From Candidatus Latescibacterota bacterium (GTDB lineage Bacteria; JAAXHH01): DNA of 64,000 bases. The translations under genes were made by a program, and so were the position numbers. The notes under the pieces are model-generated. The model saw only the letters and a program-made list of their open reading frames with translations, did no database searches and was not told the DNA's origin. The stretch covers positions 1,561,045 to 1,625,044 of the forward strand of contig JAJEAN010000007.1 of the NCBI GenBank assembly GCA_022822725.1. The letters are read 5' to 3'. Below, piece by piece: positions 1-64,000 of this stretch (the first letter of the stretch is position 1; the number at the start of each line of letters is the position of its first letter).

Positions 1-2215
1 CGTGGTGCGCGTCATCCGCCGATTCCGGCCCGACGTGATCGTATCGGTGTTCGCCGATTCCCCCCGCGACGGCCACGGGCATCACCAGGCAAGCGGCAGG
101 ATCACCCGCGAAGCGTTTTTTGCCGCTGCCGACCCGGAACGCTTTCCCGAACATCTGCGGGACGGGCTGCGTCCCTGGCAGGCAAGTAAGCTTTACATCA
201 ACAACACGCGGGCATCCTTCGACAGCATCGACTCCCTGGTGGTAGATACAGGCACCTACAGTCCCGTGCTGGACCGGTCATACCGCGAACTCGGCCTGGC
301 GGGCCGCAGCATGCACCGCTCCCAGGATATGGGGACCCTGCAGCCGAAGGGGCCGGCGACGACGAAAATCAAGCTGGTCGCGCGCGCGGGCATGGAGGAC
401 GCGGACGGAGACGCCCACCTGTTCGACGGCCTGGACACAAGTTTTATGCGGTTCCATACCATGGCCGGACCGGATGCCGGGAAGATCCCCGGATTCGCCG
501 GCCGGCTCGAGCGGCTGGACGCGCTGGCACGAGAGGCCGTGGACGCCTACCGCCCGCTGGACCCTCCCGCCGTGCTGGACCCCGTGTTGGAGGGCCTGCG
601 GATGATCCGGGCGCTGAGGAGCGACCTTGAAAAGGGCGGCCTGCCGACCGACGTCATGGCGGACATCGTCTTTCTACTGGATCAGAAGGAAGAAGACTTC
701 GCCAACGCGGCGGTCCTGGCCCTGGGCATGGCCTTCGAAGTGCTGACCAGCGACGACCGGGTCGTCCCGGGCAACCTGCTCGGCGTGCACCTCGTGTTGC
801 TGAACCGCAGTGCGCGGCCCGTCCGCGTCACCGGCCTGGCGCTGGACGTACCGGAGGGTTGGACCGCGGCGCCCGATTCGATGCCCGCCAGACCGGCCAG
901 GCAGACCGAGGATATCGGCTACAATGAGAGCTTCGCGGAGAACTGGCGGGTCGCCGTACCGACCGACGCCCGTCTCACCCGGCCCTACTGGCATCGCCGC
1001 GCCTTGAACGACGCGCGGGTCGTGGTGGACGACACGGCCTTGATCGGGCTTCCCTGGCGCCCGCAGCCCGTGATCGGCCGAGCCCGGTTCGTCGTGGACG
1101 ACGTCGAAATCGAAATCCGGCAGCCCGCGCAGTACCGCTTCGCCGACCGCGCCTTCGGTGAAATCCGCCGCGAACTCCAGGTCGTGCCCGCGCTGTCGGT
1201 CATCATGGACCCACAGGTGGTGGTCGCCCCGTCCGGACGGGAAAGCCCCTTGCGGTTCAGCGTGTCCGTGGTCAGCAACGTTGACGGAGTTATCGAAGGC
1301 GGATTGTCCCTCGAGGCGCCGGATGGTTGGGAAGTCTCGCCCGGGGAAGTTCTCCTTTCGTTCTCGGGAAGGGGACAGGCCGCCACGTTCAGTTACACGG
1401 TCGTACCGGCACCGGACGCCCGGGACGGGGCTTACGATGTACGGGCGGTGGCGAAGGCCGGCGGGAACGAATACCGCGAGGGATACGAGGTGATCGCCTA
1501 TCCCCACATCGAACCGAGGCACCTGTACCGCGGTTCGTCATCTGCCGTGCAGGTGGCCCGGGTCGATCTGCCGGACGATCTGCGCGTGGGCTACATCATG
1601 GGAACCGGCGACCAGGTCCCGCTCGTGCTGGAGCAGATGGGCCTGCAGGTGCGATTGCTGACGAGGGAGGATCTCGCCACGGCCGACCTGGGCGCCTACG
1701 ACCTGATCATCGCGGGCATCCGCGCCTATGAAGTCCGCGAGGATCTCATCGCCGTGAACCAGCGCCTGCTGGACTACGTGGAGGCCGGGGGCGTCTACAT
1801 CGTGCAGTACAACAAGTACGCCTTCAACCTCCACCAGTACGGGCCCTACCCCTTCCAGATCAACCGCCCCCATGACCGGGTGACCCGGGAAGACGCGCCG
1901 GTGGACATACTGGTTCCGGACCATCCGGTCTTCAACCGGCCCAACCGGATCACCGAAGCGGACTTCGAAGGGTGGGTGCAGGAACGCGGTCTGTACTTCC
2001 AGGGCGAATGGGACCCCCGCTACACGCCGCTCATGGCCTCGCGCGACCCGGGTGAGCCGTCCAAAGGCGGCGGGCTCCTCGAAGCCCGTTACGGCAAGGG
2101 GCGCTATATCTACACAGGTTACGCGTGGTTCCGGCAGCTTCCCGCCGGCGTGCCCGGCGCCGTGCGACTCTTCGCCAACCTGATCGGCCTGGCGGCCGAA
2201 ATCCGGGCTCCATAG
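1..2215 (+). CDS. PIG-L family deacetylase, 5'-truncated
   Basis: The reading frame is open at the left edge, so the N-terminus, including the expected HPDD metal motif, lies outside the window; at least 737 residues remain. The first visible residues (DGHGHHQASG, about 24-33) match the C-terminal metal-site segment of PIG-L/LmbE zinc N-acetylglucosaminyl deacetylases. The middle (about 260-500) is beta-rich and looks like NPCBM/NEW3-type carbohydrate-binding domains. The last 200 residues (from about 525) resemble a ThuA/glutamine-amidotransferase-like Rossmann domain (YDLIIAGIRAYEVRED). This three-part layout is familiar from large secreted PIG-L proteins of FCB and Planctomycetes bacteria. 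Substrate is unknown; deacetylation of an amino sugar is inferred from the family. It ends 15 bp from the convergent aminotransferase gene. Confidence 0.85.
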   Translation, partial: VVRVIRRFRPDVIVSVFADSPRDGHGHHQASGRITREAFFAAADPERFPEHLRDGLRPWQASKLYINNTRASFDSIDSLVVDTGTYSPVLDRSYRELGLAGRSMHRSQDMGTLQPKGPATTKIKLVARAGMEDADGDAHLFDGLDTSFMRFHTMAGPDAGKIPGFAGRLERLDALAREAVDAYRPLDPPAVLDPVLEGLRMIRALRSDLEKGGLPTDVMADIVFLLDQKEEDFANAAVLALGMAFEVLTSDDRVVPGNLLGVHLVLLNRSARPVRVTGLALDVPEGWTAAPDSMPARPARQTEDIGYNESFAENWRVAVPTDARLTRPYWHRRALNDARVVVDDTALIGLPWRPQPVIGRARFVVDDVEIEIRQPAQYRFADRAFGEIRRELQVVPALSVIMDPQVVVAPSGRESPLRFSVSVVSNVDGVIEGGLSLEAPDGWEVSPGEVLLSFSGRGQAATFSYTVVPAPDARDGAYDVRAVAKAGGNEYREGYEVIAYPHIEPRHLYRGSSSAVQVARVDLPDDLRVGYIMGTGDQVPLVLEQMGLQVRLLTREDLATADLGAYDLIIAGIRAYEVREDLIAVNQRLLDYVEAGGVYIVQYNKYAFNLHQYGPYPFQINRPHDRVTREDAPVDILVPDHPVFNRPNRITEADFEGWVQERGLYFQGEWDPRYTPLMASRDPGEPSKGGGLLEARYGKGRYIYTGYAWFRQLPAGVPGAVRLFANLIGLAAEIRAP

Positions 2216-2230
2216 TAAACCTTAGACGCG

Positions 2231-3184
2231 CTACGCGGGCTGCAGCGGCACGTCGGTGCGCCACTCGGGGAAGCGTTCATCGATACCCCGTATGAGACCG
2301 TTGTAGGCCTCGCGGAACCGCTGGGTCTCGGCGCCGATGGATCCATCCCCGATGTCGTAGTTGTCGATCGAAGCAACGGGCGTGACTTCCGCGCCCGTCC
2401 CGCACAGGAAAACCTCGTCAGCCGTGTAAAGCTCCGTCCGGTCGATCTCCCGCTCCACGACCGGCATCTCGAGGATGTCCCGCCCGATCTTCAATATGGT
2501 ATCCCGGGTGACACTAACCAGGATATCGGCTGTCACCGGCGGGGTGATGAGGACGCCGTCCTGGACCATCATCAGGCAGGCGCCGGGCGCCTCGCAGACC
2601 TTGCCGCGGTTGTTCAGCATGATCGTCTCGTCGAACCCATTGAGCGTGGCGTCCGTCCATGCGATGGCGCTGTTGCGGTAGTTGGCCCAGCACTTGATGC
2701 GGGCCGGGAGCGTGTTGTCCGAAATCCGCGTCCAGGAGCTGACCGAGCACCGGGCGCCGTCTTTTCTGCGCAGGTTGGAGCCGTAGGCAAAGGTGTGGAC
2801 GTAGACGTGGGCCGGACCCGCCATCTTGTTGAGGTACACGTCGGGCGAAAAATACACGGTCGGAAAGATGTAGACGTCCTCCCGGTATCCGTGGGCGCGG
2901 CACAACTCGAGGGAACCGTTCCAGACTTCCTCCAGCGTGCAGGGTGTTTCCATGCGCATCAGCTTGATCGAGCGGTACAGGCGATCCAGGTGTTCCCTGA
3001 AACGGAAGACGAAGAGTTTCTCCCGGTCGTCGTTCCAGTAGGCCCGGATCCCTTCGAAAATGGCGTGGGCGAATATATGGCCTTGCGTGATATGCACCGT
3101 ACCCTGGTCCCAGGGGATCTGTTCCCCGTCCAGCCAGATGTACTTGGAATGATCCTCGCCCCACATTTTCGTCTTCTTGGCCAT
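2231..3184 (-). CDS. ilvE: branched-chain amino acid aminotransferase
   Basis: A 317-residue class IV PLP aminotransferase that interconverts Leu/Ile/Val and their 2-oxo acids. Supporting motifs are GHIFAHAIFEGIRAYW near residue 35, the IKCWANYRNSAIA segment carrying the PLP lysine near 165, and E-APG near 200. Length matches bacterial IlvE. The frame stays open upstream for 81 codons, but that extension is encoded by a tandem DNA repeat and has no homology-like character, so I start at the ATG giving MAKKTKMWG. It lies downstream of a small hypothetical gene and a candidate promoter. Confidence 0.93.
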   Translation of the reverse strand: MAKKTKMWGEDHSKYIWLDGEQIPWDQGTVHITQGHIFAHAIFEGIRAYWNDDREKLFVFRFREHLDRLYRSIKLMRMETPCTLEEVWNGSLELCRAHGYREDVYIFPTVYFSPDVYLNKMAGPAHVYVHTFAYGSNLRRKDGARCSVSSWTRISDNTLPARIKCWANYRNSAIAWTDATLNGFDETIMLNNRGKVCEAPGACLMMVQDGVLITPPVTADILVSVTRDTILKIGRDILEMPVVEREIDRTELYTADEVFLCGTGAEVTPVASIDNYDIGDGSIGAETQRFREAYNGLIRGIDERFPEWRTDVPLQPA

Positions 3185-3250
3185 GCCCGTACTCCTTATG
3201 AATGGTCGAACAGTCGATGAGTGATCCGGTCCCGTACGCCGACGTACACC

Positions 3251-3415
3251 GCTACGCCCGTTCCACGCACCGCGATCACCGCTACGCCCGGTCCGATCCA
3301 GGCCGTTCCACGCACCGCGATCGCCGCTACGCCCGGTCCGATCCAGGCCGTTCCACGCACCGCGACCACCTCTACGCCCGGTCCGGTCCAGGCCGGTCCC
3401 GCACCTCGGCCTTCC
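3251..3415. repeat. 45-bp tandem repeat upstream of ilvE
   Basis: Copies of a 45-bp unit beginning GCTACGCCCG start at 3251, 3281, 3326 and 3371. The first copy is shortened to 30 bp; the others are spaced exactly 45 bp apart. The repeat lies between ilvE and the upstream small ORF and runs into the 3' end of that ORF. The unit length is a multiple of three, so the ilvE frame stays open through it. Confidence 0.9.
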
Positions 3416-3662
3416 TGGTATCGTCAAGGCGCGCCCGCCAGGCGTATTCCTCCGGGTCGAGGACTTCCACCTGCAGGCACGACATGCACCATTGCAGGAT
3501 CAGCGGCTCGTCATCCCGTGAAACCGTGCGTATGGCCACCCAGAACTCGACGCCATGGGGGCAGCCAGACCGGGTCCGCTGGAATTCGGGCAGAATGTGA
3601 TGGACCTTGTCGCCCGACGGCGTCAGGCCGACCAGGGTTTCGTCAAAGGGGCGGATGGGCAT
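3372..3662 (-). CDS. hypothetical protein
   Basis: A 96-residue ORF on the same strand as ilvE, with a candidate promoter 61 bp upstream. Residues 38-78 (GVEFWVAIRTVSRDDEPLILQW) look like genuine protein, with a CMSC pair near 59-62. The last 15-20 residues are Arg/Asp-rich and overlap the 45-bp repeat, so the original stop may have been displaced by repeat expansion. I do not recognise a family. No clear ribosome-binding site precedes the ATG. Confidence 0.45.
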   Translation of the reverse strand: MPIRPFDETLVGLTPSGDKVHHILPEFQRTRSGCPHGVEFWVAIRTVSRDDEPLILQWCMSCLQVEVLDPEEYAWRARLDDTRKAEVRDRPGPDRA

Positions 3663-3722
3663 GTTCGGTGATCCGGAACAGGTGTGAATCGGAAGAAGAC
3701 GCCGAGTACGTGAACGCTGTGT

Positions 3723-3753
3723 AATTTATGGATTTTGGACGCGGTCCTGTCAA
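3723..3753 (-). promoter_or_regulatory. candidate sigma70 promoter for the small ORF/ilvE
   Basis: Minus strand: TTGACA (3753-3748), 19-bp spacer, TAAATT (3728-3723). The spacer is longer than the 17 bp seen at most other promoters in this window. It faces away from the acetamidase promoter at 3801. Confidence 0.45.
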
Positions 3754-3800
3754 GGGATATCCCGCCGCGAATCCGCGGCGCAGAATCCACCGGATTCACC

Positions 3801-3830
3801 TTGACCGTACGCGCCGCGCATGGTTATTCT
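3801..3830 (+). promoter_or_regulatory. candidate sigma70 promoter for acetamidase gene
   Basis: TTGACC (3801-3806), 18-bp spacer, TATTCT (3825-3830), about 60 bp before the chosen start codon. Confidence 0.5.
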
Positions 3831-3889
3831 AACCGGCAGAACCAGGCCCCTTTTGTCGATGCACGTCGCTCAGGAATCCGGGAGTGAAT

Positions 3890-4858
3890 ATGGTCCACCA
3901 CTTCGAACCCACCCGATATCATACCACCATGGGTTCCCATGAACCCGCACTGCGCGTGAAGGACGGGGATACCGTCGTTACGTCGACCGTCGACGCCCGG
4001 GGCAAGGACCGTTCCGACACACCCGTGACGCCACCGGGCAATCCCCAGACTGGACCCATTCACGTCGAAGGCGCCGAACCGGGCGACACGCTCGCCGTGC
4101 ACCTGGACCGTCTGACGCCCAACCGCCCGTTCGGCTGGACCCGTCCGCTCATTGCGCCCAACGTGCTCGATCCCGATTACGTGCGGGAGACCGCTGGGGA
4201 GATCGAAAACCGGGACGACCTCTGCCGCTGGGAGGTCGACAGGGAACGGAGGACGGTGACGCTGGTCGATCCGGACGACACGCGGCTCGGACGGATGTCC
4301 CTGCCCCTGGCGCCCATGACGGGGTGTTTCGGCGTGGCGCCGGACAAGGGCCAGGCGATCTCCACGGCCACATCCGCCAGCCACGGGGGGAACATGGACT
4401 ACCGGGGATTCGTGGAAGGGGTCACCGCGTACTTCCCCGTGTTCGCACCCGGCGCGCTGTTCCACATCGGCGACGGCCACGCGGTGCAGGGCGACGGAGA
4501 GATCGTCGGCACGGGCGTCGAGATCTCCTTCGACGTGCAGTTCACCTTCAGGGTGCTCAAGCGTAAGCCAAGCGCCTGGCCACGCGGAGAGAACGCCGAG
4601 TACCTTTTCACGGCGGGGAACGCCCGGCCCCTCGACCAGTGCGTCCAGCACGCCACCACCGAAATGCTGCGCTGGCTGCAGGCCGACTACGGGCTCGATC
4701 CCAGGGCGGCTCACACGCTACTCGGCCAGTGTGTCGAGTACGATATGGGCAATGTGTTCGATCCGGCCTATACCATGGTGTGCAAGATCAGGAAAGACCT
4801 GCTCCGCGGCCTGGGCATCGACACCCGGTCGATACACGACGAGTTGACCCGAGCCTGA
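3890..4858 (+). CDS. acetamidase/formamidase family protein
   Basis: A 322-residue FmdA/AmdA family amidase, expected to hydrolyse short amides such as formamide or acetamide to the acid and ammonia. Characteristic segments are GPIHVEGAEPGDTLAVHLDR (near 63-82) and the GCFGVAP and SHGGNMDYR stretches (about 145-170). I start at the ATG at 3890 rather than the GTG six bases earlier, because GGGAG (3880-3884) overlaps the GTG but is well spaced for the ATG. A possible sigma70 promoter lies at 3801. It is followed after 73 bp by an SDR gene on the same strand, probably one transcript. The real substrate is unknown; the family is broad. Confidence 0.88.
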   Translation: MVHHFEPTRYHTTMGSHEPALRVKDGDTVVTSTVDARGKDRSDTPVTPPGNPQTGPIHVEGAEPGDTLAVHLDRLTPNRPFGWTRPLIAPNVLDPDYVRETAGEIENRDDLCRWEVDRERRTVTLVDPDDTRLGRMSLPLAPMTGCFGVAPDKGQAISTATSASHGGNMDYRGFVEGVTAYFPVFAPGALFHIGDGHAVQGDGEIVGTGVEISFDVQFTFRVLKRKPSAWPRGENAEYLFTAGNARPLDQCVQHATTEMLRWLQADYGLDPRAAHTLLGQCVEYDMGNVFDPAYTMVCKIRKDLLRGLGIDTRSIHDELTRA

Positions 4859-4931
4859 CCGGCCCGGAATTTCGACCGTCCCGGAAGTTCGACCGGCACG
4901 GAAGGCAACAACCCACTCATCGGAGATTGCT

Positions 4932-5681
4932 ATGAACAGACTCGAGGGACAGGTGGCGTGGATCACCGGCGCGGGTTCCGGCATCGGACGCGGCATCGCG
5001 CTGGCCCTGGCCAGGGAAGGCGCGGACGTGATCCTCTCCAGCCGTCGGAGCGAGCCCCTGGAGGAGGCCGCCGGAGAGGTGGCGGCCGCGGGGCGGCGGG
5101 CGGTCATCGCCCCCATGGACGTGACCGACCGGGCACAGATCGAAACGGCCGTCGCCCGGGCGGTTGACCAACTGGGCCCCGTGTCGATCCTGGTGAACAA
5201 CGCGGGCGTCAATACGCCCCTGCGCACGGCGACCGAGATGGCGGTGGAGGACTGGGACCGCGTAGTGGACATCAATCTCACGGGCGCGTTCAACTGTTTC
5301 CGTGCGGTCTACGAACCCATGAAGGCGCGAGGCGAAGGCAACATCATAAATATAGCGTCCATGGCCGGCCGCCAGGTGTCCCTCCTCGGCGGAGCCGCCT
5401 ACTGCGCGTCCAAGCACGGCATGGTGTCGCTGACCCATTCGATCAATCTGGAAGCCGCCGAGTTCGGGCTCCGGGCCTGTGCCATCCTGCCCGGCGAGGT
5501 GAAAACGCCCATCCTCAAGAACCGGCCCCAGCCCGTGTCGGAGAAACGCCTGTCCCTGATGCTCACCCCCGAAGACATCGCGGACACCGTCGTTTTCGTG
5601 CTCTGCCAGCCCACCCGCGTGGTCATACCCGAAATGTGGGTCATGCCCGCCTACCAGGTGTCGGCCCAGCCGCTTCCCTGA
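4932..5681 (+). CDS. SDR family NAD(P)-dependent oxidoreductase
   Basis: A 249-residue classical short-chain dehydrogenase. It shows the cofactor motif TGAGSGIGRG (about 12-21), the NNAG motif (about 90), the catalytic serine in NIASM and the YCASK active-site pair (about 156-160). GGAG lies just before the ATG. Substrate cannot be read from sequence. It follows the acetamidase on the same strand, and a repeat-bearing 265-bp gap separates it from the next gene. Confidence 0.9.
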   Translation: MNRLEGQVAWITGAGSGIGRGIALALAREGADVILSSRRSEPLEEAAGEVAAAGRRAVIAPMDVTDRAQIETAVARAVDQLGPVSILVNNAGVNTPLRTATEMAVEDWDRVVDINLTGAFNCFRAVYEPMKARGEGNIINIASMAGRQVSLLGGAAYCASKHGMVSLTHSINLEAAEFGLRACAILPGEVKTPILKNRPQPVSEKRLSLMLTPEDIADTVVFVLCQPTRVVIPEMWVMPAYQVSAQPLP

Positions 5682-5761
5682 TAGTACCGCTCGATGATGC
5701 GCCAGGGCGCGGCGGCAGGGCGCTCCGGGTGCAGCGACTGATGCGTCGGAACGCGGCGGCG

Positions 5762-5805
5762 GGTCGCTCATGGCGCGGCGGCCGGTCACTCATGGCGCGG
5801 CGGCG
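5762..5805. repeat. 22-bp direct repeat x2
   Basis: Two adjacent copies (5762-5783 and 5784-5805) of a 22-bp unit containing TCATGGCGCGGCGGC, differing at two positions, with the beginning of a third copy after them. This is the main feature of the 265-bp gap between the SDR gene and the response regulator. Confidence 0.85.
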
Positions 5806-5841
5806 GGTCGCATCGGGCAGCCAGGATACCCGGTTTAACGT

Positions 5842-5870
5842 TTGACAGCGACCGGGGCCCGGCGTAATTT
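5842..5870 (+). promoter_or_regulatory. sigma70-type promoter for first sigma54 regulator
   Basis: TTGACA (5842-5847), 17-bp spacer, TAATTT (5865-5870). The TTG of the -35 box is in frame with the downstream gene but is clearly promoter sequence, which supports the ATG at 5947 as the start codon. Confidence 0.7.
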
Positions 5871-5946
5871 CGAGTGGACGCCGAATCGGAAGAGATCGCC
5901 CGTCGTACGGCCTCGTCAACCTGATCCTTGCCTCCCTGCCTACACC

Positions 5947-7602
5947 ATGAACAGTCCGACAGAATCGGTCATCCTGCTGGTTGAAGATTCCTCCCGCGGC
6001 CGGGACGAGAAACACTACGGACTGACCCAGCGGGGTCACCGCGTGATCGCCGTGGAGAACAGCGACCAGGCACTCAACGTCCTGGCGGCGGAAGCCCCGG
6101 GCGTCATCATCTCTGATCTGAATGCCCCCGGAATAGACGGACTGCGCCTGATGGGCGTCGCCCTGGGAAGGAATCCCGACGTGGGCGTCATCCTGATGAC
6201 TGAACCCGGCTCCATGGGCCTGGCCGTCGCCGCCATGAAGGAAGGGGCTTACGACGTACTGGAAAAACCCGTGTACGTGGAGAAGCTCGCGGCGGAGATC
6301 GAAAAGATCCTGGACCGCCAGCGCATCGTGCAGGAAAACCAGGAGTTGCTGCATCAGCTCGACACCCGGTACGGATTCGAGAACATCGTGGGCCGGTCCG
6401 CGTCCATGCAACGCATCCGGGAGCAGATCCTCCAGATCGCCGACACCCAGTCGACGGTGCTGATCTTCGGCGAAAGCGGCACGGGCAAGGAACTGGTGGC
6501 CCACGCGCTCCACCAGAACAGTTCCCGCCGGGACAGGTCCTTCGTGCCGGTCTTCTGCAACGCCCTCTCGGAAGGGGTGATCGAAAGCGAACTGTTCGGC
6601 CACGAAAAAGGCGCCTTCACGAACGCGGTCAAGACCTACCGGGGCCGTTTCGAACTGGCCGACGAAGGCACGCTTTTCCTCGACGAGGTGGGCGAACTGG
6701 CTCCGTCCACGCAGGTAAAACTGTTGCGCGTCCTCCAGGAGCGCAAGTTCCAGCGGGTGGGCAGCGGAAACTGGCTGCAGACGGACACCCGGGTCATCGC
6801 GGCGACGAACCGCGACCTCGAAGCCGAGATCGAAAGCGGACGCTTCCGGGAAGACCTCTACTATCGTCTGCGCGTGGTGACCCTTTCCCTGCCGCCCCTG
6901 CGGGAACGGAAAGAGGACCTCCCGCTGCTGATCGACCACTGCATCCGACGGTTCGGAGAACGGGAGAACAAGCCCATCGAGCGTATCGAACCGCCGGCCC
7001 TGGAACTGCTGTCCACCTATCACTGGCCCGGGAACGTGCGCCAACTGGAGAACTGCATCGAGGGCATGATCGTCATGGGCACGGGGAAGACCCTGACCGT
7101 GGCGGACGTCCCGGAGTTCATTCGGCAAACCCGGCCGGAATCGACGACGGTCCCGCTGAACGAAGGACCGCACCGGCCGGACGACCTGTCGCCGGACTTC
7201 ATCCGCTACCTGGCCGGGAAAATCGCCGAACAGCGCAATGTGCCCGTACGGCCCGTCACCGACCGGGCCCTGGCCGTACTGGCCGCCATCGACTGGTCGG
7301 CGGACGGCGCGTCGCTGCGACGCTGCCTGGAAACCATGGTATTGCTCGCCGACGGGGAAGGGCTGGACGTGGAGGACATCCCCGCGGAATTCCTGCCCGA
7401 ACGGTCCGGCCATTCCGCGGCGAACGGCGAAGATGAAGACGGGGTGGACATCCGGGTGGGCATGTCGATGAAGGAAGGCGAACGGAGACTGATCGCCGCG
7501 ACCCTGGCCGCCTGCGGGCGGAATAAGGCGCGGACCGCGCGGGTCCTGCGGATCGGCCAGCGCACCCTTTTTCGGAAAATAAAGGCCTATCACCTGGAGT
7601 AG
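5947..7602 (+). CDS. sigma54-dependent response regulator with duplicated AAA+ lid
   Basis: A 551-residue NtrC-class activator. The receiver domain (1-120) has the full acidic set: E13/D14, phospho-acceptor D57, T85 and K107. The AAA+ domain has GESGTGKE (Walker A), GAFTNA (variant of the sigma54-contacting GAFTGA loop) and FLDEVGEL (Walker B). The lid ends with WPGNVRQLENCIEG. It is followed by a second, diverged copy of the lid (about 425-480: ALAVLAAIDWSADGASLRRCLE...DVEDIPAEFL) before the Fis-type HTH (ARVLRIGQRTLFRKIK) at the C-terminus. It should activate sigma54 promoters on phosphorylation. No histidine kinase is adjacent. Confidence 0.93.
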   Translation: MNSPTESVILLVEDSSRGRDEKHYGLTQRGHRVIAVENSDQALNVLAAEAPGVIISDLNAPGIDGLRLMGVALGRNPDVGVILMTEPGSMGLAVAAMKEGAYDVLEKPVYVEKLAAEIEKILDRQRIVQENQELLHQLDTRYGFENIVGRSASMQRIREQILQIADTQSTVLIFGESGTGKELVAHALHQNSSRRDRSFVPVFCNALSEGVIESELFGHEKGAFTNAVKTYRGRFELADEGTLFLDEVGELAPSTQVKLLRVLQERKFQRVGSGNWLQTDTRVIAATNRDLEAEIESGRFREDLYYRLRVVTLSLPPLRERKEDLPLLIDHCIRRFGERENKPIERIEPPALELLSTYHWPGNVRQLENCIEGMIVMGTGKTLTVADVPEFIRQTRPESTTVPLNEGPHRPDDLSPDFIRYLAGKIAEQRNVPVRPVTDRALAVLAAIDWSADGASLRRCLETMVLLADGEGLDVEDIPAEFLPERSGHSAANGEDEDGVDIRVGMSMKEGERRLIAATLAACGRNKARTARVLRIGQRTLFRKIKAYHLE

Positions 7603-7623
7603 CGTCAGCCAAGGAGTTCCGTT

Positions 7624-9219
7624 TTGGAAGGTCGGTCGATACTGGTCGTCGACGGCGAAACGGACAGCCGGCGTCAAGCGGCGAGCATCCTGCGGAATGC
7701 GGGTTACGACGTGTCGGAGACCGGCACGGCGGCCGAGGCCTTGCGCGCGGCGAGGAAGGACCCGCCGGATATCGTCCTCGTCGATCTCGCCCTGAGTGAC
7801 GCCGATCCGGAGCAGTTGATACGCACCCTTTCGGCGAAGCACCCCGACACCGACATCATGCTCACTACGCGGCAGCACGAGCCGCCCCGCCAGTACCGCC
7901 AGTTGGACGTAAGCGACTACATCGAAAAGCCCGTCGACGCCGAGGAACTGCTGACGAAAACGCGCATGCTGGACCTCCGGCGGGAATTCCAGCAGAGATT
8001 CCAGCTCCTGGGAAAGCACGAGCGCTTCATCGCCGCCATGGAATCGGTGCTCCAGGTGGCGCCCACGGGGATACAGGTCCTGCTCACGGGAGAAAGCGGC
8101 ACCGGCAAGGAGGGATTCGCCCGGGCGATCCACCATTACAGCGACCGGCACGACGGCCCTTTCATTCCCATCAACTGCGGCGCCATCGCCGAAGGGGTGC
8201 TTGAAAGCGAGCTGTTCGGTCATGAAAAAGGCGCTTTCACCGACGCCAAGGGCCAGCGGAAGGGATACTTCGAACAGGCGCACGGCGGCACGCTGCTCCT
8301 CGACGAAATCGGCGACATGCCCCGTTCGACGCAGGTAAAGCTGCTGCGCGTCCTGGAACAGCAGGAGTTTATCCGTGTCGGCGGTTCGACGCCGGTAAAG
8401 ACCGACGTCCGCCTCATTGCGTCCACCAACCGGGACCTCTCCGAGAACATCCAGGATGGTACATTTCGCCAGGACCTGTACTACCGGCTCAACGCCGTCC
8501 ACATCCATCTGCCCGCCCTGCGGGAGCGCCGCGACGACATCCCCAGACTGATCAGCCACTTCATCAGGCACGCCCCCGTGAAGCCCGGCGCGTCGCCTCC
8601 GGTCTTCACGGAGGAAGCCCTGGCAGCCCTCTCGGACTACGAGTGGCCGGGCAACATACGGGAACTGCGTCACCTCGTCGAATCGCTGGTCGTGACCTCC
8701 GGCAAGGCCAGGGTCGACGCGGAAGACCTGCCGGACCGCATCTACACGCCGCCCATGGCGAACCGGGCCCTGCCGGTCCCTCAGAACCGCAACCCGCAGG
8801 ACATGGACCGCGAGATGTTCTACAAGATCCTCTGGCAGATCCTGACCGCCGTCCACGAGCTCCCGTCCAAGATCTCCGCGGCCCTCGGCCGGGGTCCCGA
8901 ACCGCTCCCCGATCGGTTTCAGTTGCAGCCCCCCGTGGATGCGGTGCAGGACGTCGAAACGCCTAACGACGATGCGGTGCAGGACGTCGAAACGCCTAAC
9001 GACGATGCGGGGCCGGGTTTCGTTCGGCCGGCCGTGGTGGTGACGGCCGACGACGGACTGGACCGGTTGCGCTCCATGGAGGACTGGGAGCGGGAAGCCA
9101 TACGGCGCGCGCTCGAGCGAAACGCGGGGCACCGGGGCAAAGCCGCGCAGGAACTCGGTATCAGCGAACGGTCCATCTACCGCAAGATCAGAGACTTCGG
9201 TCTGGACGAATACGCCTGA
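7624..9219 (+). CDS. sigma54-dependent response regulator, degenerate receiver
   Basis: A 531-residue NtrC-class activator with a TTG start, chosen because AAGGAG lies seven bases before it. In the receiver domain, D54 and K102 are present, but the second residue of the acidic pair is glycine (VVDGE, G11). The AAA+ core has GESGTGKE, GAFTDA, LLDEIGD and WPGNIREL. A long linker (about 375-480) includes an exact 33-bp in-frame duplication, then a Fis-type HTH (AAQELGISERSIYRKI). The gene begins 21 bp after the first regulator, so the two are probably co-transcribed. They may be paralogues acting in series or as heteromers; that is inference. Confidence 0.93.
   Translation: MEGRSILVVDGETDSRRQAASILRNAGYDVSETGTAAEALRAARKDPPDIVLVDLALSDADPEQLIRTLSAKHPDTDIMLTTRQHEPPRQYRQLDVSDYIEKPVDAEELLTKTRMLDLRREFQQRFQLLGKHERFIAAMESVLQVAPTGIQVLLTGESGTGKEGFARAIHHYSDRHDGPFIPINCGAIAEGVLESELFGHEKGAFTDAKGQRKGYFEQAHGGTLLLDEIGDMPRSTQVKLLRVLEQQEFIRVGGSTPVKTDVRLIASTNRDLSENIQDGTFRQDLYYRLNAVHIHLPALRERRDDIPRLISHFIRHAPVKPGASPPVFTEEALAALSDYEWPGNIRELRHLVESLVVTSGKARVDAEDLPDRIYTPPMANRALPVPQNRNPQDMDREMFYKILWQILTAVHELPSKISAALGRGPEPLPDRFQLQPPVDAVQDVETPNDDAVQDVETPNDDAGPGFVRPAVVVTADDGLDRLRSMEDWEREAIRRALERNAGHRGKAAQELGISERSIYRKIRDFGLDEYA
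8938..9003. repeat. 33-bp perfect in-frame tandem duplication
   Basis: Two identical 33-bp copies (8938-8970, 8971-9003), encoding DAVQDVETPND twice in the linker of the second regulator. Perfect identity including third codon positions points to a recent slippage event. Confidence 0.95.
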
Positions 9220-9249
9220 TCTTCTCCGTGATCCGCTCTGCGAAAATGC

Positions 9250-9278
9250 TTGACAAGTCGCCCGTGAAACTGTGATTT
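9250..9278 (+). promoter_or_regulatory. possible promoter for trxA
   Basis: TTGACA (9250-9255) followed 17 bp later by TGATTT, a weak -10. It sits about 50 bp before the thioredoxin start. Confidence 0.4.
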
Positions 9279-9324
9279 TGGCTGGGAGCGATTTACTTAC
9301 ATCACCGTGAAAGGAGCAGCGATA

Positions 9325-9648
9325 GTGGGACAGCCTACAGCGATTACGGACGACCAATTCGAAGCCGAGGTTATTAAGAGCAGCACGCCCGTTCTGGTCG
9401 ATTTCTGGGCGGAATGGTGCGGGCCCTGCAAAGCCGTCGCCCCCACGCTGGTGGAGCTCGCGGGCGATTACGACGGACGCCTGAAAGTCGTCAAGGTAGA
9501 CGTGGACGAGAACCGGGAAGCGGCCACCCGTTTCGGCATTCGGAGCATACCGAGCCTCTTGCTGTTCAAGGACGGCGCCGAGGTGGACCGAATCATCGGC
9601 GCGCTCCCCAAGCAGCAACTCGCCGAGAAGATCGACGGCCACCTGTAA
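9325..9648 (+). CDS. trxA: thioredoxin
   Basis: A 107-residue cytoplasmic thioredoxin that reduces protein disulfides. The redox motif WCGPC lies near residues 28-32 within FWAEWCGPCK, and the cis-proline motif (RSIPSLLLF) near 70-78. I use the GTG at 9325 (MGQPTAIT...) rather than the in-frame GTG at 9307, since AAAGGAG (9310-9316) lies eight bases before the second one. The length is canonical. A rho-independent terminator follows at 9721. Confidence 0.95.
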   Translation: MGQPTAITDDQFEAEVIKSSTPVLVDFWAEWCGPCKAVAPTLVELAGDYDGRLKVVKVDVDENREAATRFGIRSIPSLLLFKDGAEVDRIIGALPKQQLAEKIDGHL

Positions 9649-9720
9649 ACCGGCGAGGCCGTATACCGCCGGACGGACCGGGCGAGACTCGATGAACGTG
9701 GGAACGATAGTCAACGTAAG

Positions 9721-9754
9721 CCGGGAAGGCCGATCGACGCACTCCCGGTTTTTT
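9721..9754 (+). terminator. rho-independent terminator after trxA
   Basis: CCGGGA (9721-9726) pairs with TCCCGG (9743-9748), followed by six T residues (9749-9754). The loop is long (16 nt), so strength is uncertain. It separates trxA from ftsY. Confidence 0.6.
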
Positions 9755-9810
9755 ATATGCGGTCCGGCCCATCAGCCGGATCGGAGCCGAAGCATCACGG
9801 AGACCAGGGC

Positions 9811-10722
9811 ATGCAGGGTGTCATACGCAGACTGAGGGACGGACTGGCCAGGACGCGGGACGGGCTTGCGCGCAGGATCCGCCAGGTCGTGGGCCGGTAT
9901 GACCGTATCGACGAGGACCTGCTGGAGGAGATCGAATCCATCCTGCTGCAGACCGACGTGGGCGTGGAAACGACCCTGCGGATCATCGACGGGCTACGTG
10001 ACCGCGCGGTCGACCGCCGGACCCGGAACTCCGAAGACCTCATGGAACTGCTCCGCGAGGAGATGACGGAGATTCTGGGCGATGCGCCGGCCGACGAATC
10101 GGACCAACGGCCCCGGGTCATCATGATCGTGGGGGTCAACGGTTCGGGCAAGACCACGACCGCCGGGAAGATGGCGGCCCGTTACGCCGGGGAAGGCAAG
10201 AAGGTCCTGATCGCCGCGGCTGATACCTTTCGGGCCGCGGCCATCGACCAGTTGGAAGTCTGGGCGCGCCGCGCGAAGGCGGATTTCATCCGGCACCAAC
10301 ATGGTTCCGATCCCTCGGCCGTGGTCTACGACGCCATGCAGGCCGCTTCCGCCCGGGGCTCGGACGTGGTCCTTATCGACACGGCGGGCCGGCTCCACAC
10401 GAAGGGCAACCTGATGGAGGAACTGAAGAAGATCAAGCGCACCGCGGGCAAGCAATTGGACGGCGCGCCGCACGAGGTGCTGCTCGTGCTCGACGGGACC
10501 ACGGGCCAGAACGCCCTCTCCCAGGCCCGGGTCTTCAGCGAAGCCCTGGGTGGCCTGACGGGTATCGCACTGACCAAGCTGGACGGGACCGCCCGGGGCG
10601 GCATCGTGTTCGCCATCGGCGTGCAACTGGGCATCCCCGTCAAACTCATCGGCGTGGGCGAACGCATCGAGGACCTGCAGGACTTCGACGCGCCGGCCTT
10701 CGTGGACGCCCTCTTCAACTGA
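9811..10722 (+). CDS. ftsY: signal recognition particle receptor FtsY
   Basis: A 303-residue SRP GTPase receptor that docks ribosome-nascent chain complexes at the membrane. It has an N-terminal helical bundle (1-95), then G1 [15 protein letters not shown] (about 111-125), the [11 protein letters not shown] insertion-box motif, G3 [17 protein letters not shown]4 [10 protein letters not shown] and the C-terminal [13 protein letters not shown]. It lacks the long acidic A domain of E. coli FtsY, as in many bacteria. I start at the ATG at 9811 because the first 18 codons of the longer frame look untranslated. A DegT gene follows after 15 bp. Confidence 0.94.
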
Positions 10723-10737
10723 TTACGGGAGTATGCC

Positions 10738-11970
10738 ATGCCCAGTCTGGCGATTAACGGCGCGGCGCCGGTACGGACCGAACCTTTTCCGTCCTGGCCC
10801 ATGAACCTGGACGCGAGCGCCCGGGCCGCCGGAGAGACCGTGCGCTCCGGCCAGTGGGGAAGCATCCAGGGCGAGAAGGTGCGCAGCCTCGAACAGCGCT
10901 TCGCATCCTTCCAGCACGCCGAACACGGCATTGCCGTCTGCAACGGCACCACGGCCCTCGTCCTCGCGCTGCAGGCGGTCGGCATCGAACCCGGCGACGA
11001 GGTCATCGTGCCTGCCTATACCTTCATCGCATCGGCCAGCTCGATCGTGATGTCGAACGCCGTGCCCGTGTTCGTAGACATCGACCCCCTTACCTACAAC
11101 GTGGACCCCGAAAAGGTCGAGGAAGCGGTAACGCCGCGGACCCGGGCCATCGTGGCGGTACATTTCGCGGGCCTTCCCGCGGACATGGACCGGCTCGGTG
11201 AAATCGCCCGCCGATACGGCCTGGCGTTGATCGAGGACGCGGCACAGGCCCACGGAGCGCGGTGGGGAGGCCGGGGCGTGGGCGCCATCGGTTCGATCGG
11301 CGCCTTCAGCTTCCAGTCCTCCAAGAACCTGAACGCCGGCGAGGGGGGCATCATGCTCACCAACGACGACGACCTGGCGGCTGCCGCGCGGTCCCTCGCC
11401 GACTGCGGGCACACCGAGCAGGGACCCCGTTACAACCACTTTCGCATAGCCGGCAACAACCGGATGACCGAGGTGCAGGGCGCCCTGCTTCTCGCCCAGA
11501 TGGATCACCTGGAGGCCCAGGCGGACCTGCGTCACGCGAACGGCGAGTTTCTGACCGAACGCCTCGGGGCGATCCCGGGCATCGTCCCGGTGGCCAGGCC
11601 CGCTAAAGCCGACCGCCACGCACGGCACATCTACATGTTCAGGTACAGCGAAGCATCCTTCGGAGGCGTCCCGAAGACACGGTTCATCGAGGCCCTGCGC
11701 GCCGAGGGGATTCCCGCCAGTCCGGGCTACTCCATCCCCCTGTACCAACAACCGGTCTTCACGGAACGGAATTACGGCGTATACCGGAGTCCGGCGCTGT
11801 CGGCCGTTGACTTTGACGCGTTGAATCTGCCGGTAACGGAACGGGCCTGCTACTCGGAGGCGGTCTGGTTCTCGCAGAATGTGCTGCTGGGGGGCCGGGA
11901 CGACATGGAGGACATCGTCCGGGCGGTCGCGAAGATCGGGGAACATCGCGACGAACTGGGGGAAGCATAG
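10738..11970 (+). CDS. DegT/DnrJ/EryC1/StrS family aminotransferase
   Basis: A 410-residue PLP-dependent aminotransferase or dehydratase of the sugar-modifying class. The catalytic lysine lies in SFQSSKNLNAGEGG (about 193-206), and the PLP-phosphate contact segment CNGTTALVLALQ near 68-79. GGGAG precedes the ATG. These enzymes usually transaminate nucleotide-linked keto sugars or scyllo-inosose; no sugar nucleotide genes are nearby, so the substrate is open. It abuts the convergent xdhC gene with no spacer: the TAG at 11968-11970 is directly followed by the opposing stop. Confidence 0.92.
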   Translation: MPSLAINGAAPVRTEPFPSWPMNLDASARAAGETVRSGQWGSIQGEKVRSLEQRFASFQHAEHGIAVCNGTTALVLALQAVGIEPGDEVIVPAYTFIASASSIVMSNAVPVFVDIDPLTYNVDPEKVEEAVTPRTRAIVAVHFAGLPADMDRLGEIARRYGLALIEDAAQAHGARWGGRGVGAIGSIGAFSFQSSKNLNAGEGGIMLTNDDDLAAAARSLADCGHTEQGPRYNHFRIAGNNRMTEVQGALLLAQMDHLEAQADLRHANGEFLTERLGAIPGIVPVARPAKADRHARHIYMFRYSEASFGGVPKTRFIEALRAEGIPASPGYSIPLYQQPVFTERNYGVYRSPALSAVDFDALNLPVTERACYSEAVWFSQNVLLGGRDDMEDIVRAVAKIGEHRDELGEA

Positions 11971-13137
11971 TCAGCGAGGCGGCGCGCCCGTACCCGCCGC
12001 GTCCGCTGTACCCGCCGCGTCCGCTGTACCCGTCGCGTCCGCCGTACTCGCCGCATCCTTCACCGTGGAAAGCAGGTGGGCCGGCTTCCCGCCGGAACGC
12101 CGGAATTCAATCAACTCGGCCATGATGCTGACCGCGATCTCTTCGGGGGTATCGGCGCCGATCTCCTTGCCGATCGGCGCGTGCACCTGCTCGAGCAGGT
12201 GCCGGGGCACGCCTTTTTCTTCCAGGTTCTTCCACATCAGGGCGATCTTGCGCCGGCTGCCGATCATGCCGATATAAGCGGCGCCGGTCCACACCGCCTG
12301 CTCGATGACGGGCTGGTCCCACTGGTGTCCGCGGGTCACCGCGACCAGGTAGGACGAGCCGTCAATGGGCAACTTGCCCACGACCTCGTCGAAGGCGTCC
12401 ACGACCACCTCGGCGGCTTCGGGAAACCGCTCGTGGTTCGCGAAGGCCGGCCGGTCGTCCACCACGATGATGCGGAACCCTACGGTATCGGCGATCCGGG
12501 CAATGGCCCTGGCGACATGGCCGCCGCCGAAAAGATACAGCTGCGGCGCAGGCCAGATGGACTCCAGGAAGATCCGGGTCTCCACGCCCTCGTGCTCCAG
12601 CGTGACCACCCGCAAAAGGTTCTCGGTGATTTCAATACCGGAATCCAGCCTGATCCGGTCGTCCAGGGCGGGGTCTCCGAGCGTGCCGACGGTCTCGCCC
12701 GTATCCGTGATCAGCATCTTGCCCGCTTCCGCTCCGGCGCGGCCCGACACCAGCGTGGCCAGGAGTCCGATGCGCCGCGCGTCGTGAAGCCCGCGGATTG
12801 CCTCGAATATCTCCTGCATGGGTCCCGTCCGGATCGGTTCGGTGAAGATCTCCACGTTGCCGCCGCAGTTGAGCCCCTCGTCGCCCGCGTGTTTCTCGGT
12901 CAGGATGAAGTGCTGCAGCCTGGGGGCGGAGCGGTCCATGACTTCGCGGGCCTCGGCCCAGACGTCGGCTTCCAGGCAACCGCCGCCCACCGTGCCGGTG
13001 AACGTGCCGTCCCCCTTGACGAGCATTTTCGCCTTTTTGCTCATCGGGAGCGATCCTTTACTCGACACAATCGTGGAAAGCGCCGCCTTTTCACCGCGTG
13101 ACAGGACGTTCACGACCTCGTCGAAAACCTCTTTCAT
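11971..13137 (-). CDS. XdhC/CoxI family protein
   Basis: A 388-residue two-domain XdhC family protein. The N-terminal XdhC_CoxI domain (1-100) has VSSKGSLPMSKKAKMLV and GGGCLEADVW; the C-terminal Rossmann domain begins near LYLFGGGHVARAIARIA (about 205-221) and includes GMIGSRRK. XdhC binds molybdenum cofactor and delivers the sulfurated form to xanthine dehydrogenase-type enzymes. No molybdenum hydroxylase is in the window, so the client is elsewhere. The last 20 residues are a TADA(A/T)G repeat made by an 18-bp tandem DNA repeat. It follows the JAMM protease gene by 35 bp. Confidence 0.9.
   Translation of the reverse strand: MKEVFDEVVNVLSRGEKAALSTIVSSKGSLPMSKKAKMLVKGDGTFTGTVGGGCLEADVWAEAREVMDRSAPRLQHFILTEKHAGDEGLNCGGNVEIFTEPIRTGPMQEIFEAIRGLHDARRIGLLATLVSGRAGAEAGKMLITDTGETVGTLGDPALDDRIRLDSGIEITENLLRVVTLEHEGVETRIFLESIWPAPQLYLFGGGHVARAIARIADTVGFRIIVVDDRPAFANHERFPEAAEVVVDAFDEVVGKLPIDGSSYLVAVTRGHQWDQPVIEQAVWTGAAYIGMIGSRRKIALMWKNLEEKGVPRHLLEQVHAPIGKEIGADTPEEIAVSIMAELIEFRRSGGKPAHLLSTVKDAASTADATGTADAAGTADAAGTGAPPR
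11990..12058. repeat. 18-bp tandem repeat in xdhC 3' end
   Basis: Units starting at 11990, 12008, 12026 and 12044; the first two are identical (GTACCCGCCGCGTCCGCT on the plus strand). They encode TADA(A/T)G on the minus strand and lie at a convergent junction. Confidence 0.92.
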
Positions 13138-13172
13138 ACGTCTTTCCCCGCTAGTGCGTTCCCGCTAGTGCG

Positions 13173-13742
13173 TTAGACCAGTACCACGGGCAATTCCTCG
13201 AATCCCGTTTCATCGTCCACCCACCGGAACATCTTAATATCTATTACAGCGTCCTTCGTGACGGAAAGGACCAGGTAACCGGGTTCCGGGTCCAGCCAAC
13301 CGGTCAGGGCGTCCATCCGGTCCTTCTCCGAGAAATAGGCCGGCGCGTCCGGATGGGAATGATAGAATCCCAGGACCCGCGCGCCCGGAGGGTCGAACTT
13401 GCCGAAGAACAGCCGCTCCATGTCCGTCCGGCTGAACGCGTACGCGGTCCGGGCGTCCCGGGGATGTTCCGCCGGATTTTTCGCGTGCAACTCGTCCTGT
13501 ATGTTCCTGCACCGGTGAACCCGCCAGGATGCCGGGTCTATCAGACCGCCTGGACCGCCTGAGTCGACCGGACCGCCTGGACCGCCTGGACCGCCTGGAT
13601 CGTCCGGACCACCTGGTTCGCCTGGATCGCCTGGTTCGCCTGGACCTCCTTGACCGGTCAGGAACCCGCAGCACTCCCGTGGATACTCCGCCACGGCGTG
13701 GGCGGCCATGCCTTCGTAGACGGTCCGGGGAAGCCGCAACAT
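13173..13742 (-). CDS. JAMM/MPN metalloprotease with collagen-like insert
   Basis: A 189-residue Mov34/MPN/PAD-1 (M67, Mec-type) zinc protease. The JAMM residues are visible: the glutamate in PRECCGFLTG (about 23), and HSHPDAPAYFSEKD near 121-134, fitting HxHx7Sx2D. Between them, after FLTGQ, is a stretch of about 35 residues of Gly-Gly-Pro/Gly-Xaa-Pro triplets encoded by a 9-bp DNA repeat. Bacterial relatives remove C-terminal extensions from sulfur-carrier proteins or act in Cys/thiamin/Moco biosynthesis; that role is inferred. The ATG overlaps the stop of mrp (TGATG), implying translational coupling. Confidence 0.85.
   Translation of the reverse strand: MLRLPRTVYEGMAAHAVAEYPRECCGFLTGQGGPGEPGDPGEPGGPDDPGGPGGPGGPVDSGGPGGLIDPASWRVHRCRNIQDELHAKNPAEHPRDARTAYAFSRTDMERLFFGKFDPPGARVLGFYHSHPDAPAYFSEKDRMDALTGWLDPEPGYLVLSVTKDAVIDIKMFRWVDDETGFEELPVVLV
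13553..13655. repeat. 9-bp tandem array (collagen-like GPG coding)
   Basis: About eleven 9-bp units, consensus GGTCCAGGC on the minus strand with variants GAACCAGGC and GATCCAGGC. They are read as Gly-Pro-Gly, Glu-Pro-Gly and Asp-Pro-Gly inside the JAMM gene. A nearly identical unit forms the arrays at 50500 and 52320. Confidence 0.93.
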
Positions 13743-14566
13743 CAGGTCCGGACCGGTCCGGGCAATGGCGCCGGCTGATTCTCGATCTCGGCTTCGACGG
13801 CCGTCCGGATACTCCTGAAGGCTGCCGTTTCGACGGTGTTCCCGGACTCGAGGAAGATTGGTTCCCCCGCGTCCCCCCCGGCGCATACGGCCGGCGAAAG
13901 GGGAACTTCTCCCAGGAAGGGCAGGCCCAATTCATCGCTCAACGCGGCGCCGCCGCCCCGGCCGAAGATGTGAGTCCGTTCACCCGTCGCGGCGTCGAGG
14001 TAGTAGCTCATGTTTTCGACGATACCCAGCACGGGGACCCGCAACCGCTGGAACATGGTGATCGCCTTGCGCACGTCCGACAGGGCAACCTGCTGCGGAG
14101 TCGTGACGATGACGGCCCCGGTGAGTTCGACGGACTGGGCCAGCGTCAGCGCCGCGTCGCCGGTTCCGGGCGGCAGATCGACCACCAGGTAGTCCAGTTC
14201 CCCCCAGGAGACGTTGCCGAGGAAACTCTTCACCATCTTGCCGACCAGGGGACCCCGGTAGATCACCGCGTCTGACGGTCCCGCGACGAAACCGACGGAG
14301 ACCAGCCGGATACCATGCTTGACAACGGGTTGGATGCTGCCGGAAGGATCTTTCTCGAGGGACCCGGAAACGCCCATCATCTGGGGCACGTTCGGGCCGT
14401 ATATGTCTGCGTCGAGCAGGCCGACCGCATGGCCCGCTTCCGCGAGGGCGAGGGCCAGATTGACGCTAACCGTCGACTTGCCCACGCCGCCCTTGCCGCT
14501 GGCCACGGCGATGACGTGGCGGATACCTGTCAGCGCGTCACGGGGGATTTCGGTTTGCGCAGCCAA
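13742..14566 (-). CDS. mrp: Mrp/NBP35 family P-loop ATPase, Fe-S carrier type
   Basis: A 274-residue Mrp/ApbC family protein. The deviant Walker A SGKGGVGKST is near 23-32, DADIYGPNVPQMMG near 53-66, and DLPPGTGDAALT near 129-140. It lacks the N-terminal MIP18/DUF59 domain. The cluster-binding CxxC expected after ENMSY is missing; the segment reads YYLDAATGERTHIFG. Some Mrp subfamilies lack these cysteines, so Fe-S transfer is uncertain. The start is a TTG without a strong Shine-Dalgarno, so the exact N-terminus is unsure. Neighbours (erpA upstream, JAMM and xdhC downstream) support a cofactor-maturation role. Confidence 0.87.
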   Translation of the reverse strand: MAAQTEIPRDALTGIRHVIAVASGKGGVGKSTVSVNLALALAEAGHAVGLLDADIYGPNVPQMMGVSGSLEKDPSGSIQPVVKHGIRLVSVGFVAGPSDAVIYRGPLVGKMVKSFLGNVSWGELDYLVVDLPPGTGDAALTLAQSVELTGAVIVTTPQQVALSDVRKAITMFQRLRVPVLGIVENMSYYLDAATGERTHIFGRGGGAALSDELGLPFLGEVPLSPAVCAGGDAGEPIFLESGNTVETAAFRSIRTAVEAEIENQPAPLPGPVRT

Positions 14567-14629
14567 AGTGCTCGATCCGCGTTTACGGACTGCCTGGGAT
14601 GCGCGGTGCCGATCCCGCGCCTTTCGGAT

Positions 14630-14953
14630 CTATACGTAGAATGACTCGCCGCAACCGCAGGTGCCCTTGGCATTGGGATTGCTGACCTTGAACCCGGCGC
14701 CCATCAGCCCTTCCACATAATCCAGTTCCGCACCCATCAGGTAGATGGCGCTCTTGTTATCGACGAAGACCTTGATGCCGTTCTGCTCGATGATCTGGTC
14801 GTTGTCGGTCGCGTTCTTGTCGAAAGCAAGCTTGTACTGAAAACCGGAACATCCTCCGCCGGAGATCATGACGCGCAGTCCGAGATCCGGATTTTCCTGG
14901 TCCTCTATCATGGTTTTGATCTTGTCGGCAGCGACGTCCGTCACGGTGACCAT
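14630..14953 (-). CDS. erpA: iron-sulfur cluster insertion protein, ErpA/IscA family
   Basis: A 107-residue A-type Fe-S carrier. The three conserved cysteines are in GGGCSGFQY and GTCGCGESF (C-x(n)-CGC). It should receive clusters from the ISC/SUF scaffold and hand them to apo-targets. I start at the ATG at 14953, three codons inside the TTG-initiated frame, because AAGGGGG lies nine bases before it. A strong minus-strand promoter lies at 15052-15080. IscA, SufA and ErpA cannot be told apart from sequence alone. Confidence 0.92.
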   Translation of the reverse strand: MVTVTDVAADKIKTMIEDQENPDLGLRVMISGGGCSGFQYKLAFDKNATDNDQIIEQNGIKVFVDNKSAIYLMGAELDYVEGLMGAGFKVSNPNAKGTCGCGESFYV

Positions 14954-15051
14954 GATGTCCAACCCCCTTGCAATTGGCGTAAGTTGCTCAATTTACTCTG
15001 GCTTGAGTCAGTCTTTCATTACCGAAAACACGTACCGCTTGCTGCTTAAGC

Positions 15052-15080
15052 TATATAACGACAACCCGCTTTGATGTCAA
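15052..15080 (-). promoter_or_regulatory. strong sigma70-type promoter for erpA group
   Basis: Minus strand: TTGACA (15080-15075), 17-bp spacer, TATATA (15057-15052). It gives a leader of about 90 nt before erpA. Confidence 0.75.
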
Positions 15081-15187
15081 ACTCTTTATCGAAGACCGGC
15101 GGGTTGCCCACACCGCATTTCGTGCCGCCATCACCGAGCTTCGGCCGGGCGGAAACCGCGTGCCGCGTCCCGGCCGCGGGTTGTCCC

Positions 15188-17299
15188 CTAACGCTGCAGC
15201 AGCATTTTGCCTCGACGCTCGATCCCTCCCGCGGTCATCCGGTACAGGTACACGCCGCTGGGTACGGCGCGTCCGTCGCCGTCCATGCCGTTCCAGGTCC
15301 GCGCGAATCTGCCCGGACCCTGAGTTTCATCGACCAGCACCCGGATCTTTCTACCGAGCAGGTTATATATCGTCAAGGTAACATGGACCGGTTCCGACAG
15401 TTCGAAGCGGATGCGTGTGCTGGACGCAAAAGGATTCGGCGCGTTCGGATAGAGTATCGCCGCCAGCGCACCGGACGGGCCGGATTCGTAATCGATGCGG
15501 ATGACGACCGGTTCTGCCGTCAGGGCCAGTCCCGCGCGGCCCTCGGGCTGCAACCGGTACTCGTAGGATGTCCCCGGCTGCGCGGCCGTATCCGTGTAAT
15601 CGTAGGCGTTCGGGCCCAGGGGATCTTCCCCGGACCTGGTCACCGGTACAGAGGCCAGCACTTCAAACGATCCATCGGGTCGGTCCCTGCGTTCTATCCG
15701 GTAGGACAGCAGGTTGATTTCCAGCCCCGCGGTCCAGGCAAGGTAAACGCCGCCTGGTCCGCCCTCGGCCGTGAAGGACCGCACGACCCCCCGCGATTCG
15801 GTCATCAGGGCATTCAACGCGTGGACGATGCCATACCCGTTCAGGGTATCCGGAGCGGTGGCCTGGCCGGCCGTCCGGCGGAGTACGCTTTGCACCTTCC
15901 CGGGTGTCCAGTGGGGATAGGCTTCCAGCAGCAGCGCGGCGACGCCGGCCACCAGGGGCGCAGAGAAGGATGTGCCGTCGACGCGCACGTAACCGCCGAT
16001 GTCGTAAGGATGCACCGTGTAGACCCCTTCCCCCATGGCCATCACGTCCGGCTTGATGCGGCCGTCGAAGGTCGGACCGACGGAGGAAAACGCCGCCCGG
16101 CTTCCTGCAGCGTCGACCCCACCGACGGAAACCACTTCTTCCGCGTCGGCGGGCGCCACCATCTTTCCATAGGGGGTGTCGCCCTCGTTACCCATGCTGT
16201 TCACGACCACGATGCCGCGACGTGCCGCCGTCTTAGCCGCCCGCGTGATGACGGCCGTCTCGCCGTCCATGTCGGCATAGGTGTACCAGTCCAGGTATCC
16301 GAGTGAACTGCTGATTATGTCCGCGCCCAGACTGTCGGCCCATTCCACGGCGGCCACCCAGAAGTCCTCCTCGACTTCCCGCTCGAAGGCCACGACCTCC
16401 GTGCTCGCGAGGAGGTAGCGCGCGCCGAAAGCCGGGCCGATCAACTCTCCCGGCGCGTATCCGCCGATCGTGCCGAGTACTGCCGTACCGTGACCGATGT
16501 CCTCCAGATCGGTGAATCCTGTTTCGTCCCGAAGGAAGTTGCGACGGGCTTCCACCCGGGTTCTCAGGCTGTCGAACGCCGCGTGATCCGTACTGAAACC
16601 GGTGTCGAAGAGCGCGACGAGCACGCCGTCTCCGGTAAGACCCAGATCATGAAGTTCCGGTACGTGCATCTGGTTCACCTGGACAAAGGAAGATCCGTAG
16701 TCCAGACGGGTGGACCGTATCGCCCGGTGCCTGGTGTCCAATTCCAGTTGGCCGGAAGGCCGCGCCGGGACGGGACGCGGATGACGGAGACCGGCGACCG
16801 CGTCGATTCTCAGCACGAAGGGCTGGCCGGCCAGGCCGTCGATGTTCCCGGCCGGGATGGACACGCTCGCCGCATTCAGCCAGCGGGACACCTGCAGAAT
16901 ACTACCCCCCAGCGCTTCGATGCGCTCCAGGTAGGGACCGTGCACGGGGATATCCTCCCATCCTGCCAGCCGGCCGCTTCTCGTCGACAGCCGGCGGCGG
17001 GTGCGCGGCGACAGGCGGTCTTCGGCGGCCGCCAGCGCGGCGTCGTATCCGGTCCCCGGGTCTAGTCCTTTGTCCACCAGGTAGACCCATACCTTCAGCA
17101 TCTCGTCGGGCGGCCGCGTGGCAAGCTCGTTCCGAAGGCGGTCGGAGATCCCCGGTTCGATGCCGGAAACCCCCGGTTGTACGCCGGGGACGGTCCCCCG
17201 TACCGGCTGCTGATCGGGCGGTGGACTTCCGTAAGCAATGGAAACAACGGAAGCAACGGAAGCAACGAGGACGAACAGTAACGGCAGGCATCGCTTCAT
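15188..17299 (-). CDS. secreted S8 subtilisin-like serine protease with FlgD-type C-terminal domain
   Basis: A 703-residue exported subtilase. A signal peptide (1-25: MKRCLPLLFVLVASVASVVS) is followed by a propeptide-like region and the catalytic domain with Asp (ALFDTGFSTDH, about 235), His (DIGHGTAVLG, about 274), oxyanion Asn (NSMGNEG) and Ser (GTSFSAPLVAG, about 447). A fibronectin-like segment follows (520-620). The C-terminal 85 residues (NPFASSTRIRFELSEP...SGVYLYRM...GKMLLQR) match the FlgD-Ig/type IX-like sorting domain common in FCB exoproteins. It lies 61 bp downstream of the FtsK-4TM-like gene on the same strand. Confidence 0.93.
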   Translation of the reverse strand: MKRCLPLLFVLVASVASVVSIAYGSPPPDQQPVRGTVPGVQPGVSGIEPGISDRLRNELATRPPDEMLKVWVYLVDKGLDPGTGYDAALAAAEDRLSPRTRRRLSTRSGRLAGWEDIPVHGPYLERIEALGGSILQVSRWLNAASVSIPAGNIDGLAGQPFVLRIDAVAGLRHPRPVPARPSGQLELDTRHRAIRSTRLDYGSSFVQVNQMHVPELHDLGLTGDGVLVALFDTGFSTDHAAFDSLRTRVEARRNFLRDETGFTDLEDIGHGTAVLGTIGGYAPGELIGPAFGARYLLASTEVVAFEREVEEDFWVAAVEWADSLGADIISSSLGYLDWYTYADMDGETAVITRAAKTAARRGIVVVNSMGNEGDTPYGKMVAPADAEEVVSVGGVDAAGSRAAFSSVGPTFDGRIKPDVMAMGEGVYTVHPYDIGGYVRVDGTSFSAPLVAGVAALLLEAYPHWTPGKVQSVLRRTAGQATAPDTLNGYGIVHALNALMTESRGVVRSFTAEGGPGGVYLAWTAGLEINLLSYRIERRDRPDGSFEVLASVPVTRSGEDPLGPNAYDYTDTAAQPGTSYEYRLQPEGRAGLALTAEPVVIRIDYESGPSGALAAILYPNAPNPFASSTRIRFELSEPVHVTLTIYNLLGRKIRVLVDETQGPGRFARTWNGMDGDGRAVPSGVYLYRMTAGGIERRGKMLLQR

Positions 17300-17360
17300 G
17301 GCGGTCTTCCATGTTGGCAGTAAACGTATCGGGACTGTTACCGGGGCCCCGCGGTCCGGT

Positions 17361-17903
17361 TCAGGCGTTACGCCGCCGGTTGGCTCTTCGTCTGGTCAGG
17401 TAAAAGTACAACATGCCCACCAGGACTAACAGGAATAAGGCGCCGCCCAGTATCAGAGACCAGTCCACCCCCAGCGCACCGGCCATCCAGCCTCCCAGGT
17501 AGAACCCCAGCACCCCGCCGATCCTGAATCTGACGTACTCGGGAAGGACTGGGATCAGGCTTCCCGTGGTGATACCGGCTATCACGAGGACCAGCAGCCA
17601 GGTGGAGTGCAAGAGCAGGCTCAGCAGACGCTGCCCCCGGATCCGGTTCCAGGCCAGCAGGCCGATGAGGACGGGGACGACGTATCCTCCGTATCCCAGG
17701 GCGAGCATCACGCCGTAGGATACCTTGGCGCCGGGAAGGCCGCCAAGGTTGGTGACTTCATCCGGGCCGCGGCTCGAATTGGGGTAATCGGTTTCGGCGT
17801 GGGTGACGAGACTGAGCAGCACGAAGAGCGCGACGGGGACCAGGAGGATCCCGATCACGTACATGCGGCGTTCGATGGCACGGGTGAACGGTGGGAAGCT
17901 CAT
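17361..17903 (-). CDS. stand-alone FtsK-4TM-like membrane protein
   Basis: A 180-residue integral membrane protein with four predicted helices at about 14-32, 64-88, 97-118 and 127-168 (the last two may be split), plus a basic C-terminus (TRRRANRRRNA). The pattern, with GGLPGAKVSYGVMLALGYGGYVVPVLIG in the middle, resembles the N-terminal 4TM anchor of FtsK/SpoIIIE. No motor domain follows: the frame stops and the next gene begins 61 bp later. It is either a genuine motor-less relative or an unrelated 4TM protein. It sits 22 bp after purQ, so it is probably the tail of the purine operon. Confidence 0.65.
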   Translation of the reverse strand: MSFPPFTRAIERRMYVIGILLVPVALFVLLSLVTHAETDYPNSSRGPDEVTNLGGLPGAKVSYGVMLALGYGGYVVPVLIGLLAWNRIRGQRLLSLLLHSTWLLVLVIAGITTGSLIPVLPEYVRFRIGGVLGFYLGGWMAGALGVDWSLILGGALFLLVLVGMLYFYLTRRRANRRRNA

Positions 17904-17925
17904 TCAAGTGCGCTCCCATCGGCAG

Positions 17926-18810
17926 CTACTGGGCCCCGCGGACATGGTTCACGGCGTTCCGGAAGATATGCAGGCCGTCCGGTTCCCTGCATCCCTCCCG
18001 GGTCCACCGGGGATGATGGGTCGGGTGGGTGTAACGCTCCGGATGAGGCATGAGCCCGAAGATACGTCCCGTGGCGTCGCAGATCCCGGCGATGGCGTCC
18101 ACCGAACCGTTGGGACTCCAGGGATAGGGCGTCTCCCCTGTGGCCTCCCCGTCGTCCGCTCCGGCAGTACCCTCGGCAGCCATCCCGGCGGGCACCGCGG
18201 TTATCTCACGCGCAGCTACTCCAGCTCCCGCCCACGGCGGGTTGATGTACTGCAACGCGATGTGGCCGCCCGGTCCCAGCCGCGTCCGCACCTCCTCCGA
18301 GGCCAGCATGACCTTGCCTTCCCCGTTCGCGACCGGTATGTAGATGGTCTCGGGCATGTCCCGGGTGAAGACGCACGGACTGTCGGGGTTCCTGCGCAGG
18401 TAGACCCAGCGGCACTCGAACTTGCCCGAGTCGTTGTAGAATACCGTCGCTTCCTGGCGCCTGCCGCCCGGTTCCGTCCGGGGCAGCAGCCCCATCTTGA
18501 CCAGCACCTGGAATCCGTTGCAGATACCGAGGATGAGTTTTCCATCCCCGATGAACGTTTCCACGTCCTCCATCAGCTTGCTCTGCATCTCGTTGGCGAG
18601 CACTTTGCCGCCGGAGAGATCGTCGCCGTAGGAAAACCCTCCCGACAGGACCAGCACGTCGTACTCGGACAGGCGCCGGCGCCCCTGGATGAAGGCATTG
18701 ATATGGATGGGATCCACCCGATCCGCACCGGCCAGGCGGAACGCATGGGCCGTTTCCTCGTCGCAGTTGATCCCCGCGGCGCGCAGTATCAGGACCGAGG
18801 TTTTGGACAT
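17926..18810 (-). CDS. purQ: phosphoribosylformylglycinamidine synthase, glutaminase subunit PurQ
   Basis: A 294-residue class I glutamine amidotransferase that feeds ammonia to PurL in step four of purine synthesis. The N-terminus LILRAAGINCDEET, nucleophile Cys in GICNGFQVLV (about 95-104) and catalytic HPE in LMPHPERYTHP (about 262) are visible. A roughly 35-residue Ala/Gly-rich insertion (AAREITAVPAGMAAEGTAG...) precedes the end of the domain. The ATG at 18810 has GGGAG five bases upstream; the frame extends further but only through repeats. Confidence 0.95.
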   Translation of the reverse strand: MSKTSVLILRAAGINCDEETAHAFRLAGADRVDPIHINAFIQGRRRLSEYDVLVLSGGFSYGDDLSGGKVLANEMQSKLMEDVETFIGDGKLILGICNGFQVLVKMGLLPRTEPGGRRQEATVFYNDSGKFECRWVYLRRNPDSPCVFTRDMPETIYIPVANGEGKVMLASEEVRTRLGPGGHIALQYINPPWAGAGVAAREITAVPAGMAAEGTAGADDGEATGETPYPWSPNGSVDAIAGICDATGRIFGLMPHPERYTHPTHHPRWTREGCREPDGLHIFRNAVNHVRGAQ

Positions 18811-18839
18811 GGATGCTCCCGGGTCGTAAAGGATCGGTA

Positions 18840-18970
18840 TATGGCGTCGGCAGCCGCCGGACCGCCGATCGGGACACTGGCCGTCGTGCCACCTTGCGGG
18901 ACGCCGGACGACGCGCTTTCCGCCGGACCGCTGGCCGTCGTGCCACCGTGCGGACCGCTGCTGGACAGGC
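18840..18970. repeat. imperfect direct repeat between purL and purQ
   Basis: The 187-bp gap between purL and purQ holds two imperfect copies of a unit containing GGCCGTCGTGCCACC (near 18882 and 18931), each followed by TGCGG and a CCGGAC box. No gene is supported here; an open minus-strand frame through it is repeat-encoded. Confidence 0.7.
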
Positions 18971-18997
18971 AACCGTCGGCCGAATCGCCCTTCGGCG

Positions 18998-21427
18998 TCA
19001 CCACCGCAGGGGCCGCTGCCATGCTTCCTTCAATGTGGACAGTTCCGTCGAAACAATCTCATCGCCACCCAGGCCACGCACGAGGAAGCGTTCCTCTCCG
19101 GTCACGGTCCCCGCACGGCCGAACGGGATTCCTTGCATTGAGGCTTCGAAGTCATCTTCCCGGCCCCGGGGCACCTCCACCACGAAGCGGCTGTTCGACT
19201 CGGAAAACAGGACGGTGTCGTCGCGGTCCGCGTCCGGGTCCCGGGGCACGGCATCGAGGTCGAGGGCCATGCCGAATCCGCCCGCGAAGGCCATTTCCGC
19301 CGCGGCCACGGCGATTCCGCCCTCGGAGCAGTCGTGACAGGCGGCCACGAGGCCCTGCGCAATGGCCTCGTGCAACCGGTTCATGGTCCCGCTCCCGGCG
19401 GCGGCGTCCACGGTCGGCACGTTCCGGCCGACGAATCCGAGCATGCCGTAGTAACGGGAACCGCCCAGTTCGTCGCGCGTGCGTCCCACGAGGTAGATGC
19501 TGTTACCCGGCGCCTTGACGTCCATGCTGACCGCCTTTCGCACGTCGTCCATCACGCAGATGGCGGAAATGAGCAGCGTGGGCGGGATGGCGATCGTCCG
19601 TTCCCCGTCGGAGAACTCGTTGTAGAAGCTGTCCTTCCCCGAGATGAAAGGCGTGCCGTAGGCTACCGCGACGTCGTAACAGGCCTTGGCCGCACGGACC
19701 AGCGCGGCGAGGCGGTCCGGCTTGTCCGGATTGCCCCAGCAGAAATTGTCCAGCAGCGCGGTACGGTCGATACGGCCCCCGACGCAGGTGACCTGGCGAA
19801 GGGCCTCGTCGATGGCGGAGGCCGCCATCCAGTATGGATCTATGTCGCCGTAGGAGGGGTTGATGCCGTTGGCCACGATGACGCCCCGGTCCGACGAGAG
19901 CACGGGACGCACGATGGCGGCGTCGCCCGGGCCGTCGTTGCGGGCGCCCTGCAGCGGTTTCAACACGCTTCCGCCCTGGACCTCGTGATCGTACTGGCGA
20001 ACGACCCACTCCTTGCTCGCCACGTTCCAGGACGACAGCAGCCGGACCAGGCTCTGCGCGGCACCGGGACGGCCGGCCGTGGGAGGCTCGGGATGGTCCG
20101 GAGGATCCCACCGGGCCGTCCGGACGATGCGAGGGACCCCCTGGTGCAGGAACTCCATGTCCAGGTCGGCGACGGTGATCCGGCTTCCCGCCGCATCGGG
20201 CCTATGGGTGACCCTGAGCCGCCGGTCGCCGGTGAATTCGCCGATCACCGAGGCCTCGACGTCTTCGCTCGCGCAGAGCTCGCGGAGGGCATCGATTTGA
20301 TCGGGAGGAACGGCCAGAATCATGCGCTCCTGGGATTCGGAGAGAAAGATCTCCCACGGTTTCAGGCCGCCGTATTTCAGGGGCGCCTTCTCCAGGTGCA
20401 CTTCCGCGCCCGTATCCTGCCCCATCTCGCCGATGGCCGACGAGAACCCGCCGGCGCCGCAGTCGGTGATGTTCCGGTAGAGCCCGCGGTCCCGTGCCTG
20501 CATCAGTACGTCGAGGACCTTTTTCTCCTCGATGGGATTTCCGATTTGTACGGCCTGCGTGGCGGTGGATTCCGATGCGTCGGTCAGTTCGATGGACGAG
20601 AACGTGGCCCCGTGGATCCCGTCCCTGCCCGTCCGGCCGCCGATGGTGACGACGAGATCGCCCGGTTCGGCCGATTTCTCGCACCGGTCGACCGGAATGA
20701 TGGCTGCCGTACCACAGTACACCAGCGGGTTACCCAGGTACCGCTCGTCGAACATGATGGCCCCGTTGACGGTCGGTATGCCCATGCGGTTGCCGTAGTC
20801 CCGGACGCCGGCCACGACGCCCTTGAATACGCGCTTGGGGTGCAACACGCCTTCAGGCAGCTTTCCATAGGGGAAGTCGGGCGGCGCGAAGCAGAAGACG
20901 TCCGTGTTGAAAATGGGCTTGCCACCCAGGCCCGTCCCCAGCGGATCGCGAATGACCCCGCCGATTCCCGTGTTGGCGCCGCCGTAGGGATCCAGCGCCG
21001 AAGGATGGTTATGCGTTTCCACCTTGAAGACGAGATGGTAGTCGTCGTCGAATTCGATGATCCCCGCGTTGTCGACGAATACGGATACACAGTGGTCGTT
21101 CTGCCCCTTTGCGCGGCGGATATCTTCGGTCGCCTTCCTGATGGTGCGGGCGAAGAGGTTGTCGATGCGCTCCGTATTTCGCCCCGAAACGTAGTCGATG
21201 ACCCCGTTGAAGACCTTGTGCTTGCAGTGCTCGGACCAGGTCTGGGCCAGCGTCTCCATTTCGACGTCCGTCGGGTCGCGGCCGAGTGCGCTGAAATGGC
21301 GCCGGATCGACCGCATTTCCTCCAGGTTGAGCGCCAGCATGCCATCCCGGCTAAGCTGCGTCATTTCATCGTCGGTCGCCTTCAGCAGGGCGAAGGTCTC
21401 GACCGTGTCGTCGGCCTCGAAGGTCAT
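18998..21427 (-). CDS. purL: phosphoribosylformylglycinamidine synthase, synthetase subunit PurL
   Basis: An 809-residue small-type PurL that converts FGAR to FGAM with ATP and ammonia from PurQ. Motifs include QTWSEHCKHKVF (about 63-74), FKVETHNHPSALDPYGGANTGIGG (about 129-152), DCGAGGFSSAIGEMG and the SEGGIAVAAAEMAF segment. At 809 residues it is slightly longer than most small PurL proteins. The start codon overlaps the purS stop (ATGA). Gene order purS-purL-purQ fits the PurSQL complex. Confidence 0.96.
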   Translation of the reverse strand: MTFEADDTVETFALLKATDDEMTQLSRDGMLALNLEEMRSIRRHFSALGRDPTDVEMETLAQTWSEHCKHKVFNGVIDYVSGRNTERIDNLFARTIRKATEDIRRAKGQNDHCVSVFVDNAGIIEFDDDYHLVFKVETHNHPSALDPYGGANTGIGGVIRDPLGTGLGGKPIFNTDVFCFAPPDFPYGKLPEGVLHPKRVFKGVVAGVRDYGNRMGIPTVNGAIMFDERYLGNPLVYCGTAAIIPVDRCEKSAEPGDLVVTIGGRTGRDGIHGATFSSIELTDASESTATQAVQIGNPIEEKKVLDVLMQARDRGLYRNITDCGAGGFSSAIGEMGQDTGAEVHLEKAPLKYGGLKPWEIFLSESQERMILAVPPDQIDALRELCASEDVEASVIGEFTGDRRLRVTHRPDAAGSRITVADLDMEFLHQGVPRIVRTARWDPPDHPEPPTAGRPGAAQSLVRLLSSWNVASKEWVVRQYDHEVQGGSVLKPLQGARNDGPGDAAIVRPVLSSDRGVIVANGINPSYGDIDPYWMAASAIDEALRQVTCVGGRIDRTALLDNFCWGNPDKPDRLAALVRAAKACYDVAVAYGTPFISGKDSFYNEFSDGERTIAIPPTLLISAICVMDDVRKAVSMDVKAPGNSIYLVGRTRDELGGSRYYGMLGFVGRNVPTVDAAAGSGTMNRLHEAIAQGLVAACHDCSEGGIAVAAAEMAFAGGFGMALDLDAVPRDPDADRDDTVLFSESNSRFVVEVPRGREDDFEASMQGIPFGRAGTVTGEERFLVRGLGGDEIVSTELSTLKEAWQRPLRW

Positions 21428-21912
21428 TGGCCCCCTTCGTAGCATGCGTATCTTTCGATCACGTCGTTGGCCAGCAGCCGACGGCATATGGTGTCGACCT
21501 GCGACCGGATGAGCGGACCCGCCAGGATGTAGCCCCGCCCGGTGTCCACCGATTCTATCCCCGCGACGCCCAGGTCACGGCTGCCTTTCAGCGCCGTTTC
21601 GCCCACGGCGTCGGTCACCCCCGGCCTGAACCATACTTCCACGCCCCACTCTCCGGGAGCGACCGGCAGGCCCCCGTCGGCGATTTCGAGATGTTCCTGG
21701 GTGACCGGATCGGTGAGCAGACCGGTGGTGATCCGGTCCAGTTCGGTGGCCGACAGGGCGCCGTGGAGCGCGTAGAGCCGGACGTGCCGAACGCCCTCGA
21801 TGCCCGCGATGCCCAGGTCGAGGATGTCGCCGCGGAGACCTTCGCCCACGGCGTCCACCACGTCTTTCCTGTTCACGACGGCAATACGCCGGGTCTTCGA
21901 TTCCGCGGCCAT
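21424..21912 (-). CDS. purS: PurS, tandem double-domain form
   Basis: A 162-residue protein about twice the usual PurS length (about 80). The N-terminal half (8-78: RRIAVVNRKDVVDAVGEGL...GLLTDPVTQEHLE) and C-terminal half (87-158: GVEVWFRPGVTDAVGETAL...LLANDVIERY) each fit the PurS fold, with the phrase VxDAVGE and the G(I/V)AGIE segment in both. PurS normally works as a dimer bridging PurL and PurQ, so this looks like a covalently linked dimer. It overlaps purL by four bases and has a strong promoter at 21979-22007. Confidence 0.85.
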   Translation of the reverse strand: MAAESKTRRIAVVNRKDVVDAVGEGLRGDILDLGIAGIEGVRHVRLYALHGALSATELDRITTGLLTDPVTQEHLEIADGGLPVAPGEWGVEVWFRPGVTDAVGETALKGSRDLGVAGIESVDTGRGYILAGPLIRSQVDTICRRLLANDVIERYACYEGGQ

Positions 21913-21978
21913 CCGCTGTTGTTTCCTCCGCGGGAAGGATCTCCGTTCGTGGGGTCGGCGTCCGAATTCGCGAGTGCC

Positions 21979-22007
21979 AATTTATCCACCGGCCCATCGC
22001 CTGTCAA
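21979..22007 (-). promoter_or_regulatory. sigma70-type promoter for purSLQ
   Basis: Minus strand: TTGACA (22007-22002), 17-bp spacer, TAAATT (21984-21979). It lies back-to-back with the sigma-factor promoter at 22025. Confidence 0.75.
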
Positions 22008-22024
22008 TCCTAAAGGGAAAACAC

Positions 22025-22053
22025 TTGACTTGACGGGCTTTTCGGTGTAATTT
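22025..22053 (+). promoter_or_regulatory. sigma70-type promoter for sigma-factor gene
   Basis: TTGACT (22025-22030), 17-bp spacer, TAATTT (22048-22053). It predicts a transcript start near 22060 and a leader of about 340 nt. Confidence 0.65.
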
Positions 22054-22060
22054 ATTCACA

Positions 22061-22402
22061 CTGGGACCGTTTGTCCGGGCTATGCCTTGCCGATGGTCCG
22101 TGCATGTTTGGATTGCGGTCGTATTAGGCGGCGATCCTTCCCGGTTTCCACTGATACAGCAACGAAGCAGTTTCGATTTCGAACGCGCACCCGCCGGTAA
22201 GTCCTTTCCGTCTGTCTGACGATGGCGTCTTTGCCGCTCGCTTATTCCGGACCGTATTGACAGGACCCTGTATGGCACGCATCGTTCAGCATACCGTTCA
22301 ATCCACAATCGCAATCGGGGTAACGGGAAACGGGCCCGCATAGGCCGGAGCGGACGGGATACCTTGGCATTGCGCATGACGCGAGGGGGGAGGTGAAGCA
22401 AG
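22061..22402 (+). other. long 5' leader of sigma-factor gene
   Basis: About 340 nt between the predicted transcript start and the sigma-factor Shine-Dalgarno. I see no convincing ORF here. GC-rich self-complementary stretches occur near 22318-22362 (GGGCCCGC...GGCCGGAGCGGACGGG), so a folded regulatory leader is possible, but I recognise no known riboswitch. It ends in an unusually strong Shine-Dalgarno, GGAGGTGA, at 22389-22396. Confidence 0.4.
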
Positions 22403-23278
22403 ATCGGCTCATCATACCAGGAATCCTATGGAAACGGGGCCAGGTACGAACAGGCGCTGTACCGCTATCTGGCCGAAATGTCCAAGTATCCCTTGATCAC
22501 GGCCGAGGAAGAAGTTCGGCTGGCCCGGCTGATCAAGCAGGGTGACCAGAATGCGCTGGACAAGCTGGTGAAGGCCAATCTCAGGTTCGTCGTCAGCGTG
22601 GCCCGTCAATACCAGAACTACGGCCTGCCCCTGCTGGACATGATCAACGAGGGCAACATGGGCCTCATGCGGGCCGCCAAGAAATTTGACGAAACCAGGG
22701 GGTACAAGTTCATCTCCTATGCCGTCTGGTGGATACGCCAGGCCATCATACAGTCTATCGCCAACCAGTCGAGGACCGTTCGCGTCCCCGTCAACCGCTC
22801 CGAAGAACTTCGCCGCATCAAACAGACCTCCAAGCACTTGCAGCACGAACTCGGTCGCAAGCCCGATGTCGATGAAATCGCCGAGGAAATGGATATTTCG
22901 GTCGAAGAGATCAACGAAGCCCTCAGTTCGTTCAGCCACTGCATTTCCCTGGACGTGCCCTTCAATCACGACGACGACCGCAGTTTGCTCGACCTCCTGC
23001 CCGACGAAATGCAGACGGCGCCGGACGAAAGCACCATGCTGCAGTTTCTGAAGTCGGACGTCGGAAAGGTGCTGGACACCCTGCCGGCCCGCGAGGCGGA
23101 AGTGATCCGCCTGTACTTCGGCGTGGGTTCGGAAAGGGCCCACACGCTTGAGGAGATCGGCATCCGTTTCGGCCTGACGCGGGAACGGATCCGCCAGATC
23201 AAGGAACGAGCGCTGCAGCGTCTGCGTCATGCGACCCGCAGCGGCAAGCTCAGCCCCTACCTCCGGGATGACGACTGA
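22403..23278 (+). CDS. rpoD: RNA polymerase sigma factor, RpoD/SigA family (probable AUC start)
   Basis: A sigma70 of group 1/2 size (291 residues from 22403; 266 from the first ATG at 22478). Region 2 (LRFVVSVARQYQNYGLPLLDMINEGNMGLMRAAKKFD), the -10 recognition helix (YAVWWIRQAIIQSI), region 3 and region 4.2 (TLEEIGIRFGLTRERIRQIKERALQRLR) are complete. Region 1.2 (YEQALYRYLAEMSKYPLITAEEE) begins upstream of the ATG at 22478, so that ATG is too late. The frame is closed by a TGA at 22394, and between it and 22478 there is no ATG, GTG or TTG. GGAGGTGA ends six bases before an in-frame ATC at 22403, the likely start. Its own promoter is at 22025 and a terminator follows. Confidence 0.9.
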   Translation: MGSSYQESYGNGARYEQALYRYLAEMSKYPLITAEEEVRLARLIKQGDQNALDKLVKANLRFVVSVARQYQNYGLPLLDMINEGNMGLMRAAKKFDETRGYKFISYAVWWIRQAIIQSIANQSRTVRVPVNRSEELRRIKQTSKHLQHELGRKPDVDEIAEEMDISVEEINEALSSFSHCISLDVPFNHDDDRSLLDLLPDEMQTAPDESTMLQFLKSDVGKVLDTLPAREAEVIRLYFGVGSERAHTLEEIGIRFGLTRERIRQIKERALQRLRHATRSGKLSPYLRDDD

Positions 23279-23312
23279 CAGGGGCATGTCCTGCCGTTCG
23301 AATGCCGCACGC

Positions 23313-23348
23313 AACCCCGGCGCGCACGCCAGCCCGCCGGGGTTTTTT
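23313..23348 (+). terminator. rho-independent terminator after sigma-factor gene
   Basis: AACCCCGGCG (23313-23322) pairs with CGCCGGGGTT (from 23335), followed by a T run to 23348: a 10-bp GC-rich stem with a T tail. Confidence 0.9.
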
Positions 23349-23397
23349 CATGGGCGGCGGAAGCCCCGATCGGGCCGCTCCGGTACGAAGAAAAGGG

Positions 23398-23426
23398 TTG
23401 TCCACATCCGGCCGTTTTCATAAGTT
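23398..23426 (+). promoter_or_regulatory. candidate promoter for secA
   Basis: TTGTCC (23398-23403), 17-bp spacer, TAAGTT (23421-23426), about 140 bp before secA. Confidence 0.5.
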
Positions 23427-23477
23427 TCATGGTTGGAGAATACGCCGGACAAACACGGACCAGCACGGACAAGCGGG

Positions 23478-23543
23478 ACCAACCCGGACGAGACCGCCTC
23501 CGGGAAGCCGAACCAGACCAACCCGGACGAGACCGCCTCCGGG
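23478..23543. repeat. 27-bp direct repeat, 39-bp period, upstream of secA
   Basis: Two perfect copies of a 27-bp segment beginning ACCAACCCGGACGAGACC, starting at 23478 and 23517. They lie in the secA leader and keep the frame open, so a TTG-initiated 45-residue extension exists in silico; it reads as repeat and not as SecA. Confidence 0.9.
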
Positions 23544-23567
23544 GCGCAGAACCGAGGACCAGAGACC

Positions 23568-26500
23568 ATGCTCACCCCGATCAAGAACCTGATCGCCAGC
23601 GCTTTCGGGACCAAGCACGACCGGGACGTCAAGCGGATGGAACCGCTCGTCGATGCCGTCAATGAATGGGCCGATGAATACCGGACGCTCGACGAAGCGC
23701 AGTTCCCCGAGAAAACGCGGGAGTTCAGGGCCCGGTGGGAAGACGGCGAGGAACTGGACGACATCCTTCCCGAAGCATTCGGCCTGGTCAAGGAAGCCTG
23801 CAGACGCATGATCGGCAGGTCGTGGTTCGTCCCCGGCCAGGGCGACATGGTGTGGGACATGACGCCCTACGACGTGCAGATCATCGGCGGGATCGTGCTC
23901 CACGAAGGCAAGATCGCCGAGATGGCAACGGGAGAGGGCAAGACGCTCGTGGCCCTTTTCCCCATGTATCTCAACGGGCTGACCGGACGCGGCGCCCACC
24001 TGGTGACGCACAACGAGTTCCTCGCCACGCGCGACCGGGCCTGGATGGGACCGGTCTTCGAGTTCCTCGGGCTCACGGTCGAGTGCCTGCAGAACAACGA
24101 TCCCGACATGGAGCGGAAGAAAGCCGGCTATCAGGCGGACGTGACCTACGGGACCACCAACGAATTCGGCTTCGACTACCTCCGGGACAACATGAAATGG
24201 CGCCTGGAGGACCGCGTGCAGCGAGGGCACCCTTACGCCATCGTGGATGAGGTGGATTCCATCCTGATCGACGAAGCCCGCACGCCCCTCATCATCGCGG
24301 GCCAGGTGAGCGAGTCGAACAGCGGCAAATACGCCGAATCCCTGCCGGACGTACAGAAACTCATTCGCGCCCAGACCCGCTTCGTGGCGAAGATCATCGC
24401 CGATGCGGAAGCCCTGCTGGACAATGAAGAAGACGACTACGACGCCGGGACCAAGCTGCTGCAGGCTCAGCGGGGCATGCCGAAGAACAAGAAGCTCCTG
24501 AAACTGCAGCAGGAACCCGGCATCAAGAAGCTGATCCAGCAGGTGGAGGGGGACTACATCCGGGAGAAGAAGATGCCCGTACTGGACGACGAGCTCTTCT
24601 TCACCGTCGATGAGAAAACCCGCCATACCGAAATCAACGAGAAGGGCCGGGAACTCCTTTCACCGGGCGAGCAGGAACTCTTCATCATACCCGATCTCGG
24701 CGAGGGCATGGTGGAAATCGACTCCGATACGGAACTTTCCGAGCAGCAGAAGGACGAGCGGAGGGCCGAACTGGAGAAACTGTACGCCGAACGCAGCGAG
24801 CGCATCCACAACATGCACCAGCTGCTCCAGGCCTACGCGATCTACGAGAAGGACATCGATTACGTCATCGAGAACGGTAAGGTCGTCCTGGTCGACACCT
24901 TTACGGGCCGGCTGATGTACGGCAGGCGGCTCGCGGAAGGCCTGCACCAGGCCATAGAGGCCAAGGAAGGCGTGAAAATCGAGCAGGAAACGCGCACCGT
25001 CGCCTCCATCACCATACAGAATTACTTCCGCATGTACGATAAGCTGGCGGGGATGACCGGTACGGCCGTAACGGAAGCGAGCGAGTTCTTCGCGATCTAC
25101 AAGATGGACGTGGTGGAAATCCCGACCAACCAGCCCGTCCGCCGGATGGACTACGACGACGTGGTCTTCCGGACCCGGCGGGAGAAATACAACTCGGTCC
25201 TCGACGAAATCGAAGAGATAAACGGGCGCAGCCGGCCCATCCTGATCGGGACCACCTCCGTCGACGCCTCGGAAACGCTGAGCCGCATGCTGAAGCGGCG
25301 GGGCATCAAGCACAACGTGCTGAACGCCAAGTTCCACGAGCAGGAAGCCGAGATCATCGCGAAGGCCGGGCAGCCCGGCTCGGTGACCATCGCCACCAAC
25401 ATGGCCGGACGCGGCACCGACATCAAATTGGGCGCGGGCGTGGTGAAATGCGACCGCTGCCACCTGCAGAACGGCGAACCGCTCAACACGCCCACGGCCG
25501 AAGGGCTGACCGTGCGTGACTGCATGGCGGACATGCCCTGCGGACTGCACATCATCGGGACCGAACGACACGAAGCCCGGCGTATCGACCGCCAGCTTCG
25601 CGGACGCTCCGGACGCCAGGGGGACCCGGGTTCATCGCGATTCTACCTCTCGCTCGAGGACGACCTGATGCGGCTCTTCGGCTCTGAGCGCATCGCCTCC
25701 GTCATGGACCGCCTGAAAATTCCGGACGGAGAGGTGATCGAGCACTCCATGGTGACCCGGTCCATCGAACGCGCCCAGAAACGCGTGGAAGCCCAGCATT
25801 TCGACATGCGGAAGCACGTGCTGGAATACGACAACGTCATGAACCAGCAGCGCGAAGCCGTGTACGACCGCCGCCTGCTCGCCCTGGAACGGAAGAACCT
25901 CAGGGAAGACGTCGTCGAGATGATCCGCGGCGTGGCGGAAAGGAAGGTGGCGGAATACACCGATCCCAAGACCTATCCCGAAGACTGGGACCTGGCCGGG
26001 CTGAGTAGCGACCTGGCCCGGAACTTCCACGTGGCCGTGACCGTGGCCGAAGAGGAAATGGCCGATCTGAACGTGGAATCACTGGTGGAACTGGCCAACG
26101 AGAAGATGCTCGAATCCTACGAGCGGAAGGAATCGACCCTGGCGCCTTCTCCGGAACTGATGCGCGACCTGGAGCGCTTCGCCACCCTGCACGTCATCGA
26201 CAACGCCTGGCAGGAGCACCTGTCCGAGATCGACCGGATGCGGCAGGGCATCGGCCTGCGCGCGTACGGCCAGCTGGATCCCCTGATCCAGTACAAGAAG
26301 GAAGCCTACGCCATGTTCGAGGAGTTGTGGGACCGCCTTGACGAGGAGATCGTCAAGACCGTCTTCAGCGCCGAACTGGCCGAAACACGGATGCCGCGCC
26401 AGGAAACCCCGACCAACATGCGGGCGATACACCAGGAAGCCCCGGCCATGGCCGGCATGGCCGGTGTGGCCGCGGAAGATCCCGAAGCGGAAGCCGGCGT

Positions 26501-26672
26501 CCAGCAACGCGGGCGGTCCGGACGGTCAGGACGTCGCGACAGACGCGCCGGACGTTCCGACAGGGATCCCTCCCGTCCGGTCAGGGTCGAACAGAAAATC
26601 GGCCGTAACGCACCCTGTCCCTGCGGCAGTGGGAAGAAGTACAAGAAGTGCTGTGGAGCCGGCGTCGCCTGA
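23568..26672 (+). CDS. secA: preprotein translocase ATPase SecA
   Basis: A 1034-residue SecA, the motor that drives preproteins through SecYEG. Landmarks include Walker A MATGEGKTL (about 120), DEVDSILIDEARTPLII (about 225-241), TNMAGRGTDIKLG (about 610) and the C-terminal SEC-C zinc motif CPCGSGKKYKKCC. It is longer than E. coli SecA owing to an insertion after the first nucleotide-binding fold (about 250-350: DNEEDDYDAGTKLLQAQRG...), a pattern I associate with FCB-group SecA. I start at the ATG giving MLTPIKNLI; the upstream extension is repeat-encoded. A basic linker (GRSGRSGRRDRRAGRSDR) precedes the zinc tail. Confidence 0.97.
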   Translation: MLTPIKNLIASAFGTKHDRDVKRMEPLVDAVNEWADEYRTLDEAQFPEKTREFRARWEDGEELDDILPEAFGLVKEACRRMIGRSWFVPGQGDMVWDMTPYDVQIIGGIVLHEGKIAEMATGEGKTLVALFPMYLNGLTGRGAHLVTHNEFLATRDRAWMGPVFEFLGLTVECLQNNDPDMERKKAGYQADVTYGTTNEFGFDYLRDNMKWRLEDRVQRGHPYAIVDEVDSILIDEARTPLIIAGQVSESNSGKYAESLPDVQKLIRAQTRFVAKIIADAEALLDNEEDDYDAGTKLLQAQRGMPKNKKLLKLQQEPGIKKLIQQVEGDYIREKKMPVLDDELFFTVDEKTRHTEINEKGRELLSPGEQELFIIPDLGEGMVEIDSDTELSEQQKDERRAELEKLYAERSERIHNMHQLLQAYAIYEKDIDYVIENGKVVLVDTFTGRLMYGRRLAEGLHQAIEAKEGVKIEQETRTVASITIQNYFRMYDKLAGMTGTAVTEASEFFAIYKMDVVEIPTNQPVRRMDYDDVVFRTRREKYNSVLDEIEEINGRSRPILIGTTSVDASETLSRMLKRRGIKHNVLNAKFHEQEAEIIAKAGQPGSVTIATNMAGRGTDIKLGAGVVKCDRCHLQNGEPLNTPTAEGLTVRDCMADMPCGLHIIGTERHEARRIDRQLRGRSGRQGDPGSSRFYLSLEDDLMRLFGSERIASVMDRLKIPDGEVIEHSMVTRSIERAQKRVEAQHFDMRKHVLEYDNVMNQQREAVYDRRLLALERKNLREDVVEMIRGVAERKVAEYTDPKTYPEDWDLAGLSSDLARNFHVAVTVAEEEMADLNVESLVELANEKMLESYERKESTLAPSPELMRDLERFATLHVIDNAWQEHLSEIDRMRQGIGLRAYGQLDPLIQYKKEAYAMFEELWDRLDEEIVKTVFSAELAETRMPRQETPTNMRAIHQEAPAMAGMAGVAAEDPEAEAGVQQRGRSGRSGRRDRRAGRSDRDPSRPVRVEQKIGRNAPCPCGSGKKYKKCCGAGVA

Positions 26673-26721
26673 CACCGGCGGGCATGCCGCCTGACACCGG
26701 CGAGGTCGCCTGACACCGGCG
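26666..26721. repeat. three hairpin-forming 15-bp repeats at secA 3' end
   Basis: CGCCTGACACCGGCG occurs at 26666-26680, 26688-26702 and 26707-26721. Each copy can fold as CGCC/GGCG with a 7-nt loop. The first copy contains the secA stop codon. The block fills the gap to the convergent ABC transporter gene. Confidence 0.92.
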
Positions 26722-26732
26722 GGTGTGAAGTC

Positions 26733-27509
26733 TTATTCTTCCTCGGCGCCGATCTGGCCCAGGTCCAGATCCAGCTCGTCGCGCCGCTGGTTCTTGGTGA
26801 TCCTGCCGTCCTGCACCCACAGGATGCGGTCTGAAACGTCCAGCATCTTCAGATCGTGGGTCGCCGAAATAATCGTCACCTGTTTTCCCTGGTTCAGTTC
26901 CCTCAACAGCTCGATGATTTCCCGTCCCGTCTTCCGGTCCAGGTTGCCCGTGGGCTCGTCGGCGAGGACGATGGCCGGGTCGTTGGCCAGCGCGCGGGCC
27001 ACGGCGACGCGCTGCTGCTGCCCGCCGGACAGTTCCAGCGGCTTGTGCTGGACCCGTTCACCGAGCCCCACCAGCGTCAGCAGGTCGACGCCCTTGTCGA
27101 TGGCCTCGTCCGTCGCCAGGCCGGCGAAGATCATCGGAAGGGTGACGTTCTCCAGGGCGGTCATGACCGGAATCAGGTTGAAGGTCTGAAAGATGTAGCC
27201 GATCTTGCGGCACCGCAGCCAGGCCAGTTCGTAGGCGTCCAGCTGGGCGACGTCGACCTCGTCGATGTAGACCTTGCCCTCCGTGGGCTTGTCCAGCGCG
27301 CCGATCATGTTGAACAGGGTGGATTTGCCCGAGCCGGACGGGCCCATGATGGAGATGTACTCCCCGCGCTGAACCTCCATGTCGATGCCCTTGAGCGCCT
27401 CCAGGGAGAGCTTGCCCATCTGATACACCCGCTTGACCCCGCGCGTGCGAACGATATTCTGGGTTTCGGTATCCGGCGCGTCCATTACCGCGGTTTGCTC
27501 TTCAGTCAT
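26733..27509 (-). CDS. ABC transporter ATP-binding protein, LolD/MacB type
   Basis: A 258-residue ATPase: Walker A GPSGSGKST (about 56-64), Q-loop FQTFNLIP, signature LSGGQQQRVAVARAL (about 158-172), Walker B IVLADEPTGNLD and H-loop THD. This belongs to the LolD/MacB/FtsE clade that pairs with FtsX-fold permeases and works as a mechanotransmitter at the inner membrane rather than as a classic importer. The C-terminus is acidic. The partner permease is directly upstream. AAAGGGG precedes the ATG. Confidence 0.93.
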   Translation of the reverse strand: MTEEQTAVMDAPDTETQNIVRTRGVKRVYQMGKLSLEALKGIDMEVQRGEYISIMGPSGSGKSTLFNMIGALDKPTEGKVYIDEVDVAQLDAYELAWLRCRKIGYIFQTFNLIPVMTALENVTLPMIFAGLATDEAIDKGVDLLTLVGLGERVQHKPLELSGGQQQRVAVARALANDPAIVLADEPTGNLDRKTGREIIELLRELNQGKQVTIISATHDLKMLDVSDRILWVQDGRITKNQRRDELDLDLGQIGAEEE

Positions 27510-27609
27510 TTTCCGCCCCTTTCAGGTCTCAGGTCTCAGGTCGACTCAGGCCTCCGGTCGACTTTCCGGTTTATTCCGTCCAGCGAAGTGTTCCGGCGGT
27601 ATTCCCGCG

Positions 27610-28272
27610 TCAGACTTCCGTGCGCATGGCGTCGGCCGGCGGCATCTGGGATGCCCGGTACGCAGGATACAGCGCGCCGATGATGGCAAGACCCAGTCCG
27701 GCCCCCAGCGAATACAGGCCGTTTTGGGCCACCTCCAGCACCGGGAAAAGCACCAGGGGATCCCACCCATAGGAGGTCATCATCGAGATCAGCATGAACA
27801 GGCAGCCCATGATGACCCCGCCTATCGATCCGACCAGACCCTGGAAGGTGGACTCCAGCACGAAAAGTTGTATGATGAACTTGTCCAGGGCCCCCAGGCA
27901 CTTCATGGTTCCGATTTCACGGTACCTTTCGGTCACCGACATCAGCATGGCGTTGGTGATGCCGACGACACACACGAGCAGGGACAGGGAAACAAGCCAT
28001 ACCTGCTGCGTCGCCGAATCGCCGTCCGCGCCCTGCTGTTCAAGCAATGCCCGGACCTGGGGCGAACCGCCTTCCACGAGCGCTTCGTTGATGGAGGCGC
28101 TGGTCAGTATGGACATGAGAAAGGCGATGCCGAAGAAGATGCCTCCGATCGTGATCAGCGACCGCCAGAACCGGATCCGCAGGCTGCGGAAACTGATCTC
28201 GATCGCCTTGGACAGAGGCAGCGATATCTGTTTCTCCGTCGTGCCGGCCATCGTGGCCGATTCCGTCGTCAT
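27610..28272 (-). CDS. minimal FtsX/MacB-type ABC permease
   Basis: A 220-residue permease with four helices (about 36-58, 92-112, 137-165 and 185-207). The FtsX signature AMLMSVTERYREIGTMKCLGA (about 108-128) and the end (ALYPAYRASQMPPADAMR) are typical. The large periplasmic domain of MacB/LolC is absent; only about 35 residues separate helices 1 and 2. Its start codon overlaps the stop of the PqqD-like gene (ATGA), and the ATPase follows after 100 bp. Confidence 0.87.
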   Translation of the reverse strand: MTTESATMAGTTEKQISLPLSKAIEISFRSLRIRFWRSLITIGGIFFGIAFLMSILTSASINEALVEGGSPQVRALLEQQGADGDSATQQVWLVSLSLLVCVVGITNAMLMSVTERYREIGTMKCLGALDKFIIQLFVLESTFQGLVGSIGGVIMGCLFMLISMMTSYGWDPLVLFPVLEVAQNGLYSLGAGLGLAIIGALYPAYRASQMPPADAMRTEV

Positions 28273-28664
28273 GCTTTCCTTTCTCCTTTTCTGTTTGCCA
28301 CGGCCAGTCCGATCAACCCCTTCTCCGTGAGTTGTTTCAGGTAAGTCAGCGTGGAGACTTCCGCTTCCTTGCGTTCCAGTTTGAATTCGGTCCGGATCGT
28401 CGATATGACGTGGTCCACCGTGTTCTGCCCGTCACACAGCCCCCAGAGGAACGATCCGATCCGGTCCAGCACCACCGTCCTACGGCTCGGCACATAGAAC
28501 ATCCGGGACATGGTGTTGATCCACCAGGTCTTGCGCCTCGGGATGCCCAGTACGATCTCCCCGTCGGAGTTCTCCTCGCAGGTCAGCTTCTCATTGCGGA
28601 CCGGCTTTGAACGCAACAACTCCCTTCGGGGCAGTGGGGGCGGTTTCTTTCGAAACAATTGCAT
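28269..28664 (-). CDS. PqqD-like protein (RiPP recognition element fold)
   Basis: A 131-residue protein whose C-terminal 75 residues (RRTVVLDRIGSFLWGLCDGQNTVDHVISTI...LTYLKQLTEKGLIGL) match the PqqD winged-helix fold that binds peptide leaders in RiPP pathways. The N-terminal part (PRRKTWWINTMSRMF) is basic and aromatic. No radical-SAM enzyme or precursor peptide is adjacent; instead it is translationally coupled to an ABC permease. A role as a peptide- or protein-binding adaptor for the transporter is inferred from this coupling. Confidence 0.75.
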   Translation of the reverse strand: MQLFRKKPPPLPRRELLRSKPVRNEKLTCEENSDGEIVLGIPRRKTWWINTMSRMFYVPSRRTVVLDRIGSFLWGLCDGQNTVDHVISTIRTEFKLERKEAEVSTLTYLKQLTEKGLIGLAVANRKGERKA

Positions 28665-28732
28665 GGGTTACGACCCTTGGGCATGATCCCGGTCACAGAC
28701 GCGGCCCCGATTTCGGCGTGCCCGACTTCCGC

Positions 28733-28818
28733 GCAAGTCCGTCTTCGGTGCAAGTCCGTCTTCGGTGCAAGCCCGACTTCCGCGCGAGTCGTCTTCGGCG
28801 CGAGTCCGTCCGTTTCGC
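28733..28818. repeat. 17-18 bp degenerate tandem repeats
   Basis: The 175-bp gap between the PqqD-like gene and the unknown 314-residue gene holds five to six degenerate units resembling GTCCGTCTTCGGTGCAA, alternating with CCGACTTCCGCGC variants. No gene is supported there. Confidence 0.8.
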
Positions 28819-28839
28819 GGGCGCATCCCTGCCATGAGA

Positions 28840-29784
28840 TCAGTGGCAGACCACCGTACCGGCTATTTCATCCAGGAAGCCGAGTCGGTGCGATTCGTCC
28901 AGGTGCCGAATCACGTATATCCTATTGCCATCGGTACAATGCCAGCCGCGACAACTCAATGGTTTTTTTCGCGGACGCCGCCACGGAAGCCAGGCCATGC
29001 GGCTGTGTACCGTCTCGGGGTCCACGCCCTGGCCCGTCCCGCCGATGGACGGATGGCCGCCCGTGAGACCCGCGTCGTCGATCCAGACGTCGATTTCACC
29101 GCCATAGGTGTCCTGGAACCAGTCCGGGAACGTCCGGCCTTCCAGGTGCATGTCGGCAAGACTCATCCTCAGAAGTTCCAATCTGGCGTCGCCGCGCTGA
29201 AAAGTCAACTCGATACGGCCCGTCATGAAGGAGTGTTGCTTCAGGACGCAGTCGGAAGGCAGATCGATGCGCAGTCCGTACACGGCCCAGGTGGCAGTGT
29301 CGCCGCGCGCGTGGTCATCCAGGCTGTTCAGCAGTCTCGAGGCGCGGGTCATCATCGACTCTCCCCCGCGTCCGAGGACCTGGGCGAAGACCGTGCGGCC
29401 GCAGATTTCGCACATCCACAGGCAGCCGTAGGCCTGCAGGGGTTCGGCACCTTCCGTCCGCCAGTGAAAACCCTCCACCGTCCGGTCCGCCAGTACGGTC
29501 TCGTCCTTGATAAGCGCCAGGTCGCGCCGGATCTTGACGGGCGGCGCCTTCTTCCCGCCTTTGCCGGTGAGGTTTTTGAGATACCTCGCGACCACCTGGT
29601 CGGGCGATTCCCGGCCGCGCGTTCGCTCCCATCTCAGCTCGAAACGGGGCATCTCCGTGTCGTCGAGGCGCAGATAGCCCGTCGAAAAATCGCCCGATAC
29701 CGCGCCGATGCTCCAGTCTTCCGGCCGCTCGAACGACAGGTGATGCCACCCGGTGACCGCCCATTTCGATGCTCCGCGATTCAT
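28840..29784 (-). CDS. conserved-looking protein of unknown function next to PqqD/ABC module
   Basis: A 314-residue soluble-looking protein with no signal peptide or membrane segment. It appears to contain two related halves: residues 9-50 (WHHLSFERPEDWSIG...GYLRLDDTEMPRFELRWE) and about 165-210 (VYGLRIDLPSDCVLKQHSFMTGRIELTF...ARLELLRMS) share a pattern of hydrophobic strand, P-(E/S)-D, T-G and L-E-L-x-R. A CLWMCEIC cysteine cluster sits near 122-129. Its ATG overlaps the pgsA stop (ATGA). I do not recognise the family; proximity to the PqqD-like and ABC genes suggests a joint role. Confidence 0.7.
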   Translation of the reverse strand: MNRGASKWAVTGWHHLSFERPEDWSIGAVSGDFSTGYLRLDDTEMPRFELRWERTRGRESPDQVVARYLKNLTGKGGKKAPPVKIRRDLALIKDETVLADRTVEGFHWRTEGAEPLQAYGCLWMCEICGRTVFAQVLGRGGESMMTRASRLLNSLDDHARGDTATWAVYGLRIDLPSDCVLKQHSFMTGRIELTFQRGDARLELLRMSLADMHLEGRTFPDWFQDTYGGEIDVWIDDAGLTGGHPSIGGTGQGVDPETVHSRMAWLPWRRPRKKPLSCRGWHCTDGNRIYVIRHLDESHRLGFLDEIAGTVVCH

Positions 29785-30341
29785 GTGACCGATCTTTCCC
29801 GCCGCGCGAATTCCAGGATGTAATGCAGGCCCGATCCGACCACGAAACAAAGGGCCGCCCACAGCGCCCAGGTTCCGTACGGTTGCCACTCCACCACGTA
29901 GAGGACCAGCGCGACACCCATGGCCAGGGTGGTCAGCTTGCCGACCCGGTCGGCCGGCAGGACGACGTTCCCGGGCTTGAGATACAGGTACGCGCCTGCC
30001 ATCAGAATGGACAGGTCGCGGGCGATGATCAGCGCGGCTGCCCACAGGGGGAATTCCCGGTACAGGACCAGGAAGACCGACAGGCTGCCGACCAGGATCT
30101 TGTCGGCCAGCGGGTCGAGCACAAGCCCCCATTTTGATGCCCAGCGGAAGCGGCGCGCCAGGTAACCGTCGGCCGCGTCCGTCAGAAAGGCCCACCCGAT
30201 GAGTGCGTACAGGACCAGCCGCGCATCGCCGGAGAAACTCCAGTAGATGAAAGGAACGACGACGATGCGCGAAAGGGACAGCACATTGGGCGGCGTCCAG
30301 AACCGTCCCGTTTTTCCACTCCCTTCGGAATCCGCACTCAC
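29781..30341 (-). CDS. pgsA: CDP-alcohol phosphatidyltransferase, PgsA-like
   Basis: A 186-residue membrane enzyme with the family motif DAADGYLARRF...GLVLDPLADK (D-x2-D-G-x2-A-R-x8-G-x3-D-x3-D) at about 44-70. It probably makes phosphatidylglycerol phosphate from CDP-diacylglycerol and glycerol-3-phosphate, though other alcohols are possible. Five to six helices are apparent. I use the GTG at 30341, preceded by AAGGA at a spacing of seven. The longer frame would run inside recN. Confidence 0.88.
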   Translation of the reverse strand: MSADSEGSGKTGRFWTPPNVLSLSRIVVVPFIYWSFSGDARLVLYALIGWAFLTDAADGYLARRFRWASKWGLVLDPLADKILVGSLSVFLVLYREFPLWAAALIIARDLSILMAGAYLYLKPGNVVLPADRVGKLTTLAMGVALVLYVVEWQPYGTWALWAALCFVVGSGLHYILEFARRERSVT

Positions 30342-30384
30342 GCCGCCGTCCTTCGCGGGTGCGCAAGGCACAGGCGCTCGAGTT

Positions 30385-32094
30385 TCACACGGCCGCCGTG
30401 CGCCGGAGCATCTCGCGGGCGTGGGAAAGGGCCATGGCGTCCACCGTCTCCCCGGCCAGCATGCGCGCGATCTCCCTGACCCGGCCGTCTTCGTCCAGGT
30501 GATCGACCTGCGTGATCGACCGGCCACGGGCCGATCGCTTGTGCACGGTAAAATGCGTGCGGCCCCAGCAGGCCACCTGGTGAAGATGGGTGATGCACAA
30601 CACCTGGTGGTCCCGGGAAAGCAACTTCAGGCGGTGCCCGACCGATTCGGCGATGCGGCCGCCGATACCAATGTCCAGTTCGTCGAAAATCAGCGTCGGC
30701 ATGCGGTCGGATTCGGCCAGGATCACCTTCAGCGACAGCATGATCCGGGAGATCTCGCCGCCGGAAGCGATGCTCGCCAGCGGCTTCAGGTCCTCCCCGG
30801 CATTGGGCGATATCAGGAATTCGATCCGGTCCATTCCATGGGCGTCCACACGGTAAGGGCGTCCGTCGATGTGCAACGGGCCGTCATCGGACTCCTGCCA
30901 CGCGATCCCGACCCGGAAGCCGGTCTTCCCCATGCCCAGTTCCGCCAGTTCCGCCACCACCCTGCCTTCGAGCTTTCGGGCAACCTGCTTACGCCGGGCC
31001 GACAGGGCCTTCGCATTGTCGGCCAACTCCCGCCGGGCCGATTCCACCTCCCCGCGCAGGCTGTTCCGTCGTTCGTCGGCCGTGTCCATCCGGTCCAGTT
31101 CCCCCGCGATCCGTTCACGGTGCGCCGCGACCTCCTCGATCGTGGCACCGTATTTCCGCTTGAGCCGCCCGATGAGGTCGAGCCTGTCCAGCACCTCTTC
31201 CAGGCGCGCCGGGTCGTATTCGACGCGGTCGCGATAGCGCCGAAGGAAATCGGTGCTGTCGTCGAGCTGGTAGCGCGCGGTGCGCATGCTTTCGAGGGCC
31301 TCGCCGAGCGAGGGGTCGATTCGCTCCGCTTCCTCCAGCGCGCGGATGACGCGGACCAGTCTGTCGACGAACGCGTCCTCTCCTTCGGTGAGCGCTTCAG
31401 ACGCTTCGGAAGCGACCCGGATCAACTGTTCCGCGTGCTCCAGGACGGCCCGCTCCCGCTCCAGTTCCTCGTCCTCCCCCGGCGAAAGGTCCGCCTGGTC
31501 GAGTTCATCGAGCTGGAAGCGATAGAGTTCCTCCCGTTCCCGGGTGGCGGCGAGTTCCTCCTCCAGCAGCCGCAGGGCCTCCGACCGTTCGGTAAATCGG
31601 CGGTAGGCTTCGGCGACGCGTTGCTTCGGCGTTCGAACGTCCTCGAACCCGTCCAGGAAGTCCCGGTGCGTCCGCGGGTTCAACAGCGTCTGGTGATCGT
31701 GCTGTCCGTGCAGGTCAACCAGCAGGACGCCCAGTCTCCTGAGGACGGAAACGGTGACCAGGCTGCCGTTTATCGTGCACCGGTTGCGGCCGTCGCGGCC
31801 GACCTCCCGCCGGATGATCAGCCCATCCTCTTCCGGTTCCACACCGATCTCCGTCAGCAGGGCTCTCAGCTGCGGGTCGCGCTCCCCTTCGAACAGACCC
31901 TCGACGATCGCGGACCGCGCACCGCTCCGAATGGTGTCCGACGCGGCCCTGCCGCCGAGAATGAGTCCCAGCGCGCCGATCAGGATGGACTTCCCGGAAC
32001 CGGTTTCGCCGGTGAGCACGTTCAGTCCCGGGGTGAACTCGATGTCCACCTCGTCCAGGAGCGCGTAGTTTCTGACCCTCAGATTCGCGAGCAT
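30385..32094 (-). CDS. recN: DNA repair protein RecN
   Basis: A 569-residue SMC-like ATPase for double-strand break repair. Walker A GLNVLTGETGSGKSILIGAL (about 23-42), coiled coils (about 150-370), the ABC signature ASGGEISRIMLSLK (about 455-468) and Walker B TLIFDELDIGIGG are all present. Length is typical. It lies in a compact same-strand run after nadK. Confidence 0.96.
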   Translation of the reverse strand: MLANLRVRNYALLDEVDIEFTPGLNVLTGETGSGKSILIGALGLILGGRAASDTIRSGARSAIVEGLFEGERDPQLRALLTEIGVEPEEDGLIIRREVGRDGRNRCTINGSLVTVSVLRRLGVLLVDLHGQHDHQTLLNPRTHRDFLDGFEDVRTPKQRVAEAYRRFTERSEALRLLEEELAATREREELYRFQLDELDQADLSPGEDEELERERAVLEHAEQLIRVASEASEALTEGEDAFVDRLVRVIRALEEAERIDPSLGEALESMRTARYQLDDSTDFLRRYRDRVEYDPARLEEVLDRLDLIGRLKRKYGATIEEVAAHRERIAGELDRMDTADERRNSLRGEVESARRELADNAKALSARRKQVARKLEGRVVAELAELGMGKTGFRVGIAWQESDDGPLHIDGRPYRVDAHGMDRIEFLISPNAGEDLKPLASIASGGEISRIMLSLKVILAESDRMPTLIFDELDIGIGGRIAESVGHRLKLLSRDHQVLCITHLHQVACWGRTHFTVHKRSARGRSITQVDHLDEDGRVREIARMLAGETVDAMALSHAREMLRRTAAV

Positions 32095-32111
32095 AGGCTA
32101 CAACATGAACG

Positions 32112-32180
32112 GCGGGACCGGGCAGGTCCATGCGGGACCGGGCAGGTCCATGCGGAACCGGGCAGGTCCGACCGGAACCG
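32112..32180. repeat. 20-bp tandem repeat between nadK and recN
   Basis: Units at 32112, 32132 and 32152 (GCGGGACCGGGCAGGTCCAT; the third has changes) plus a partial fourth. The first two are identical. They fill most of the 92-bp gap. Confidence 0.93.
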
Positions 32181-32186
32181 GGATGT

Positions 32187-33113
32187 TCAGCGTTCCCCCC
32201 ATTTGAGCTTCGTGCGCAGGACATCGTAAAACGAACGATCCGTGAACCGGATCAAGTGTATGGTGTGGTCCGCCCGGTAAAGTTCAACGGTGCTGCCCGG
32301 CTGGATCACCACGTTTTCCTGCCCGTCCACGGTGAGTAGTAGATCGGGATGATCCGCCCGGACTTCAATCCGGATGCGGTCCCGCGCGGCCAGTACCATG
32401 GCGCGGTTGGATAGCGTATGCGGACAGATGGGCGACATGACCATCGCTTCCATGTCGGGCGCCAGAATAGGGCCTCCCGCCGCCAGCGAATAGGCCGTGG
32501 AGCCGGTCGGGGTCGACACGATCAGCCCGTCGGCCATGACGTCATTGACGTATTCTTCGTTAATGTAGATGCCCAGTTCGATGACCCGGCAGATCGCTCC
32601 CTTGTCGATCACGATATCGTTCAGCGCCGAAAACGTGCCGGCGACAACGTGGCCCGCACCGGAGGCTTCTCCCGTACTGGCTGTCGCCGCTTCCTCCGAC
32701 GCGCCGTTCGCTATCCGTCCCTGCAGGACCAACCGCTTGTCCAGGGTGTACCGTCCGTCGAAGACGCGTTCGAGGGCGTCGGCGAGATCGCCGGGCGTCG
32801 TCTGCATCATGAATCCGAGCTTACCGGAATTGACGCCGAGAATGGGCGTGCCGGAAGCGCCCACCAGGCGCGCGGTCTTGAGCAGTGTACCGTCCCCCCC
32901 GATGGCGATGACCCAGTCGACGTCCTCCACGGTGCGGTCATCCGAATCCACGATTACGCAGGCCCTGTGGGCTTCCTTCTCGCCGGCCGCGGCTGCCAGG
33001 CCGGAGGCCAGCTTTGGTTTTCCGGACCGCGACGTGACCAGCCGCACGAGTTCCGGTATCAGGCCGGCGATCACGGGCCGTGCCGGATTGGCGATGATGC
33101 CCACGCGGTTCAT
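32187..33113 (-). CDS. nadK: NAD kinase
   Basis: A 308-residue NAD+ kinase making NADP+. Motifs GGDGTLLKTARL (about 73-84), NSGKLGF (about 95) and DGLIVSTPTGSTAYSLAAGGP (about 192-212) are intact. A Ser/Thr/Ala-rich insertion (about 137-155, ANGASEEAATASTGEASGAG) is unusual. The ATG overlaps the stop of the prenyl synthase gene (TGATG). Confidence 0.96.
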   Translation of the reverse strand: MNRVGIIANPARPVIAGLIPELVRLVTSRSGKPKLASGLAAAAGEKEAHRACVIVDSDDRTVEDVDWVIAIGGDGTLLKTARLVGASGTPILGVNSGKLGFMMQTTPGDLADALERVFDGRYTLDKRLVLQGRIANGASEEAATASTGEASGAGHVVAGTFSALNDIVIDKGAICRVIELGIYINEEYVNDVMADGLIVSTPTGSTAYSLAAGGPILAPDMEAMVMSPICPHTLSNRAMVLAARDRIRIEVRADHPDLLLTVDGQENVVIQPGSTVELYRADHTIHLIRFTDRSFYDVLRTKLKWGER

Positions 33114-34210
33114 CAAAAGGTCCTTCCGATCAGGTACTCCGCCCAGTTTACCAGGTATCCCTTATAAGAAGAGTCGGGAATCGCATCGAGACTTCGAATA
33201 GCATCGGTCACGCGGCGTTCCATGAGCGTCCGGGCGTGGTCGAGACCGCCGTGGGCCAGGATGAGGTCGCGCACTTCCGCGATCTGTCCGTCGGTAGCCC
33301 CCTGTTTTCCGACGACGTCCAGCAAAAACCGCCGCTCGGCAGCCGAAGCCTTGTGGTAGGTATAGATAAGCAGCAAGGTGCGCTTCCCTTCCCGTAGGTC
33401 TGAACACACCGGTTTGCCCAGCGTGGCCTCGTCGGCCGTGAGTCCCAGGATGTCGTCCTGCAGTTGGAAGGCCACGCCGCATTCGCCGGTAAACGATGAA
33501 ATCGCCCGCACCATGGGGTGGTTCCGGTCCGGCGTATTCAGGCCGATCATCGCGCCGGCCGCGCCGGAGAAGGCGTAGAGCGCGCCGGTTTTTCGCCAGA
33601 ACATGTCGATGACGGTCGCTTCGTCCAGGCTGTCAATGGGCGCCTTGGCGTACTGAATGTCCAGCGCCTGTCCGCCGACCAGGGTCAGGAGGACTTCCGT
33701 CTCCAGGTAGCGGATGAGTTCGATCACCACTTCGCCGTTGTCCGCTTCCGCGTCGTACAGTTCGGTCAGGAGCGCGGTAGCCCACCCGTGCTGGACCTCG
33801 CCGGTCATGATCCCGATGGACAGGCCGTAGTGGGCGGCTTCCATTTCGTCGAAGGCCCCGCCGGCCAGCGCCCGTCTTCGAAAGGCCTCGTGCACGGTGG
33901 GCGAGCCGCGCCGCAGCGCGTCGCGGTCCATGATGTCGTCATGCACGATGGTCCAGGTGTGGAACAGTTCTACCGCGACCGCGGCGGGCGTTGCGGCCTG
34001 TTCCCGGCCGCCCACGGCGCCGCAGGAGAAATAGAGCACGCAGGGACGGAGCACCTTTCCGGATGCCTTCAGGTAGCTGAACACCCCGTCGTGTATGTCC
34101 TCCGGGACGAACAGATTTTTACGCCGGTCCCGCTCCAGGAACTCGCGCACCCATTTCTTGCGCACGGCCAGTGCGTCGTGGAAGTCCTGCCTCCCAGGGG
34201 TATCGGTCAT
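33113..34210 (-). CDS. polyprenyl diphosphate synthase
   Basis: A 365-residue trans-isoprenyl synthase. The first Asp-rich motif is HDDIMDRD (about 89-96), followed by the RR-type RRGSPTVHEAF; the second is QLQDDILGLTADEATLGK (about 246-263). It is longer than a typical IspA (about 300), so geranylgeranyl or longer chains are possible; product length cannot be read reliably. It lies downstream of xseA-xseB, a neighbourhood typical of ispA, and is coupled to nadK. Confidence 0.9.
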   Translation of the reverse strand: MTDTPGRQDFHDALAVRKKWVREFLERDRRKNLFVPEDIHDGVFSYLKASGKVLRPCVLYFSCGAVGGREQAATPAAVAVELFHTWTIVHDDIMDRDALRRGSPTVHEAFRRRALAGGAFDEMEAAHYGLSIGIMTGEVQHGWATALLTELYDAEADNGEVVIELIRYLETEVLLTLVGGQALDIQYAKAPIDSLDEATVIDMFWRKTGALYAFSGAAGAMIGLNTPDRNHPMVRAISSFTGECGVAFQLQDDILGLTADEATLGKPVCSDLREGKRTLLLIYTYHKASAAERRFLLDVVGKQGATDGQIAEVRDLILAHGGLDHARTLMERRVTDAIRSLDAIPDSSYKGYLVNWAEYLIGRTF

Positions 34211-34353
34211 ATACGATGCCAGTCATCTTGTGCGGTCCCGTCGTCGAGGCCCGCGGCGTTGCCGGTACAAGGAACATGGATCGCGAGGTGGTACGATCCC
34301 GCAAGAAAGGGACGCACGTCCCTCTGAGAACGCCCAGAGGGAGACGCCGAAAG

Positions 34354-34620
34354 CTAGAACTGCAAGTCGTCGCCCTGGCTGGCCGGCGATTCCGGCTCGA
34401 AGGGCTCGATGACGAACCGGCCGTTCTCCACGCGGACCAGCTTGCGCACGTGTTCGTCCGCCGCGTTCAGCTGCCGGGTGCAGATCCGGGACAGCTCGAT
34501 GCCCTCCTGGAAGAGGGCGAGTGATTCAACCAGCGGGAGATCGCCCTGTTCCATGCGTTCGACGATTTGCTCGAGGCGCTTCAACGCCTCTTCGAAAGTC
34601 GGTTTTTCCTTTTCGTTCAT
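34354..34620 (-). CDS. xseB: exodeoxyribonuclease VII small subunit
   Basis: An 88-residue XseB: PTFEEALKRLEQIVERMEQGDLPLVESLALFQEGIEL is the family hallmark. It lies 17 bp after xseA and forms the nuclease with it. Confidence 0.96.
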   Translation of the reverse strand: MNEKEKPTFEEALKRLEQIVERMEQGDLPLVESLALFQEGIELSRICTRQLNAADEHVRKLVRVENGRFVIEPFEPESPASQGDDLQF

Positions 34621-34637
34621 CCTCGGGATCCCATCGG

Positions 34638-35948
34638 TCAGGCAGGTTCGGTGGTATTCGATTCATCGAACAGGCCGAAATTGGCCGGCGCTTCCTCGCG
34701 CCGTTTCCCGCGCGCGGCGGCCTCGGAGGGTTCCGCCCCGTCATGCAGGTGTTCGACCCGGCAGATCGCTTCGCCCTTTCGCAGGCGAACATTCACGCGG
34801 TCGTCGACGCTGAGTTCATCCGCGTCGCGGACGATACGCCCGTCGGACGCGCGATGGCAGACGGCGTATCCGCGCTCCAGGACCGAGAGCGGACTGAGGG
34901 CCTGGAGCCGTCCGGCCAGCCCGCCTACCAGCTGGACGCGTGTTTCGTGGTCGTGGAAGCACCGTTCTGCCAGGCGGCGGGTCAGTTCATCGGTGAACTG
35001 GGCGTACTGGCCAACCTGGTCGACGGGCCGCCTGAGTCCGTAACTGGTCAGTGCCGTGACGACGCGCTGGCGGGACCGGTCCACGTACCCCGTCATACTT
35101 CCACAGAGCCTTCTCAACACGGCCTCAGACCGGTCCTTCAATTCCCGAAGGTCGCGGACGACGATTTCGGCCGCGCCCGACGGCGTGGGGGCCCGGAGAT
35201 CGGCCGCGAAGTCGGTCAGGGTATAGTCCGTTTCGTGTCCCACGGCCGAAACAACCGGGATACGTGACCGGAAGACCGCCCGGACCACCGCTTCTTCGTT
35301 GAACGCCCAAAGGTCCTCCACCGATCCGCCTCCCCGGCCGACGATCAGCACGTCCACCGCGCCGTAGTCGTTCATCTCTTCGATGGCGGCCGCGATCTCG
35401 GCCGCGGAGCCCTCGCCCTGCACAGGTGCCGGCCGGAGGATGATCGAGACCCAGGGCGCGCGCCGGCGCAGGACCTGAATGATGTCCCGGATCGCGGCAC
35501 CGGACGCGGAGGTGACCACACCCACCCGCTCTGGGAAGGAAGGCAGCGCCTGCTTGTGTTCCTCTCTGAACAGGCCTTCTTTCTCGAGCCGGGCCTTCAG
35601 CCGCTCGAAGGCCGCCTGGAGCGCACCCGCGCCCACGGGCTTCAACTGCTGGGTGACGAGCTGGTACTGACCCTGTACTTCGTAGACGGAGAGGACGCCC
35701 CGGGCCAGGACCTCCATGCCGTCTTCGGGCTCGAAGTTCAGTTTGCGGTTCGCCGACCGCCACATGACGCAACGAAGCTGGCTGCGGTCGTCCTTCAGCG
35801 AGAAGTAGGCATGGCCGGAGGAGTGCCGCTTGTAGTTGGAGATCTCGCCGGATACCGCCACGTAGGGGAACGCGTCCTCGAGGAGCGTCTTGATCCCGGC
35901 GGTCAGTTCGGAAACGGTCAGGATGCCGTTGTCGCCATCGTTCACCAC
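34638..35948 (-). CDS. xseA: exodeoxyribonuclease VII large subunit
   Basis: A 436-residue XseA with an N-terminal OB-fold (VSGEISNYKRHSSGHAYFSLKDDRSQLRCVMW), a catalytic domain with GVVTSASGAAIRDI and DVLIVGRGGGSVEDLWAFNEE, and a C-terminal helical region. The GTG at 35948 is preceded at nine bases by GGGGGAGGT and gives VVNDGDNGILTVSELT, which fits family N-termini. An in-frame ATG at 35981 lacks a ribosome-binding site and is the alternative. Confidence 0.94.
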   Translation of the reverse strand: MVNDGDNGILTVSELTAGIKTLLEDAFPYVAVSGEISNYKRHSSGHAYFSLKDDRSQLRCVMWRSANRKLNFEPEDGMEVLARGVLSVYEVQGQYQLVTQQLKPVGAGALQAAFERLKARLEKEGLFREEHKQALPSFPERVGVVTSASGAAIRDIIQVLRRRAPWVSIILRPAPVQGEGSAAEIAAAIEEMNDYGAVDVLIVGRGGGSVEDLWAFNEEAVVRAVFRSRIPVVSAVGHETDYTLTDFAADLRAPTPSGAAEIVVRDLRELKDRSEAVLRRLCGSMTGYVDRSRQRVVTALTSYGLRRPVDQVGQYAQFTDELTRRLAERCFHDHETRVQLVGGLAGRLQALSPLSVLERGYAVCHRASDGRIVRDADELSVDDRVNVRLRKGEAICRVEHLHDGAEPSEAAARGKRREEAPANFGLFDESNTTEPA

Positions 35949-36019
35949 GCCTGGCCTACCTCCCCCGCCTGAATCATTCATACCGCTCTGCCGGCAACGC
36001 CGCTCTGCCAAAGACGCCG

Positions 36020-37576
36020 CTACCTGGCGATTTCGACCGCCCGGGTCTGCCGGATGACCGTCACCTTGATCTGTCCCGAGTATTCCATCCGGGCCTGGAT
36101 CTTACGGGCGATTTCCGTAGCGAGCTGGACCGCGCGGAGGTCGTCGACTTCCTCGTGATCGATCATGACCCGCACCTCTTTACCCGCCTTCATCACGAAG
36201 GCCCTGGACACGCCGTCGAAGGAACTCACCAGCCGTTCCATCTCCCGGAGTCGTCGGACGTACTTTTCCAGCGGTTCCCTGAGCGCGCCGGGTCTGGACA
36301 TGGAGAGGCCATCGGCGGTTCTGACCACGACGGCCATTGGGGTGGTTTCTTCCGGGTTCTCGTGGATGGCGTCGATGCATTCAAGCACTTCGGGGGGTTC
36401 GCCGTACTTCTCGACGACCGATCTGCCCAGTTCCCCGTGCGCACCTTCCGGGCCGCCTTCCACGGCCTTGCCGATGTCGTGCAGCAATCCGCAGCGCCTG
36501 GCCAGGGTCACGTCCAGGTCAAGTTCCTGCGCCATGATACCCGCCAGCTCGGCCACTTCGCGGCAGTGATGCAGCGCGTTCTGCCCGCCGGCCATCCGGT
36601 ACTTCAGCTGCCCGAGCAGCATGGCCAGTTCGGGACGGACGCCGGTAATGCCCAGGTCGAAGAGCACCTGGTCGCCCGTTTCCTGGATCAGATCGCTGAT
36701 TTCTTCCTGGGTTTTGGAGACGACCTGCTCGATGAATCCGGGATGGATTCTCCCGTCCTGGATGAGCTTCTCCATGGAGAGCTTCGCGATTTCGCGGCGC
36801 ATGGGGTTGAACCCGGAGAGGACGACGGCATTGGGAGTGTCGTCGACGATGACGTCGATCCCAGTTGACATTTCGAACGCCTGGATGTTGCGTCCGTCGC
36901 GCCCGATGATGCGCCCCTTCATTTCATTATCGGGCAGGGATATGACCGACGTCGTCGTTTCCGTCACGTGATCCAGCGTGTACTTCTGCATCGCGTGCGT
37001 GATGATTTCCCGGGCTTCGGCCTCCGCGTTCTGTCGGGCTTCTTCGATGATGCTGCGGGCTTGCTGGCCGGCTTCGGCGCGTATCCGTGCGTCGATGTTG
37101 CTGAGCAGCGACTTTCTCGCTTCTTCCGTCGTCATGCCGGCGGACTGCTCGAGTTGTTCGGTCTGCCGCCTGATCAACTGATCCAGCCGCTCTTCGGATT
37201 CCACCAGTTTCTCGTCTCGCTCCTGAAGCGACTGGAGGTGTTTCTGTATCCCCTTTTCACGCTTGGCCACATAGTCGGCCTTGCGTTCCACGTTCTGCTC
37301 CCTGGCCGCGATCCGTTTTTCGACGCGCTGGAAATCCTGGCGGGTCTGGTTGCTTTCCCGTTCGAATTTCGCCTTGGCCTGGTAAGACTCCTCCTCCATT
37401 TCGATTCTGGCCGTGTTCTTTATCGTTTCAGCTTCTTCCACCGCCTCTGCAAGGATGCTCTCAGCCAAGCGCTCCATACTGTCCGTCTTACGTTTTTCGA
37501 CACGCTTTCGAATGAACCATCCGAAGAGAAACATGATCAGGGCGGTGCCGGCGTAGAGACTGATCGTCACAAGCAT
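36020..37576 (-). CDS. rny: ribonuclease Y
   Basis: A 518-residue membrane-anchored endoribonuclease that starts mRNA decay. It has an N-terminal helix (about 5-22), a long coiled coil (25-190), a KH domain (MKGRIIGRDGRNIQAFEMSTG, about 215-235) and an HD domain with GLLHDIGKAVEGGPEGAH (about 365-382). I start at the ATG at 37576, which has AAGGTGG eight bases upstream, rather than the TTG 21 bases earlier. It follows zapA by 53 bp. Confidence 0.95.
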   Translation of the reverse strand: MLVTISLYAGTALIMFLFGWFIRKRVEKRKTDSMERLAESILAEAVEEAETIKNTARIEMEEESYQAKAKFERESNQTRQDFQRVEKRIAAREQNVERKADYVAKREKGIQKHLQSLQERDEKLVESEERLDQLIRRQTEQLEQSAGMTTEEARKSLLSNIDARIRAEAGQQARSIIEEARQNAEAEAREIITHAMQKYTLDHVTETTTSVISLPDNEMKGRIIGRDGRNIQAFEMSTGIDVIVDDTPNAVVLSGFNPMRREIAKLSMEKLIQDGRIHPGFIEQVVSKTQEEISDLIQETGDQVLFDLGITGVRPELAMLLGQLKYRMAGGQNALHHCREVAELAGIMAQELDLDVTLARRCGLLHDIGKAVEGGPEGAHGELGRSVVEKYGEPPEVLECIDAIHENPEETTPMAVVVRTADGLSMSRPGALREPLEKYVRRLREMERLVSSFDGVSRAFVMKAGKEVRVMIDHEEVDDLRAVQLATEIARKIQARMEYSGQIKVTVIRQTRAVEIAR

Positions 37577-37629
37577 AGTGGCAGCCACCTTCTTCAATTA
37601 TAACGGTTGTTCCATACATGGTCCGTCCC

Positions 37630-37980
37630 TCAACAAGATCGGTCATGGGCTTCCTGCTCTTCATCCTGTTCAGGAACCGGGTGCTCCAGCAACTCGTCCA
37701 TGCGCCGGATCAACTCCGCGATCCGATCGTTGTGCATGGACGCCGATACGACCTGGTTCTGTTGTTTTTCACGTTCCTTGTGCAGTTCGTCGGCGATCCT
37801 GATCGCCGTGAGGACCGCCACGCTGGTGAGGGACTGCATCGTCACGCTGACGGGTACCTCGCGCATGCGTTCGTCGACGTAGGCGGCGATCCGCTGGATG
37901 TACTCGGCTTCCTCTTCCGCCTGGATCGGATATTCGGTCCCGCAGATGTTGACGCGTACGGTGACTTTTTCGTCATCCAT
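37630..37980 (-). CDS. zapA: cell division protein ZapA
   Basis: A 116-residue FtsZ-ring stabiliser. The N-terminal VTVRVNICGTEYPIQAEEEAEYIQRIAAYVDERM matches ZapA, and a coiled coil follows. It lies between zapB and rny in an order common in several phyla. Confidence 0.9.
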   Translation of the reverse strand: MDDEKVTVRVNICGTEYPIQAEEEAEYIQRIAAYVDERMREVPVSVTMQSLTSVAVLTAIRIADELHKEREKQQNQVVSASMHNDRIAELIRRMDELLEHPVPEQDEEQEAHDRSC

Positions 37981-38074
37981 AATGGGTCCATCCCGGTGAG
38001 CAAGCGGCCTGGAAACGTACGCCGGACGCCAGGCGAACTGCCGCGGACAATACAGGGACTGATCTGGACTGATC

Positions 38075-38338
38075 TTATTCGATGACGTCCAGGCGCGACA
38101 GCATTGTGTCTATACGTGCCTTGATGTCGTCCTGCTTGACGCGCAGCGCCTGGTTTTCCTGTTCCAGCTCTTCTTTCGAGGTTACCGACTGCTCCTGCTG
38201 CTGCTGCAGTTCCTGGACCTGGGTCTCGAGGTTCTGGTTTCGGCCGCGCAGATCCGCGTTCTCGTCTTTCAGCCGCTGAATCAGGTCGATCATCGTCTCG
38301 ATCCGGCTTAGCAGCAGCTCTATGGACTGTTCTTGCAT
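38075..38338 (-). CDS. zapB: ZapB-like coiled-coil cell division protein
   Basis: An 87-residue, almost fully coiled-coil protein (heptads across 5-85) with a Gln-rich centre (QELQQQQEQ). Position between pheT and zapA and size favour a ZapB-type divisome factor, but coiled coils are hard to assign by sequence. GGAGGG precedes the ATG. Confidence 0.75.
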   Translation of the reverse strand: MQEQSIELLLSRIETMIDLIQRLKDENADLRGRNQNLETQVQELQQQQEQSVTSKEELEQENQALRVKQDDIKARIDTMLSRLDVIE

Positions 38339-38380
38339 GAATCCCTCCGCAAAGGTGTATTCCAGCGCGCCTCGACGACG

Positions 38381-40801
38381 CTAGGAGCGAAGTTCCGCCC
38401 GGTACCGGCTCACCAGCCGGCGCAGCACCTTGTCCTGAAGCCGCGTGACTTCAGTGTCCGTCAGCGTCCGTTCTCCGGACCTGAACCGCATGGCGTACGC
38501 CATGCTCTTGCTATCGGCTGCGATCTGCGCTCCCCGGTACACGTCGAACAGTTCTACCGCTTCCAGGAGGTCGCCGCTACACGCGCGGATTTCTTTCAGT
38601 ATGTCCCGATGCGTAACTGTTTCGGGCACGACAATAGCCAGGTCTCTCTCGACCGCGGGGTACTTGGGCGGCGCACGATAGGCTTTTCGATCGGACGCCT
38701 GGCCGAAGAGGACACCGCAGTCAATCACCCCCATCCATACGGGCTCCCGGATCTCGTAACGGTCGAGGACCCGGTGCGCCACCGCGCCGAAACGGCCGAC
38801 CCGCACGCCGTCCGCGAGCAGTTCGCCGGTGCGGTCCGCGTCGAACAGAGGATCGACATTATCATACGGGACGGTTTCGACCCTGTCAAGTCCTAACCGG
38901 GCTGGCAGCGCTTCCGCCAGACCCTTCAAATCGTAGAAATCGAAGGCCCCCGGAGGGCCATCCCAATGCGGGCTGTGGCGCTGCCCCGTGACGGCGATAC
39001 AAAGGTGTTCGGGTTCGTCGGGAAGGCCTTCTTCTTTCGCCCAGAACACGCGCCCGGCCTCAAATATGCGGATGTCCCGGACTTTGCGATTGGCGTTCCA
39101 GCGCACGACACTCAGCACCGAGGCCGCCAGGCTCGAGCGCATGGCGGAGAGTTCCGGGCTCAGGGGATTGTCGACCATGACACTGGGCCGTGATGGATCT
39201 ATGAGCTGGTTCAGGTCCGGGTGCAGCAGACTGTGGGTGACCACCTCCGTGAAGCCGAAGCCGGCCATCGTGTCCCGCAGGCGCCGCTGGTCGTCCTGCC
39301 GGCCGCGGAGGGCCTCCTCCCGCTCCCGGGCTTCGGCCGAATCGTCGCGGGGCGGCGTCGACGCCGCCGGTTCGATCTTGTCATAGCCATAGAGGCGGGC
39401 GACCTCCTCGATCAGGTCCACCTCACGGAGCACGTCCCGCCTGAACGACGGTACGCGGACCTCGAGATCCACGCCGTCGGGCCGCACGTCGAACCGCAAC
39501 CGGCGCAGCAACGCGGCGGTCTCGTCCCGGTCCAGGTCGGTACCCAGCAGCCCGTTCACACGGCTCACGCGCAACCGGATCACCGGATCGGGCGCGGCGG
39601 GGGTACGGACGTCGATCATGCCTTCCGCCACCACGCCTCCGGCCACCTCGGCGATCAGTCCGGCGGCCCTGCCCACGGCCTCGCCCTGCAGCTCCGGGTC
39701 CATGCCCCGCTCGAACCTGCGCGACGCGTCCGTCTGCAGTTGCAGCGTCTTCGAACCCCGCCGGACCCGTACTGCGTCGAAACAGGCGCCTTCCAGAAAG
39801 ACCCTGTCGGTTTCATGGGTAATCTCGGTATTCAGCCCACCCATCACGCCGCCCACGCCGATGCCCGTTTCGTGGTCGGCGATCATCAGCACCTCGCCGT
39901 CGAGGGTACGGTCCACCCCGTCCAGGGTAGTGAAGGCCTCCTCTTCCCCGGCGCGGCGGACGACGATGCCCCGGCCCGCCAACCGGTCCAGGTCATAGGC
40001 GTGCAGCGGCTGGCCCATTTCGAGCATGACGTAGTTCGTCACGTCGACCACGTTGCTGATGGACCGGATCCCGGCGGCCTCGATCCGCCGCTTCAGCCAG
40101 TCCGGAGAGGGCCCGATCCGGACGCCGGTGATCACGCGGCCCACGAACCGGGGGCAGTCATCGGGAGCGTCGACGCGGACACTGGCCAGGTCGTCGACGG
40201 GAGGACCAGCTTCGTCGACGCCGCCGGACGGCATGCGCAGTTCGCCGCCCGACAGGGCCGTGATCTCCCGGGCCACGCCGGTAAGCGAGAGGCAGTCGGG
40301 GCGGTTGGTACCCACGTCGATGCTCAGCACCGTTTCCGGTCCGCCCAGGATATCTTTCAGGGGCTGTCCGGGTACGGCCCCTGCTTCGAGTACCATGATG
40401 CCTTCGTGGTCGTCGGACAGGTTCAGTTCGGCCTCGGAGCAGATCATCCCGAAGGACTCCACGCCGCGGATCTTCGCTTTGCGGATCTCCAACCCGCCGG
40501 ACAGCACCGCGCCCACCCGCGCGACGGGCACCTTCTGGCCGGCGGCCACGTTCGGCGCCCCGCAGATGACCTGCAGGAACTCGCCGCCCACGTCCACGGT
40601 GCAAAGGGAAAGCCGATCGGCGTTGGGATGGCGGTCCACGCGCTCCACGTGTCCGACGACGAACCCCTCGAAGTCGCTGCCGACCGCTTCGACGCCGTCG
40701 ACTTCCAGGCCGGTAAGGACCAGCCGGTCCACCAGTTCATCGACGGGCCACGGGACGTCGCAGTACGCTTGCAGCCACGAAAGGGGTACTTTGATCACCA
40801 T
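38381..40801 (-). CDS. pheT: phenylalanine--tRNA ligase beta subunit
   Basis: An 806-residue PheT with N-terminal MVIKVPLSWLQAYCD, the tRNA-binding EMAP-like domain (EGFVVGHVERVDRHPNADRLSLC), B3/B4 editing, B5 and the C-terminal anticodon-binding FDX-ACB domain (PKYPAVERDLAIVVPE...). It is complete and typical in length, 55 bp downstream of pheS. Confidence 0.97.
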   Translation of the reverse strand: MVIKVPLSWLQAYCDVPWPVDELVDRLVLTGLEVDGVEAVGSDFEGFVVGHVERVDRHPNADRLSLCTVDVGGEFLQVICGAPNVAAGQKVPVARVGAVLSGGLEIRKAKIRGVESFGMICSEAELNLSDDHEGIMVLEAGAVPGQPLKDILGGPETVLSIDVGTNRPDCLSLTGVAREITALSGGELRMPSGGVDEAGPPVDDLASVRVDAPDDCPRFVGRVITGVRIGPSPDWLKRRIEAAGIRSISNVVDVTNYVMLEMGQPLHAYDLDRLAGRGIVVRRAGEEEAFTTLDGVDRTLDGEVLMIADHETGIGVGGVMGGLNTEITHETDRVFLEGACFDAVRVRRGSKTLQLQTDASRRFERGMDPELQGEAVGRAAGLIAEVAGGVVAEGMIDVRTPAAPDPVIRLRVSRVNGLLGTDLDRDETAALLRRLRFDVRPDGVDLEVRVPSFRRDVLREVDLIEEVARLYGYDKIEPAASTPPRDDSAEAREREEALRGRQDDQRRLRDTMAGFGFTEVVTHSLLHPDLNQLIDPSRPSVMVDNPLSPELSAMRSSLAASVLSVVRWNANRKVRDIRIFEAGRVFWAKEEGLPDEPEHLCIAVTGQRHSPHWDGPPGAFDFYDLKGLAEALPARLGLDRVETVPYDNVDPLFDADRTGELLADGVRVGRFGAVAHRVLDRYEIREPVWMGVIDCGVLFGQASDRKAYRAPPKYPAVERDLAIVVPETVTHRDILKEIRACSGDLLEAVELFDVYRGAQIAADSKSMAYAMRFRSGERTLTDTEVTRLQDKVLRRLVSRYRAELRS

Positions 40802-40856
40802 GGGAGGCCTGGCTCCTTGACCGGGACGGTTGGCTCACTGGCGGACGCACCCGCGC

Positions 40857-41867
40857 TTAAGGTCCTTCGAGCTGGCGCAGGTCGTTTTCCAGGAACATGT
40901 GGATGCTGTCGATGCCGTACTTGAACATGGCGAGGCGGTCCAGCCCCATGCCGAAGGCGTAGCCGGTGTATACTTCCGGATCGTAGTCCACGAATCCGAA
41001 GACGGCAGGGTCTACCATGCCGGCGCCCGAGATCTCCAGCCAACCTGTTTGCTTGCAGATCCGGCAACCGACGCCGCCGCACGCGACGCAGGAGAAGTCG
41101 TACTGGACGCTGGGTTCGGTGAAGGGGAAGAAATCGGGGAGGAAACGCACCTTGACCTTCCCGCCGAAAAGCCGCTGGGCGAAGTAGGTCATGTCGCCCT
41201 TGAGCTGCGCCATCGTGACCCCTTTGTCCACGTACAGGCCCTCGCACTGATGGAAAGTGAAGGCGTGGGTGGCGTCGGGGTTCTCGTGGCGGTAGGTGCG
41301 TCCCGGCACGATCACCCGCACCGGGGGCTTCTGCTGTTCCATGACCCGGACCTGCACCGGCGAGGTATGGGTCCGGAGCACGATGTCGCTGCCCAGGTAG
41401 AAGGTGTCCTGCGTATCCCGGGCCGGATGATCGCGCGGGATGTTCAACGCTTCGAAGTTGTAGTAGTCCCACTCCACCTCGGGACCGTCCACCACTGAGA
41501 AGCCCATGTCCCGGAAGATCTCGGTGACTTCCTCGCGGATCATGGTCAGCGGATGCTTGCTTCCCAGGGGCGGGGGGCGTCCCGGCAGCGTGACGTCCAG
41601 GGCGCCGGCCGCGGATTCTCCTCCCGCCTCGCACGCCGCCCTGCGTACCTCCAGCGCTTCGCCGATGGTCTTCTTGGCCTGGTTGACCCGTTGGCCGATG
41701 CGCGGGCGGTCTTCGGGGGCCGCCTTGCCCACGGAGCGCAGTACGCGGGTCAGGTCGCCGTTCTTCCCCATGTACCTGATGCGGATCTCTTCCAGGTCCG
41801 ACGGGTCGGCGGCGCGGGCGATTTCCTCCAGCGCCCGGGCTTCAATCGCTTCTGCTTCCTGTACCAT
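40857..41867 (-). CDS. pheS: phenylalanine--tRNA ligase alpha subunit
   Basis: A 336-residue PheS, class II core with motif 2 (RTHTSPVQVRVM), FHQCEGLYVDKG, and motif 3 (GYAFGMGLDRLAMFKYGI) near the C-terminus. The N-terminal coiled coil (about 1-85) binds tRNA. It forms an alpha2beta2 enzyme with PheT. Confidence 0.97.
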   Translation of the reverse strand: MVQEAEAIEARALEEIARAADPSDLEEIRIRYMGKNGDLTRVLRSVGKAAPEDRPRIGQRVNQAKKTIGEALEVRRAACEAGGESAAGALDVTLPGRPPPLGSKHPLTMIREEVTEIFRDMGFSVVDGPEVEWDYYNFEALNIPRDHPARDTQDTFYLGSDIVLRTHTSPVQVRVMEQQKPPVRVIVPGRTYRHENPDATHAFTFHQCEGLYVDKGVTMAQLKGDMTYFAQRLFGGKVKVRFLPDFFPFTEPSVQYDFSCVACGGVGCRICKQTGWLEISGAGMVDPAVFGFVDYDPEVYTGYAFGMGLDRLAMFKYGIDSIHMFLENDLRQLEGP

Positions 41868-41911
41868 GAATGGTCCGGTCCCGGTCCTTCAGCGGTCTTC
41901 CCTGGCGATCG

Positions 41912-42268
41912 TCAGGAAAACTGCGCTTTGGCCGCGTCTGCCACCACGGTGAAGGCGGGCGGATCGTTAACGGCGAGTTCGGCAAGAAGTTTCCGGTCGA
42001 TTTCGATCCGGGCCAGCTTCATGCCGTGTATGAGTTGGCCATACGTAAGGCCGTTGAGCCTGGCCGCCGCATTGATCCGGGTGATCCAAAGACGACGGAA
42101 ATCGCGACGGCGCCGGCGGCGGTCGCGGTAAGCGTAGGCCCAGCCCCGGTTAACGGCTTCGCGGGCCGTCCGGTAAAGCCGGTTGCGGCGGCCCCAGTAT
42201 CCCCTGGCCAGCTTGATGGTCTTCTTGCGCCGCCTGTGCGAGGCGGCGGCGTTTGTGGCACGTGGCAT
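41912..42268 (-). CDS. rplT: 50S ribosomal protein L20
   Basis: A 118-residue L20 with the basic [25 protein letters not shown]-terminus and [21 protein letters not shown]. In other bacteria L20 represses its own operon through infC-rpmI leader RNA. Confidence 0.97.
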
Positions 42269-42311
42269 GTGTCTTGTTCCTTATCTGATTCGGCGTCGGC
42301 GTCCCGGGCCG

Positions 42312-42506
42312 TTAGTTCGGCATCATCCGCTTGAGGCGAGGCGTGTCGGCCTTGCTCACCATGGCAGTGCCGCGAAGTCCTCTCCTGCGCTTTCCGCTCT
42401 TGGACAACTTCTGGTGGGACGTGTGGGAATGGCTGCGTTTGAATTTGCCGGAGGCGACCCGCTTAAAGCGTTTCGCAGCCGCTTTCAACGTCTTGATTTT
42501 CGGCAT
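42312..42506 (-). CDS. rpmI: 50S ribosomal protein L35
   Basis: A 64-residue L35: [46 protein letters not shown]-type basic sequence. It lies between infC and rplT in the classical order. Confidence 0.96.
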
Positions 42507-42522
42507 GATCTACTCCTGGTAT

Positions 42523-43035
42523 CTACCTGGGCATGAGGACCAGCGACATACTGCGGCCTTCCAGCCTGGGCCGCTGCTCGATGGTGCCCACGTCTTCCAG
42601 TATCTGCGCCATGTGCTCCAGTTTCCGCTGGCCCAGTTCCACGTGTGTCATTTCACGGCCCCAGAACCGCACGGACACCTTGACCTTGTTCCCGTGCTTC
42701 AGGAACTCACGGGCCTGCTGGGCCCGGTACTCCAGGTCGTGTTCGCTGATCTTGGGCGTCTTGAAGCGGATTTCCTTCAGTTGCGTCACGTGCTGCTTCT
42801 TGCGCGATTCCTTCACCCGCTTGCTCTGCTCGTATTTGTACTTGCCAAAGTCCATGATCTTGCAGACGGGCGGGCGGGCATCGGGCGACACTTCCACGAG
42901 GTCCAGGTCGGCGCCGGACGCGAGCTGCAGGGCGTCCCTGGTCTCCATGATGCCGACCTGCTCGCCTTCCGCGCTGATCACCCGTACCTGGGGCACGCGT
43001 ATCATTCCGTTGACTCTGACGGTTCTCTTTTGAAT
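42523..43035 (-). CDS. infC: translation initiation factor IF-3 (AUU start)
   Basis: A 170-residue IF-3 when read from an ATT at 43035. The N-terminal phrase then becomes (M)QKRTVRVNGMIRVPQVRVI, matching the family RVNxxIRxPxVR, which is cut off if the first ATG (43005) is used. GGGAGG (43047-43042) lies six bases before the ATT. The N-domain (GIMETRDALQLA...), linker (RVKESRKKQ) and C-domain (IRFKTPKISEHDLEYR) are complete. The AUU start is the known basis for IF3 autoregulation. Confidence 0.96.
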   Translation of the reverse strand: MQKRTVRVNGMIRVPQVRVISAEGEQVGIMETRDALQLASGADLDLVEVSPDARPPVCKIMDFGKYKYEQSKRVKESRKKQHVTQLKEIRFKTPKISEHDLEYRAQQAREFLKHGNKVKVSVRFWGREMTHVELGQRKLEHMAQILEDVGTIEQRPRLEGRSMSLVLMPR

Positions 43036-43053
43036 GGCTTTCCTCCCGGATCC

Positions 43054-43095
43054 TTGTGCCTTCGATTCAATCCGTTGTGCCTTCGATTCAATCCG
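43054..43095. repeat. 21-bp tandem duplication at thrS stop
   Basis: Two perfect copies (43054-43074, 43075-43095) of a 21-bp unit containing GTGCCTTCGATTCAATCC. The thrS stop codon lies in the second copy, so an identical stop is repeated 21 bp further on. Confidence 0.93.
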
Positions 43096-45031
43096 TTGCC
43101 GGGACGGTACGGCTTGTCCGGACCGTCCGGTCGGTTTCTTCCTTCACCGCGCCGATCAGGGCTTCCACCGGCATGTTCCCCTGGTCGCCCTGGCCGTGAC
43201 GGCGCAGGGACACGTCGCCGGCAGCCATCTCGCGGGCCCCGGCAATGGCCATGAATGGGATCTTCTTGGTCTCCGCTTCGCGGATCTTGTACCCTACTTT
43301 CTCATTCCTCACGTCCGTCTCGACCCGGATCCCCGCGTCTTCAAGCCTTCGCGCCAGACCGCGGACATAATCGGTCTGGTGTTCCGATATGCCGATCACG
43401 ATCACCTGCACCGGGGCCAGCCAGGTCGGGAAGTCGCCGGCGCAGTGCTCGATGTACACGCCGAGGAACCGTTCCAGGCTTCCCAGTATGGCGCGGTGGA
43501 TCAGCACCGGTCGGGCGGGTTTGCCGGATTCGGTGACGTACTCCAGTCCGAACTGCTCCGGCATGTTGAAATCCAGCTGGCACGTACCCAGTTGCCAGGG
43601 GCGCTGCAGGGCGTCGTTGACGAAGAAGTCCACTTTCGGTCCGTAGAAGGCCGCCTCGCCCGGCGACACTTCGTAGTCTATGTCCATGCTGTCCAGCAAG
43701 CTGGCCAGAGACTCCTCCGCCTGGTCCCACAACTCGTCGGAACCGGCGCGCTTGTCCGAGCGCGTGGACAGGTGAATGACGGTATCTTCGAATCCGAGCG
43801 TGGTATAGGCCTCCTGCAGCATCCTGATGAAATCGTCGACTTCGTCCCGGATCTGGTCGGGACGGCAGAAGATGTGGCCGTCGTCCTGCGCGAAGGAGCG
43901 CACCCGCATCAGGCCGGCCGTCACACCGGACCGCTCGTGCCGGTGCAGCCGGGCGAAATCGGCGTACCGGACGGGCAGATCGCGGTAGGAATGGTGGCCC
44001 GCCGCGTACATGAGGCAGTGACTGGGACAGTTCATTGGCTTAGGCGCGTACTCGCGGTCGTCGGCTTCGATCGTGAACATCTCGTCCCAGAAATGCTCGT
44101 AATGGCCGGAAATCTTCCACAGGCCGGCTTCGTAGATCAGCGGCGTAATGACTTCTTCGTAGCCGTACTTCCTGTATAACTCACGCACGTAGTCGGTCAG
44201 GGTGTTGTAGACCAGGGCGCCTTTCGGAAAGAAGAAGGGCGACGCCGGCGCGTGGGGATGAAACATGAACAGATCGAGCTGCCTGCCCAGTTTGCGGTGG
44301 TCCCGGCGTTCCGCTTCGGCGCGGCGTTCCAGGTACGCGTCCAGGTCTTTCCGACTCGGATAGGAAACGCCGTATATCCGCTGCAGGCTCTGGTTGTTTT
44401 CGTCCCCGTGCCAGTAGGCGGCCGCGACGTTGAGCAGCTTGAAGGCCTTGATCTTCCCGGTCGACGGGATGTGCGGGCCCCGGCAGAGGTCGATGAAATC
44501 TCCCTGCTCGTAGATGCTGATCACCTCTTCCGCCTCGAGGTCGTCGATCATCTCGACCTTGTAGGACTCGCCCCGCTCGGTGAACAGGGCGCGGGCGTCC
44601 TCGCGCGAAAGCTCGCGGCGCCGGATGGGCATGTCCGCCCGGGACAGTTCGATCATGCGCCCCTCGATGCGCTCGAGATCATCCGTCGTGAACGGCTCCG
44701 GCTTGTCGAAATCGTAGTAGAACCCTTCCTCTATCGGTGGGCCGATGGTCAGTTGGGCATCGGGGAACAGTTCCTTGGTGGCCTGGGCCATCAGGTGCGT
44801 CGTGCTGTGCCAGTAAACCTCCCGGCCCTCGGGATTGCTGAAAGTCAGCACCTCCAGGGAGGCGTCCCCGTCAAGCCGGTGGTCCAGGTCGACCTGGTCG
44901 CCGTCGATCTTGGCCGCGAGCGCCGCCTTGCCCAGGCCGGGACCGATGCGCGTCACCGCGTCCATGACCGTCGATCCCTGCTCCATTTCGATCTGACCGC
45001 CGTCGGGAAGTGTGATCCTGACGTTTTTCAA
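43088..45031 (-). CDS. thrS: threonine--tRNA ligase (TTG start)
   Basis: A 647-residue ThrRS with a TGS domain (LKNVRITLPDGGQIEMEQGSTVMDAV), editing domain, class II core (motif 2 RVRSFAQDDGHIFC; motif 3 VLIHRAILGSLERFLGVYIEH) and anticodon-binding domain. The TTG at 45031 has AGGAG seven bases upstream and gives the family N-terminus; the longer frame adds 34 residues without family resemblance. First gene of the thrS-infC-rpmI-rplT-pheST operon. Confidence 0.96.
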   Translation of the reverse strand: MKNVRITLPDGGQIEMEQGSTVMDAVTRIGPGLGKAALAAKIDGDQVDLDHRLDGDASLEVLTFSNPEGREVYWHSTTHLMAQATKELFPDAQLTIGPPIEEGFYYDFDKPEPFTTDDLERIEGRMIELSRADMPIRRRELSREDARALFTERGESYKVEMIDDLEAEEVISIYEQGDFIDLCRGPHIPSTGKIKAFKLLNVAAAYWHGDENNQSLQRIYGVSYPSRKDLDAYLERRAEAERRDHRKLGRQLDLFMFHPHAPASPFFFPKGALVYNTLTDYVRELYRKYGYEEVITPLIYEAGLWKISGHYEHFWDEMFTIEADDREYAPKPMNCPSHCLMYAAGHHSYRDLPVRYADFARLHRHERSGVTAGLMRVRSFAQDDGHIFCRPDQIRDEVDDFIRMLQEAYTTLGFEDTVIHLSTRSDKRAGSDELWDQAEESLASLLDSMDIDYEVSPGEAAFYGPKVDFFVNDALQRPWQLGTCQLDFNMPEQFGLEYVTESGKPARPVLIHRAILGSLERFLGVYIEHCAGDFPTWLAPVQVIVIGISEHQTDYVRGLARRLEDAGIRVETDVRNEKVGYKIREAETKKIPFMAIAGAREMAAGDVSLRRHGQGDQGNMPVEALIGAVKEETDRTVRTSRTVPATD

Positions 45032-45117
45032 TGACTGGCTCCTGGTTTGACCCACAGCGTATTCAGGCTGAACCACCCGATCCCACAAGGCCTTTCTGCC
45101 TACCGGACAAACAGAAA

Positions 45118-45146
45118 AAAATAAGGCCCGCACCGGGATTTGTCAA
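45118..45146 (-). promoter_or_regulatory. sigma70-type promoter for thrS operon
   Basis: Minus strand: TTGACA (45146-45141), 17-bp spacer, TATTTT (45123-45118), about 90 bp before the thrS start. Confidence 0.7.
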
Positions 45147-45172
45147 TAGATTTACCATGCCCGAAAATCCCC

Positions 45173-46630
45173 TCAGCGTTCGAACAGGCTGCCCATCATA
45201 TCGCTGTAGGAACGCCGGCCGTCGGCAACGTTCTTGCTAATCCTCGAATGCTGGTGCAAACCCTCGAGCAGGAACTCCATGGCAACGGACAGTTCCGCCC
45301 GGTTTTCCGTCCTGACGTGCCGGCCGGCCAGCTTCCTTAGTCCGTCGACACCGTTGAGCGCGCCATAATAGGATTTGTCGTCCATGGTATCCGAAATCTC
45401 GACCGTATGTCCTTCTTCGAACCAGGCCAGGACCTCCTGGTAGCACGTGCCGCGTTCATCATCCTCGCCGTAGACCGCGGGAAAGTAGCTTTCGAATACC
45501 TCCTTCACGGCCCGCCCGATCAGTGCTTCGGCCACCTTGACTTCGCCTTCCTGCTCGCCCTCGTACACGAGTTCCAGCTTGCCAGTCATCGCCGGGATCA
45601 CGGCGGACAGATCGCACATGCGGGGCACGACGGACCGCTTGCCCTGAAGGATGCATCGCTTCTCGACCTGGCTGACCAGGTTCTCCATGGCGGCGATGGT
45701 CATGCGCGTGCTTACGCCGGAGGTCTGGTCGATGAACTCGCTGCTACGGGCCTGGAAGGCGATTTCCTCCACTGTTTCGCGCAGGAAGGACGGCATGTCG
45801 ACCCGTACGCCGCCGGGCCGTTCGGTCCAGGCCTCCTGGTCGGTGATGGCCATGGCGTATTCGCGGTTGACGGGATAGTGGGTCAGTATCTGCGAATCGA
45901 TCCGGTCCTTGAGCGGGGTGATGATGGCCCCGCGGTTGGTATAGTCTTCCGGGTTCGCCGAGAAGACGATCATCACGTCCAGGGGAATCCGTACGGGGAA
46001 TCCCCTGATCTGGATGTCCTTCTCTTCCATGATGTTCAGCAGGCCGACCTGGATGCGGGGCTGGAGATCGGGCAGTTCGTTCACGGCGAAAATGCCCCGG
46101 TTCATCCTCGGGATGATGCCGAAGTGGATCACGCCCTCGTGGGCGTAGTGAAGCCGCTGGGAGGCCGCCTTGATGGGATCGATGTCGCCGATCAGGTCGG
46201 AAATGGTCACGTCGGGCGTGGCGAGCTTCTCGCCGTAACGCCGCGACCGGCCGATCCATTCGATAGGCGTGTCGTCCCCGTGTTCGGCCAGCAGGTCCCG
46301 GGCGCGCCGGCTGACGGGCACGTAAGGCGAACTGTTGATCTCGCAGCCTGCGATCACCGGGAGGTATTCATCGAGCAGCGTGACCAGGGCTCTCAGGATA
46401 CGGGTCTTCGCCTGTCCCCTCAGCCCGAGAAGAATGAAGTCGTGCCGGGAAAGGATCGCGTTGACCAGTTCGGCGATGACGGTCTCGTCGTAACCGACGA
46501 TGCCGGGGAAGACCTGCTCGCCGCGGGCAAGCTTGACCATCAGGTTGTCCCGCATCTCGTCCTTGACGGTCCGTTGCGGATATCCCATGCCGCGCAGCGC
46601 ACCGATGGTCGTGGCAGCGGTGTAGTCCAT
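45173..46630 (-). CDS. AAA+ ATPase, magnesium-chelatase/MoxR-like
   Basis: A 485-residue AAA+ protein of the ChlI/MoxR superfamily: P-loop variant GLRGQAKTR (about 69-77, as in ChlI GxxGxAK), GIFAVNELPDLQPRIQVGLLNIMEEKDIQIRGF (Walker B and pre-sensor insert) and SANPEDYTNRG (sensor 1). Despite database habit, no porphyrin genes are near, so Mg chelation is unlikely. MoxR relatives usually act as chaperones with a VWA-domain partner; none is in the window. It has its own strong promoter (46708-46736). Confidence 0.85.
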   Translation of the reverse strand: MDYTAATTIGALRGMGYPQRTVKDEMRDNLMVKLARGEQVFPGIVGYDETVIAELVNAILSRHDFILLGLRGQAKTRILRALVTLLDEYLPVIAGCEINSSPYVPVSRRARDLLAEHGDDTPIEWIGRSRRYGEKLATPDVTISDLIGDIDPIKAASQRLHYAHEGVIHFGIIPRMNRGIFAVNELPDLQPRIQVGLLNIMEEKDIQIRGFPVRIPLDVMIVFSANPEDYTNRGAIITPLKDRIDSQILTHYPVNREYAMAITDQEAWTERPGGVRVDMPSFLRETVEEIAFQARSSEFIDQTSGVSTRMTIAAMENLVSQVEKRCILQGKRSVVPRMCDLSAVIPAMTGKLELVYEGEQEGEVKVAEALIGRAVKEVFESYFPAVYGEDDERGTCYQEVLAWFEEGHTVEISDTMDDKSYYGALNGVDGLRKLAGRHVRTENRAELSVAMEFLLEGLHQHSRISKNVADGRRSYSDMMGSLFER

Positions 46631-46707
46631 GTGCTCCCGGGTGTCCGTAAAATGGATGGATTCGTGGGGAGGATCCGTGGCGTGGATTCCCTTCCGACAG
46701 TCGACGG

Positions 46708-46736
46708 ATTCTATCCCGCGAGGTCCGTCCTGTCAA
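46708..46736 (-). promoter_or_regulatory. sigma70-type promoter for AAA+ gene
   Basis: Minus strand: TTGACA (46736-46731), 17-bp spacer, TAGAAT (46713-46708). Near consensus. Confidence 0.78.
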
Positions 46737-46780
46737 CAGTTTTTTGGCTTCTTCCGGGGACCGGCGCACCGCCTTTTCCT

Positions 46781-46809
46781 TTGACTTGGACGGGCCTTTT
46801 GGCTATGTT
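46781..46809 (+). promoter_or_regulatory. sigma70-type promoter for unknown gene/PBP1A
   Basis: TTGACT (46781-46786), 17-bp spacer, TATGTT (46804-46809). The start codon is only eight bases beyond the -10 box, so the transcript would be leaderless or nearly so, unless another promoter is used. Confidence 0.6.
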
Positions 46810-46817
46810 GAAAGGTC

Positions 46818-47849
46818 ATGAAGAACGTGATCCACGCAGCGCTCACCGCGTCGCTGGCCGTCGCGCTGGTTGCCGTGGGCCTGGTCGAAATGCGATGGCA
46901 TGTCATCGAACGGTTCGTCGGCGCGTACATGGACGCCCGCAACGATTCCCGCGACCGGCTGGATCGGTTCGTCGACCAGGAGAGCCGGACCAACCAGGCG
47001 CTGGAGAAGGCGAACGAGTTGATCGAGCAGCGCAGCCAGTACGCGCTCGATGCGGGAGAGGATCCCGGCCGGCCGGACGCCGGGTTCGCCTCGCCGTCCG
47101 ACGTCGTCAGGCTGGAACGCGGGCACAAGTTGATCATGACCCGGGACCGATTCCTGGCCATGCCCGAATGGCTGACCGGCGCTGACCCCCCTCCAGGCAC
47201 GCGTACCGCGGACCGGACCGGCTTCAGGCCCTATGAGCCGGTGGTCACGCCCGTTGCCGGAGCGCCGGATGAACCAGCCGGCTCACCCACCGGCGCACTA
47301 ATTGCCGCGGGAGTGGATGGGTCGGCGGACACGCCCGTTGCCGCTGGAATGGGTGGGCCGGCGGACACGCCCGTTGCCGCTGGGGCGGATGCACCTTCCC
47401 TGCCGCCATCAGCCTTCGAACCCGATTCCCTTTCAACCTGGACGCGCACGGTCGTCATCCGGCCGGGCTGGATACGCCGGGGCGAGGTCTACATGGTGGA
47501 CGACGACAACTACATCCTGCACCGCATGCCCATATCGACCGGGCAATTCGATCTCATCGACGCATACGCTTCGGCGGCCGAAGGGCGGATGCACGAGGAC
47601 ATGGAGCACGTGTACGAGGCCGGGGAGTTTTTCGACACGCTGCGAAGCCTGGAAATGGAAATGCGGGACGAAATCATCGATCCGATCAGGTTCAGGGACC
47701 TGGAAGAGACCGCGCAGCGGGTAGGAGTATCGGAGAACCAGCGGATCATCCAGATCGAACGGCTGGTCGACGGCCAGATCGCCGTGGTCACCATACCGGT
47801 GTCCGCGGATCTGTTCGTGGAACTGTACGTGGCGCTCGGAGCGCTTTGA
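46818..47849 (+). CDS. membrane-anchored protein of unknown function
   Basis: A 343-residue protein with one N-terminal helix (about 5-24), a coiled-coil-prone region (30-80), a Pro/Ala/Gly-rich linker (about 115-205) containing a 12-residue repeat (GxADTPVAAGMG), and a charged C-terminal domain (210-343: TVVIRPGWIRRGEVYMVDDDNYILHRMP...). It is 31 bp before the PBP1A gene and likely co-expressed, so a cell-wall role is possible. I do not recognise a family. Confidence 0.75.
   Translation: MKNVIHAALTASLAVALVAVGLVEMRWHVIERFVGAYMDARNDSRDRLDRFVDQESRTNQALEKANELIEQRSQYALDAGEDPGRPDAGFASPSDVVRLERGHKLIMTRDRFLAMPEWLTGADPPPGTRTADRTGFRPYEPVVTPVAGAPDEPAGSPTGALIAAGVDGSADTPVAAGMGGPADTPVAAGADAPSLPPSAFEPDSLSTWTRTVVIRPGWIRRGEVYMVDDDNYILHRMPISTGQFDLIDAYASAAEGRMHEDMEHVYEAGEFFDTLRSLEMEMRDEIIDPIRFRDLEETAQRVGVSENQRIIQIERLVDGQIAVVTIPVSADLFVELYVALGAL
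47319..47390. repeat. 36-bp in-frame tandem repeat
   Basis: Two near-identical 36-bp units containing GCGGACACGCCCGTTGCCGC (starting near 47325 and 47361), coding for ADTPVAAG(M/A) in the linker of the unknown membrane protein. Confidence 0.88.
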
Positions 47850-47880
47850 TCCGTCCATTGCGGACGGACCGGGAAAGGCG

Positions 47881-50490
47881 ATGGACTTCTTGCGAGACCT
47901 ACGGGACAGACTCCCGGGAAAGAACTGGATGAATCGCATCGGACGACTACTGGGGAAGATCCTGCGGAGCTTCCGGCGGATGCGTTTTCGCGGCGCAGGC
48001 AACGGAGGGCGTCGCAGCGCGGGGAACCACGTCTTGCGCGCCTCAGGTAGCGTCGGCCAACGCGGCCAGGAAGACCACGGCGTACGCGCCTCGGGTAGCG
48101 TCGGCCAACGCGGCCAGGAAGACCACGGCGTACGCGCCACGGCCGCAAAAGTCCGGGAATCCCTGGGCGCGCGGTCATTCAGGTATATCAGGCGTGTGGT
48201 ATACGCAGGATTCGGCGTGCTGCTGATCGGTGTGCTCGTAGCCGTCGTGCTGTTCTTCTTCACCGTGCCGTCCATTCCCCGCCTTCCGGACGACCTGAAC
48301 GACATCTTTGGACAGATGACCCGGATCTACGCCGAAGACCAGGAGGGCAATCCCCGCCTGGTGCATACGCTGGGCGGCCACCGCCGGGTCGCTTTGGAAG
48401 AGATCGCGCCGTGGTTCCGTGACGCGATCATCGCCACCGAGGACGCCGATTTCTATCAACACCGGGGCGTGGACAAGCCCGGCATCGTCCGGGCCTTCGT
48501 GACGAATCTCCGCGAGGGCCGGATCCTGGGGCAGGGCGCGAGCACGATCACCCAGCAGCTTGCGCGCCACCTCTTCTTCACCCGTGAGAAGATATGGATC
48601 CGCAAGATCCGCGAAGCCATGGCTTCCATGCAAATCGAGGCGAGGTTCAGCAAAGACGAGATCCTGTCCGCCTACTGCAACAACATGTATTTCGGCGCCG
48701 ACGCCTATGGCGTGGAAGAGGCCGCGCAACGGTTCTTCAGCAAGCACGCGAGTGAGCTCACACTCGGTGAATCCGCGCTGCTCGCCGGGCTGGTCCAGCG
48801 ACCGAGCGACTACAACCCCTACTATCGCATGGACCGTGCGCTCAGCCGCAGGGAAACCGTGTTACGCCGCATGATGGACAACGGGTACATCACGGAGGAA
48901 GATGCCGCGCGGGCCCGGGAGGAAGATATCAGGCTCATGGGAACGAGCATCGGTCCGGCCAGGGGGCCGTATTACCTCGATTACGTGGAAGACCTTCTGA
49001 TCCGGCGCTTCGGCAGCAACCTGGTCTACAACGGCGGGCTCACCGTCCACATCGCCATGGACCTGGACTTGCAGAAACTCGCCGAGGAGACCATCAGTAC
49101 CCGGATGGCCTATGTGGATTCACTGGTCGGCGATCCGGCCTACGAAACGGCCACGGCGGAAGAACGGAAGCAGTCGCTTGAAGCGGCGCTGGTCGCCGTC
49201 GACACGCACACCGGGGCGGTACGGGCCCTGGCCGGTGGCCGCGATTACACGACGAGCGAATTCAACCGGGCCGTCGAGAGCAACCGGCAACCGGGGTCCG
49301 GCTTCAAACCGGTCGTCTACCTGGCGGCGCTGGACTACCTGGGTTATTCCGCCAACACGGTCGTGGTGGACGAGCCTGTGGCCTATACCACCGAACTGGG
49401 TGATTTCTGGGAACCGCAGAATTTCACCCGTGAGTACGAGGGGCCCGTCATCCTCAAGCGGGCCTTCATGCGTTCGATCAACGTGGTCTCCGCGAAACTG
49501 GTCAGCGAAGTCGGTCCTGCGACGGTCATCGAGTACGCCCGCCGCCTGGGCATCACCAGCCCGCTGGAGCCCATACTTTCCCTGGCCCTGGGAACCAACG
49601 GCGTCTCGCCCCTGGAGATGGCTTCCGCATACTCCGTATTCGCCACGGGCGGGATCTATCACAGACCCCACGTCATCACCCGCGTGGAAGATTCCGAGGG
49701 CCGAGTGATTGAAGAAACCGAGCTGGATTCGCGGCGCGTGATCAGTGAGCAGTCCGCCTACCTGATGCTCGATCTCCTGCGCGGCGTTATGAGCGGCGGC
49801 ACAGGCGTCGGCGCACGTTACCGATATGGTTTCACGGTCCCGAGCGGCGGAAAGACGGGGACTTCGAGCGAATCCAGGGACGTCTGGTTCAACGGTTTTA
49901 CAAAAGATCTCGCAACCTCAGTCTGGGTGGGATACGACGATGCCAGACCCCTCCTGTCCATCGTGGAAGACGAGGAGATCACCGGCGCTTCGGGGGCCAT
50001 TCCCGTCTGGGCGCCCTTCATGAAACAGGCCGCGGTACTGCAGGAACAGCGTGAAGTCCTGGCGAAGACGGCGGCCGATTCCGCGGACAACCGGTTGGCC
50101 GAGTTTCCGGCCGAAGTCGTCGGCGAGGTCGGCGGGACGGAAGCCGGGCTGGAATCGACCCCGGAAGAGGAAGCGAAAACCGCGCCGGCATTCCCCATGC
50201 CGCTGGGTATCGAGAAAATCCGCGTCGACTTCCGCACGGGCCGGCTGTCCCAGGATCCGGGAAGCTCACTGGTCGTGACTGTCCGGGGCACGAATCCCCG
50301 GGTAAGAACAGAGATGACCCAGCCGGACGGGGCCGCTACCGAAGAGACTGGATTGCTGAGGCCGGCGGACGGGGCCGCTACCGAAGAGACCGGACTCCTC
50401 CTGGAGCCGGCGGCGACGGAGGAACCTCTGGACCAGGCCGGCCGAACGAACCGGGCTATACGTCAGGATATGACGGACCAGGCGAACTAG
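47881..50490 (+). CDS. penicillin-binding protein 1A, bifunctional glycosyltransferase/transpeptidase
   Basis: An 869-residue class A PBP. The cytoplasmic N-tail (1-100) is Arg-rich and carries a perfect 16-residue duplication. The TM helix is near 108-130. The glycosyltransferase domain has the catalytic Glu in IIATEDADFYQHRGVD and GASTITQQLARHLF. The transpeptidase has SxxK (PGSGFKP), SxN (RSINVV) and KTG (GGKTGTSSESRDVWF). The C-tail has a TEETGLL repeat. It polymerises and cross-links peptidoglycan. GGAAAGG precedes the ATG. Confidence 0.95.
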   Translation: MDFLRDLRDRLPGKNWMNRIGRLLGKILRSFRRMRFRGAGNGGRRSAGNHVLRASGSVGQRGQEDHGVRASGSVGQRGQEDHGVRATAAKVRESLGARSFRYIRRVVYAGFGVLLIGVLVAVVLFFFTVPSIPRLPDDLNDIFGQMTRIYAEDQEGNPRLVHTLGGHRRVALEEIAPWFRDAIIATEDADFYQHRGVDKPGIVRAFVTNLREGRILGQGASTITQQLARHLFFTREKIWIRKIREAMASMQIEARFSKDEILSAYCNNMYFGADAYGVEEAAQRFFSKHASELTLGESALLAGLVQRPSDYNPYYRMDRALSRRETVLRRMMDNGYITEEDAARAREEDIRLMGTSIGPARGPYYLDYVEDLLIRRFGSNLVYNGGLTVHIAMDLDLQKLAEETISTRMAYVDSLVGDPAYETATAEERKQSLEAALVAVDTHTGAVRALAGGRDYTTSEFNRAVESNRQPGSGFKPVVYLAALDYLGYSANTVVVDEPVAYTTELGDFWEPQNFTREYEGPVILKRAFMRSINVVSAKLVSEVGPATVIEYARRLGITSPLEPILSLALGTNGVSPLEMASAYSVFATGGIYHRPHVITRVEDSEGRVIEETELDSRRVISEQSAYLMLDLLRGVMSGGTGVGARYRYGFTVPSGGKTGTSSESRDVWFNGFTKDLATSVWVGYDDARPLLSIVEDEEITGASGAIPVWAPFMKQAAVLQEQREVLAKTAADSADNRLAEFPAEVVGEVGGTEAGLESTPEEEAKTAPAFPMPLGIEKIRVDFRTGRLSQDPGSSLVVTVRGTNPRVRTEMTQPDGAATEETGLLRPADGAATEETGLLLEPAATEEPLDQAGRTNRAIRQDMTDQAN
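48037..48132. repeat. 48-bp in-frame tandem duplication in PBP N-tail
   Basis: Two copies (48037-48084, 48085-48132), one base different, coding for RASGSVGQRGQEDHGV in the cytoplasmic tail, followed by a partial third copy. Confidence 0.95.
50326..50409. repeat. 42-bp in-frame tandem repeat in PBP C-tail
   Basis: Two units (50326-50367 and 50368-50409) sharing GACGGGGCCGCTACCGAAGA, coding for DGAATEETGLL(R/L). Confidence 0.9.
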
Positions 50491-50498
50491 TAGGACCC

Positions 50499-50552
50499 GG
50501 CGGACCAGGCGGACCAGGCGGACCAGGCGGACCAGGCGGACCAGGCGGACCA
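50499..50552. repeat. 9-bp perfect tandem array, six copies
   Basis: Six uninterrupted copies of GGACCAGGC in the 113-bp gap between PBP1A and the convergent 91-residue gene. This is the same family of unit as in the JAMM gene and the beta-propeller gene. Confidence 0.97.
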
Positions 50553-50603
50553 ATTGATCATCAATAGGGCTGGCGTCGAAAAGTCGCAGGACTACGCGGG
50601 AGA

Positions 50604-50879
50604 TCAGTTGCCCTGCGTGTACTCAGGTCCTGAACGGTTGCGGTCTATCGCTTCCCGGACCGCGGGAATCAGGAAGACGTTTTCCAGGGGAAATTCGGAG
50701 AATGCGCGGCCGAGGAGGTTGATCCGTCCGTCGGTGTCGAGCCGCTTGTTGATGACGATATGATACCTGCCGCGGTACCGGCACAGCCCGCCGTCGCCGT
50801 CCAGCTTGCCGTAGCGGACCCGGATCGACATCCGTTCCGCCAGGTCTTCGAATTCCTGCAAAAGGGTCGTACTGTCCAT
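50604..50879 (-). CDS. conserved-looking hypothetical protein
   Basis: A 91-residue protein: MDSTTLLQEFEDLAERMSIRVRYGKLDGDGGLCRYRG..., then HIVINKRL and a C-terminal helix FPLENVFLIPAVREAI. It looks like a compact alpha/beta protein; I recall similar small proteins of unknown function in other phyla but cannot name a family. It has a candidate promoter at 50997-51025. An in-frame GTG lies three codons upstream. Confidence 0.7.
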   Translation of the reverse strand: MDSTTLLQEFEDLAERMSIRVRYGKLDGDGGLCRYRGRYHIVINKRLDTDGRINLLGRAFSEFPLENVFLIPAVREAIDRNRSGPEYTQGN

Positions 50880-50996
50880 GGCGCACACGAAGGCAAGACG
50901 ATCACGCTGTAGCCCGCCGGGTCTGGAATCTCCCGTTAAGCCGCGGATCGGACTCCGATTCGCACGTCGCTGTTACCGGACGCTTTAATGAGTCGT

Positions 50997-51025
50997 AACT
51001 TATATCGGTCGCCGTCACGGGTCAA
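50997..51025 (-). promoter_or_regulatory. candidate promoter for the 91-residue gene
   Basis: Minus strand: TTGACC (51025-51020), 17-bp spacer, TAAGTT (51002-50997). Confidence 0.5.
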
Positions 51026-51058
51026 GTCCCGATGTGCCGCCACGGGGGAACAAAACAC

Positions 51059-51087
51059 TTGACACCGGACGGCCGGATCATGATATT
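51059..51087 (+). promoter_or_regulatory. sigma70-type promoter for tRNA genes
   Basis: TTGACA (51059-51064), 17-bp spacer, GATATT (51082-51087), about 45 bp before tRNA-Gly. Confidence 0.65.
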
Positions 51088-51133
51088 TTCGGGGAAGTTT
51101 GCAGTATCGTCCGCGAAGGTTTGCGTGTTATCA

Positions 51134-51205
51134 GCGGGAGTAGCTCAGCGGTAGAGCATCACCTTGCCAAGGTGAGGGTCGCGGGTTCAAGCCCCGTCTC
51201 CCGCC
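51134..51205 (+). tRNA. tRNA-Gly (GCC)
   Basis: The cloverleaf is complete: acceptor GCGGGAG/CTCCCGC, D-arm GCTC...GAGC, anticodon stem TCACC/GGTGA with loop TTGCCAA (anticodon GCC), and T-arm GCGGG-TTCAAGC-CCCGT. No CCA is encoded. The base after the acceptor (position 73) is C, whereas bacterial tRNA-Gly normally has U (or A). Confidence 0.95.
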
Positions 51206-51214
51206 TTCGGACGT

Positions 51215-51286
51215 GGCGGCATAGCCAAGTGGCTAAGGCACGGGACTGCAAATCCTCGATCGCCGGTTCGAATCCGGCTGCCGCCT
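51215..51286 (+). tRNA. tRNA-Cys (GCA)
   Basis: Acceptor GGCGGCA/TGCCGCC, anticodon loop CTGCAAA (anticodon GCA), T-arm GCCGG-TTCGAAT-CCGGC, discriminator U73 as expected for tRNA-Cys. No CCA is encoded. It lies 9 bp after tRNA-Gly in one transcript. Confidence 0.96.
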
Positions 51287-51401
51287 TGCAACCTTCCGTT
51301 TCCCCATTCCAATCTGCAATCGATCGTGGCCAGCCTACCCGGAAACACCTCGTTTTCCGGTGATCGCTCTGCGTGCTCTCACGCGGCACGTCCGTACGAC
51401 G

Positions 51402-51453
51402 CCAGGGGCGCCGCCGGGACCGTCATTCCAGGGGCGCCGCCGGGCCCGTCATT
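51402..51453. repeat. 26-bp tandem duplication
   Basis: Two copies (51402-51427 and 51428-51453) of a unit containing CCAGGGGCGCCGCCGGG, one base different, in the 259-bp gap after tRNA-Cys. Apart from this and a promoter at 51459 the gap holds nothing I can identify. Confidence 0.92.
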
Positions 51454-51458
51454 CCTTC

Positions 51459-51487
51459 TTGCACCCCCCGAATCTCCGCAGTATAAT
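51459..51487 (+). promoter_or_regulatory. strong sigma70-type promoter for beta-propeller gene
   Basis: TTGCAC (51459-51464), 17-bp spacer, perfect TATAAT (51482-51487), 58 bp before the start codon. Confidence 0.75.
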
Positions 51488-51545
51488 AGCCATCGAACGA
51501 GCCAACGCACCGACCGGTTACTGACTGAATCAAGGCACGGGAACC

Positions 51546-52649
51546 ATGGCGAAAATCGAATGGATCCGGCGGATTTACGAAGACGGCTGGCACAACGCCT
51601 TTACGGATTTCCAGTTCTTCAAGGGCAGGTACTACATCTGCTTCCGCAACGGCCTTTCCCACGTGAGTCCCGATGGGAAGGCGGTGGTCATCGCCAGCGA
51701 CAACCTGGTCGACTGGCGAAGGATGGGCGTGCCGGTCAACACTACGGGCGACGACCGGGACCCCCACCTGGTCGCGACCGATGACCGGCTGTTCATGTAC
51801 GCCGGAAGCGTCACCCGTCCCGGTCCCGAACCCACCGGCAACGACTCGGTCCGCGTTATCCGGACCCTTTGCGTCTACAGCGAGGACGGGGAAAACTGGT
51901 CCGAACCCGTGAAGGTCTACAGGGACGGGTTCTGGCTCTGGGGAGTCGGCCGGGTCAGCGATCGGACCGGTGACCGGACCGACGACCGGTTCTACGGACT
52001 CGCCTACGGAAACGAACCGGAAGCCCGGGACGGGCAACCTACCGAACTCCACCTGCTGCGGTCCGGCGACGGGCTCGACTGGGAATTCGTGTCCGTAGTC
52101 ACGAAAAACGGGAGCGAGGCCACTTTCCGCGTTACCGAGGACGGCACAATGCGTGTGGCCATCCGCGGCGGCGATGAAAACCGCTTCACGCTGGCGATCG
52201 CGAACCCTCCCTACACAGACTGGCGGATCCTGGACCTTGACGATTCGATCCCGGCGCCGCGACTTGTGGCAGTCGGCGGACGGGAATACGTGATCGGCCG
52301 TCAGCACGTGCGCGAACCAAGCGGACCAGGCAAACCGGGCGGGCCAGTCGGACAGGGCGGACAGGGCGGACAGGGCGGACAGGGCAGACAGGGCGGACAG
52401 GGCGGACAGGGCGATGCGGAGGAACCCGGGCGGATCGTCGAGCGGCGCACGAGTATCTGGCGGGTGGAGGCGGACGGCGTGGTCCATGTCCTCGACCTGC
52501 CCTCGGGCGGCGACACTTCATACGCAGGCGCCGTGCAGCATGAGGACGGCGCCGTGCTGCTGAGCTACTACTCGCAGCACGAAGTGGAGACGGGCGAGAT
52601 GCACTTTCTCTATCCGGCGAACATCTACCTGGCCAAGGTCAGGCTTTAA
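51546..52649 (+). CDS. beta-propeller protein, glycosidase/sialidase-like
   Basis: A 367-residue protein without a signal peptide. Repeated beta-sheet blades are visible: DFQFFKGRYYICFRNGLSHVSPDGKAVVIASDNLVDW, DPHLVATDDRLFMYAG, VYSEDGENWSEP and LLRSGDGLDWEFV (Asp-box-like S-x-D-G-x-x-W). This resembles the BNR/GH43-like five-blade folds; catalytic residues cannot be assigned. Residues about 258-288 are a Gly-Gln-Gly run from a 9-bp repeat. It stands before PhyH and SDR genes. Confidence 0.7.
   Translation: MAKIEWIRRIYEDGWHNAFTDFQFFKGRYYICFRNGLSHVSPDGKAVVIASDNLVDWRRMGVPVNTTGDDRDPHLVATDDRLFMYAGSVTRPGPEPTGNDSVRVIRTLCVYSEDGENWSEPVKVYRDGFWLWGVGRVSDRTGDRTDDRFYGLAYGNEPEARDGQPTELHLLRSGDGLDWEFVSVVTKNGSEATFRVTEDGTMRVAIRGGDENRFTLAIANPPYTDWRILDLDDSIPAPRLVAVGGREYVIGRQHVREPSGPGKPGGPVGQGGQGGQGGQGRQGGQGGQGDAEEPGRIVERRTSIWRVEADGVVHVLDLPSGGDTSYAGAVQHEDGAVLLSYYSQHEVETGEMHFLYPANIYLAKVRL
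52322..52412. repeat. 9-bp tandem array, about ten units
   Basis: It begins GGACCAGGC at 52323, then drifts to GGACAGGGC, repeated about seven times, coding for GPG then GQG. It is the third occurrence of the nine-base unit family. Confidence 0.93.
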
Positions 52650-52744
52650 CAGGCAATAGACAGGGCCGTGAGTTCGCAATATTCGGACCGCGAGCCCCAA
52701 AACCGTCCGCGATTCGAACGACCTGAGCCATACCAGGAGTTGTC

Positions 52745-53581
52745 ATGGCACTGAGCGCCATTCAGACCGGCGAACGGTTCACCGACGAGGAGACCGGACA
52801 TATTCTCCGCTGCTTTCAGCGGGACGGGTTTTACGCGTTCGGCAAGCTGATGGAAGACGAGGAAGTGGAGGCCCTGCGCGCCGACATGCAGCACAAGTGG
52901 GACGACCCCCGCATGCACGAACCGGCGCGGGACCAGATCCGCGGCACCAGCCTGATGCGCATGTTCGAGTATTCCTTCGCCTTCCGCGACCTGATCGTAC
53001 GCGAGCCCTTCGCAAGCCTGGCGGAAGCCATACTCGGCGACGATTGCCACTGCATGTCCCAGAACGCGCTTTACACCCCGCCCAATCCTAAGGCGGTTGC
53101 GGACGGCCCCGGGGGATGGCACCTGGACGACCTGGTCCATTTTCCCCTGCCGGACGGCGTGCCGCGCCACGACCCCGCCGTGCCCCCGCCCTGCTTCGTC
53201 ATGCAGATTTTCACGCCGCTGACCGATGTGGAAGCGGTGCGCTATGGGCCGACCCAGGTCGTTCCCGGCAGCCATTTCACGGGCCGCCAGCCCCACCTGC
53301 CCCATGAGCAGGACCGTCCGGAATTCGAGGGCCGGGGACCGCATTCCTTCCTCGTCCGGAAGGGCGACGCCTACATGTTCAACAACCAGGTCTGGCACCG
53401 CGGTGCGCCGAACGCGTCGGACCGTACCCGGCTGATGGCTGGCGTCACGTACAGCAAGCGCTTCATTGCTCAGAAATTCTACCCCTTCATCGACTACCGC
53501 ATGCCCGAACACGTATGGGCCGAGGCTTCGCCCCGCCTGCAGCGCATGCTGGGCCGGCACAGCAAAGGAGCGTACGGCTGA
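52745..53581 (+). CDS. phytanoyl-CoA dioxygenase (PhyH) family protein
   Basis: A 278-residue Fe(II)/2-oxoglutarate oxygenase. The metal ligands are HLDD (H-x-D, about 125-127) and the distal histidine in WHRGAPN (about 218), with an arginine nearby (SDRTRL) for 2-oxoglutarate. Substrate unknown; family members hydroxylate small molecules and secondary metabolites. AGGAG precedes the ATG. The stop overlaps the next gene's start (TGATG). Confidence 0.9.
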   Translation: MALSAIQTGERFTDEETGHILRCFQRDGFYAFGKLMEDEEVEALRADMQHKWDDPRMHEPARDQIRGTSLMRMFEYSFAFRDLIVREPFASLAEAILGDDCHCMSQNALYTPPNPKAVADGPGGWHLDDLVHFPLPDGVPRHDPAVPPPCFVMQIFTPLTDVEAVRYGPTQVVPGSHFTGRQPHLPHEQDRPEFEGRGPHSFLVRKGDAYMFNNQVWHRGAPNASDRTRLMAGVTYSKRFIAQKFYPFIDYRMPEHVWAEASPRLQRMLGRHSKGAYG

Positions 53582-54444
53582 TGGCTGACGAAGCGACACG
53601 GTCCGATCGAGCCGGACGGGCTGGACGATCCGATCATTCTAAACGGACCGAACGGACCGAACGGGCCGAACGGGCCGGACGATCCGATTATTCCGATCAG
53701 CGCGCGGAGTTCAAAGGGCGCACCGCCCTGGTGACCGGCGGTTCCCGTGGGATCGGCCGATCCACTTGCGTCATGCTGGCGGAACAGGGCGCCCGGGTGG
53801 CGGTAAATTACGCGAACAAAGAGGACGCGGCGAAAATGACGCTCGGCATGGTAGAGGAAGCCGGCAGCGAGGGCATGATCGTACAGGCCGACGTGTCATC
53901 GGAAGCGGACGTGAACCGGATGGCCGCGGAGGTGCGGGCGTGCCTGGGTCCCGTCGACCTGCTGGTGAATAACGCGGGGATCGCTACGAGCCAGCCGCAC
54001 TCGGAGCTCGACTTCGCAGACTGGAAACGCATGTTCGAGGTGAACGTGGACGGCGTGTTCCTGACGACCTGGGCGGTGAAGGACGAAATGATCGCCCGCG
54101 GTTTCGGCCGGATCGTCAACGTGGCTTCGCTTGCCGGAGTGATCCTGAAGAAGGAAATGATCCACTACGCCACCACCAAGGCTGCGGTCATTTCTATGAC
54201 GCGGCACTGCTCGGAGGCCTTTGCACCCCACAACGTCCGGGTGAACTGCGTGGCCCCGGGCCTGACCGACACCGACCTGGCCGGGGCGGGCAATCCGGGC
54301 ACTATCGACCGGCTCATCGCCTCTACACCCCTGGGCCGTATCGGACAACCCGGCGAAATGGCCTCCGTGATCCGGTTCCTGCTCTCGGAGGACTCCAGCT
54401 TCGTGACGGGACAGACGGTCGTGGCCTGCGGCGGGCGAAGCTGA
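53581..54444 (+). CDS. SDR family oxidoreductase, FabG-like
   Basis: A 287-residue short-chain dehydrogenase. The first 45 residues are a low-complexity Arg/Glu/Ser tail (RTERTERAERAGR) made by a 9-bp DNA repeat. The domain follows with TGGSRGIGRS, NNAG, the serine in NVASLAG and YATTK (active-site Tyr-Lys), ending in SSFVTGQTVVACGG, as in FabG-like enzymes. Translational coupling to the PhyH gene suggests that they act on the same substrate (hydroxylation then oxidation); this is inference. Confidence 0.9.
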   Translation: MADEATRSDRAGRAGRSDHSKRTERTERAERAGRSDYSDQRAEFKGRTALVTGGSRGIGRSTCVMLAEQGARVAVNYANKEDAAKMTLGMVEEAGSEGMIVQADVSSEADVNRMAAEVRACLGPVDLLVNNAGIATSQPHSELDFADWKRMFEVNVDGVFLTTWAVKDEMIARGFGRIVNVASLAGVILKKEMIHYATTKAAVISMTRHCSEAFAPHNVRVNCVAPGLTDTDLAGAGNPGTIDRLIASTPLGRIGQPGEMASVIRFLLSEDSSFVTGQTVVACGGRS

Positions 54445-54446
54445 AC

Positions 54447-54520
54447 GAGCTGGCCGCGGCGTGGAACCGCCGCTACGTACCGGAGCTGGCCGCGGAGTGG
54501 AACCGCCGCGCGGCTACCCG
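54447..54520. repeat. 36-bp direct repeat with hairpin
   Basis: Units start at 54447 and 54483 (GAGCTGGCCGCGG...TGGAACCGCCGC). The first unit contains GCGGCG-TGGAAC-CGCCGC, a perfect 6-bp stem. It fills most of the 104-bp gap between the convergent SDR and acs genes. Confidence 0.9.
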
Positions 54521-54548
54521 TGATGGCTGGAACCGGGCGAGCGAACCC

Positions 54549-56516
54549 CTACCGGTTCTCGATCAACTGATCCACCACGGCCGGGTCCGCCAGCGTCGTC
54601 GTATCGCCGATCTGGTCCAGCTCGTCGGTGGCGATTTTCCGCAGGATGCGGCGCATGATTTTGCCGGAGCGCGTCTTGGGCAGGGCCGGCGCCCAGTGGA
54701 TCACGTCGGGCGTGGCGATAGGACCGATGATCGAACGCACCTGCTTTTTCAGGTCCGAACGCAGGTCTTCCGTGTATTCCTCGCCCACGTTCAGGGTGAC
54801 ATAGGCGTAGATCCCCTGCCCCTTGATCTCGTGGGGGAACCCGACCACGGCCGCTTCGGCCACCGATCCGTGGGCCACCAGGGCGCTTTCCACCTCGGCC
54901 GTGCCCATCCGGTGACCGGAGACGTTGATGACGTCATCCACCCGGCCCGTGATCCAGTAGTATCCGTCCTCGTCTCTTCGGCAGCCGTCCCCGGTGAAGT
55001 AATACCCCTTGTACTGCTGAAAGTAGGTCTCCTCGAACCGCTGGTGGTCTCCGTACACCGTCCGCATCTGGCCGGGCCAGGGCTCCCGGATGGCCAGCAC
55101 GCCCATGATGCCGTTGCCCTCGAGTTCCCTGCCGCTCTCGCCGTCCAGCAGCACGGGTTTCACGCCGAAGAAGGGCAGAGTGGCGGAACCCGGCTTGGTG
55201 GGGATGGCGCCCGGCAGCGGGGAGATCATGATCCCGCCGGTCTCAGTCTGCCACCAGGTATCCACGATCGGGCACCGCTCCTTGCCCACGTTCACGTGGT
55301 ACCACCGCCAGGCCTCGGGATTGATCGGCTCGCCCACCGTGCCCAGGAGCCGGAGCGTGGGCATGGGATGGCGGGCCGGCCAGTCCTCGCCCTCCCGCGC
55401 CAGCGCTCGTATGGCCGTCGGCGCCGTATAGAACTGGTTGACGCCGTACTTCTCGATGATCTCCCAGCACCGGTCGGGCGCGGGGTAGGTCGGAATGCCC
55501 TCGAACATGATCGTCGTGGCACCGTTGCCCAGGGGGCCGTAGATGATATAGGAGTGGCCCGTGACCCAGCCGATGTCGGCGCCGCAGAAGTAGATGTCGC
55601 CGTCATGGTAGTCGAAGACGTAGCGGTGGGTGACGCCGGTATATACCATGTATCCGCCGACGGTATGCTGCACACCCTTGGGCTTGCCCGTGGAACCGGA
55701 GGTGTAGAGGATGAACAGGGGATCCTCGGCGTCCATCTCCTCGCAGGGGCAGTCGGTACCGGCGCCGGCCATGAGTTCATGCCACCAGAAGTCACGGCCC
55801 TCCTGCATGGGAAACGCGAACTCCGGATCGTCCTTGACCCGGTCGACCACGATGCAGGTGTTGACCGGTTCGCCCATCTCCTTCTCCGCCGAGGCCATGG
55901 CATCGTCCGCCACCGGCTTCATGAAGACCGGCTTGTCGCCGCGATGGGTCCCGTTGGCGGTGATGACCGTCTTGCAGGTCGAATCCACGATGCGGTCCGA
56001 CAGCGAATCGGCCGAGAAGCCGCCGAACACGATGGAATGCACCGCGCCGATCCGGGCGCAGGCGAGCATGGCGATCGCCAGTTCGGGGATCATGGGGAGG
56101 TAGATCGATACCCGGTCGCCCTTCCCAACACCCCGCGACTTGAGCACGTTGGCGAACCTGCAGACCTGCTCGTGGAGTTCCCGGTAAGTGAGGCGTGCGT
56201 CCTCTCCCGGTTCGTTGCCTTCCCAGATGATGGCCGTCTGGTCGCCCCGCGTCTCGAGATGGCGGTCGACGCAGTTGTGCACGATGTTGGTCCTGCCGCC
56301 TTCGAACCACTTGATAGACACGGGACCCTTGCGCATGTCGTAGTTGTAGGACCGGATCCGGTCCCATTTCCTGAACCAGTGGAACGATTCCGCCTTCTCG
56401 GCCCAGAAGGCCTCCGGGTCGGCGACGGAACGCTCGTATTCCCGCCGGTATTCCTCCAGGCTCTTCAGGTGTGCCTTGTTGCGAAAGGTTGCATCGGGCT
56501 GATACAGGTCGGACAT
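54549..56516 (-). CDS. acs: acetyl-CoA synthetase
   Basis: A 655-residue AMP-forming acetate--CoA ligase. It has the P-loop-like [11 protein letters not shown] (about 271-281), the [10 protein letters not shown] motif (about 418-427) carrying the acetate-pocket Trp, and the C-terminal [11 protein letters not shown] motif with the acetylatable Lys (about 617-627). It is complete and typical in length. GGAGA precedes the ATG. It is last in a methyltransferase-SAM hydrolase-acs run. Confidence 0.97.
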
Positions 56517-56581
56517 GATCGTTCTCCGGTCTCCGGTTAATACGGTCTGATGTTACCTGTCGTCTCGATTCGTCGACTTCT

Positions 56582-57367
56582 TTATTCCACTTCCACGTCC
56601 ACGCGGTCTCCGGTCGAGACGACCAGCATCTCGGCCGCGCTGCCGCCGTTGACGGCGATCTCGAGCAGTCCCGCGCTGTCCAGGATGGCCAGGGACGCGC
56701 CGGCGGCCGCTTCGTCGTAGGATGCGCTGACGCGGTCCAGCGCCAGGTCGGCCAGCCGGATCCGGAACCGCTTCCCCCGGGTCGTCTCCCGAAAGAGGAC
56801 ATCGCCGATATCCGTTATTATATTGCCATAGCGGTCGATATGCAATACGCGTCCGGTGATCCCGCCTTCGTGTGAAACGGGTTCGGTGACCGTCCCTGTT
56901 TCGTAGTCGGTGATCTCGGTACCGAAGTCGGAAACGGGCGCGCCGAGTGCGAGATGGGCGGCCACGGGCGCGAAGACGTCCCGGCCGTGGAACGTGTTGC
57001 TGATTTCCGGCAGCATGAAACGGGGCTCGGTCACTGAAACGACCTGGTGATCCGCCTCCCTCGCATACACGTGGGCGAAAATACCGTTGTCCGGTCCCAC
57101 GAACCGGTACCCGGGCGTTTCCACGACCACGGCCCGTCGCGCGCCGCCAACGCCCGGATCGACCACCGCCACGTGCACCGTGCCGTCCGGGAAGTACGGA
57201 TAGGCGGTGCGCAGGACGAAGGCGCCTTCTTCGATCCGCTGGGGCGCGATCCCGTGTGACAGGTCCACGATACGGGCTTCCGGGCAGATCCCCAGGATGA
57301 CCCCTTTCATGGTGCCCACGAAGGCGTCGCTGAGGCCGAAGTCGGTAAGCAGCGTGATTACGGGCAT
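56582..57367 (-). CDS. SAM hydrolase (SAM hydroxide adenosyltransferase, DUF62)
   Basis: A 261-residue member of the fluorinase/chlorinase superfamily. The N-terminal ITLLTDFGLSDAFVGTMKGVI (catalytic Asp), VAVVDPGVGGARR, FVGPDNGIF and NTFHGRDVFAPVAAHLA match the hydroxide-adding type that cleaves SAM to adenosine and methionine. No halogenase-specific feature is seen. Its first nine bases overlap the methyltransferase gene upstream. Confidence 0.9.
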   Translation of the reverse strand: MPVITLLTDFGLSDAFVGTMKGVILGICPEARIVDLSHGIAPQRIEEGAFVLRTAYPYFPDGTVHVAVVDPGVGGARRAVVVETPGYRFVGPDNGIFAHVYAREADHQVVSVTEPRFMLPEISNTFHGRDVFAPVAAHLALGAPVSDFGTEITDYETGTVTEPVSHEGGITGRVLHIDRYGNIITDIGDVLFRETTRGKRFRIRLADLALDRVSASYDEAAAGASLAILDSAGLLEIAVNGGSAAEMLVVSTGDRVDVEVE

Positions 57368-58308
57368 GGCATGGCGGGTTTCTCGTCGCGGGATGCGGCG
57401 CCCGGGCGAGATTTCGTATCGCCGGCATGCTCGGCCTGACTGGCATGCTCGGTCTGACTAGCCGTCTCGGTCTGACTGGCATGCTCGGTCTGACTGGCAT
57501 GCTCGGCCTGCCTGGCATGCTTAGTCGGCCCGGTCTGCCCGAGCAGGATATTCCGGGGGGCGTCGCCGCTGACCGGACGGCCGTCGAAATCACCGTAAGT
57601 CCGCGTGACCTTCAGTCCGGCCCGTTCCATCAGGGCTTCGAGCTCTTCCAGGGTATACATCCGCACGGACTCGTCGTAGCTGCGCTCCGCCCCGTCTTCC
57701 CTGATCCGCACCTGTTTGTTGATGCGCACGTGAGCGCCTGCCGCCGTCGGGTCCCCCGTGATCCAGCGCCGTTGCTCGACTTCCATGCCTTCCACCGTAC
57801 GATGGTCCGACGGAACGAGCGTGGAAATCACGAATTCGCGGTTCAGGTAGTCCATGAGGTAACGTCCGCCGGGACGAAGCGACCGAGAGATAGCTTCGAG
57901 GACCCTCGCGTTCTCCGCATCCTCCCGGAAATAGCCGAAACTGGTGAAGAAATTGACCACGAGATCGTAGGCGCGCACTCCGGGCGGATCGCGCATGTCG
58001 CCCTGGATGAAGTCGATATCCAGCCCTTCTTCCGCGGTACGGCGCCGCGCCCGTTCAAGCAGTTCTTCCGACAGGTCGAGCCCGGTCACCCTGAAGCCGC
58101 GCCGGGTAAGTTCCAGGCTGTGCCGGCCGTCGCCGCACCCCAGGTCCAGTACGTCGCACGGCGGAGCGACGTCCAGTCTTTCCAGCAGGAAATCGACCTG
58201 CCGGCACGCCTCCTCGTCGTTCCGGTGGGGGTAAACCCGCAGGTAGTCGTAACGGAAGGCGGTTCTGTACCAATCGGGCGCCGGACTGTGTTGAGTGACC
58301 ATGTCCAT
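57358..58308 (-). CDS. class I SAM-dependent methyltransferase with repeat tail
   Basis: A 316-residue enzyme: SAM-binding motif I VLDLGCGDGRHS (about 53-64), post-I (TGLDLSEELLERAR) and motif II (YDLVVNFFTSFGYF). The last 50 residues (HASQTEHASQTETAS...) are a 6-residue repeat made by an 18-bp DNA repeat, outside the fold. Substrate unknown. The stop overlaps the SAM hydrolase start by ten bases. A promoter lies at 58346-58373. Confidence 0.9.
   Translation of the reverse strand: MDMVTQHSPAPDWYRTAFRYDYLRVYPHRNDEEACRQVDFLLERLDVAPPCDVLDLGCGDGRHSLELTRRGFRVTGLDLSEELLERARRRTAEEGLDIDFIQGDMRDPPGVRAYDLVVNFFTSFGYFREDAENARVLEAISRSLRPGGRYLMDYLNREFVISTLVPSDHRTVEGMEVEQRRWITGDPTAAGAHVRINKQVRIREDGAERSYDESVRMYTLEELEALMERAGLKVTRTYGDFDGRPVSGDAPRNILLGQTGPTKHARQAEHASQTEHASQTETASQTEHASQAEHAGDTKSRPGAASRDEKPAMPCP
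57426..57533. repeat. 18-bp tandem repeat, six units
   Basis: Six 18-bp units, consensus CATGCTCGGTCTGACTGG on the plus strand, with decay toward the end near 57533. It encodes (A/T)SQTEH on the minus strand at the C-terminus of the methyltransferase. Confidence 0.95.
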
Positions 58309-58345
58309 CCACGAGGTTTAAGGGTTCCCGAATCGACGCGTTTTC

Positions 58346-58373
58346 AATATACAGCACAGTGGATTCCCGTCAA
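58346..58373 (-). promoter_or_regulatory. sigma70-type promoter for methyltransferase operon
   Basis: Minus strand: TTGACG (58373-58368), 16-bp spacer, TATATT (58351-58346), ahead of the methyltransferase-SAM hydrolase-acs run. Confidence 0.65.
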
Positions 58374-58413
58374 TTCGCGAATGCCGGTCCGCCCCGTGCC
58401 ATAGCGCTTTCTG

Positions 58414-58442
58414 TTGACAACAGGTACTCATACGTTTAGTTT
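58414..58442 (+). promoter_or_regulatory. sigma70-type promoter for small coiled-coil gene
   Basis: TTGACA (58414-58419), 17-bp spacer, TAGTTT (58437-58442). Confidence 0.65.
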
Positions 58443-58504
58443 TAGCTAGTCGACTCACGGCCGCGGTGCCAGGTACTCCTGCCCGGCCCTGACTGGAGCA
58501 TGCC

Positions 58505-58762
58505 ATGGCTGGTAAAGACAAGCGGGCGAACGGTTCCGCGGCGGACGACGCGGAATTCGAAAAGCTGCTCGACGAAATGGACGAACTTGGACGGAAGGCC
58601 GACGCCTTGCGTGCGAAGGTGAATCACCTCATCGACGAGATGCGGGAGCATGACGTCCCGGCGGACGAGGAAGCAGTGGGCGATGGAGACGTCGCCACGG
58701 ACACGGACAACACAGCAGCCGGGAACGCGAGCGAAGAGGATGGCGAACAGGAAGCTACGTAA
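58505..58762 (+). CDS. small acidic coiled-coil protein
   Basis: An 85-residue protein with a predicted helix/coiled coil (about 16-50: AEFEKLLDEMDELGRKADAL...) and an acidic disordered tail (DEEAVGDGDVATDTDN...). It has its own promoter and GGAG before the ATG. No family recognised. Confidence 0.65.
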   Translation: MAGKDKRANGSAADDAEFEKLLDEMDELGRKADALRAKVNHLIDEMREHDVPADEEAVGDGDVATDTDNTAAGNASEEDGEQEAT

Positions 58763-58764
58763 TC

Positions 58765-58904
58765 CCGCCATCCACCCCGCAATAGATTACATAACCTCTT
58801 ATAGTCTCGCGGGATCTCGCAGGTCCTTAGATGAACTTACATACCCGCGCGTGACCTTGCAAATCCTCACGAAACCTCAAGTAACCTCACGTAACCCTTC
58901 ATAT
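58765..58904. repeat. degenerate 10-bp-period array
   Basis: About fourteen consecutive 10-bp units on the plus strand, weak consensus CCTCRCRTAA. The clearest are CCTCACGAAA (58865), CCTCAAGTAA (58875) and CCTCACGTAA (58885). Cytosine recurs at unit positions 1, 2 and 6. The stretch is more AT-rich than its surroundings and runs from just after the small coiled-coil gene into the 3' end of the convergent kinase gene. Beyond this periodicity I see no gene in it. Confidence 0.75.
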
Positions 58905-59851
58905 ACGCCGAAGGCCTCTTCCCGCGACGGTATCGAGTAGGTCGCCCCGCGGCCGCGGACCTTGAGACCCGCCATGACGGTACCCAGCCGGGAGGCTTCG
59001 ACGGCGTTCATGCCGTGGGTCAGTCCGTACAGCAGCCCGCCGTTGAACACGTCGCCGGCCCCCGAGGTATCCGCCACCTGCCCCTGGACGTACGCCGGAA
59101 TCTCGTGGATCCCGTCGTCCAGCCCCAGTACGGCGCCATCCACGCCACACTTCACCGCGACCATACGCACCCCCCTTTCCCGCGCCGACCCGATCACTAC
59201 CCTGGCATCGTCCGTTCCGAAGAGCGCCTCGCTTTCTTCGGGCGCACTCGGCAGGAGTATGTCCACGTGGGGGATGATCTCGTCCAGGGCTTCACGGGCA
59301 TCGTCGAGAGACCAGAGTCCCAGCCTGAGGTTGGTATCGAAGGCCGTCACGACGTTGTTCTCGCGCGCAATCCGGAAGGCTTCCAGCACGGCCGCCCGGC
59401 TGCTCTGCGATATGGCCTGGGTGATGCCGCTGGCATAGACCACTTTCGCGCTGCCGATGTAATCCGGATCGATGTCGGCCGGTTCGAGGAAACTCGCGGC
59501 GCTTCCCGCCCGGTAGTAGGTGAACTCCCGTTCGCCGCCGGGCAGGATAGAGATGAAGTAGAGGCCGTTGGGCCGGTCGAGGGGCGTGGCGCAGCGCAGG
59601 TCGATGCCTTCCGACCGCCACGCTCCGGTAAGGAAGTCCTGGAAGGGATCATTGCCCACGTGGGTGACGTACCCGGTCTTCGCGCCCAGGCGGGAGGCCG
59701 CCACGAGCATGTTCATCGTGTCGCCGGCGAAGGTGCGGGTATAGGTGTCCGTCGTGGCGAGGGGGCCTTCGCAGAACATCTCGATCATGCATTCGCCGAT
59801 CGAGATGATGTCCAGTTCAGGCTGGCCAGCCGGTCTGTCCGGTATCCGCAC
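58877..59851 (-). CDS. PfkB family carbohydrate kinase
   Basis: A 324-residue ribokinase-family sugar kinase: N-terminal GECMIEMFCEGPLATTD, the GDTMNMLVAASRLGAKTGYVTHVG binding segment, and the anion-hole motif DTSGAGDVFNGGLLYGL (about 265-281) with catalytic Asp. The profile is close to 2-keto-3-deoxygluconate or fructose kinases; the substrate is unassigned. The GTG start has AAGG eight bases upstream. Confidence 0.9.
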   Translation of the reverse strand: MRIPDRPAGQPELDIISIGECMIEMFCEGPLATTDTYTRTFAGDTMNMLVAASRLGAKTGYVTHVGNDPFQDFLTGAWRSEGIDLRCATPLDRPNGLYFISILPGGEREFTYYRAGSAASFLEPADIDPDYIGSAKVVYASGITQAISQSSRAAVLEAFRIARENNVVTAFDTNLRLGLWSLDDAREALDEIIPHVDILLPSAPEESEALFGTDDARVVIGSARERGVRMVAVKCGVDGAVLGLDDGIHEIPAYVQGQVADTSGAGDVFNGGLLYGLTHGMNAVEASRLGTVMAGLKVRGRGATYSIPSREEAFGVYEGLREVT

Positions 59852-59859
59852 GGCGGACC

Positions 59860-60489
59860 TTACCTCTTCACGCTGACGGCCACGCCGTCCCTTAAGGGTA
59901 TGATCGTCGTCATGACGCCGCTGGTGCCGTAGGCCTTCCGGTTGTACTCCTGGATGGCCGTGGTCCAGTGGTCGTCGGACGGCTCGGTCACGCGCCCGCT
60001 CCAGAGCACGTTATCGGTGATCAGCAGGCCGGCAGGACGGATGCGCGGCAGCGCCAGGTCGAACACGCGGGGATAGTCGTGCTTGTCCACGTCGTTGAAG
60101 ATCAGGTCGAAGCTGCCCTCGGTCTGCGAGAGCAGGTCCAGCGCGTCGCCCACCTGGATCACGACGCGGTCCGCCATGCCGGCGCGCTCGATGAACTTCC
60201 GGGCCTGCGCGGCGTTCTGCTCGCTTCCGTCGGTGTAGTACACCCGTCCATCCGGCCCCACCGCCCGGGCAAGCCAGATGGTCGAATAGCCAATAGCCGA
60301 ACCCATTTCGAACACACGTTTCGCACCAATCAGCACGGCCATCTGGTGCAGCACGCGGCCGACCAGGGGGCCGACGATGGGGATCCGCTCCGCCGCGGCT
60401 TTCTCTTCCATCTCGGCCAGGACATCGTCCCTGTCGGGCATCAACTCCGTCAGGTAGCCGTCCAGCGCTTCCGACAATACGTTGGGCAT
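59860..60489 (-). CDS. class I O-methyltransferase
   Basis: A 209-residue COMT-like methyltransferase: VFEMGSAIGYSTIWLA (motif I, about 59-74), FDLIFNDVDKHDYPRVFDLALP and ITDNVLWSGRVTEP carry the metal-binding Asp/Asn residues. Such enzymes methylate catechol-type hydroxyls. AGGAG precedes the ATG. It sits between MlaD and the kinase. Confidence 0.9.
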   Translation of the reverse strand: MPNVLSEALDGYLTELMPDRDDVLAEMEEKAAAERIPIVGPLVGRVLHQMAVLIGAKRVFEMGSAIGYSTIWLARAVGPDGRVYYTDGSEQNAAQARKFIERAGMADRVVIQVGDALDLLSQTEGSFDLIFNDVDKHDYPRVFDLALPRIRPAGLLITDNVLWSGRVTEPSDDHWTTAIQEYNRKAYGTSGVMTTIIPLRDGVAVSVKR

Positions 60490-60517
60490 GGGGTTGTTGC
60501 TCCTGTCTTTGCCATTT

Positions 60518-61447
60518 TCAGAAGATTTCGACGGTCACGTACCGGCCGGGATTGGATTTCAGATCGACGACGAGTTCGTCGAGACTGGTTACCAGCCGGT
60601 CCATTTTACCGGCTACGCGGACGGCGTCTTCGTACAGCCTGTCATCCAGAAGCAGCTTCCCCATCGTGCCCTCGCCCCGGTCAAGCCGCGTGAGGATATT
60701 GCCGAGCGCAGTGGTTGTAGACTGCAGTTCGTCCATCATGGCGCTCAACCGGCCCGACGTGTTTTCCAGGTTGTCCAGCGTGCCGGTTATCTTGGACCGC
60801 TCGGTTTCACTCAGGTCCTTCATGTTGCTCACCAGTGAATCCATGTTCGCCATGACCCGGTTGACCTGGACGCTCTCCCGTTTCAGGGTATTCTGCAGTT
60901 CGACGGTCAGGTCGTGCACGCCGGCGAGACTGCTCTTGATCGACTTGTCCCGTTCCGGGTCCAGGAGGATGTTGGCGTTTTCTAGCAGGTTTCGCATGTT
61001 CAGGGTGACGGAATCGACCTGCGTGAACATATCGGAAATCCCGGGCGCGGCCGAGCCCTGGACAGTGCCCCCCGGCGCGATCATGTTTGTACTGACGCCC
61101 TTGCGGATGTTGATGGATTTCTCGCCCATGACGCTGCGCGAGATCACCTCCACCTGCGAATCCTCCGGGATCTCGTAGGGTTCGTCGATACGCAGTGTGA
61201 CTATGGGTGTAAGGTCGTCAAGGGTCACGGTCTCCACCTTGCCGATGCGCACGCCACCCACGAGGATCGGATCGGAGGATTTGACCCCGACGGCGCTGCT
61301 CAGTCGCACATCGACGAGGTAGGTATCTCCGGTTACGCGCCACTCTTTCAGGTAGAAGAGGCCCCAGACGAATGTGATGATCGCCAGGAGGAAGACTATG
61401 CCCAGTTTCGCTTCGTCGGGCAGCAAGCTGTTTTTCGTATACGTCAC
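60518..61447 (-). CDS. mlaD: MCE/MlaD family lipid-transport protein
   Basis: A 309-residue substrate-binding component with one N-terminal helix (about 13-32), one MCE domain (about 40-120: YLVDVRLSSAVGVKSSDPILVGGVRIGKV...) and a long helical C-terminal region (150-309) as in MCE proteins forming a tunnel. The GTG at 61447 has a GGGGGTG Shine-Dalgarno and lies 14 bp after mlaE; the longer frame runs into mlaE. It retrieves or delivers phospholipid between membranes. Confidence 0.9.
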   Translation of the reverse strand: MTYTKNSLLPDEAKLGIVFLLAIITFVWGLFYLKEWRVTGDTYLVDVRLSSAVGVKSSDPILVGGVRIGKVETVTLDDLTPIVTLRIDEPYEIPEDSQVEVISRSVMGEKSINIRKGVSTNMIAPGGTVQGSAAPGISDMFTQVDSVTLNMRNLLENANILLDPERDKSIKSSLAGVHDLTVELQNTLKRESVQVNRVMANMDSLVSNMKDLSETERSKITGTLDNLENTSGRLSAMMDELQSTTTALGNILTRLDRGEGTMGKLLLDDRLYEDAVRVAGKMDRLVTSLDELVVDLKSNPGRYVTVEIF

Positions 61448-61461
61448 GTCACACCCCCGGT

Positions 61462-62238
61462 CTACAGTATCGTCCTGGCCAGCAGATAGTCCAGGCAAAG
61501 GATCAGAATGCACGAGACCACCACCGTGTTGGTGGTCGCCTTGCCCACGCCTTCGGCGCCCGATCCCGGTTTCACCTTGAAACCCTGGTAGCAGGCGACC
61601 GTGGTAATCGTAATCCCGAAGCAGAACGCCTTGGACAGTCCGAAGAAGGCGTCCTGGGTCCGGAAGAACTCCCGCATACCCCGCTCGAAATCCGGTATGC
61701 TCACCTGCATCCGGTCGATCGCCGCGACCATGCCGGAAAGCACGCCGATCACGTCAGCGAACACCACGAGGACCGGCAGCATGAACATGCCGGCGATGAT
61801 GCGGGGAATCGCCAGGTAGACGATGGGGTTCATGGCCATCACCTCGTAGGCGTCGATCTGTTCCGTCACCCGCATCGTGCCGAGTTCCGCCGCGATGGTG
61901 GCGCCCACCCGTCCCGACAGCACCAGGGCGCCCAGGACCGGCGCGAGTTCGAGGACCACTGATGACAGGACGACGCTGCCCACCAGGTAGGCGGGAACGT
62001 ACCCCTGGAACTGGTATCCGGTCTGCACCGCGGTCACCAGGCCGGCGAAGAAGGCGATGATCAGGACGATCGGCATGGAGTGGATGCCGATTTCGAACAT
62101 CTGGTGGACCATCAATCCCCAGTATGTCCGGATGCGGGGCAGGTTCCGGACGACTTCGACCATCATCATGCCGAAGTCGCCGATATTCGTCAGCGCCCAG
62201 AGGACGCGCCTGCCAAGGAAGGAAAAAAAAGAAGTCAT
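61462..62238 (-). CDS. mlaE: MlaE family ABC permease
   Basis: A 258-residue permease with the MlaE hallmark LAPVLGALVLSGRVGATIAAELGTMRVTEQIDAYEVMAMNPIVYLAIPR (about 97-145) and five to six helices. I start at the ATG at 62238 (MTSFFSFLG); the frame extends 11 codons further. The ATPase MlaF, normally adjacent, is absent: upstream is the pyrophosphatase gene. Confidence 0.92.
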   Translation of the reverse strand: MTSFFSFLGRRVLWALTNIGDFGMMMVEVVRNLPRIRTYWGLMVHQMFEIGIHSMPIVLIIAFFAGLVTAVQTGYQFQGYVPAYLVGSVVLSSVVLELAPVLGALVLSGRVGATIAAELGTMRVTEQIDAYEVMAMNPIVYLAIPRIIAGMFMLPVLVVFADVIGVLSGMVAAIDRMQVSIPDFERGMREFFRTQDAFFGLSKAFCFGITITTVACYQGFKVKPGSGAEGVGKATTNTVVVSCILILCLDYLLARTIL

Positions 62239-62300
62239 GGTCGGCTTAATGGCCACGCGGCTTAAGGACAACGTGGCTACAGGACAACGCAGTCACGCGG

Positions 62301-64000
62301 CTACAGCGCGATTAGCGGGGCGATGACCAGGGACACCACCGACATCAGCTTGATCAGGATGTTCAGCGACGGGCCGGACGTATCCTTGAAGGGATCGCCT
62401 ACCGTGTCTCCCACGACGGCGGCCTTGTGGGCCTCCGATCCTTTCTCGTATCGAACGCCGTCGATGGTCAGTCCCTCTTCGATCATCTTCTTCGCGTTGT
62501 CCCAGGCGCCGCCCGCGTTGGCCTGGAAGATGGCCATGAGCACGCCGCAGACCGTGACGCCGGCCAACAGGCCGCCCAGGGTCTCCGGGCCGAAGATGAA
62601 TCCCACGGCGACAGGCGTCAGTACGGCCAGCAGGCCGGGCAGGACCATGCGACGGATGGCCGCCTTGGTGGAAATCTCCACGCAGCGGGCGTACTCGGGC
62701 TTGCCGCTTGCCGCCTCGAAGACCTCCCGGTCCTCCTGCGTCCACTCTCCTTCTTCCTTCCCGTCGTTCTTCTTCATCACGGAAAGCGCGGCCTTGAGTT
62801 CCGGGATGGCGTTGAACTGGCGCCGGACCTCCTCGATCATGGCCATGGCCGCCTGTCCCACGGCATTCATGGCGAGCGCGGAAAAGAGGAAGGGCAGCAT
62901 GCCGCCCACGAAGAGTCCCGCCATGACGCGGGGATTGGCGATGTCGATGCTCGAGATGCCCACCTGTACCATGTAGGCCGCGAAGAGCGCCAGCGCGGTC
63001 AGGGCCGCGGAACCGATGGCGAATCCCTTGCCGATGGCCGCGGTCGTGTTGCCCACCGCGTCGAGCTTGTCGGTCCGCTGCCGGACTTCGGGGGGAAGCT
63101 CCGCCATCTCTGCCACGCCGCCCGCATTGTCGGAAATGGGACCGTAGGCGTCCACGGCCAGCTGGATCCCCGTGTTGGACAGCATGCCCAGGGCGGCCAT
63201 GGCGATCCCGTATAACCCGGCGAAATAGTACGCGCCCATGATGCCTGCGGCGATGATCAGGATGGGAATGGCCGTGGACCGCATGCCGATACCCAGGCCG
63301 GCGATGATGTTGGTCGCGGTGCCCGTCACGGACTGTCTTGAAATAGACGTCACCGGACCGGTGTGGGTTCCCGTGTAATGCTCCGTGATCAGTCCGATGC
63401 CGAGACCTGCCAGCAGACCGATCGTAGCCGCGATGAACACGCCCAGGCTGGTGTAGGTCTCGCCGCCCAGGGTAAAGTCGCCGGGCAGCAAGTAGTCGAT
63501 GAGCAGGTACATGACGGCGACCATGATGGCCGAGGAGCCGAATTCGCCCTTGTTCAGGCCGGACTGGGGATTGCCGCCCTCCTTGACCGAGACCATGAAG
63601 GTGCCGAGGATCGAGATGATGATGCCCGCGCCCGCGATGATCAGGGGCAGGGTGATGAAGACCGGATCGTATACGCCCGCCACGAGTATGCCGGCGCCCA
63701 GCACCATGGATCCGACGATGGACCCCACGTAAGATTCGAAGAGGTCGGCGCCCATGCCGGCCACGTCGCCCACGTTGTCGCCCACGTTGTCGGCGATGGC
63801 CGCCGGGTTCAGGGGGTGGTCCTCGGGAATCCCGGCTTCCACCTTGCCCACCAGGTCGGCGCCCACGTCGGCCGCCTTGGTGTAGATGCCCCCGCCCACA
63901 CGGGCGAAGAGGGCGATCGACGAAGCACCCAGCGAGAAACCCGAAATGACGTTCAGCACCCGGCCGATGCCGGACTCGTCGATGCCGAAAAGGTTCGTGT
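62301..64000 (-). CDS. hppA: K+-dependent-type membrane pyrophosphatase, 5'-truncated
   Basis: The C-terminal 566 residues of a vacuolar-type proton/sodium pyrophosphatase; the start is outside the window. Segments [26 protein letters not shown] and [13 protein letters not shown] carry the pyrophosphate/Mg-binding acidic residues. [10 protein letters not shown] has Ala where K+-independent enzymes carry Lys, suggesting a K+-dependent pump. It uses PPi hydrolysis to energise the membrane. Confidence 0.95.

Follow-up and report, generated by a model that had tools for sequence, protein, structure and literature searches.

The stretch of DNA analysed here, referred to as the window, comprises 64,000 nucleotides (G000:C9:1561045-1625044) of a 3.8-Mb genome assembled in 9 contigs, and carries on its forward strand a gene (22403-23278) for a sigma-70 family factor of 291 aa in which regions 1.2, 2, 3 and 4 are recognised by Pfam. 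All four models (PF00140, PF04542, PF04539 and PF04545) score above cut-off with the regions in order, the protein is too short for region 1.1, and among solved structures its nearest chains are those of SigA, RpoD and RpoS; the factor is thus RpoD-like (groups 1/2). The divergent purS and a purL-like gene lie upstream, and secA, which begins at 23568 in the window, adjoins the sigma gene downstream in 16/16 genomes of the phylum, so that no anti-sigma gene is found directly beside it. In the window an intrinsic-terminator-like hairpin, CCCCGGCG ... CGCCGGGG TTTTTT (23315-23348, forward strand, recognised by eye), stands 3' of the gene, between it and secA.

Upstream of the gene a promoter-like block (22006-22075, forward strand) contains TTGACT at 22025-22030 and TGTAAT at 22046-22051 with a 15-base gap, the match to consensus being judged by eye. 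The block is well conserved, TTGAC being recognisable in 15/16 upstream sequences (all but that of L019), and as a putative promoter it would yield a leader of approximately 340 bases. A search of Rfam with this leader returned no match up to E = 1, and in a consensus fold of 12 leaders from the genus two-sided changes occurred at only a handful of 110 pairs, several of these pairs being broken in other sequences. A structured leader or riboswitch was consequently rejected, there being no Rfam match and no convincing paired changes. The leader region also includes a short open reading frame at 22272-22343 (MARIVQHTVQSTIAIGVTGNGPA), the length of which is kept, by eye, in five sequences of the genus while its sequence varies; its ATGGCACGCATCGTT is identical in 12 genus sequences, and the frame may encode a leader peptide or belong to an RNA element.

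The reading frame of the sigma gene is closed upstream by a TGA at 22394-22396, which forms the last three bases of a Shine-Dalgarno (SD) sequence, GGAGGTGA (22389-22396, forward strand), complementary at 8/8 bases to the 3' end of the genome's own 16S rRNA. Following this TGA the frame reads AGC AAG ATC GGC TCA TCA TAC CAG ..., which places an in-frame ATC (22403-22405, forward strand), presumably read as fMet, six bases from the SD. The earliest in-frame ATG, GTG or TTG is the ATG at 22478-22480 (forward strand), codon 26, which is situated within region 1.2, lacks an SD and is an unlikely start. Since the Pfam Sigma70_r1_2 match corresponds to residues 22-49 of the protein translated from 22403, region 1.2 begins upstream of this ATG. 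The earlier note had derived the same arrangement from the letters: its coordinates are exact, the SD complementing the 16S 3' end and the in-frame ATC six bases beyond it are as it described, and its two further points, that no ATG, GTG or TTG precedes 22478 and that region 1.2 starts ahead of the first ATG, were borne out by the sequence and the Pfam match, respectively. The N-terminal peptide predicted for a start at AUC 22403 is (M)GSSYQESYGNGAR.

An altered anti-SD or initiator tRNA was considered as an explanation for the unusual codon and rejected. The 16S 3' end of the genome (...GGATCACCTCCTTTCT / TCACCTCC) is normal, and the initiator tRNA gene (L290), with its CAT anticodon and GGG/CCC anticodon stem, is ordinary among the 30/45 tRNA loci scanned; AUC is therefore truly mismatched, at the third base. 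Two CTG codons were likewise discarded as starts, that at 22457 because six of the 16 orthologues have CTC, CTA or TTG at this position, and that at 22469 because it lies inside region 1.2.

How exceptional such a start is within the genome was assessed in two ways. The pattern GGAGGTGA-N4-8-ATH occurs 20 times, at 19 sites, in the 3.8-Mb genome, as compared to 4 matches for the reversed control, and among matches followed by at least 40 open codons only 22403 begins, by eye, a recognisable gene that has no ordinary start; the only other long frame with no ordinary start close by (L295) was set aside as antisense to a 998-codon frame. A 400-kb screen against a congener retained 224 conserved ORFs, some of them spurious antisense frames, and flagged 21 for changes at third codon positions ahead of the earliest ordinary start common to both genomes. 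Only the sigma gene among these was judged by eye to possess a plausible SD-ATH start, the other 20 being spurious-looking, provided with an ordinary start or without an SD, which speaks against a general habit of AUH initiation; the screen is not exhaustive, as infC fell below its strict filter owing to too few changes. SDs of at least 8 bases were found at 7/216 conserved ORFs scored at ordinary starts. Outside the window, L228 (G000:C9 ~1500615-1501211), the product of which we take to resemble a DUF1697 protein, carries ATA at its apparent start, a position occupied by ATG in the congener G005.

Conservation of the start codon and alternative starts

The sample of this small phylum consisted of one genome from each of 16 species, the window genome included, distributed over five genera, and the sigma orthologues of the other 15 share 86-99% identity with the window gene. 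The codon aligned with 22403 is ATC in 15/16 and ATT in the remaining genome (G012, locus L016), and GGGAGG stands ahead of the start codon in 16/16, followed by TGA in 15/16 and by TGG in G003. The bases between SD and ATC are variable (AGC AAG, GGG AAG, CGC AAC, CGT AAA, CGG ACC, CAA GCG and others), and conservation of the protein sets in directly past the ATC (SYQESY ... RYEQ-LYRYLAEM). An alignment of orthologues had been suggested in the earlier note as a check on its reading, and the AUC (or AUU) together with the SD proved to be kept in every genome; close orthologues beginning with an ordinary codon in this position, named there as the contrary outcome, are absent from the 16 genomes, G012 coming nearest. 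In G012 one base fewer separates the ATT from the SD, and an ATG is located two codons past the ATT, 14 bases from GGAGG, such that both may serve as starts and initiation there may be partly ordinary; the start region of L016 possibly represents a step from a near-cognate toward an ordinary start. In a second species, G004, codon 19 is TTG, well within the conserved part.

The weight of the missing ATG was gauged from silent sites. Relative to G000, 60-77% of four-fold sites are changed in the three other genera included in the comparison, the fourth having been omitted because its sigma gene has an extra codon, and silent change between genera is therefore near saturation. Despite this, ATG is absent from the codon aligned with 22403 in all five genera; a neutral third base would, by our estimate, leave all five genera without G about one time in four, and the absence is weak by itself and at most a moderate argument for AUC. 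Similarly, 6/15 codons of the sigma gene that always specify Ile are also ATC throughout, and the preference for ATC over ATT is therefore not significant by itself.

Taken with the elimination of other candidates, the conservation of codon and SD lends good support to the AUC initiation proposed in the earlier note. AUC is very likely the start codon of the sigma gene, and from the aligned sequences we hold with high confidence that translation initiates at 22403. The internal ATG at 22478 is the first ordinary start in frame, and 16/16 genomes conserve the Glu-Met of region 1.2 to which it belongs, so that a shorter protein with dispensable similarity upstream might be envisaged; such a start would, however, lack an SD, cut into region 1.2 and leave the conserved SD purposeless. 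The codons from the ATC onward are, moreover, conserved as protein, and the 15 codons ahead of the ATG differ between G000 and G005 by three third-base and zero first- or second-base changes, all of which makes initiation at 22478 very improbable. Even less is to be said for a start further upstream, whether reached by a frameshift in the leader or through a GTG or TTG. The frames of G003 (where TGG replaces TGA) and G012 are indeed open upstream and contain GTG or TTG codons, but their upstream codons are dissimilar by eye, and in the other 14/16 genomes the TGA of the SD closes the frame. That the ATC reflects a sequencing error or a decayed gene is scarcely credible, as 16/16 species agree, identity between genera is 86-92% and none of the 16 copies contains an internal stop; an error at 22403 in particular is refuted by the orthologues.

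Ordinary starts prevail among related sigma genes. An outgroup of 84 sigma loci, 4 obtained by genome search and the remainder being the best 80 of at least 592 named records, was drawn from Calditrichota, Gemmatimonadota, Latescibacterota, Bacteroidota and other phyla, and in 82/82 readable loci (L022 and L083 were unreadable) an ATG, GTG or TTG occurs 8-30 codons ahead of region 1.2, albeit that where the upstream frame is long and open the actual start may lie at another codon. In the phylum itself, RpoD-like paralogues of the L002 type start with GTG at 13/14 loci and ATG at 1/14 (G009 and G011 not included). The ATC is therefore a property of the 22403 sigma gene in this phylum. In the titles and abstracts of the open-access literature no sigma gene starting with AUC or AUU appeared among the matches listed, sigR of Streptomyces with its GTC being the sole non-AUG sigma case among them.

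Identity of the sigma factor

The genome encodes four sigma-70 genes of this type, that is, three paralogues beside the 22403 gene. Compared with the 80 outgroup proteins (the best 80 of at least 592), L002 shows a median identity of 65% and 366 bits, as against 54% and 300 bits for the 22403 sigma, so that the GTG-initiated L002 and not the 22403 gene is the paralogue nearest to RpoD proteins outside the phylum. Against the NCBIfam RpoD models the 22403 sigma reached 306 bits (cut-off 555) and 269 bits (cut-off 354), and the RpoD-like L002 also remained below both cut-offs. In a tree built from 51 of 124 rows, one further row having been skipped for length, the eight rows with AUC or AUU starts fell into one clade with full support and a long stem; we are unsure of the neighbours of this clade because of the long branches.

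Between genera the 22403 sigma retains 86-92% identity, L002 69-77% and SecA 71-82%. The gene is thus present in 16/16 genomes and is the slowest-changing of the genes compared, and its better conservation than that of SecA or L002 suggests a possible role as a major sigma factor. One episode of divergence after a duplication, followed by stasis, would fit either a second essential sigma factor or a takeover of the role of principal sigma. Within the phylum L002 evolves more rapidly than the AUC-start sigma, even though it is the paralogue most similar to RpoD proteins of other phyla (L001 and L002 being paralogues in G000).

infC, proposed IF3 discrimination and known systems

The earlier note had drawn a parallel with infC, the gene for IF3, and its AUU start in the window is real: an ATT stands at 43033-43035 on the minus strand (read 43035-43033), with GGGAGG in front, and the IF3_N match covers the protein translated from it from residue 8 on, seven residues after the start. 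The ATT is found at the expected start in 14/14 readable phylum loci of 16, L216 and L217, both at contig ends, being unreadable at the 5' end. In three other genera (G012, G013 and G015; L209, L212 and L221) infC has the layout of the sigma gene, GGAGGTGA-N6-ATT, and the sites examined in the window's genus carry GGGAGGA or similar; in G014 (L207) an ATC stands two codons ahead of the ATT, nearer the SD. Across the phylum infC keeps ATT, and the sigma gene has mostly ATC.

IF3 destabilises initiation complexes on codons except AUG, GUG and UUG, and the autocontrol of infC exploits this discrimination. The sigma gene carries the marks of the class of genes discriminated against by IF3: it is without a usable ATG, GTG or TTG, has a near-cognate codon at SD distance and is preceded by a strong SD whose perfect 8-base match would offset the codon, G012 being a partial exception. 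In the mechanism we propose, the unusually strong SD would guide the start of translation at AUC 22403, where the ordinary CAU initiator tRNA would pair at the first two bases only, so that IF3 would be expected to reject most initiation complexes, a fraction of which would be rescued by the long SD. The output of sigma factor would then be low, would climb under weak IF3 proofreading or IF3 shortage, and would move in parallel with that of infC, which has its AUU in a similar setting. We consider this explanation as a whole, that of a sigma-70 factor translated from an AUC that IF3 rejects, rescued by its SD and paralleling infC, to be probable. That sigma output is sensitive to the level of IF3 we take to be likely, on the basis of the known biochemistry of IF3 and of the precedent of sigR.

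Whether the cell makes use of such sensitivity as regulation, beyond keeping the sigma level low, is a separate question, on which we lean neither strongly for nor against, an affirmative answer being only tentatively held. The AUC of the sigma gene, like the AUU of infC, implies that sigma supply may be tied to start-codon proofreading, and the note's reading of the gene as regulated by IF3 is accordingly a fair and plausible hypothesis that is partly supported. A link to transcription capacity, also suggested in the note, would be more tentative, given the three further sigma-70 paralogues of this type, of which the one nearest to outside RpoDs starts with GTG. It is also quite conceivable, if somewhat doubtful, that the AUC acts as a fixed brake by which the sigma factor is kept scarce, with IF3 never varying sufficiently to act as a signal. 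In Staphylococcus such starts cut output to about 10% and the AUU site of cvfC1 in S. aureus is without response to the medium (PMC13009471), from which it follows that near-cognate starts need not be regulated; likewise, no rise of sigR translation was seen under oxidative stress (PMC5472188). A fixed brake is, however, less easily reconciled with the retention of the same type of start by infC in this phylum, because of which the level of IF3 is itself probably under feedback control, nor does an anti-sigma gene adjoin the sigma gene. A bolder form of the proposed IF3 dependence, in which the best-conserved and possibly (co-)principal sigma factor is subject to IF3 discrimination and infC and the sigma gene constitute one initiation-fidelity regulon, appears unlikely to us. 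If this were true, a deficit of free IF3 with respect to ribosomes would increase both IF3 and transcription initiation, so that the two machineries would be coupled with no transcription factor involved.

The case offers a clean test of whether control by initiation fidelity reaches transcription factors, for which the matching infC sites of the phylum serve as an internal comparison, and it illustrates that near-cognate starts can be detected by comparative genomics. Automated annotation would probably clip the sigma protein at the internal ATG, thereby cutting region 1.2. In E. coli pcnB, which is not a sigma factor gene, starts with AUU, a codon that lowers the yield, and in Myxococcus dsg starts with AUC. 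Very few noncanonical starts have been characterised experimentally, and start prediction relies on ATG, GTG and TTG (PMC5472188). The start described here is a member of the known class discriminated by IF3, and what is new is the combination of an AUC, an RpoD-like sigma factor and conservation throughout the sampled phylum.

Similar sigma-70 proteins are the RpoD/SigA factors of Calditrichota, Gemmatimonadota and Bacteroidota, with up to 60% identity among the matches listed, but these have ordinary starts and are closer to L002 than to the 22403 sigma. The infC genes of E. coli, Streptomyces and S. aureus, which are described as starting with AUU, AUC or AUA (PMC5472188, PMC13009471), resemble the 22403 sigma in having AUH behind a strong SD; in infC the start effects autoregulation of IF3, and the sigma gene would follow the same signal. 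Conserved AUU and AUA starts with extended SDs in Staphylococcus yield about 10-30% of the output of AUG (PMC13009471). As described there, ccpN (AUA) and cvfC1 (AUU) of S. aureus share with the 22403 sigma an extended SD and conservation among relatives, and their non-AUG starts lower the yield, although neither encodes a sigma factor. The closest precedent is sigR of Streptomyces, which starts with GTC behind AGGAGGTG and is repressed by IF3 (PMC5472188). sigR and the gene described here have in common a near-cognate start of a sigma gene with a very long SD directly in front, the start of sigR being conserved across Streptomyces and the infC of its host being likewise non-AUG (ATC). The sigR system differs in its anti-sigma partner RsrA and in a second, longer isoform, whereas the 22403 sigma comprises the RpoD-like regions 1.2-4, starts with AUC or AUU in 16 genomes of the phylum and has no partner gene beside it; repression by IF3 has been demonstrated for sigR in the same report and would be predicted for the 22403 sigma.
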